Assembly: GCA_015068565.1 (NCBI GenBank)
Contig: SVKG01000005.1
Location: 1 to 32,514 of the forward strand
Direction: 5' to 3'
DNA from: Oscillospiraceae bacterium
GTDB taxonomy: Bacteria > Bacillota > Clostridia > UMGS1810
DNA length: 32,514 bases
Made by a program: the position numbers and the translations under genes. The notes under the pieces are model-generated. The model was not told where the DNA came from. It saw nothing but the letters and a program-made list of their open reading frames with translations, and searched no databases. Numbering within the stretch: position 1 is the stretch's first letter; the number at the start of each line of letters is the position of its first letter. Of the stretch, positions 1-32,514 are shown one piece after another.

Positions 1-1161
1 GAAGGCGGTGCCGTGGGCTATATATCCGATAGAGACTGTGCTTTTGACGGATGTAACTTTGCCGTTAAAGTCAAAGACACCCGTGAGGCTCTTTTGAGTC
101 TTGCCAAAGCATACAGACAAAAATTTGATATCAAAGTAATCGGACTTACAGGAAGCGTAGGCAAGACCACCACCAAGGATATGATTGCATCAGCACTGTC
201 CGCAGGTGGCAGACAGGTTTTAAAAACCGAGGGAAATTTTAATAACGATATTGGTGTGCCTCTTACCTTGTTTGGTATAAGATCTCACCACAAAATCGGT
301 GTGGTTGAAATGGGTATGAACCATTTTGGCGAGATTTCAAAACTTACCGCCTGTGCAAAACCTGATATAGCGGTTATAACAAATATAGGTGAATCACATA
401 TAGAAAATTTAAAAAGCCGTCAGGGTATTTTGAAAGCCAAGTGCGAAATTTTCGAGGGCCTTGACGAAAACGGAATCGCCATTTTAAATGGTGATGACGA
501 ACTTCTTTACGGTATTAGGGAAAACATTTCCTTTAAGACAATATACTGCGGAATTGAAAATGCCTCATGTGACATTGTTGCCGGAAACATAAAATCCGGC
601 AACGAGGGCATTTCATTCACTGTTGACGGGGTAGAGTATTCCCTCACGACAGTAGGAAAACACAATGTAATCAATGCACTGTTTGCCATAGCGGCAGGCA
701 GAATTTTAGGTATAGATGACAAAGATATACGGGACGGTCTTGCCGGTTATGAAAGCAGCGGAATCCGTCAGAGTATAACGGAAAAAGACGGCATAAAGGT
801 TATTACCGATTGCTATAATGCAGCCCCGCTCTCTGTTAAAGCGGCGTTAGATGTGCTCACGGAGATTGCCCGTGGCAGAAAAATTGCCGTCCTCGGTGAT
901 ATGAAGGAACTTGGAGATAAAACCGAGCAGTATCACCGTGAGGTAGGAGAGTATGCCTCTACCAAAGGCATAGACAAACTCCTTGTTATAGGCGAATACG
1001 CAGAGTTCACTGCTGCCGGTGCAACTTGTCCCACACAGATTTTTGAGAGTAAAGCGGAACTTATTTCTTATCTTAAAACTGAATTGTCTGCCGGGGACAG
1101 TATTCTGTTCAAAGGCTCCCGTGCCATGAAACTTGAAGAGGTTGCCGGAGAATTTAACTGA
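1..1161 (+). CDS. murF: UDP-N-acetylmuramoyl-tripeptide--D-alanyl-D-alanine ligase, 5'-truncated by window edge
   Basis: Frame is open back to base 1 (E-G-G-A-V-G-Y). Contains the Mur ligase P-loop GLTGSVGKTTTKDMI, VVEMGMNHFGEISKL and TNIGESHIENL motifs. The ORF-track start at 13 is only the first in-frame GTG. Confidence 0.95.
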   Translation, partial: EGGAVGYISDRDCAFDGCNFAVKVKDTREALLSLAKAYRQKFDIKVIGLTGSVGKTTTKDMIASALSAGGRQVLKTEGNFNNDIGVPLTLFGIRSHHKIGVVEMGMNHFGEISKLTACAKPDIAVITNIGESHIENLKSRQGILKAKCEIFEGLDENGIAILNGDDELLYGIRENISFKTIYCGIENASCDIVAGNIKSGNEGISFTVDGVEYSLTTVGKHNVINALFAIAAGRILGIDDKDIRDGLAGYESSGIRQSITEKDGIKVITDCYNAAPLSVKAALDVLTEIARGRKIAVLGDMKELGDKTEQYHREVGEYASTKGIDKLLVIGEYAEFTAAGATCPTQIFESKAELISYLKTELSAGDSILFKGSRAMKLEEVAGEFN

Positions 1162-1215
1162 TAGCCGAACCGTAGTAATTTCAAACACGTTAATTGAAAG
1201 GGATGTACACTTGCG

Positions 1216-2175
1216 ATGAATGACATAATTGCAATTTCGGTTGTTGCTGTACTTGCTTTTGTTGTGTGTGCTGTGACAGGGCCGTTTATAATACCTTTTT
1301 TAAGACGCCTTAAATTCGGGCAGAAGATACTGGAAATCGGCCCGAGTTGGCATAAGTCAAAATCAGGCACACCCACCATGGGCGGGATAATTTTTATTAT
1401 CTCCACCGTTTTGGCGGCGTTGCTTTTGTTTCCCACAACAAAAGGATTTCTCCTTTGCGGAATCAGTGTGGCTTTTGGTCTGATAGGCTTTGCCGATGAT
1501 TTCATTAAAGTTGTAAAGAAAAGAAATCTGGGGCTTACCTCTATACAGAAACTTCTTTTGCAGATTTTTGTTTCCCTGATATTTGTTTTTATAGGCGAAC
1601 ATTATAAACTGTTTGATACCAGCATAACCGTTCCCTTTGTAAGTACCCCTCTTAATCTCTCGTGGGTATATTTCCCCTTTGCCGTGTTTGTTATGGTAGG
1701 GGTTACCAACAGTGTTAATCTCACTGACGGAGTAGATGGACTTGCTTCGTCGGTTTCAGCAGTTGTTAGCATATTTTTCACATTTTTGGCAATCTATTAT
1801 AATGAGGGCGAAATTGCCATGTTCTGTGCTGCCGTAACGGGCGGATGTCTTGGATTTTTGCTTTTCAATGCAAACCCCGCCAAAGTGTTTATGGGCGATA
1901 CCGGTTCACTGTTTTTGGGCGGAGCAATATGCGGTGCGGCTTTAATGCTTGAAGCACCCTTAGTGCTTGTTATAGCAGGTGGTGTGTTCGTGTTTGAAAC
2001 TGTATCTGTTATAATTCAGGTGATTTCTTTTAAAACAAGAGGAAAACGTGTATTTAAGATGACCCCCGTTCATCATCATTTTGAGATGTGTGGATGGTCA
2101 GAGAAAAAAATAGTTATCACAGCAGTTGCGGCAAGTGCAATTCTGTGTGCTTTGGCGTATATTTCGTGCATATAA
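1216..2175 (+). CDS. mraY: phospho-N-acetylmuramoyl-pentapeptide-transferase
   Basis: KSGTPTMGGI, NLTDGVDGLA, FMGDTGSLFLGG and TPVHHHFE motifs; multi-TM. Confidence 0.97.
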   Translation: MNDIIAISVVAVLAFVVCAVTGPFIIPFLRRLKFGQKILEIGPSWHKSKSGTPTMGGIIFIISTVLAALLLFPTTKGFLLCGISVAFGLIGFADDFIKVVKKRNLGLTSIQKLLLQIFVSLIFVFIGEHYKLFDTSITVPFVSTPLNLSWVYFPFAVFVMVGVTNSVNLTDGVDGLASSVSAVVSIFFTFLAIYYNEGEIAMFCAAVTGGCLGFLLFNANPAKVFMGDTGSLFLGGAICGAALMLEAPLVLVIAGGVFVFETVSVIIQVISFKTRGKRVFKMTPVHHHFEMCGWSEKKIVITAVAASAILCALAYISCI

Positions 2176-2199
2176 AATAAATTCAAGGAGGTATTGTCC

Positions 2200-3327
2200 A
2201 TGACATCAAACGAACTGCCACAGGGTAAAAGAGTTAAAAGTCAACGTCATATTGATTATACTTTCGCGGCGATAGTCGTTATATTGCTCACTTACGGACT
2301 TATAATGGTTTTTTCTGCCAGCAGTGCTTCGGCTCACTACCGTATGAACGATACCTTTTATTTTATTAAACGACAGTTTTTGTGGGCGGTTTTAGGCCTC
2401 GGTGCTATGTACGGAGTTTCTAAAATCCCTTATAAGGTGTATTATAAACTTGCTTTTCCCGCTCTTGCGGCATCGGTGGTTCTGCTTCTTTTGGTGCTGA
2501 CGCCTCTCGGTATTGAGGTAGGCGGTGCAAGAAGGTGGTTAGGTTTTAGTATCTTAACCTTCCAGCCATCGGAGATAGCCAAGTTCACATTGATAATATT
2601 CCTTGCAAAAAGCCTTTCCAAAAACCGTGATATTCTTAAAAATTTCTGGGGCGGATTTGTAGTATACCTTGTAATTATAGGTATAGTGGCAGGTATCGTC
2701 CTTTTAGAGCCTCACATGAGCGGTGCAATGGTAATGGTAGGCGTAGGCCTTATAATGATGTTTGCCGCAGGTGCAAAACTCAGCCATTATTTTTATATTG
2801 CGGGTCCTGTTGCTCTTGGTGTTGCCGGAATGATAATGGCGGCACCGTACCGGATGAAGAGATTTACCACATTCCTTGACCCGTTCTCCGATATGCTCGG
2901 TGACGGCTTCCAGGTGGTGCAGTCACTGTATGCCATAGGCTCCGGCGGACTTTACGGACTTGGCCTCGGACAGAGCAGACAAAAGTTTTTGTACCTTCCC
3001 GAACCCCAGAACGACTTTATCTTTTCAATTATATGCGAAGAACTTGGCTTCTTCGGTGCGCTTTTGGTTGTTGTGCTCTTTGCGGCACTTATCTGGAAGG
3101 GCATACAGATAGCGTTACATGCCCCCGATGCATTTTCGTCGTTTCTTGTAACAGGCATAACCTCACTTATAGGAGTGCAGGTAGTTCTCAATATTGCCGT
3201 AGTTACTTCGTCAATGCCGGCAACAGGTATAACACTGCCGTTTTTCAGTTACGGCGGAACGAGTCTGTTTATTATTCTTGCCGGTATGGGTGTGATTCTC
3301 AATGTTACGCGACATATTGAAAAATAA
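2200..3327 (+). CDS. ftsW: FtsW/SpoVE-type SEDS glycosyltransferase
   Basis: SEDS motifs GGARRWLGFSILTFQPSE, LPEPQNDFIFSIICEELG and LPFFSYGGTS. AAGGAGG lies 8 nt upstream of ATG 2200, preferred over TTG 2194. Confidence 0.93.
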   Translation: MTSNELPQGKRVKSQRHIDYTFAAIVVILLTYGLIMVFSASSASAHYRMNDTFYFIKRQFLWAVLGLGAMYGVSKIPYKVYYKLAFPALAASVVLLLLVLTPLGIEVGGARRWLGFSILTFQPSEIAKFTLIIFLAKSLSKNRDILKNFWGGFVVYLVIIGIVAGIVLLEPHMSGAMVMVGVGLIMMFAAGAKLSHYFYIAGPVALGVAGMIMAAPYRMKRFTTFLDPFSDMLGDGFQVVQSLYAIGSGGLYGLGLGQSRQKFLYLPEPQNDFIFSIICEELGFFGALLVVVLFAALIWKGIQIALHAPDAFSSFLVTGITSLIGVQVVLNIAVVTSSMPATGITLPFFSYGGTSLFIILAGMGVILNVTRHIEK

Positions 3328-3349
3328 CATTGAAGGGTAGGGTGTGCTT

Positions 3350-4453
3350 ATGAGAATAATTCTTGCCGGAGGCGGCACGGCAGGACATATCAATCCGGCA
3401 ATTGCAATTGCCGAAACTGTCCTGGCGGAAGAAAAGGATTCGGCCATATTGTTCGTCGGAACAAAAAAAGGTCTGGAAAGAACACTTGTGCCCAGAAAAA
3501 ATTTTGATATAGAGTATATCAATGTGGAAGGTATAAAGAATAAAAATGCAATAAAAAACATTTCCGTAGGCTTCAAGTATATAGCATCTGTAATAAAGTC
3601 GATGGAGATAATACGGAAATTTGCTCCTGACGTGGTTGTAGGTACAGGCGGCTATGTGTGTGCTCCTGTGGTGACCGCCGCAAATATGCTCAAAATTCCA
3701 ACTTTGATACACGAACAGAATGTATTTCCCGGTCGTGCCATTAAAGTTCTTGCAAAAAAATCGACTGTAACGGCAGTAAGTTTTGCCGAAAGCATAAAGT
3801 ACTTCAAAGATGCGGCAGAAATAATCATTTCCGGCAATCCTTTGCGTCCGGAAATATTGAATACCGACAGAGCAACTTCCCGCAGCGAACTGAATCTTGG
3901 CGGAGATAAACTTATAGTGGTGTTTGGCGGAAGCCTGGGAGCAAGAGCAATCAATGATGTTGTCTGCGATTACATAAATAAGTACGGCAACGAGTCAGGC
4001 GTGAGGATATGTGTTGCAACGGGCAGATACGGATACGAGCGAGTAAGACAAAGTGTTGACAGCACAAAGTACCCCAATGTCGATATACGGGAATACATTC
4101 ATAATATGGATAAAATCCTTACGGCGGCAGATCTTGTTGTGTGCCGTTCGGGTGCGATAACAGTTTCTGAGATAAGTGCTCTTGGAGTTCCTGCGGTGCT
4201 TGTGCCGTCTCCCAATGTGATAAATAATCATCAGGAATATAACGCCCGTGCACTGTCTGATAACGGTGCGGCAATCACTATTTTAGAAAAAGACTTTAAC
4301 GTACAAAGGCTCAGACAGGCGGTAGAAGATGTCCTTGGCAACGAAACCTTTGCTGACGAGATGCGGCACAGGGCAAAAGCGATGGGCAAACTCAATGCTA
4401 CACAGATCATATACGATAAACTTTGTAAAATAACCCGTAACGGAACTAAATAA
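3350..4453 (+). CDS. murG: UDP-N-acetylglucosamine--N-acetylmuramyl-(pentapeptide) pyrophosphoryl-undecaprenol N-acetylglucosamine transferase
   Basis: MRIILAGGGTAGHINPAIAIAE N-terminus, VGTGGYVCAPVV, GGSLGARAIND, CRSGAITVSEISALGVPAVLVPSP. Start set at ATG 3350. Confidence 0.96.
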   Translation: MRIILAGGGTAGHINPAIAIAETVLAEEKDSAILFVGTKKGLERTLVPRKNFDIEYINVEGIKNKNAIKNISVGFKYIASVIKSMEIIRKFAPDVVVGTGGYVCAPVVTAANMLKIPTLIHEQNVFPGRAIKVLAKKSTVTAVSFAESIKYFKDAAEIIISGNPLRPEILNTDRATSRSELNLGGDKLIVVFGGSLGARAINDVVCDYINKYGNESGVRICVATGRYGYERVRQSVDSTKYPNVDIREYIHNMDKILTAADLVVCRSGAITVSEISALGVPAVLVPSPNVINNHQEYNARALSDNGAAITILEKDFNVQRLRQAVEDVLGNETFADEMRHRAKAMGKLNATQIIYDKLCKITRNGTK

Positions 4454-4528
4454 TATATCCCCGCATATAATAAGGCATAAGCGGAACTGACGCGACTGCT
4501 TGATATTGTATGCGGAGGTGCATGGTTT

Positions 4529-5791
4529 ATGAGCGTTATCAAAATCCGCGGCGGCAGACATCTTGACGGCACGGTGGATGTTCACGGGTCAAAGAATGCA
4601 GTTTTGCCCATTCTTGCGGCTTCGTTTATAAATGGCGGAATAAGTATCATACATAATTGCCCCGATATTACAGACGTACGCACATCGATAGCCATTTTGG
4701 AACACCTTGGGTGTGAGGTGACTTTTAAAGATAACACAGTCACGGTAAATTCCCACAACGTAACGGGCACATCTATCCCTGACGAACTTATGAGGGAGAT
4801 GCGCTCATCAGTCATCTTTGCGGGAGCACTTGTATCAAAGATGGGACGGGCGGAACTGTCCTATCCTGGTGGATGCAAACTGGGGCATCGTCCCATAGAT
4901 TTACACTTGAATACGTTCAGAAAACTTGGTATAATAATAAATGAAGAACACGGAAGAATCCAATGCGATGCCACACAAGTGACACCTGCAAGGATTTTTC
5001 TTGATTTTCCCTCTGTGGGCGCTACGGAAAATATCATCCTTGCTGCAATCGGCGGAGAGGGAGTCACAACAATCATTAACGCGGCAAAAGAGCCTGAGAT
5101 AGTGGATTTGCAGAATTTTTTAAATTCTATGGGTGCCTGTGTCCGCGGCGGCGGAACGGATGTGGTTGAAATCACGGGAGGACGCCCTCTCGGTGACTGT
5201 GAATATACGGTTATACCCGACAGGATTTCCGCATCTACATATATGGCGGCAGTTGTTGCGGCAGGCGGTACGGGCGAGATAAGGAATGTAGTTCCCAACC
5301 ATGTTTCGGCGTTTATTGCCGTTATGCGTGAGTGCGGTGCAAGTGTTTCTGTACGGGACAGAACCATCAGGATTACCTCCTCCGGCAAAATACGTCCCGT
5401 AAAACTTATAAACACTATGCCGTATCCCGGCTTTCCTACCGATGCCCAGTCTCTGGTGATGAGCATTATGTCGGTGGCACGAGGTACGGGAATCATAAAG
5501 GAAAATATTTTTCAGGGCAGATACGCCCATGCCAATGAACTTGCTCGGATGGGTGCCGATATCAGTATTGCCGACAAAATCGCAGTTGTCCGCGGCGTAA
5601 GGCGGCTGTCAGGATGCGATGTGTATGCTGCGGATTTGCGCAGTGGTGCGGCATTGGCAGTGGCGGCACTTGCGGCAGAGGGAGAAACAACTGTTCACAA
5701 TGTGCACTATATTGACAGAGGATACGAATGCTTTGATAGGGCATTGGCCTCATTGGGTGCCGATATAGAGAGGATTGACGACATTGAATAA
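4529..5791 (+). CDS. murA: UDP-N-acetylglucosamine 1-carboxyvinyltransferase
   Basis: IRGGRHLDGTVDVHGSKNAVLPILAAS N-terminus, PGGCKLGHRPIDLHL, YPGFPTDAQ; GGAGG upstream. Confidence 0.95.
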   Translation: MSVIKIRGGRHLDGTVDVHGSKNAVLPILAASFINGGISIIHNCPDITDVRTSIAILEHLGCEVTFKDNTVTVNSHNVTGTSIPDELMREMRSSVIFAGALVSKMGRAELSYPGGCKLGHRPIDLHLNTFRKLGIIINEEHGRIQCDATQVTPARIFLDFPSVGATENIILAAIGGEGVTTIINAAKEPEIVDLQNFLNSMGACVRGGGTDVVEITGGRPLGDCEYTVIPDRISASTYMAAVVAAGGTGEIRNVVPNHVSAFIAVMRECGASVSVRDRTIRITSSGKIRPVKLINTMPYPGFPTDAQSLVMSIMSVARGTGIIKENIFQGRYAHANELARMGADISIADKIAVVRGVRRLSGCDVYAADLRSGAALAVAALAAEGETTVHNVHYIDRGYECFDRALASLGADIERIDDIE

Positions 5792-6563
5792 ATTGGAGTA
5801 TAATCAGGGGAGAGAAATCATCTCCCCTAAAATGCCCGAACCGCTCAGAAAAAAGTGGACAGGCAAACGTAAAGCGGGGATAATCTGTATATGTGCAGGA
5901 CTTCTCCTGGCGTTTTTGCTGTCACCGGTGTTTGATGTGGCGGATATCCGTGTAAATGGCACAGACAAAATCCCCGTAGAATCTGCAATCAGTGCTTCCG
6001 GCATAGTTAAGGGAGCAAGTATATTCAAGGTAAACCCCGGCAAAATCGAGAGTAAACTGACCACCATGGCGTATGTGGATACCGTAGAGGTTAAACGCAA
6101 ATTCCCGTCTGTGGTGGAGATAAATATAACAGAGAGCCGCGAGGCGGCGTACATATATTTTATAGGCAATTATGTAGGCATAGATGAAAACGGCAAAATT
6201 CTCGAAATAAAACAGAGCGCCGAGGATGTTGCTTTGCCTGTTATAGTAGGAACAAACGTCACTGAGTTCGGGATTGGCAATATGATTAAAATTGACGACG
6301 AGGACAAGCAAAAAACGGTGTTTGATATCGTAAAACAACTTGGCACAGCAGAGATCAGGGACTCCATAAAAACCATTGATGTTTTTGACCTTAACGATAT
6401 AAGGTTTTTCACCATATCGGAGGCAACCGTCAATATGGGCAGTATGGACGATATGATATATAAGATAGCGTTTCTTAAAAAGATATTGGAGGATAACGGA
6501 GATAACCGTGGTGCCTTTATTGATATGACCAATACGGACAAGGTTACTGTAAGAGGAAGCTGA
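5775..6563 (+). CDS. ftsQ: cell division protein FtsQ/DivIB (POTRA domain); start uncertain (TTG 5775 or ATG 5832)
   Basis: Single N-terminal TM, then POTRA-like VFDVADIRVNGTDKIPVESAISASGIVKGASIFKVNPGKIESKLTTMAYVDTVEVKRKFPSVVEINITE; position between murA and ftsZ. Confidence 0.85.
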   Translation: MTTLNKLEYNQGREIISPKMPEPLRKKWTGKRKAGIICICAGLLLAFLLSPVFDVADIRVNGTDKIPVESAISASGIVKGASIFKVNPGKIESKLTTMAYVDTVEVKRKFPSVVEINITESREAAYIYFIGNYVGIDENGKILEIKQSAEDVALPVIVGTNVTEFGIGNMIKIDDEDKQKTVFDIVKQLGTAEIRDSIKTIDVFDLNDIRFFTISEATVNMGSMDDMIYKIAFLKKILEDNGDNRGAFIDMTNTDKVTVRGS

Positions 6564-6587
6564 TGCACAGTCAGTCGGAGGAGTGTT

Positions 6588-7319
6588 ATGCGTAATAAGA
6601 AAGCCCAGAGTGCAATAGCAATAGTGCTTTTTATCGTTAGTTTTGTAATAGTTATCCAGATAAAGAGCGTAATGAAAAATAATGGTATGGACAGCACACA
6701 ACTGCAACGAATAGAGGATTTGCAGAAGGAACTGATAAAAGAGAAAGATAAAAACATTGACCTTAACAAGCAACTGCTCCAAGCCAACACCAACCTTGAA
6801 ACATACAGGGAGAACGCCCGTCAGAACGATACTGGTTCAAAAGCCATGGCGGAGGAACTTAAAAATGCCATGCTACTTGCGGGACTTACCGATGTAGAGG
6901 GCGAAGGTGTTACGGTAGTGCTTAAAGACAGTACGGAGCGGAGTGGAGAAAACTCTTCTGCCAATTACGTTATTCACGACCGTGACCTCAGGGATATTGT
7001 AAACGAACTTATAGGCTCGGGTGCGGAGGCAATAAGCATAAACGGAGAGCGTATAAGCAGTAAGAGTGCAATCCGTTGTGTAGGTCCGACTATTACAATA
7101 AATAATAATTACTATGCTCCGCCTTTTACCATAAAGGCGATAGGCGACCCCGATACACTGGAAGCGGGACTCAATATAAGAGATGGTGTGGTGGATGTTA
7201 TGAGAGCCTTCAAGATTGATGTCACCATCACAAAATCCAACAAACTGCAAATACCCCGTTATAACGGAACTGTCACATATAAACATGCCGAGGAAGTAAA
7301 ACGCACGGCTGCAAGGTAA
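6588..7319 (+). CDS. DUF881 family protein (TM + coiled-coil + extracellular domain)
   Basis: N-terminal TM, coiled coil (QLQRIEDLQKELIKEKDKNIDLNKQLLQAN), then GLTDVEGEGVTVVLKDS...IVNELIGSGAEAISINGERI..., typical of DUF881 proteins in the ftsQ-ftsZ interval. Confidence 0.88.
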   Translation: MRNKKAQSAIAIVLFIVSFVIVIQIKSVMKNNGMDSTQLQRIEDLQKELIKEKDKNIDLNKQLLQANTNLETYRENARQNDTGSKAMAEELKNAMLLAGLTDVEGEGVTVVLKDSTERSGENSSANYVIHDRDLRDIVNELIGSGAEAISINGERISSKSAIRCVGPTITINNNYYAPPFTIKAIGDPDTLEAGLNIRDGVVDVMRAFKIDVTITKSNKLQIPRYNGTVTYKHAEEVKRTAAR

Positions 7320-7334
7320 TATGGAGGAGATATC

Positions 7335-7742
7335 ATGCTGGTTATAATATCAATAATATTGGGCATACTACTTGCTTTTGCGGTTGATTGGTATATACCC
7401 GTTTCTCTCACATCGTATTTTGCAATCGTAATTCTGGCGGCGCTTGACTCAATATTCGGCGGATTCCGTTCATCTCTTGAAAAAAAGTTTGACTACACAA
7501 TATTTGTTACGGGTCTTGTGGGCAATTCGGCTATTGCGGTGTTTTTGATGTACATAGGTCAGCGCCTGGGAGCAGATTTGTATCTTGCGGCAGTGCTGGT
7601 GTTCGGTACAAGGATGTTCCAGAACTTTGCCATTATCAGAAGGTTTTATATTAAAGTGCTGGTCGAAAAAAGACGGGAAAGACGATTTAAGGCGCTTCGT
7701 GAGGCTTCAAAAGAGGGAAAAACCCCTGAAAAACAGGAATAA
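7335..7742 (+). CDS. sbp: small basic family protein (DUF1290)
   Basis: Small multi-TM protein directly upstream of ftsZ and after DUF881; LVIISIILGILLAFAVDWYIP...YFAIVILAALDSIFGGFRSSLEKKFD. Confidence 0.85.
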   Translation: MLVIISIILGILLAFAVDWYIPVSLTSYFAIVILAALDSIFGGFRSSLEKKFDYTIFVTGLVGNSAIAVFLMYIGQRLGADLYLAAVLVFGTRMFQNFAIIRRFYIKVLVEKRRERRFKALREASKEGKTPEKQE

Positions 7743-7775
7743 AATAATATTTTTAAAAAAATATTAAAAAATATA

Positions 7776-7804
7776 TGGAAATTGTTAAAAAAGTATGATA
7801 CAAT
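7776..7804 (+). promoter_or_regulatory. candidate ftsZ promoter
   Basis: -35 TGGAAA (7776-7781), 17-bp spacer, -10 TACAAT (7799-7804), upstream of ftsZ in an AT-rich gap. Confidence 0.5.
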
Positions 7805-7844
7805 AAGTAATAATCGAAAAATAGTAGATTGAGGAGGTTACGTT

Positions 7845-8915
7845 GTGTTGGAATTTGAAAACGCAAAAGAGAATGTATGCATTATGAAAGTTGTCGGAGT
7901 AGGCGGCGGTGGTAATAATGCTGTTAACCGCATGATAGAAGAAAAACTCGACGGCATAGAATTTATTGCAATAAATACGGACAAGCAGGTACTTTACGGA
8001 GATGCAGGTTCCAAAGCGGGACTTAAAATCCAGATAGGTGAGAAACTCACCAAGGGTCTTGGCGCAGGTGCAAATCCCGAAATCGGTAAAAAAGCGGCAG
8101 AAGAAAGCACAGAGGAAATCAAACAGGCTCTTAAAGATACCAATATGGTATTTATAACATCAGGTATGGGCGGCGGTACAGGTACCGGTGCGGCTCCTGT
8201 TGTTGCCTCTATTGCCAAAGAGATGGGTATACTTACTGTCGGCGTTGTTACAAAACCCTTCCGTTTTGAAGGTAAACGCAGAATGGAACAGGCAGAACTT
8301 GGTATAGAAGAACTCAAAAAATGTGTGGATGCTCTTGTTGTTATCCCCAACGAAAAACTTCTGGAAGTTTCAGATACAAAGACTTCAATGCAGGGCGCAT
8401 TCAAGATGGCAGACGATGTTCTTGGTCAGAGCGTAAAGGGTATTTCTGCATTGATTACACATCCCGGATTTATCAACCTCGATTTTGCTGATATCAAATC
8501 AGTAATGGGCGATACCGGTATAGTACATATGGGTATAGGCCGTGCAACAGGCGAGAACAGAGCAGAAAACGCTGCCAAACTTGCTATCAACAGCCCCTTG
8601 CTCGAAACCACTATCGAAGGCGCAACTCAGGCTATGATCAATATTGCCGGCAGCAGTGATATTACATTGTTTGAGGTTAATGCAGCGATGGATCTCATTT
8701 ATCAACTTGTTGATAAAGATGCCAACATCATATTCGGTACATCTATTGACGAAAGCCTTAACGACGAAGTTGTTGTTACAGTTGTTGCAACCGGATTTGA
8801 AGAAGATAAAAGAAAAATCGGCGCATTCAGTGTAGAGGACCCGGTAATTAACATCACCAAGTTTGATGAGGGCGATATCAACGTTCCCGATTTTTTAAGA
8901 GGTAAGGAAAACTAA
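7845..8915 (+). CDS. ftsZ: cell division protein FtsZ
   Basis: [14 protein letters not shown], tubulin signature [12 protein letters not shown]-terminal peptide [13 protein letters not shown] start with GAGGAGG upstream. Confidence 0.98.
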
Positions 8916-8932
8916 TATTTAAATAATCATCA

Positions 8933-8970
8933 AAATCCGCACATTCTTTTAAGCGTGTGCGGATTTGTTT
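8933..8970 (+). terminator. rho-independent terminator after ftsZ
   Basis: AAATCCGCACA (8933-8943) pairs with TGTGCGGATTT (8956-8966), followed by GTTTT. Confidence 0.8.
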
Positions 8971-8987
8971 TAATAAGGAGTTTTAGT

Positions 8988-9461
8988 ATGAAATGCCCCT
9001 ATTGTGAAAATAATGAGAGTAAGGTTATAGATTCCCGACCTGTTGATGACGGCAACTCCATACGCCGCAGACGTGAGTGTCTTGCCTGTACGCGCCGTTT
9101 TACAACTTATGAGCAGATTGAGTCTGTTCCTCTGGTTGTTATTAAAAAAGACGGTAAACGTCAGGTATATAACAGGCAGAAGATTTTCAGCGGAATCCTC
9201 CGTGCTTGTGAAAAGACCCATGTAACCGTTGCGCAGATAGAGAGTGTTGTTCAGGATATCGAGGCAGAACTTTTCAATTCCATGGATAGCGAAATCCCCT
9301 CCACCCATATCGGTAATCTTGTTATGGAAAGGCTTAAAAAACTCGACCCCATAGCCTATGTACGCTTTGCTTCCGTTTACCGTGAGTTTAAGGATGTGTC
9401 TACGTTTATGGAGGAACTCAACAGTATTATTCAGTCGGGCAAACAGGACAAACCGGAGTAA
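8988..9461 (+). CDS. nrdR: transcriptional regulator NrdR
   Basis: MKCPYCENNESKVIDSRPVDDGNSIRRRRECLACTRRFTTYEQIE: CxxC...CxxC zinc ribbon plus ATP-cone. Start ATG 8988 follows AAGGAG; the listed 8955 GTG lies in the preceding hairpin. Confidence 0.96.
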   Translation: MKCPYCENNESKVIDSRPVDDGNSIRRRRECLACTRRFTTYEQIESVPLVVIKKDGKRQVYNRQKIFSGILRACEKTHVTVAQIESVVQDIEAELFNSMDSEIPSTHIGNLVMERLKKLDPIAYVRFASVYREFKDVSTFMEELNSIIQSGKQDKPE

Positions 9462-9465
9462 AACT

Positions 9466-10434
9466 ATGCAGATAGGCAACGTATCTTTGAAGAACAATAT
9501 ATTTCTGGCGCCTATGGCGGGAGTGACGGATCTTGCGTTTCGCAGGATGTGTGTCCGCTATGGTGCCGGGCTTGTTTACAGCGAGATGGTAAGCGCCAAG
9601 GCTCTTCATTATAATGATAAAAAAACAATGGGTATTTTAAAGACCTGTGAGGAAGAAACTCCTCTGGCGGTGCAGATTTTCGGCAGTGACCCTGATATCA
9701 TGGCGGATAACGCCCATAAGGCATTGTCTACGGGCGGAAAGATTTTAGATATCAATATGGGCTGCCCCGCTCCTAAAATAGTAAATAACGGTGACGGCAG
9801 CGCACTGATGAAAAATCCGGAACTTATAAGACGGATTGTTACTGCTGTTGTGTCTAAGGTGTCTGTCCCCGTAACCTGTAAAATCCGCAGCGGTTTTGAT
9901 AATGTAAATGCCGTTGAGATAGCAAAAATAATTGAAGACAGTGGTGCTTGTGCTATTGCAGTTCACCCCCGTACCCGGGGTATGTATTACAGCGGCAGGG
10001 CAGACTGGGATATTATAAAGCGGATTAAAGAATCCGTATCAATCCCCGTTATCGGCAACGGCGATATATTCTGTGCCGAAGACGCTCTGTCAATGGTGGA
10101 TTATACCGGTTGTGATGCGGTAATGGTAGGCAGAGGCGCACAGGGTAATCCTTTTATATTCAGACAGATTTGCGAACTTTTCGAAACGGGCAAAACCACC
10201 TGGACTCCCGATATTGACGAAAAGATTGCAGTTATTAAAAGACACTTAACGGAACTGGCGGAGGATAAGGGCACACATATAGCGGTGCTGGAAGCGCGTA
10301 AACATGTGGCATGGTACACCCGCGGTATGCCCGACAGCAGTGCAATCAGGCAAAAAGTCAATACCTCAGGCAGTATGGAAGAACTTATGGATATAATAGA
10401 AAATCAGATAGGAAAAAGAAATACAAATTTTTGA
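9466..10434 (+). CDS. dusB: tRNA-dihydrouridine synthase
   Basis: LAPMAGVTDLAFRRMCVRYGAGLVYSEMVSAKAL, DINMGCPAPKIV, KIRSGFD, AVHPRTRGMYYSGRADW. Start ATG 9466. Confidence 0.94.
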   Translation: MQIGNVSLKNNIFLAPMAGVTDLAFRRMCVRYGAGLVYSEMVSAKALHYNDKKTMGILKTCEEETPLAVQIFGSDPDIMADNAHKALSTGGKILDINMGCPAPKIVNNGDGSALMKNPELIRRIVTAVVSKVSVPVTCKIRSGFDNVNAVEIAKIIEDSGACAIAVHPRTRGMYYSGRADWDIIKRIKESVSIPVIGNGDIFCAEDALSMVDYTGCDAVMVGRGAQGNPFIFRQICELFETGKTTWTPDIDEKIAVIKRHLTELAEDKGTHIAVLEARKHVAWYTRGMPDSSAIRQKVNTSGSMEELMDIIENQIGKRNTNF

Positions 10435-10443
10435 AAAAAAGTA

Positions 10444-10472
10444 TTTACAAGCAAGAAACAGTGTGATATAAT
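10444..10472 (+). promoter_or_regulatory. rpsO promoter
   Basis: -35 TTTACA (10444-10449), 17-bp spacer, -10 TATAAT (10467-10472). Confidence 0.75.
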
Positions 10473-10559
10473 CTAACGGTAAGCCTATTGCAAGGTTTTT
10501 GGAATCTCCAACCTCTTGCTTTGCATACGGCGTTTATTAAAATTACGGAGGTAATAAAA

Positions 10560-10823
10560 ATGTTGAAAGAAACAAAACAGGCGATTATCAAAGAATACGC
10601 CACACACGAAGGTGACACCGGTTCTCCCGAGGTACAGATTGCGCTTCTGACATACCGTATCAATCACCTGACAGAGCACCTTAAAAACAACAATAAAGAC
10701 CATCATTCAAGAAGAGGTCTTTTAATGATGGTTGGTCAGAGAAGAGGTTTGCTCAACTACCTTACAAAGGTTGATATTGAGAGATACCGTTCTATTATCA
10801 AAAGACTCAACATCAGAAAATAG
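10560..10823 (+). CDS. rpsO: 30S ribosomal protein S15
   Basis: [42 protein letters not shown]...[24 protein letters not shown] 10560 follows ACGGAGG. Confidence 0.98.
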
Positions 10824-10832
10824 TTTGTTGTT

Positions 10833-10866
10833 CGGGCAAAGGTGGACATCACTCCATTTTTGCCCG
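10833..10866 (+). other. stem-loop immediately after rpsO (terminator-like, no U-tract)
   Basis: CGGGCAAA + GGTGGA pairs with TCCATT + TTTGCCCG (two G-U pairs), 6-nt loop 10847-10852; followed by TTTAAACT. Confidence 0.7.
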
Positions 10867-10896
10867 TTTAAACTATAAGGGCAATCCGGACGGGTA

Positions 10897-10954
10897 TTAG
10901 CAGTTAGACAGCAGTTTAAATATTATAAGGTTTAAGATGCTGTCTAAGTGCTAA
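10897..10954 (+). other. long hairpin in the pnp leader
   Basis: Left arm 10897-10920 (TTAGCAGTTAGACAGCAGTTTAAA) pairs with right arm 10931-10954 (TTTAAGATGCTGTCTAAGTGCTAA): 24-bp stem with two mismatches and one wobble, 10-nt loop. Confidence 0.8.
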
Positions 10955-11000
10955 ACTCACAAGGATGTCCTGTAATTTGTTAAAAACAGGAGGATAAAAA

Positions 11001-13085
11001 ATGCAGAAAAAATTTACTACCACTTTGGCAGGTCGTGAACTTACTATTGAAACAGGTGAACTTGCACAACTTTCAAACGGTTCCGTACTTGTACGTTATG
11101 GCGACACAGTTGTTATGGCAAACGTTACCGCTTCTAAGAAACCCCGTGACGGCGTGGATTTCTTTCCTTTGAGCGTTGACTATGAAGAAAAATTGTATTC
11201 AGTAGGTAAAATCCCCGGCGGATTTTTGCGTCGTGAGGGTAAACCCACTGATAAGGCGATTCTCACATCGCGTGTAATTGACAGACCTATCCGTCCCTTG
11301 TTCCCCAAGGATTACCGCAACGATGTAAGTATCGTTACCACCGTTATGAGTGTGGATATTGATAACTCACCCGAGATTGCGGCGATGATTGGTGCATCAG
11401 CAGCCCTTTCAATTTCCGATATTCCTTTTGCAGGACCTATCGGCGGTGTATCGGTAGGTTTGGTTGACGGCGAGTTTGTTATTAACCCCAACCTCGAACA
11501 GAGAGGCAAGAGCCTTATGCAACTCACCGTTGCAGGTACTAAGGAAAAGGTTGTTATGATTGAAGCCGGTGCTTGTGAGGTTAAAGAGGATGTAATGTAC
11601 GATGCAATCGTATACGCTCATGGCGAGATTAAAAAGATATGCGAGTTCTTGCAGTCAATTGCTGACGAAATCGGCAAACCCAAGCATGAGTATATCTCTG
11701 CTGATATTAACCACGACCATTATGATGCTGTTAAATCTTATGCATACGACAAAGTTTGCGAGGCTATTGATACAAATGACAAAACAGTAAGAGATGCCAA
11801 TATGGCAGTTGTTACTGACGATGTTGTTGCCCACTTTGCAGAGGAGATTCCGGAACTGGAAGCAGAAATCGGCGAAATCCTTTACAAATTGCAGAAAGAG
11901 ATTGTAAGAAAGTGGCTTATCAAAGACCACAGACGTGTAGACGGCAGAGGCATTTTGGAAATCCGTCCTTTGAGTTCGAGAGTAGGAATACTCCCCAGAG
12001 TACACGGCTCCGGCCTGTTTTCAAGAGGACAGACTCAGGTTCTCACTGTTGCAACTCTCGGTGCACTCCGTGACGAGCAACTTCTTGACGGTATTGACGA
12101 ATGTGAGTCAAAACGCTATATGCACCACTATAACTTCCCCTCATACAGTGTAGGCGAAACAAAGCCTTCAAGAGGCCCCGGCAGACGTGAAATCGGTCAC
12201 GGTGCACTTGCTGAACGCGCTCTTGAACCTGTAATTCCTTCAAAGGAAGAGTTCCCCTATGCAATCCGTCTTGTTTCTGAGGTTCTCTCATCAAACGGTT
12301 CTACTTCACAGGGTAGTGTCTGCGGTTCAACACTTGCACTTATGGATGCAGGTGTACCGATTAAGGCTCCCGTTGCAGGTATTTCATGCGGTCTTGTAAC
12401 AGACGGAGACGATTACCTTACTATGGTTGATATTCAGGGTCTTGAAGATTTCTACGGTGATATGGACTTCAAAGTTGCCGGTACCAAAGAGGGTATCACA
12501 GCCATCCAGATGGATATTAAGATTGACGGTCTCACTTACGAAATCATCAAACAGGCGCTTGAACAGACAAGAGATGCACGTTATCATATAATTGACAATG
12601 TACTCTTAAAGGCAATAGATGCCCCCAGAGCAGAACTTTCACCCTATGCTCCCAAGATTGTTACAATGCAGATTCATCCCGATAAAATCCGCGAAGTTAT
12701 CGGTACAGGCGGTAAAGTTATTCAGAAGATTATCGCAGATACCGGAGTACAGATTGATATTGAAGATGACGGAAGTGTGTTCATTCTCTCTCCCGATTCA
12801 GCAGCAGCGGATAAAGCGGTTAAAATCATCGAGGGTATTGTGGCAGAGCCCGAGATTGGCAAGGTTTACTTCGGTAAGGTTATGCGCATAATGGATTTCG
12901 GTGCTTTTGTAGAATTCCTCCCCGGTAAAGAGGGACTGGTGCACATATCCAAACTCGATAATAAGCGTGTAGAAAAAGTAGAAGACGTTGTAAGTGTCGG
13001 CGATGAGATAATCGTTAAACTTATAGAAATTGATAAAATGGGCAGAATCAATCTTTCAAGAAAAGACGCTCTCCCCACAGAATAA
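11001..13085 (+). CDS. pnp: polyribonucleotide nucleotidyltransferase (PNPase)
   Basis: Two RNase PH domains, KH domain ([36 protein letters not shown]), S1 domain ([33 protein letters not shown]). Confidence 0.98.
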
Positions 13086-13097
13086 TAAACCTTGACA

Positions 13098-13119
13098 GAC
13101 GTGGACGAAAGTCCACGTC
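13098..13119 (+). other. GAAA-tetraloop hairpin after pnp
   Basis: GACGTGGAC-GAAA-GTCCACGTC: perfect 9-bp stem capped by a GNRA tetraloop; no U-tract. Confidence 0.85.
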
Positions 13120-13160
13120 GTGTTGACTTAAAGAGTTTTATGTGAACAGGAGGTATACTG

Positions 13161-14321
13161 ATGAACGGCAATCCGGATATTGAAAAGAGAAAGCAAAAAC
13201 GCAAAAGACGTAAAAACATCATCCTTGCTGTTGTGATATTTGCCCTGATTGTTTCCACATCCTGCACACTGTATATGAATATTGATAACCCACTTTTGCA
13301 TAATGTGTTTTCAGGCTTTGGCCTTGATATTATGACCGACGGCAACACTGTTGATTTTGATAAAACAGAAAAGTATGCCATAGCAGGTTGTGATGGTGAT
13401 GCCATTATATCAAGGAGTAACCAGACATTGTGCCTTGACAGTAATATGAATGTGTTGTGGTCTATGGATGATAACAACACTTTCCCTGTTGTAAAATCAA
13501 AGGACAAATACGCCATTAAGTATAATTTCGACGGAGAAAATGCATATATTATAAAGAACGGAAAAACTGTTGAACTGCTCACCGGTAACCCTGTAATAGG
13601 CGGCACTGTAAACGAAAACGGGTATAGCGCAGTTATAACGCGGGAAAAAGGATACAAATCCCAGGTAATCGTTTTCTCTGATGAGGGCGAGGTTTTGTAT
13701 AAGTGGCACAGTGCCGACAGTTACATAACCGATGTAACTATCTCTCCCGATAACCGTACTCTTGCGGTGGCAGCAATAGATTTTTCGACCAACACCACCT
13801 CGGGTGAACTTATGTTTTTTAATTTTTATCAGGAAAAGCCCTATGCAGGTAAGATTCTTGAAAACAATATGGTGCTTCAATTGGAGTTTACAGACAAAAA
13901 TTCTCTTCTTGTAGTAGGCGATTCTGCGGCGATAGTTTATAATGCAACAGGTGAGGCAAAGGCAGAATATGCATACGACGGCAAAAAACTTTTCAACTAT
14001 GATATAGGTCCTGACGGAAGTCTTGTACTTGCCGTAAGTGACAGCGACTCCGTAATGACCGGCACACAGATAAAGATTCTCAGCAAAAAACTTAAAGAAA
14101 AAGGAACATACAGTTCCGGCGGTTCCGTAACAAGTATAGATGCGGCAGACGGCTCTGTGCTTTTGGTTTCTGACAGAACCCTGTCGGTTATAAGCATCCG
14201 CGGTAATGAAATTAAAAAACTCGATATCAATAAAGATGTTAAAGATGCCATCCTTTTCGGCAACGGTAAGGATGCCCTTATTACTGCGGGTAGTATGGCA
14301 GAGATAGTAAACTTAAAATAA
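13161..14321 (+). CDS. membrane-anchored beta-propeller-like protein (DUF5711-type)
   Basis: Basic N-terminus + TM, then repeated beta-strand blades (e.g. AVITREKGYKSQVIVFSDEGEVLYKWHSADSYITDVTISPDNRTLAVAAID). GGAGG upstream. Confidence 0.7.
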   Translation: MNGNPDIEKRKQKRKRRKNIILAVVIFALIVSTSCTLYMNIDNPLLHNVFSGFGLDIMTDGNTVDFDKTEKYAIAGCDGDAIISRSNQTLCLDSNMNVLWSMDDNNTFPVVKSKDKYAIKYNFDGENAYIIKNGKTVELLTGNPVIGGTVNENGYSAVITREKGYKSQVIVFSDEGEVLYKWHSADSYITDVTISPDNRTLAVAAIDFSTNTTSGELMFFNFYQEKPYAGKILENNMVLQLEFTDKNSLLVVGDSAAIVYNATGEAKAEYAYDGKKLFNYDIGPDGSLVLAVSDSDSVMTGTQIKILSKKLKEKGTYSSGGSVTSIDAADGSVLLVSDRTLSVISIRGNEIKKLDINKDVKDAILFGNGKDALITAGSMAEIVNLK

Positions 14322-14344
14322 TTTTTGGAAGAGGAGGACAAAAT

Positions 14345-14968
14345 ATGATTCTCGATATTGTATTTGCGGCAATAATGATATTCAGCATAGTATGGGGCTT
14401 TAAAAAAGGGCTTGTCCGTTCAGTATGTAATGTGTTCTCCTTTATTCTGTCGGTTATAGTTGCATTTTTGCTTTACAGTCCCATAACCGAATTTATAACA
14501 GCATCACCCCTGGGTGTTTTTATATCGGATAAAATCACCGGCTCAGTAAAGATGCCTCAGGTTGATTTGTCCACAGTACCTGAGTTTTTGCACAAACCCT
14601 TTGAAGCGGTTTTGGGTACAACGAGCGAAACAGTGAGCATTCTTACAGGTGATTTTGCCAGGGTTATTATCGGTATAATATCGGTTATAATAACTATAAT
14701 TGCAGTTAAACTGCTCATTTCACTTGTGTTCAAACTCTTTAACGTGTTTGCCAAACTCCCTGTTATAAAGCAGTTTAACGGTGTCTTAGGCGGAGCGTTC
14801 GGCGTTGTAAGCGGATATTTCTGGGTGTGTATATTGGCGATTGCAGTAACATACATAAGCGTTATCCCCAATGCGGAATTTGTAAAGAATTTGGCGGAAG
14901 GCTCAAAAATAGCGGCTTTTATAGGTGAAAACAATTTCATCCTGGAATTTATTTCGGGCGCAAAATAA
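14345..14968 (+). CDS. CvpA family membrane protein
   Basis: Four TM helices; ILDIVFAAIMIFSIVWGFKKGLVRSVCNVFSFILSVIVAFLLY N-terminus. Confidence 0.8.
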   Translation: MILDIVFAAIMIFSIVWGFKKGLVRSVCNVFSFILSVIVAFLLYSPITEFITASPLGVFISDKITGSVKMPQVDLSTVPEFLHKPFEAVLGTTSETVSILTGDFARVIIGIISVIITIIAVKLLISLVFKLFNVFAKLPVIKQFNGVLGGAFGVVSGYFWVCILAIAVTYISVIPNAEFVKNLAEGSKIAAFIGENNFILEFISGAK

Positions 14969-14992
14969 TCTTTTCGGAAGCAGGTGATACAA

Positions 14993-15931
14993 ATGATGGA
15001 ATTCTATAAAACAACAGAGGGAATCATTAAATCAACAGAAAAGATAGAAAAACATTGCTGGATAAATATGGTCAATCCTGATATGGACGAAGTTGAATAT
15101 ATATCATCAACCCTTGGTGTGGAGCGGGACTTTTTGTGCGCCGCCCTTGACGAGGAGGAGAGTTCCCGTGTGGAGGTTGAAGACAGCAATCATATCCTGA
15201 TGATAATAGATATTCCTATTGCCACCGAGTCCGATGGTGCCGTGATGTATTCGACTATGCCTCTTGGAATAATTATTACAGAAGATAATATCATCACTGT
15301 ATGCCTTAAAGAAAATTCAGTAATTTCGGAGTTTGAAAGCGGCAGAGTCAGAGGCGTATTTACCAATTACAAGGCCCGGTTCATTCTTCAAATTCTCTAT
15401 CGTATATCTGTAAGGTTTTTGCAGTATCTTAAACAGATAGACAAAATCACAAAAGAAGTTGAAAGACAACTCCATAAATCCATGAAAAATCAGGAACTTA
15501 TTCAGTTTCTTGATCTTGAAAAGAGCCTTGTTTACTTTTCCACATCTTTAAAGGCTAATGAGGCGACTATCAAAAAACTCTCCCGAGGCAGACTGATAAA
15601 ACTTTATGAAGAGGACGAGGATCTGCTGGAAGACGTACTTATAGAAGTAAGTCAGGCGATTGAGATGTGTAATATCTATTCGTCAATTTTGTCTGGAACA
15701 ATGGATGCCTTTGCATCTATCATCTCCAATAACCTGAATATAGTTATGAAATACCTTGCATCAATTACAATCATAATGGCAGTCCCCACGATGATTGCGT
15801 CGTTTTACGGTATGAATGTTGGCTCAATACCCCTTGCAACAGTGCCGTATGCGTTTTGGGCAGTGGTGCTTATAGCGGCGGTTGCCACTATTTTGTCTGC
15901 TGTTGTGCTCAGAAAGAATAAGATGCTGTAA
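14993..15931 (+). CDS. corA: CorA family magnesium/divalent cation transporter
   Basis: C-terminal two-TM architecture with YGMN motif (IASFYGMNVGSIPLA). Confidence 0.92.
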   Translation: MMEFYKTTEGIIKSTEKIEKHCWINMVNPDMDEVEYISSTLGVERDFLCAALDEEESSRVEVEDSNHILMIIDIPIATESDGAVMYSTMPLGIIITEDNIITVCLKENSVISEFESGRVRGVFTNYKARFILQILYRISVRFLQYLKQIDKITKEVERQLHKSMKNQELIQFLDLEKSLVYFSTSLKANEATIKKLSRGRLIKLYEEDEDLLEDVLIEVSQAIEMCNIYSSILSGTMDAFASIISNNLNIVMKYLASITIIMAVPTMIASFYGMNVGSIPLATVPYAFWAVVLIAAVATILSAVVLRKNKML

Positions 15932-15935
15932 CCAC

Positions 15936-15964
15936 TTGTATTTTGCAATAACTTGTGTTACAAT
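15936..15964 (+). promoter_or_regulatory. candidate promoter upstream of IreB gene
   Basis: TTGTAT (15936-15941), 17 bp, TACAAT (15959-15964). Confidence 0.5.
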
Positions 15965-16009
15965 CATATATATTGATAAAATTACAGTTTAAAAAAGGCG
16001 GTGCATAAT

Positions 16010-16261
16010 ATGGATAACAATAATACTATGCAGTTCAAGGTAGAAGCGGAAGAAAAAAACCATGTAAGAGAGATACTCAAAATAGTTTATGAGGCTTTAA
16101 AGATAAAAGGCTATAACCCCATAAATCAGATTGTAGGATATATTATGTCCGGCGATCCCACCTATATAACGGGCTATAACGGGGCCAGAAGTCTTATCGG
16201 CCGTCTTGAACGGGACGAAATAACAGAAGAGATTGTTACCGAGTATCTCAAAAATTTATAA
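16010..16261 (+). CDS. IreB family regulatory phosphoprotein (UPF0297/DUF965)
   Basis: [65 protein letters not shown] is highly characteristic. ATG 16010. Confidence 0.93.
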
Positions 16262-16265
16262 AATT

Positions 16266-16298
16266 AAAAAAGACAGTTCATTTTGAACTGTCTTTTTT
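16266..16298. terminator. bidirectional terminator between convergent genes
   Basis: AAAAAAGACAGTTCA-TTT-TGAACTGTCTTTTTT: perfect 15-bp inverted repeat. Confidence 0.93.
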
Positions 16299-16538
16299 GT
16301 TTGCCAAATCAAACTTCTGTTGCCTCGTAAGTTTTTTGATAGCGGCTTCTCTTTTCAGGGCATCGGATTTACAATCAAATTCCTCATAATAAAACAATTT
16401 AACCGGCAACCTGCTCCTTGTGTATTTGGCACCTTTGCCCTCGTTGTGAGTTTTGAGCCTTTTTTCAAGGTCTGTGGTCCAGCCGGTATAGAGGCTCCCG
16501 TCTGCGCAAAGCAGAATATATACAAAATGCCCTGTCAT
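16278..16538 (-). CDS. GIY-YIG nuclease superfamily protein (UPF0213-like)
   Basis: [54 protein letters not shown] overlap with nagA stop. Confidence 0.92.
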
Positions 16539-17641
16539 ACCACTTTTATAAGGTCAAAATCCTCGGACAAAAGCAGAACATCTGCGGCTTTGCCGGGAGT
16601 AATTGAGCCGTAATTGTCAAACACGCCTATACTTTTGGCGGGGTTCGCAGTTGCCGCTTTAACAGCACTCTCCGGTGAAATCCCAAAGGATATCGCGCGT
16701 TTCATACACTCAAAAAGATTGGTGGATGATCCTGCCAATGTACCGTCAGCAAGGGTAACCACGCCGTCTTTTGCGTATGTAGTCAGTCCCCCCAGAGAGT
16801 ATTCCCCGTCTTCCATACCGGTAGCCATTATGGAATCGCTTACAAGAACTATCCTGTCATCGCCAAACATCTCAAAAGTTGCCCGTATAACACTTGGATG
16901 AATGTGAAATCCGTCGGCTATAAGTTCGGCAAAACAGTGTTTGCAATCCCGCGCAGCACCGATTACACCGGGGGCACGGTGAGTAAAGGGCGGCATAGCA
17001 TTATAGAGATGTGTCACATGGTTGGCACCTGCCTCAAAAGCCTTTGCGGCAGTGTCGTAGTCTGCCATGGTATGTCCGATTGAGATGTTTACTTCACCAT
17101 AAGCCTTTTGTATAAACTCCATAGCACCTTCTACATCGGGCGCAACTGTAATAAGTTTTATAAGATTTCCCGCTGCCTCGTTAAGGGCCTTGAACAAATC
17201 ATAATCAGGTGTGCGCACATACTCTTCGTTTTGCGCACCTTTTTTTGATTTCTCAATAAAAGGGCCCTCCATATTTATTCCGATTATTTCGGCGTATTCT
17301 TTGCCGTTGTCGCGGAGTTTTCCGGCGGTTTCAAAAGCAGTTTTTATGTTTTCGACGGATACAGTCATTGATGTCGGACAGAATCTTGTGATGCCGCACC
17401 GTCTTTGGTATGCGGCGATTTGCTTTAATCCCTCCACATCGCCGTCGCAGAAATCGTGACCAAAAGCGCCGTGAGTGTGCACATCAATAAGACCGGGTAT
17501 AACAATAAGCCCGGTGGCGTCAATAACAGTCTTGTCAGTAACATAAGATTCATCTGCCACAAATTTTCCGTCTTCTATAAAAACATCAGTTTCTTCAAAA
17601 CGAAAATTGTCAGTAAAAACCTTGCCGCCTTTGATAATCAT
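16535..17641 (-). CDS. nagA: N-acetylglucosamine-6-phosphate deacetylase
   Basis: [42 protein letters not shown]-like [29 protein letters not shown] motifs. Confidence 0.94.
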
Positions 17642-17668
17642 TACAAAACTCCTTTGTTTACTGTCAGA

Positions 17669-18439
17669 TTACTTGTTTATAATTTTACCGAAAAGCCTGA
17701 GAGCATTGTTTCGCAATATATTCTCTTTGTCTTCTTCGGAAATAACTGCATATTCAATACGGCCTCTCTGGAAGCCTACGCCGTACAGATCGTTACCGAA
17801 AAGAATTTTGTCAGAACCGGCGTTTGCAACAGTGTATTCAATTATCTTGTTGTATGTACTTGCGCGGCCCGAAACGTCGGTATACACATTTCCGTGCTTT
17901 GCATTTTTAATAGCGTTTACATAAGAATCGCTGCTGTAAGTACCCAGATGCGCCATAATAAATGTAACTTCGGGATATTTGTCAGCAAATGGCAGAATGT
18001 AGTCAACCGCAGCATCGGGGTGTATAAGCACAATAGCGTTGTGCTTTGCGGCAAACTCAAATATCTTGTCGCCGTATTCGTCAAGAGTGTATTTGTGGTT
18101 GGAAGGATGAATTTTGATTCCTACGCATTTGTCGGATTTGAGCATCTCCTCCGCCTGTTTAAAAGTCCCTTCCGTACGGGGCTCTATCGTAACATAGAAA
18201 TACAAAAAGTCGTTTTCTTCGGCAAGTTTCCGTATGTAATCGTTTTCCTTTTCGACATCATCTTCAAAAGCCACCGCACAGAATGTAGTGCAGAAAACCT
18301 TGTCAACGAAAGCCGCCTTGTTGGTGGTTTCCACCCATTCAAGAGAATTGTCCTGCCGCACAGTTTCCAGAGAAGGGTTGCGGGAGTCAATGTTGTTGAT
18401 GTGGGTGTGGGTGTTGATTGCAAATATTTTCTTGTCCAT
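17669..18439 (-). CDS. amidohydrolase family metal-dependent hydrolase
   Basis: INTHTHIN, VGIKIHPSNHKYTL, VLIHPDAAVD, FIMAHLGTY, ILFGNDLYG: TIM-barrel amidohydrolase-2 pattern. Confidence 0.85.
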   Translation of the reverse strand: MDKKIFAINTHTHINNIDSRNPSLETVRQDNSLEWVETTNKAAFVDKVFCTTFCAVAFEDDVEKENDYIRKLAEENDFLYFYVTIEPRTEGTFKQAEEMLKSDKCVGIKIHPSNHKYTLDEYGDKIFEFAAKHNAIVLIHPDAAVDYILPFADKYPEVTFIMAHLGTYSSDSYVNAIKNAKHGNVYTDVSGRASTYNKIIEYTVANAGSDKILFGNDLYGVGFQRGRIEYAVISEEDKENILRNNALRLFGKIINK

Positions 18440-18508
18440 AATATATTACCTCCGTCAAGATAATTTTATCATATTACAGTATCTTTTTCAATAATCTCCA
18501 AATACCTG

Positions 18509-19318
18509 TCAAAAACAGTTTTCTCTGTATTTGCAGTATGCACAGAATCCGCTTTTCTTCTTTTCCGGATTCGAAAAGTCGTAGTCGGCAATCTCGCGGC
18601 AGGTCTGCGATATTCTTTCCAGTCCGTCCTCTGTGTAGTATCCGCTTTCAATCTGTGTGTTGATTTTCCGTATTATTTTAATTGCCATGCCGACTCTGTC
18701 AGCGGAAGTGTCGTTATCTTTAAGTTCTTTTATTATGTCGTTGTAGTGTTGAGGTATCCCTTTGCTGTCCCCGGCAGAAAACACCGGAAAATCGATATAC
18801 TCATAAACGAGCATACTCCTTGTTGTTGCCCGTTTGATGTCCTCAAACATATACGGGGAGTAGTGTATAAATTGGCACCCGTCTACGGTAAACACTTCTT
18901 TTTTGCCTCTTACAAATCTGTATCTTGCACCTCTTACGGTGCGGGATATGACGTCTGTAATATCCTCTGCCTTTTTAAACAGATTTTCTGCAACCCTGAC
19001 AGGCATTTTTCGGTCTTCCGGCGGATTTGACAGAAAGTATTCCCGTATATATTGATTTATAAAATCCATCAGATCCCACAGACACCGTGATGTCATTTTA
19101 AAATACACTTTATTGCCAAGGATGGCATCTTCGGCGAAAGCGTTAAATGCTTTGGCAAAAATCTGTGCTTCAATCATAAACTGCTTCTGCTCGTCTGTGA
19201 CAGGTTGATGTTCGTCGCCGATTACAGAATACGCATACATATTAGGACAAAGCCTGAACTTTGCCAGATCCGTTATGGTATATTGGTCCTTGGTAAACCT
19301 GTATTCTTTTGTAATCAT
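18509..19318 (-). CDS. protein with AddB/Cas4-type Cys arrangement (PD-(D/E)XK-fold-like), nuclease motifs not evident
   Basis: N-terminal ITDLAKFRLCPNMYAY and C-terminal GFCAYCKYRENCF (C-x2-C-x5-C) match the one-plus-three Cys layout of AddB/Cas4 4Fe-4S nucleases. Confidence 0.6.
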   Translation of the reverse strand: MITKEYRFTKDQYTITDLAKFRLCPNMYAYSVIGDEHQPVTDEQKQFMIEAQIFAKAFNAFAEDAILGNKVYFKMTSRCLWDLMDFINQYIREYFLSNPPEDRKMPVRVAENLFKKAEDITDVISRTVRGARYRFVRGKKEVFTVDGCQFIHYSPYMFEDIKRATTRSMLVYEYIDFPVFSAGDSKGIPQHYNDIIKELKDNDTSADRVGMAIKIIRKINTQIESGYYTEDGLERISQTCREIADYDFSNPEKKKSGFCAYCKYRENCF

Positions 19319-19354
19319 TGCTCATACCTCTCAAATACCGAACTCCAAAACAGA

Positions 19355-20740
19355 TCAGTTCATCAGATATTCGTCAATTGCTTTTGCCGCTTTTTTACCT
19401 GCGCCCATTGCAAGTATAACGGTAGCCGCACCTGTTACCGCATCACCACCGGCATATACTCCGGGCTTTGAGGTGGCGCCGGTTTCACTGTCTGTGATGA
19501 TTCCGCCCCAACTTTCCACATCCAACCCGTCGGTGGTGTTTCTTATAAGCGGGTTGGGTGACTGACCTATTGCCATTATAACAGTTTCCACATCAATAAT
19601 GTGTTGGGAGCCTTCCTTTACAATAGGACGGCGTCTGCCGGATGAGTCCGCATCGCCTAAAACCATTTCTATACATTCCATACCTTCTACCCAGCCGTTG
19701 TTACCTAATATGCGGACAGGATTGGTAAGGTTTTTAAATATAATCCCCTCTTCTTTGGCGTGGTGGATTTCCTCGGCACGGGCAGGCATTTCGGCCTCTC
19801 CGCGTCTGTATACGATGTATACATTCTCGGCACCCAGACGTTTTGCGCATCTGGCGGCATCCATAGCAACATTTCCTCCGCCTACCACAGCCACATTTTT
19901 GCCCACTTTAACGGGTGTGTCTGTTTCGGGGAATTTGTACGCTTTCATAAGATTGATTCTTGTAAGGAACTCATTTGCGGAGTATACGCCGTTAAGGTCT
20001 TCACCCTCAATCTGCATAAACTTCGGCAAACCGGCACCCGTTCCGATAAACACCGCATCGTACCCGTTTTCGAGCAATTCGTCAACGGAGAGAATTTTGC
20101 CTATTACCATATTAAGTTCAATATCCACACCAAGACTTTTGAGATTGTCAATCTCGTTTTTCACAATGTCTTTGGGGAGTCTGAACTCCGGAATACCATA
20201 CATAAGCACTCCGCCGGGAGTGTGAAACGCCTCAAACACAGTTACGGAGTAACCTTTTTTTGCAAGGTCCCCGCCGCAACTCAATGATGCAGGTCCGCTG
20301 CCTATAACGGCAACCTTTTTGCCGTTAGGTTCAACTTTAAAAGGTTCGGGGGTACAGTTGTTCCTGTAATAATCTGCGGCAAACCGTTCAAGTTTGCCTA
20401 TGGCAACACTTTCACCCTTTATGCCTCTTACACATTTACCCTCGCACTGTGATTCCTGGGGGCAAACCCTACCGCATACAGCGGGTAAAGAATTGGTTTC
20501 TGTAATTTTAAGGTAAGCCTTTTCAAATTCACCCTCTGCTATAAGATTGATGAATTCGGGGATTTTAACATTAACGGGGCACCCGCTTATACAGGGCATA
20601 TTCTTGCAGTTAAGACATCTCTTTGCCTCTTCTATCGCCTGTTCCGGGGTGTATCCCAGACAAACCTCTTCAAAGTTTTTGTTGCGCACCTCGGGTTGCT
20701 GCTCCGGTATCGGAGTTTTTGTAGGACACATATTAGCCAC
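19355..20740 (-). CDS. nfnB: NADPH-dependent glutamate synthase-like / NfnB subunit
   Basis: RCLNCKNMPCISGCPVNVKIPEFI, CGRVCPQESQCEGKCVRG, IGSGPASLSCGGDLAKKGYSVTVFEA, VAVVGGGNVAMDAARCAKRLGA. Confidence 0.88.
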   Translation of the reverse strand: MANMCPTKTPIPEQQPEVRNKNFEEVCLGYTPEQAIEEAKRCLNCKNMPCISGCPVNVKIPEFINLIAEGEFEKAYLKITETNSLPAVCGRVCPQESQCEGKCVRGIKGESVAIGKLERFAADYYRNNCTPEPFKVEPNGKKVAVIGSGPASLSCGGDLAKKGYSVTVFEAFHTPGGVLMYGIPEFRLPKDIVKNEIDNLKSLGVDIELNMVIGKILSVDELLENGYDAVFIGTGAGLPKFMQIEGEDLNGVYSANEFLTRINLMKAYKFPETDTPVKVGKNVAVVGGGNVAMDAARCAKRLGAENVYIVYRRGEAEMPARAEEIHHAKEEGIIFKNLTNPVRILGNNGWVEGMECIEMVLGDADSSGRRRPIVKEGSQHIIDVETVIMAIGQSPNPLIRNTTDGLDVESWGGIITDSETGATSKPGVYAGGDAVTGAATVILAMGAGKKAAKAIDEYLMN

Positions 20741-21578
20741 GTTGATTTCCCCCCAATCCTATACGGCATTTGTGGTCAGAACTTACTGCTTCTTCCTCAC
20801 GATACATCTTTTGTCTGTTCATGGCAGATTCAAAATCCACAAGATGCCCGTCAAAGTCAGGGCCGTCCACACAGGCAAACTTTGTTTCGCCGTCTACTGT
20901 TACGCGGCAACCGCCGCACATACCTGTACCGTCAATCATAATGGGGTTCATACTTACTATGGTTTTTATCCCCAAAGGCCGTGTTATATCACAAATAACT
21001 TTCATCATCATCAAAGGACCGATGGCGATTACAAGGTCATACTTTTCTTCTTCAAGACGTTGTTTTAAAATGTCCGACACAAATCCCTTGCAGCCGTTTG
21101 AACCGTCATCGGTGGTGATAAACACATTTGTGCTGACCTTTTTTATTTCGTCTTCGAGTATTATCATATCTTTATTGCGAAAACCCAATATAGAATCAAC
21201 TTTTGCGCCCGAGGCAAAAAGTTTTTTCGCCTGAGGGTAGGCGATTGCACTGCCAAGCCCTCCGCCTATAACTGCCACATTCTTGTACCCGTCAAGGTGA
21301 GTAGGTACACCGAGAGGGCCGACAAAATCAAGGATAAAATCACCTTCGTTAAGACTTCCCAACAGTTTTGTGGTCATACCCACTTCCTGGAATATAATAG
21401 TAACAGTTCCTTTTTCTCTGTCAAAGGCTGCAATGGTAAGTGGTATTCTCTCACCGTTTTCGTCAACTCTTAATATAATAAACTGTCCCGGCTCGGCTTT
21501 TTTTGCAATCAAGGGAGCCTGGATTTCCATAAGTTTTACTTGATGGTTTAAAACCTTCTTTGTTAAAATCTTGAACAT
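20733..21578 (-). CDS. nfnA: ferredoxin-NAD(P)+ reductase subunit alpha (NfnA-like)
   Basis: MFKILTKKVLNHQVKLMEIQAPLIAKKAEPGQFIILRVDENGERIPLTI; GGGLGSAIAYPQAKKL; C-terminal MCGGCRVTVDG...FACVDGPDFDGHLVDF. Start trimmed to MFKIL (21578); adjacent to and overlapping nfnB. Confidence 0.88.
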   Translation of the reverse strand: MFKILTKKVLNHQVKLMEIQAPLIAKKAEPGQFIILRVDENGERIPLTIAAFDREKGTVTIIFQEVGMTTKLLGSLNEGDFILDFVGPLGVPTHLDGYKNVAVIGGGLGSAIAYPQAKKLFASGAKVDSILGFRNKDMIILEDEIKKVSTNVFITTDDGSNGCKGFVSDILKQRLEEEKYDLVIAIGPLMMMKVICDITRPLGIKTIVSMNPIMIDGTGMCGGCRVTVDGETKFACVDGPDFDGHLVDFESAMNRQKMYREEEAVSSDHKCRIGLGGNQRG

Positions 21579-21661
21579 TTGTTTTGTATCAGCCTTTCGA
21601 TTCAAATTACATTTATTATACTCTCAAAATCCTTGTTTTGCAAGACTTTTGCACATAAAAT

Positions 21662-21695
21662 AAAAACAGCCCTTGCTTTTGCAAGGGCTGTTTTT
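21662..21695. terminator. bidirectional terminator
   Basis: AAAAACAGCCCTTGC-TTTT-GCAAGGGCTGTTTTT perfect 15-bp inverted repeat immediately downstream of the 70-aa ORF. Confidence 0.92.
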
Positions 21696-21906
21696 ATATA
21701 TTTTCCAGTTCTTTTATTATTCTGTTGATTTTCTCTTGACCCACAATGTTTTTTGACATGGCGATTATCTGGCTGATGGGTGTGTTGGAGTGAAGATTTA
21801 TCAGCGGTGTTTTTGAGAGTGACGGAAATTCTTTTTCCAGGATTTTTCTCGCCCCGGGATTTTTAAGCAGTTGCCCTAAGGTTATATTCATATTATATAA
21901 ATTCAA
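21694..21906 (-). CDS. small helical protein of unknown function (70 aa)
   Basis: Intact ORF bounded by a strong terminator; TLGQLLKNPGARKILEKEFPSL...ISQIIAMSKNIVGQEKINRIIKELENI looks like a compact all-helical domain. Confidence 0.6.
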   Translation of the reverse strand: MNLYNMNITLGQLLKNPGARKILEKEFPSLSKTPLINLHSNTPISQIIAMSKNIVGQEKINRIIKELENI

Positions 21907-21959
21907 AGTAAATCACCTCGCCATATAATATTGTAATCTTCGATATTTTGTGCCTTGCA

Positions 21960-22745
21960 TCAGTTCAGGGGTTGGGTAATAACCGGTATCTGCTTTCCGG
22001 TATTGTCTATCTTGTAATTTTCTGTGTATATAAGTTGTGATACAGGCACAAATTCATACCCGTCGGAAATAAGTTTTTCCAATATCTGCGGCAAGGCGGC
22101 AGGGGTGTTTTTTGCTGCGTTGTGAAACAGCACAATAGACCCCGGCTTTACACGTTGTGTAACTCTGTCGTATATGGCGGCAGGGGATAAATCTTTCCAG
22201 TCAAGACTGTCAACGTCCCATTGAATGGTGTAATGGTCTATGCTCCTTGCAGTTGATACCACCTTGTCGTTGTAGTCGCCGTAGGGCGGCCGCATCAGGT
22301 TGGGGCGCTTTCCCGTTACTGCTTCTATCTTGTCGGAGCAGGTGTTGATTTCTTTAATGATTTCCGCCTCCGACAGTTTTGTAAGATGAGGATGAGAGTC
22401 AGAGTGATTCATAACTTCGTGACCGGCGTCTGCGAGTTTTTTAACAGATTCGGGGTATTTATCGACCCAAGCCCCCACCACAAAAAAAGTGGCTTTTATA
22501 TTGTGCTTTCCTAAAATAGCAATAAGTTCGTCAGTATCTTCGTTACCCCAAGCCGCGTCAAATGATACAGAGCAAACCTTTTTGTCACCTTTGTCAACAC
22601 AGTATATGGGCAAATCTCTTTTTGGCGAAGCGTTTTCAAATACCTCCGCAACGGTATCTCTGTTAAATAAAATCAGACCGCTTAAAAGCACCGTCATAAT
22701 AAAGTACATAATGATAGTGTTCTTGCTGATTACAAACAGTTTCAT
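21960..22745 (-). CDS. polysaccharide deacetylase (PdaB/CE4-like), membrane-anchored
   Basis: CE4 motifs VSFDAAWGNEDTDEL, HEVMNHSDSHPHLTKL, RPPYGDYND, WDVDSLDWKD, GSIVLFHNA. Start trimmed to MKLFVISKNTI; N-terminal TM. Confidence 0.9.
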   Translation of the reverse strand: MKLFVISKNTIIMYFIMTVLLSGLILFNRDTVAEVFENASPKRDLPIYCVDKGDKKVCSVSFDAAWGNEDTDELIAILGKHNIKATFFVVGAWVDKYPESVKKLADAGHEVMNHSDSHPHLTKLSEAEIIKEINTCSDKIEAVTGKRPNLMRPPYGDYNDKVVSTARSIDHYTIQWDVDSLDWKDLSPAAIYDRVTQRVKPGSIVLFHNAAKNTPAALPQILEKLISDGYEFVPVSQLIYTENYKIDNTGKQIPVITQPLN

Positions 22746-22870
22746 AACATCTACTCCTTTACTATTAGATTCTATTTTGGGCGTACAAGAAAAATACCAA
22801 AACAAAGGCTTGTATAAATATGCATTTTGTCGTCAAAACCTGTATAAAAAACTTATAATATTTTTTCTTA

Positions 22871-22885
22871 TGTCAAAATGCGACA
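22871..22885. promoter_or_regulatory. inverted pair of 0A-box-like motifs
   Basis: TGTCAAAATGCGACA: TGTCAAA on + and TGTCGCA on -, each one mismatch from the 0A-box core TGTCGAA. Confidence 0.35.
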
Positions 22886-22962
22886 TTTTTGGAGTAATTG
22901 TTTGCTTTTGGACAGGTAGTTGTTTATAATCGGGAATTGCAAAAACTTCAAGGAGGCATAAT

Positions 22963-23349
22963 ATGTTAACGGAACAAAAGACGGTGTTGCAAGATAAAGA
23001 AAAAGTATATTCGCATGTAGCGGATAATCTGTATTCAGTGGGATTTTCCCTGCATCTGGTGGGGTACACATATTTGTGTCAGGCGATTACAGAGGTGCTT
23101 TGCGGATACGATTGCTGCGGCATAACTAAAAATCTGTATCCATATATAGCCCGATTGAACGGCACTTCCGATGTGGCGGTAGAGAGGGCAATCCGTATGG
23201 CGATCACTAAGGTATGCCGTAGAGGTGATGTTGCAAAACTTAAAAAGATTTCCAATACACCCGCAGACAGACCACTGCATTTTTCAAATAGAGAGTTCAT
23301 ACTTGTAATGGTAAATGAAATACAGAAAAAGATTTGTGAAAGCCACTGA
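22963..23349 (+). CDS. stand-alone Spo0A C-terminal (effector) domain protein
   Basis: LHLVGYTYLCQAITEVL...ITKNLYPYIARLNGTSDVAVERAIRMAITKVCRRGDVAKL...FSNREFILVMVNEIQKK aligns by eye with the Spo0A DNA-binding domain (KGYxYLREAI...TKxLYPxIAxxxxTxxxxVERAIRHAIEVxWxRG); no receiver domain. Confidence 0.88.
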   Translation: MLTEQKTVLQDKEKVYSHVADNLYSVGFSLHLVGYTYLCQAITEVLCGYDCCGITKNLYPYIARLNGTSDVAVERAIRMAITKVCRRGDVAKLKKISNTPADRPLHFSNREFILVMVNEIQKKICESH

Positions 23350-23427
23350 TATTGATTTAAAATCCTCTTGATTTCAAAAACAGAATATTGTATAATCAAA
23401 GTGATTATGATACAGGAGGGATTTTTA

Positions 23428-23814
23428 ATGGTTACAGGTATAGAGCATGTTGGTATTTATGCAAAGGATTCAAAGGGATTGGCAGATTGGTATGTAGATA
23501 TGTTCGGCTGTACAATCGTTTATGAAAATGCGGAGAAAGGCACATATTTTGTGGCATTTCCTGATAAAAGCATGATAGAGATTTGTAAGGCGGAAAAAGC
23601 AAGTTGCAGAAAGCCTGAACTCACTCAGGCGGGGTTAAGACATCTGGCCCTTACGGTAGATGATTTTGAGGGTATGGTTGATAAACTTAAAAGCGCCAAC
23701 ACCGAGATTGTTACTGATGCAGCCGTATCTGCCAAGGGCATTAAAACGATGTTTTTCAGAGATGCGGCAGGAAATATCGTGCATCTTATTTCAAGACCCG
23801 AACCGCTTATATAA
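23428..23814 (+). CDS. VOC (glyoxalase/bleomycin resistance-like) family protein
   Basis: GIEHVGIYAKDSKGLADWYVDMFGCTIVYE...GLRHLALTVDDFEGMVDKL...MFFRDAAGNIVHLI. CAGGAGGG precedes ATG 23428. Confidence 0.9.
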   Translation: MVTGIEHVGIYAKDSKGLADWYVDMFGCTIVYENAEKGTYFVAFPDKSMIEICKAEKASCRKPELTQAGLRHLALTVDDFEGMVDKLKSANTEIVTDAAVSAKGIKTMFFRDAAGNIVHLISRPEPLI

Positions 23815-23821
23815 AAATACG

Positions 23822-23850
23822 AAGCACACGGAGTTATTCCGTGTGCTTTT
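23822..23850 (+). terminator. rho-independent terminator after VOC gene
   Basis: AAGCACACGGA-GTTAT-TCCGTGTGCTTTT. Confidence 0.9.
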
Positions 23851-23889
23851 AATACTTTGACGACAAATTTGAAACGGAGATAAAACAAA

Positions 23890-25998
23890 ATGAAATCATG
23901 CGATACAGTTGAACTTTTCGGCAGTAATGTGTTTAATGATAAAGTAATGCGTAAGCGTCTGCCGAAAGACATTTATAAAAAGTTGAGGCAGACGATAGAC
24001 GAGTCGTTGCCACTTGACAGTTCCGTGGCAGAGTCTGTTGCAAAGGCTATGAAGGAGTGGGCTATTGAGAAGGGCGCTACTCACTATACACATTGGTTTC
24101 AGCCACTTACCGGTATAACAGCGGAAAAACACGATTCCTTTATATCGCCCACTTCTGACGGCGGAGCCATAATGGAGTTTTCCGGCAAAGAACTTACCAA
24201 AGGCGAACCGGATGCGTCTTCCTTTCCGTCAGGTGGGTTACGAGCAACATTTGAGGCGAGAGGGTACACCGCGTGGGACTGCACATCCCCGGCATTTTTG
24301 CAGGAGGATCTGGCAGGGGTGACACTGTGTATACCCACAGCATTTTGCTCTTACACAGACGAAGCCCTTGACAAAAAGACACCGTTGCTTCGTTCCTGTG
24401 AGGCTATAAATGTTCAGGCAAAACGTATTTTAAAACTTTTCGGAAAGGATGTCAAAAATGTCGTTGTCTCCGTAGGTCCTGAACAGGAGTATTTTCTTGT
24501 TGATAAGGAATACTATGAAAAACGGCTTGACCTCAAATTCACCGGCAGAACACTTTTTGGGCAAAAAGCACCAAAAGGTCAGGAGATGGACGACCATTAT
24601 TTCGGCACGTTAAAAGAGAGAGTTTCGGCATATATGAGCGATGTTGACAGAGAACTCTGGAAGATGGGCGTTTCTGCCAAGACAAAGCATAATGAAGCGG
24701 CACCGAGTCAGCACGAACTTGCACCGGTTTATTCAAACTGTAATATTGCAACCGACCATAACCAACTGACAATGTCAACATTAAAAAGGATTGCCAACCG
24801 ACATAATTTTGCGTGTCTTATGCATGAACGTCCCTTTGACGGGGTGAACGGTTCGGGTAAACACGTCAACTGGTCGCTTACGACAGACGGGGGAGCAAAC
24901 CTTTTGGAACCCGGCAAAACTCCTCACGAAAATGCGCAGTTCCTTTTGTTTTTGTGTGCGGTTATAGAGGCGATAGACAAACACGCCGCATTGCTTCGTG
25001 CATCTGCCGCAAGTGCGGGTAATGACCACCGACTGGGTGCAAACGAAGCACCCCCGGCAATTATATCCGTCTTTCTGGGAGAACAACTTGAAGAAATTCT
25101 CAATAATATCGACTATGATAATCCATCGGAGAAAACAGAGCGTATACGTCTTGATGTTGGCGTAAGTACTCTGCCTCATTTCAGGAAAGATACCACCGAC
25201 AGGAACAGAACGTCACCTTTTGCATTTACCGGAAATAAATTTGAGTTCCGAATGGTTGGCTCAAATGCATCTATTGCAGGGCCCTGCACCATAATAAATA
25301 CGATAGTGGCAGACACTCTTTGCACCATGGCGGACGAACTTGAAGGCGCGAAAGATTTTAACTGTGCACTGCACAATGTTGTACAAAAGTCCATACGTCA
25401 GCATAAACGTGTTATCTTTAACGGTAACGGTTACTCCGACGAGTGGGTAGCAGAGGCGGCATCAAGAGGACTTCCCAATATTGATAACACGGTAGATGCC
25501 ATAGGCGAGTTTATTAAAGACGATACGATTGCATTGTTCAACCGTCATAAAGTATACAGTGAAAATGAACTCCGTTCCAGATTTGAAATTAAACTTGGCA
25601 AATACTCAAAAGTAATCCATATAGAAGCACTTACTATGATAGATATGGCGTCAAAAGATATTCTACCCGCTGCAATAAAGTTTTCGGCTCAGTTAAGCGA
25701 CAGTATTATAAAAATGAAATCAACCGGAGCGGGTGTTGACACCTCAACTCAGGAAAGATTGCTCGAAAGACTTTCAAAAGAGATTGCAAACTTTGGAAGC
25801 ACACTTGATAAATTGAGGGAGTCGGTAGACAGGGCGGAGCACATTAAAGATGATATAGTCGCACTGGCTGAATTTTACAGAGACGACACTTTGAAAATCA
25901 TGTATGATTTAAGGATTTTCGGAGATAATATGGAAGCGATGGTAGACAGACGAATCTGGCCTATTCCTACATATTCAGATATGCTGTTTTATGTGTAA
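23890..25998 (+). CDS. glnN: glutamine synthetase type III
   Basis: 702 aa; [113 protein letters not shown]. Confidence 0.97.
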
Positions 25999-26028
25999 TC
26001 AGCAATAAACAGCACAGGAAGGGGCTAA

Positions 26029-27795
26029 ATGATGGGTATACGCGACATCGTCAGTTTGCTTGGCGGACTGGGATTGTTTCTCTATGGTATGAACACCATG
26101 GGTGACGGTTTGGAGAAATCCACAGGCAAGGGGATGCAGCGTATTATCGAGGCCCTTACAGGCAATGTAGTCAAGGGTGTTCTGGTAGGTCTTGTTGTAA
26201 CTGCGCTTATACAGAGCAGTTCTGCCACTACTGTTATGGCGGTAGGCTTTGTCAATTCCGGAGTTATGACTCTCACTCAGGCAGTGGGAATTATATTCGG
26301 AGCAAATATAGGTACAACCGTCACTGCGCAGATACTCAGGTTATCCGATATACAGGGAGTAGGTATACTTTCTTTTTTTAAAACGGACTTTCTCGCACCG
26401 GCGGCAATAGCGGCAGGTGCGGGATTTGTTATGTTCGGCAAAAATAAGAGGATAAAAAACCTCGGTCAGATTTTTATGGGGTTCGGTATTCTTTTTATAG
26501 GAATGGATGTGATGGAGGAGTCAGTTTCCGGCATAAAGGACAAGCCATGGATTGGTGCCGCTTTTTCATCAATGGGTAAAATCCCTGTGCTGGGCATAGC
26601 CGCGGGTACAGTAATAACAGCACTTTTGCAAAGCAGTTCTGCTTCTGTGGGGATTTTACAGGCGTTGGCGGCGGGGGGTGTGATATCCGTAGCCTCTGCC
26701 GTGCCTATTATACTGGGGCAGAACATAGGCACTTGTGTTACTGCAATTATATCGGGTATCGGCGCCGAAAAAAATGCCAAACGCACTGCGGCAGTGCATC
26801 TTATGTTCAATGTGTTGGGCGTATTTCTGGCAACTGTTGTTATTTACGGATTCAACAGTATAGCGGGAATACCGGGATGGAACGATCAAATCACCCGTGG
26901 CGGTATAGCGGATTTCCACACGGTGTTCAATCTGCTCAATGCATTGGTTCTTTTGCCTTTCAATAAACTCCTTGTCCGTATTGCATATATTTTTGTGCCC
27001 GAGAAAAGCGATACAGATAACACTCCCTATAATCTGCTGGAAGAAAGACTGTTGCAGACACCGTCGGTTGCAATAGGTCAGTGTGTACGGATGCTCATTT
27101 TCCTGATGAAGACAGCGCTTGATAATTACCGTAACTCGACAGGAATGATTTTTGATAACGGCAGACACATCAGTGATAAACTCCAACGTGTGAGCGAAAC
27201 GGAAGAAATCATAGACATAGGCGAGTCGGAATTGACACAGTATCTTGTAAGAGTGAGCGAGAAAGACCTGTCTGCCGGTGAGAATAATACGGTGTCTGGT
27301 ATGTTTCATATTATCACCGATGTGGAAAGGATAGGGGACTGTTCGGTTAATATAAGTGAGATTGCGGAATATATGTATGAAGTTTCTGCAACGTTTTCCG
27401 ACGATGCGGCGGAAAAACTTAAAAATATGATGTCCGCCGTTGACGAGGTAATTCGTCTGTGTATCAGGGCGTACGAGGATGACGATATTGAATCGGCACA
27501 GAGGATACAGCCTTTGGAGGCGGTGGTAGATGTAATGAGAACCGATTTGCGGCAGTACCATATAAGCAGTCTTGTTGGGCAGAGGTATGATTTCAGGCTT
27601 GGTGTTGCCTTCCTCGATATTGTAAATAATTTAGAGCGTATATCCGACCATTGCTCCAATATCGGTATGGCGGCAGAGCAAAGACTTCGGTCGGCAACCT
27701 TTGACCCCCACGAGTATACCAAAAACCCCGACATAATAAATACACCCGAATATAAGCGGTTGTATAATGAATATAAGACTAAATACTGTAATTAA
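26029..27795 (+). CDS. Na/Pi cotransporter family protein with C-terminal PhoU-like domain
   Basis: Duplicated QSSSATTVMAVGFVNSG / QSSSASVGILQALAAGG motifs, GxNIGTTVTA / GQNIGTCVTA, C-terminal helical PhoU-like region. Confidence 0.94.
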   Translation: MMGIRDIVSLLGGLGLFLYGMNTMGDGLEKSTGKGMQRIIEALTGNVVKGVLVGLVVTALIQSSSATTVMAVGFVNSGVMTLTQAVGIIFGANIGTTVTAQILRLSDIQGVGILSFFKTDFLAPAAIAAGAGFVMFGKNKRIKNLGQIFMGFGILFIGMDVMEESVSGIKDKPWIGAAFSSMGKIPVLGIAAGTVITALLQSSSASVGILQALAAGGVISVASAVPIILGQNIGTCVTAIISGIGAEKNAKRTAAVHLMFNVLGVFLATVVIYGFNSIAGIPGWNDQITRGGIADFHTVFNLLNALVLLPFNKLLVRIAYIFVPEKSDTDNTPYNLLEERLLQTPSVAIGQCVRMLIFLMKTALDNYRNSTGMIFDNGRHISDKLQRVSETEEIIDIGESELTQYLVRVSEKDLSAGENNTVSGMFHIITDVERIGDCSVNISEIAEYMYEVSATFSDDAAEKLKNMMSAVDEVIRLCIRAYEDDDIESAQRIQPLEAVVDVMRTDLRQYHISSLVGQRYDFRLGVAFLDIVNNLERISDHCSNIGMAAEQRLRSATFDPHEYTKNPDIINTPEYKRLYNEYKTKYCN

Positions 27796-27797
27796 AA

Positions 27798-27828
27798 AAG
27801 GAGACACTTCGTATAGAGGTGTCTCCTT
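27798..27828. terminator. terminator downstream of Na/Pi cotransporter gene
   Basis: AAGGAGACACTTC-GTATA-GAGGTGTCTCCTT, one G-U in a 13-bp stem; flanking A and T tracts. Confidence 0.85.
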
Positions 27829-27850
27829 GATATTTGTCTTTGTATTTCAG

Positions 27851-27894
27851 CGATTAAGTTTTTTAAGCATCAGCATAGCGGCTTGTTGCGCAGC
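27851..27894. repeat. direct repeat copy 1: displaced rnc 3'-end fragment
   Basis: 27854-27889 (TTAAGTTTTTTAAGCATCAGCATAGCGGCTTGTTGC) is identical to 29457-29492. On the minus strand it encodes AAQQAAMLMLKKLNR* (stop TGA at 27847-27849). Confidence 0.95.
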
Positions 27895-27899
27895 ACTGC

Positions 27900-28760
27900 T
27901 TATTTTTGATAGTTGCTTATAGCGGCGGCAATCATTCCATCGAATGTATTTAAATCCTGGGGTTCGCCGTTTATATCAAAATAATTCAATTGCCATTCCA
28001 ATGTGCTTTCCGTTTCGTTTGTAATCAGGTATTGCACTTTGACTTTTACATCGTTTTCCTGATAGAGGCATTCTCCTGTGAATTCAACTGTTTCTTTCCC
28101 GTCTTCACCCGTGAAATGTTTCCAAGTCGGGTTTGAAAAAAAGTCGTTAAAAATTTCTTTGTGGGTGTGCTCACTGTCGTTCAATTTGGTTGCTTGTATT
28201 GTTTCCACATATACATCATAACTGTCTGATTCCGTATTGTTTTCAGGCAACGATGATACTGAGCAGACAATCAAAATTATCGACAAAATAGCGAATATGT
28301 TTGTAAGTTTTGTTTTTCCCGAAACAGAGTTTATGATTTTTTCGTTATCAGAATCGGTATCAGCACTCCCGCTTATATTTTTGAAAATAGCATCGAATTC
28401 ATTTGCCATCTTCATTTTAGGTACAATTTTCATCCATGCCAATAACCTGCCCACACGACTTAATCTGATATCATATTTAACGAGTTCACATTTTACGCGG
28501 CCATTTTCAAGATAAAAAAGGTGAGTGCCGGTGTTTCCCGTAACCTCAACCTGCCCTGACGAATTAACAATAGTTCCTTTTATCAAATCAGAACACGTTT
28601 CAACAATTTTGTTTTTCAATTCTTCCGGCGATGATAATTCGGTGGGGATACCGTCACGGTATTTGTTGCCGATTAGGTCAAGAAATTTTGTTCCCTTAAA
28701 GAGAACGATGTGAGATAATACTGCACTGATTATCAATGCGAGCAAACCAATTAAAATCAT
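27900..28760 (-). CDS. two-TM protein with C-terminal extracytoplasmic domain, unknown function
   Basis: N-terminal TM (MILIGLLALIISAVLSHIVLF), internal TM (LTNIFAILSIILIVCSVSSL), C-terminal EIFNDFFSNPTWKHFTGEDGKETVEFTGECLYQENDVKVKVQYLI. Confidence 0.8.
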   Translation of the reverse strand: MILIGLLALIISAVLSHIVLFKGTKFLDLIGNKYRDGIPTELSSPEELKNKIVETCSDLIKGTIVNSSGQVEVTGNTGTHLFYLENGRVKCELVKYDIRLSRVGRLLAWMKIVPKMKMANEFDAIFKNISGSADTDSDNEKIINSVSGKTKLTNIFAILSIILIVCSVSSLPENNTESDSYDVYVETIQATKLNDSEHTHKEIFNDFFSNPTWKHFTGEDGKETVEFTGECLYQENDVKVKVQYLITNETESTLEWQLNYFDINGEPQDLNTFDGMIAAAISNYQK

Positions 28761-28791
28761 ATGTAATTACTCCTTTGAAAATTAATAACGG

Positions 28792-28977
28792 TTATCTGAC
28801 AAAAATTTTTTTAATAATTGCGACAGGGATAAGGATAATCCCCAAAAGGCAGCCCACAATTAACCTTGTTAAAAACAAGTCATTGGCTGCACCTATTCTT
28901 ATTCTGTTCGCATAGATTGTTTGGCCGGCTGCCCAATAACCCAGAACAGCATAGCCAATAATTAATACAACTTCCAT
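28792..28977 (-). CDS. small two-TM membrane protein (61 aa)
   Basis: MEVVLIIGYAVLGYWAAGQTIYANRIRIGAANDLFLTRLIVGCLLGIILIPVAIIKKIFVR; GGAGG upstream on the minus strand. Confidence 0.75.
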   Translation of the reverse strand: MEVVLIIGYAVLGYWAAGQTIYANRIRIGAANDLFLTRLIVGCLLGIILIPVAIIKKIFVR

Positions 28978-29023
28978 TTTTACATTCCTCCAAAATTTGA
29001 TTATGAATATTGTTTACTTGAAG

Positions 29024-29052
29024 AGTATAACATATATCCAAGAATTACGCAA
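29024..29052 (-). promoter_or_regulatory. promoter for the islet's minus-strand genes
   Basis: Minus strand: TTGCGT (29052-29047), 17-bp spacer, TATACT (29029-29024). Confidence 0.6.
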
Positions 29053-29065
29053 GTGCGTATACGCA
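29046..29065. promoter_or_regulatory. overlapping palindromic operator
   Basis: TACGCA-AG-TGCGTA (29046-29059) overlaps the perfect palindrome TGCGTATACGCA (29054-29065). Confidence 0.65.
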
Positions 29066-29108
29066 AAAATGTAAAATATTTTAAAATATTTTTGTGGGGT
29101 GTTTTAAA

Positions 29109-29351
29109 ATGGATGTAAAAGATGCGGTAGTAAAAAGATTTAATGAATTGTGTGCAAGAAAAAACATTAGAATAAATGAACTTGCAAACATATCCGGAGT
29201 GACGCCATCAACAGCATACAGTATGATGGATAAATCACGCCGAGATGTTTCAATAAAAACAATCAAGAAGTTTTGTGATGGCTTGGAGATAACGTTGGGA
29301 GAATTTTTTTCAACGGAGGATTTTGATAATCTTGACCAGGAGATAAGATAG
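29109..29351 (+). CDS. XRE (Cro/CI)-family HTH regulator
   Basis: MDVKDAVVKRFNELCARKNIRINELANISGVTPSTAYSMMDKSRRDVSIKTIKKFCDGLEITLGEFFS; start trimmed to ATG 29109. Confidence 0.92.
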   Translation: MDVKDAVVKRFNELCARKNIRINELANISGVTPSTAYSMMDKSRRDVSIKTIKKFCDGLEITLGEFFSTEDFDNLDQEIR

Positions 29352-29395
29352 TGCTGCCATCAAAAGCGAGAGAAAAAGCGGCAATAAAAAACAAG

Positions 29396-29423
29396 AAGGC
29401 AGAAACGGATACGTTTCTGCCTT
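29396..29423. terminator. terminator between HTH gene and rnc (convergent)
   Basis: AAGGCAGAAACG-GATA-CGTTTCTGCCTT perfect 12-bp stem; on the minus strand followed by CTTGTTTTTT. Confidence 0.88.
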
Positions 29424-29449
29424 TAAAAAAATTTTAATACAATTTACAT

Positions 29450-30136
29450 TTATCGGTTAAGTTTTTTAAGCATCAGCATAGCGGCTTGTTGCTCGGCTTT
29501 TTTCTTGCCAAGGCCCTGTGCTGTAACCTCCTGTTTGCCGTTGTAGTTAATTGCCACGGTGAACACCTTCTCATGTTCGGGGCCGTCCTCGCGTATAACA
29601 ACATAGTTTAACTTGTCCCCGTGGGAGGTCGCATATTCGTGGAGTCTGCTTTTGTAGTCGGGATTGTTGTCACTGTTTTTGACTGCATTTTTAATAGAAT
29701 CTTCAAGGTGATAAAGAATAAACCGCTGGGCTGTATCAAAGTCAGAGTCCAGATACACCGCGGCAAACACCGCTTCTGTAACATCGGAAAGTATTGACGG
29801 CTTGTTTTTGCCGCCCGACATTTCCTCGCCTTTTGACATAAAAATATACTCTCCCAGGCCAATCTTTTCGGCTATGGCGAACAAACCCGCTTCGCAAACT
29901 ACAACAGCCCTGATTTTGCTCATTTTACCCTCGTCAATCAGCGGATAATTTTTATAAAGATAATCCGATGATACCGCTTCTAAAATGGCATCTCCCAAAA
30001 ATTCGAGTCTGTCGTAACTTTCTTTTGATTTGCCGTGCGATTCGTTAAGGAAAGAACGGTGTGTAAGCGCCGTTGTAAGTAACTTGCGATCTTTAAATGT
30101 ATATCGTATTTTTCTTTCCAGTTCGTTTAAGTTCAT
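29450..30136 (-). CDS. rnc: ribonuclease III
   Basis: YDRLEFLGDAILEAVSSDYLY signature, C-terminal dsRBD (DYKSRLHEYATSHGDKLNYVVI...GLGKKKAEQQAAMLMLKKL). Confidence 0.97.
   Translation of the reverse strand: MNLNELERKIRYTFKDRKLLTTALTHRSFLNESHGKSKESYDRLEFLGDAILEAVSSDYLYKNYPLIDEGKMSKIRAVVVCEAGLFAIAEKIGLGEYIFMSKGEEMSGGKNKPSILSDVTEAVFAAVYLDSDFDTAQRFILYHLEDSIKNAVKNSDNNPDYKSRLHEYATSHGDKLNYVVIREDGPEHEKVFTVAINYNGKQEVTAQGLGKKKAEQQAAMLMLKKLNR
29454..29497. repeat. direct repeat copy 2: resident rnc 3' end
   Basis: 44-bp alignment to 27851-27894 with three mismatches, 36 bp identical. Confidence 0.95.
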
Positions 30137-30167
30137 AATACCACCTTTAAATCAAATAAAATAATAA

Positions 30168-30188
30168 CCCCCGGGCAAACCACGGGGG
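30168..30188 (-). terminator. hairpin between acpP and rnc
   Basis: CCCCCG-GGCAAACCA-CGGGGG; on the minus strand followed by TTATTATTTTATTT. Confidence 0.7.
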
Positions 30189-30197
30189 CTGAATTTA

Positions 30198-30428
30198 TCA
30201 GTTAGAGTGCGATTCGATGTATTCAACAGCATCTCCTACGGTAGAAATCTTGTCTATGTCCTCTTCGGGGATACTGATTTCAAATTCTTCTTCCATGGCG
30301 ATCATAAGTTCCACAAGATCAAGAGAATCGGCACCAAGACCGTCTATAAAAGAAGTATCAAGTGTTATCTCATCAGCGTCAACATTGATCTGTTCTGTGA
30401 TAATGCTCTTTAATTTTTCAAATATCAT
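30198..30428 (-). CDS. acpP: acyl carrier protein
   Basis: [34 protein letters not shown] with DSL phosphopantetheine site. Confidence 0.98.
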
Positions 30429-30498
30429 ATACGGGCCTCCTTTTGCACAAAACGATAACTTATTTCAAGATAGAGTATATAATAAAAAGCAAATCTTG

Positions 30499-31782
30499 TC
30501 AATATTTATTATTGCTGTTTCGTTTCCGCGATTTTTTGCGTTTGGAAAACTCTTTGAAAGTCAACCAGACAAACAGAGTCACCATTAAGATGACGGGTAT
30601 GTAGAAAAACGGTGAAGTAAATATTGCAACAATAAACAATCTCACGGTTTTACCGGGAGAACGCTTAACGGAGTTGTATGCAATAAGGTCAACACTTCCG
30701 GCTTCTTCGCCGTTGTAGGAGACACTCAGTTTGCCGAGGGGCTGGTTGATTTCGATAGGCGCTTTGATGGTGTCGCTTTTCGACTTCATTTTGTAAATTT
30801 TCGACTCGTCGTAGTCCACCGGTAACCGAACGGAAAGTTCGTCTGCGGTTTTTAAAAGAACGTGGTCAGTTTTGCCGTTTGGCACAAGGACCTCTTCAAT
30901 AATCTCACCTTTTTCGGATATTGTAACGCTTACAAATCCGTCTGCGGTGTACTGACGCAATGTCTGTATGTCGTTGTGTGCCTGGGTAGAACCTTCCGCG
31001 CCGGATACGACGGCAATAAAATTGCCCATGCTGTTTTCGAATGCAACGGAGATTCCGTAGCCCTGCTCTTTCATATTGGCGGTTTTAAGCCCGTAAACCC
31101 GTTTGGAATAAAAATCAACAGACCGCGCTCTGCCCACAAATAAGTTGGTGTTTGACAGATACCTTGTTTCTCTGTATTTGTTGGTGGGCGCAATTTCCAC
31201 CATATCTTTTTTAACGATTTCCGCAAAGGCAGTGTTTTTCATGGCGTATACAGAAATCTTTGCAATGTCTGAAAGGGTGGAGTACTGGTTCTCGTCAAAG
31301 TACCCTCCCGCATTTGTAAATACCGTGTCAGTTGCACCGGCTTGAAGTGCAATCTCGTTCATGGCGTTTATGAACTTTCCGTAATCACCAAAGGTGTATC
31401 CGGCAAGTAATTCCGCGGCCTCGGCTGCATCGTATAAAAGCATCCCGTGGAGGAGGTCACCTGCACTTAGTTCCTCGTTTGCCAGAATACCCATATTACC
31501 GAAAGAAAAATCACAGGCGGCAATAGTTTCCGGAGATGCCGCAATAACTTCACTTAAATCCTTGCAGTTTTCAAGAACAACAAGGGCAGATACAATTTTG
31601 GTAAAACCTGAGGGCTGGATTTTTGCATTACTGTTTTTTTCGTAAAGTACCATGGAATTTTGCATATCAATCAAAATTCCGTTGGTTGATTTTATTTCGG
31701 GAGCCTCGGCAGAGGCAACTAAGGAAGAAAAGATAACGATAATTATAAAAGCAGACAAAATCTGCATAAATGTTTTTTTCAT
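30499..31782 (-). CDS. D-alanyl-D-alanine carboxypeptidase (DacF/S11)-family homologue, catalytic motifs substituted
   Basis: Signal peptide, S11-like fold motifs (GILIDMQNSMVLYEKNSNAKIQPSGFTKIVSALVVLE; LLHGMLLYDAAEAAELLA; VYGLKTANMKEQGYGISVAFEN), C-terminal TM and basic tail. Confidence 0.85.
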   Translation of the reverse strand: MKKTFMQILSAFIIIVIFSSLVASAEAPEIKSTNGILIDMQNSMVLYEKNSNAKIQPSGFTKIVSALVVLENCKDLSEVIAASPETIAACDFSFGNMGILANEELSAGDLLHGMLLYDAAEAAELLAGYTFGDYGKFINAMNEIALQAGATDTVFTNAGGYFDENQYSTLSDIAKISVYAMKNTAFAEIVKKDMVEIAPTNKYRETRYLSNTNLFVGRARSVDFYSKRVYGLKTANMKEQGYGISVAFENSMGNFIAVVSGAEGSTQAHNDIQTLRQYTADGFVSVTISEKGEIIEEVLVPNGKTDHVLLKTADELSVRLPVDYDESKIYKMKSKSDTIKAPIEINQPLGKLSVSYNGEEAGSVDLIAYNSVKRSPGKTVRLFIVAIFTSPFFYIPVILMVTLFVWLTFKEFSKRKKSRKRNSNNKY

Positions 31783-31876
31783 CAGATGTATTCCTTTCGT
31801 GGGATATACTACGGTATAATTTTATCATAAACAGCAACCGCTGACAATACCAAAAATAAAAAACCTGCCAAGACAA

Positions 31877-31906
31877 TTGACGAACACAAACTGTTTGTGA
31901 TAATAT
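31877..31906 (+). promoter_or_regulatory. promoter with embedded inverted repeat upstream of pyridoxamine kinase
   Basis: TTGACG (31877-31882) and GATAAT/TAATAT; CACAAAC-T-GTTTGTG (31885-31899) fills the spacer. Confidence 0.6.
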
Positions 31907-31939
31907 AAAAACATGAAAATTGTTTTGGAGGACAAAGAA

Positions 31940-32514
31940 TTGTCAGAACTCATAAAAGTTGCGGCTATAAATGATATATCAGGTTCCAGCAGATGTTCGA
32001 TTACCGTTGCACTGCCTATTTTGAGTGCGTTCGGATTGCAGTGCTGTGTGTTGCCTACTGCTGTTTTGTCAAACCATACGGGGTACGAAAAGTACTTTTT
32101 TGACGATTATACAGATAAGATGGATAACTTCACCGATAAGTGGAAAGAACAGGGGTTGAAGTTCGGATGTATATACAGCGGATTTTTAGGTTCGCGGGAG
32201 CAGATTGATATTACGCGCCGTTTTTTTGATACGTTCCGTGATGATACCACCAAAATACTTGTAGACCCTGTAATGGGAGACGACGGTGAGATATACCTTA
32301 CATATACGCCTGAACTTTGCGAAGAGATGAAGGAACTTGTATGCTGCGCAGACGTTGTAACCCCAAATGTTACGGAGGCTTGTATTTTAAGCGGAATTAA
32401 ATACACAGGCGAGGAGGTAACCCCGGCACAGGCACAACAGATGGCGGATAAAATATACTCTCTTGGCGCAAAAAATATTATAATAACCGGCGTCAAGAGA
32501 GGAGGAAAAAGCGG
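31940..32514 (+). CDS. pyridoxamine/pyridoxal kinase (ThiD/PdxK-like), 3'-truncated by window edge, TTG start
   Basis: Translated manually: LSELIKVAAINDISGSSRCSITVALPILSAFGLQCCVLPTAVLSNHTGYE...ILVDPVMGDDGEIYLTYTPELCEEMKELVCCADVVTPNVTEACILSG... . Frame open to window end, so absent from the ORF track. Confidence 0.9.
   Translation, partial: MSELIKVAAINDISGSSRCSITVALPILSAFGLQCCVLPTAVLSNHTGYEKYFFDDYTDKMDNFTDKWKEQGLKFGCIYSGFLGSREQIDITRRFFDTFRDDTTKILVDPVMGDDGEIYLTYTPELCEEMKELVCCADVVTPNVTEACILSGIKYTGEEVTPAQAQQMADKIYSLGAKNIIITGVKRGGKS

Follow-up and report, generated by a model that had tools for sequence, protein, structure and literature searches.

A 1.6-kb islet without an integrase at the 3' end of rnc, probably inserted by gene-end-restoring recombination

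How can a short block of foreign-looking DNA come to lie between two copies of the end of a housekeeping gene when it encodes nothing that could have put it there? This question is raised by the rnc (RNase III) locus of an Oscillospiraceae bacterium, which we studied in a window of 32,514 nucleotides (the whole stretch of DNA analysed). The answer that we consider probable is that the islet was inserted by gene-end-restoring, conservative site-specific recombination of the tyrosine-recombinase kind, and that it is now an orphan resembling the cis-mobilizable elements known as CIMEs. The features on which the argument starts are:

29450 to 30136, minus strand: rnc (RNase III), intact (Pfam Ribonucleas_3_3 and dsrm; open reading frame list), with its last codons within the islet-proximal repeat copy
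29457 to 29492, minus strand: 36-bp core, copy in the intact rnc (attL-like), from the repeat comparison
27854 to 27889, minus strand: 36-bp core, orphan copy (attR-like), from the repeat comparison; the displaced rnc end including its stop codon is 27847-27889
27890 to 29456, no strand: islet between the core copies, a unit of 1,603 bp with one core counted; GC 35.3% over 27895-29453

The first-pass annotation had reported that the rnc 3' end occurs twice in the same orientation with 36 identical bp, and this was confirmed: the core (TTAAGTTTTTTAAGCATCAGCATAGCGGCTTGTTGC) lies at 27854-27889 and at 29457-29492, with an offset of 1,603 bp between the copies. A 49-nt alignment around them (27846-27894 with 29449-29497) is 90% identical. 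The orphan fragment is where it had been placed, but its exact start is not 27851, since with its stop codon it begins at 27847. Compared over 45 bp, stop codons included, the two rnc ends hold four differences, three of which fall in the last codons and are synonymous, as had been claimed: AAC CGA TAA in the resident gene versus AAT CGC TGA in the fragment (on the reverse strand, TAA is at 29450-29452 and TGA at 27847-27849).

The repeat cannot be attributed to chance, because a 26-bp piece of it has just two occurrences in the genome and no further match even when 3 mismatches are allowed. Within 971 kb of the genome, we identified no second gene whose 3' end is duplicated in a direct repeat of 22 bp or longer; most of the few other direct repeats in this length class belong to genes that are tandem or repetitive, or are short and noncoding. 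One contig (C14; L150, 6928 and 7751) carries a 76-bp direct repeat, seemingly noncoding and palindromic, around a small lipoprotein-like gene with ~0.8 kb spacing. In 73 relatives, the last 90 bp of rnc were compared with up to 15 kb of downstream sequence (5-15 kb for most) and no duplicated rnc end was found; nothing exceeded 15 bp exact or 20 bp at 95%, versus the 36 bp of the present repeat (E 3e-16). Exact and degenerate scans of IMG/VR gave no match to the core, which contains no significant inverted core-type repeat (25% of shuffles reach the same level).

The way in which the two copies differ is informative. All three mismatches of the 44-bp stretch lie within its last 8 bp, an arrangement with p ~0.004 if a plain duplicate had mutated later. 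Judged from the sequences, this one-sided cluster is a better fit to recombination between diverged sequences than to copying followed by mutation. It thus weighs against a local event, with duplication of the rnc end in situ (by slippage, transposition or replication error) and separate arrival of the intervening genes. A single observed locus is compatible with two events, and Y1/REP-type transposase-like proteins were seen by eye beside the helix-turn-helix (HTH) gene in two other genomes (L224 and L226), yet this history calls for one site to have been hit twice independently, and the islet has neither a transposase nor terminal inverted repeats joining its two ends. We regard such a history as quite unlikely. 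An assembly artefact is more improbable still. The genome is a fragmented draft, probably metagenome-assembled (87 contigs, 84% complete), with GC shifts at the islet, and unrelated contigs might have been joined at the 36-bp repeat; this requires, however, two independent false joins at one 36-mer, nor would a false join alone explain why the codons past the identical core exist in a second, diverged version.

If the islet was inserted, rnc should have had another neighbor before, and this neighbor is found on the far side of the islet:

26029 to 27795, plus strand: Na/Pi cotransporter with a PhoU domain (Pfam), convergent neighbor, directly adjoining rnc in a congener (congener locus)
27798 to 27828, plus strand: terminator of the Na/Pi transporter (terminator scan), presumably common to rnc before the insertion
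29396 to 29423, minus strand: terminator supplied by the islet and now serving rnc (terminator scan)

Both terminators had been called at first pass and do exist. An empty site with rnc convergent with the Na/Pi transporter had also been predicted, and the congener G001 has it: dac-acp-rnc is followed by the convergent Na/Pi transporter and glutamine synthetase, with no islet and ~150 bp between the rnc and transporter stops. G001 offers the one assembled rnc locus for this comparison, as the assembly of the second congener, G002, is without rnc. In another member of the family (G015), a transporter homologue comes directly after rnc in the same direction, again without the islet. No other element was found at the rnc 3' end among the 73 relatives, and a search of genome contigs with rnc returned no close relative.

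Core identities place the insertion in time. G001 and the window agree at 28 of 36 positions, versus 36 of 36 for the two copies in the window. As far as sequence can date it, the duplication of the rnc end is recent, younger than the split from G001, because a fragment free of constraint would probably have accumulated changes had it already existed then; a loss of the islet in G001 is therefore argued against. The corresponding alternative, vertical inheritance of an islet ancestral to the genus and lost in the congener, could appeal to the single sequenced congener locus. It must explain, though, how a fragment under no constraint is still 36/36 although the gene itself differs from G001 at 8/36, why G015 has rnc beside the transporter, and why the two cargo genes c286 and c61 are missing from nearly all family members, and we give it very little credence.

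The composition of the islet is foreign as well. A comparison of 27895-29453 with its flanks, suggested in the first-pass annotation, gave 35.3% GC, the lowest value among windows of equal length in the 32.5 kb (mean 42.5%, sd 2.5) and within the lowest 0.9% of 8,459 windows of the genome (971 kb). Three open reading frames are held between the repeats:

27900 to 28760, minus strand: c286, 286 aa, with two hydrophobic, likely membrane segments (by eye); no Pfam, NCBIfam or padloc family
28792 to 28977, minus strand: c61, 61 aa, a small, probably membrane protein with one homologue
29109 to 29351, plus strand: HTH_26 regulator of the Cro/CI type, start ATG 29109 (Pfam PF13443, E=2e-9)

None of the three matched integrase, transposase or relaxase families, which bears out the earlier claim that no integrase lies between the repeats, and the islet has no recognisable transfer gene. 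Two further candidates fail on the structure of the islet: a DDE transposon insertion, given a duplication of at least 36 bp of coding sequence and no terminal inverted-repeat pair, and an autonomous tyrosine-recombinase island (IME/MGI), given that 27890-29456 is without an integrase. Elsewhere in the genome the sole PF00589 match is a C-terminal tyrosine-recombinase fragment at a contig end (L042 8589-9014, contig C10). With no further match of this family, the assembly seems to lack Xer recombinases. The fragment lies near a spoIIR-like gene (named by eye). No serine recombinase was found in the genome, no Rfam family in the region, and no match in IMG/VR for any of the three islet proteins.

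We propose that the islet arrived as a DNA circle of 1.6 kb, or as a larger element later reduced by deletion, on which a copy of the rnc 3' end was already present. This circle (attP) would have recombined at the 36-bp core with attB in rnc, joining the upstream sequence of rnc to the last codons and the terminator of the islet (29396-29423). The gene would have kept its reading frame, stop and terminator because the incoming copy supplied all three, and the old end would have been displaced to the far side of the islet, where it faces the 27798-27828 terminator. The recombinase may then have been lost, or may have acted from elsewhere, leaving an orphan islet in whose cargo a regulator would control the divergent membrane-protein genes through an operator-like site of its own. 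Tyrosine-recombinase islands have repeats of 8-60 bp and commonly target the 3' ends of housekeeping genes (PMC5704250); the 36-bp repeat falls within this range. We infer the recombinase mechanism, past mobility and the regulation of the cargo, the recombination step having this standing because the 73 relatives yielded neither a recombinase nor a parental element, nor another case of rnc serving as the target. Thus, of the 3'-end-restoring integration first suggested for this locus, the insertion at the rnc 3' end, the empty site, the composition, the recent duplication and the missing integrase stand, and the site-specific recombinase and mobility stay putative.

The main rival is a Campbell-type insertion, in which a circle with a chance fragment of the rnc 3' end entered through the identical 36 bp, by recombination that was RecA-dependent or relied on short homology. 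The outcome would look alike, with a repeat, a restored 3' end and the old end displaced, and the absence of an integrase is as expected when none is required; moreover, rnc shows no sign of recurrent use as an integration site. On the other hand, with 36 bp homologous recombination would be working close to its minimum length, and it would be a coincidence for the circle to bring precisely the last codons in frame together with a stop and a terminator, a combination typical of elements that carry an att site. We therefore hold this route to be unlikely, if less so than the other alternatives, and retain site-specific recombination as the preferred reading.

Both membrane-protein genes of the cargo are rare and patchy in relatives, and nearly all family members are without them. 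c286 has a C-terminal domain common to lipoprotein-like secreted proteins, which is present in 7 of 392 genomes of the class (this one included). The protein gave only insignificant matches in PHROGs, no match in phages and, among plasmids, just a weak partial match in Eubacterium eligens; its structure predicted without an alignment has a pLDDT of 46. Relatives of the c286 domain in G002 (L039 7118-11988) and G063 (L040 1974-8806) have kinase-like, zinc-ribbon and HTH proteins as cluster neighbors, and the G063 cluster has a serine recombinase-like protein nearby, at a contig end. For c61, a single homologue was found in the relatives searched (G014, 59% identity).

The regulator has a different distribution. 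We favor the start at ATG 29109 over GTG 29094 because its homologues begin at the same MDVKD. It is 79-85% identical to proteins in other genera and families (G012, G014, G058, G009, G139 and G101), whose rnc genes are ~39-47% identical to that of the window, and this discrepancy shows lateral spread of the HTH gene. Comparison of the upstream regions of the HTH loci points to two further features:

29046 to 29065, plus strand: conserved operator-like site TACGCAAGTGCGTATACGCA, ~43-63 bp before the HTH start (upstream comparison across HTH loci)
29024 to 29052, minus strand: divergent promoter for c61-c286 (by eye), TTGCGT 29052-29047, 17 nt, extended TGT-TATACT 29029-29024

With at most one mismatch, the 20-bp operator-like site occurs in 12 of the 392 class genomes, once in each, and the reversed pattern in 0; it has no match in IMG/VR. 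Where the position of the HTH gene is known (G000, G009, G012, G014, G058, G101 and G138), the site lies just before it. The divergent promoter, which a consensus promoter scan did not list, overlaps this site, and a similar layout is seen by eye upstream of homologous HTH genes. From this arrangement, the HTH protein may repress the divergent promoter through the operator-like site.

What lies on the divergent side varies among the HTH loci (L219-L232). It is c61-c286 in the window, a SLOG-family gene in Monoglobus (L219, annotated), SLOG-like genes in Subdoligranulum (L220), G138 (L231) and perhaps G042 (L229), and a zinc-ribbon protein gene at L223, the last two kinds recognized by eye. At further loci the divergent genes are unassigned. 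The L220 HTH homologue (46%) has a tyrosine-integrase-like protein (by eye) at a distance of ~2 kb. In G058 and G139, which belong to different families, a protein resembling REP-associated Y1 transposases directly follows the HTH gene:

L224 1755-2264 and L226 974-1486: Y1-transposase-like proteins after the HTH homologue (by eye)

Repeats around the other HTH loci were examined within 1.5 kb. In G101 (L227, 466 and 1799), a direct repeat of 100 bp plus 41 bp flanks the HTH-operator unit and its divergent gene; it is hairpin-rich by eye and not a gene end.

These loci point to a regulator and operator that travel as one module and differ in cargo from family to family, and the 20-bp site together with the HTH gene provides a search handle for more islets. 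A bolder idea is that the islet belongs to a family of small integrase-less cassettes (conserved regulator and operator, swappable divergent cargo) that spread among families of Clostridia through recombinases borrowed in trans, the rnc 3' end being one landing site; we consider this doubtful.

Mobile elements carry divergent repressor-operator switches of the Cro/CI type. The islet is similar in having an HTH gene and an operator-like site that overlaps a divergent promoter, and it differs in that one HTH-operator pair stands beside unrelated divergent genes in different genomes. With IMEs and ICEs that use tyrosine integrases (PMC5704250) it shares direct repeats in the 8-60 bp range, one of them spanning a gene end, and an undisrupted target gene; unlike them, it has no integrase and no relaxase. 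MicroCIMEs (130-220 bp; PMC7563491) are, like the islet, residual att-flanked fragments, whereas the islet keeps three genes.

The closest parallel is with the classical CIMEs of Streptococcus salivarius, elements of 1.2-13 kb without integrase or transfer genes that have kept their att repeats (PMC7563491). Since integrase-less, att-flanked islands at gene ends have thus already been described, the missing integrase is not new in itself. The "unrecognised class" of mini-islet considered at first pass gains no support. The islet differs from CIMEs in its target, rnc, in being known without a parent ICE/IME, and in not lying in tandem with an active element. No such parent was found in the rnc flanks of the 73 relatives, in IMG/VR (three proteins) or in phages (c286), and no report of rnc, an RNA-processing gene, as an integration site was found in the literature searched (open-licence papers only). 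What it shares with CIMEs is the size, a cargo without integrase or transfer genes, direct repeats (putative att sites) at the 3' end of a conserved gene, and an rnc reading frame left intact with its stop and terminator. We say that it works like a CIME because it has these structural features; by this analogy it is probably a CIME itself, with putative descent from an ICE/IME and putative mobilisation, and represents a clear, relatively datable orphan gene-end islet outside the streptococci in which CIMEs were described.
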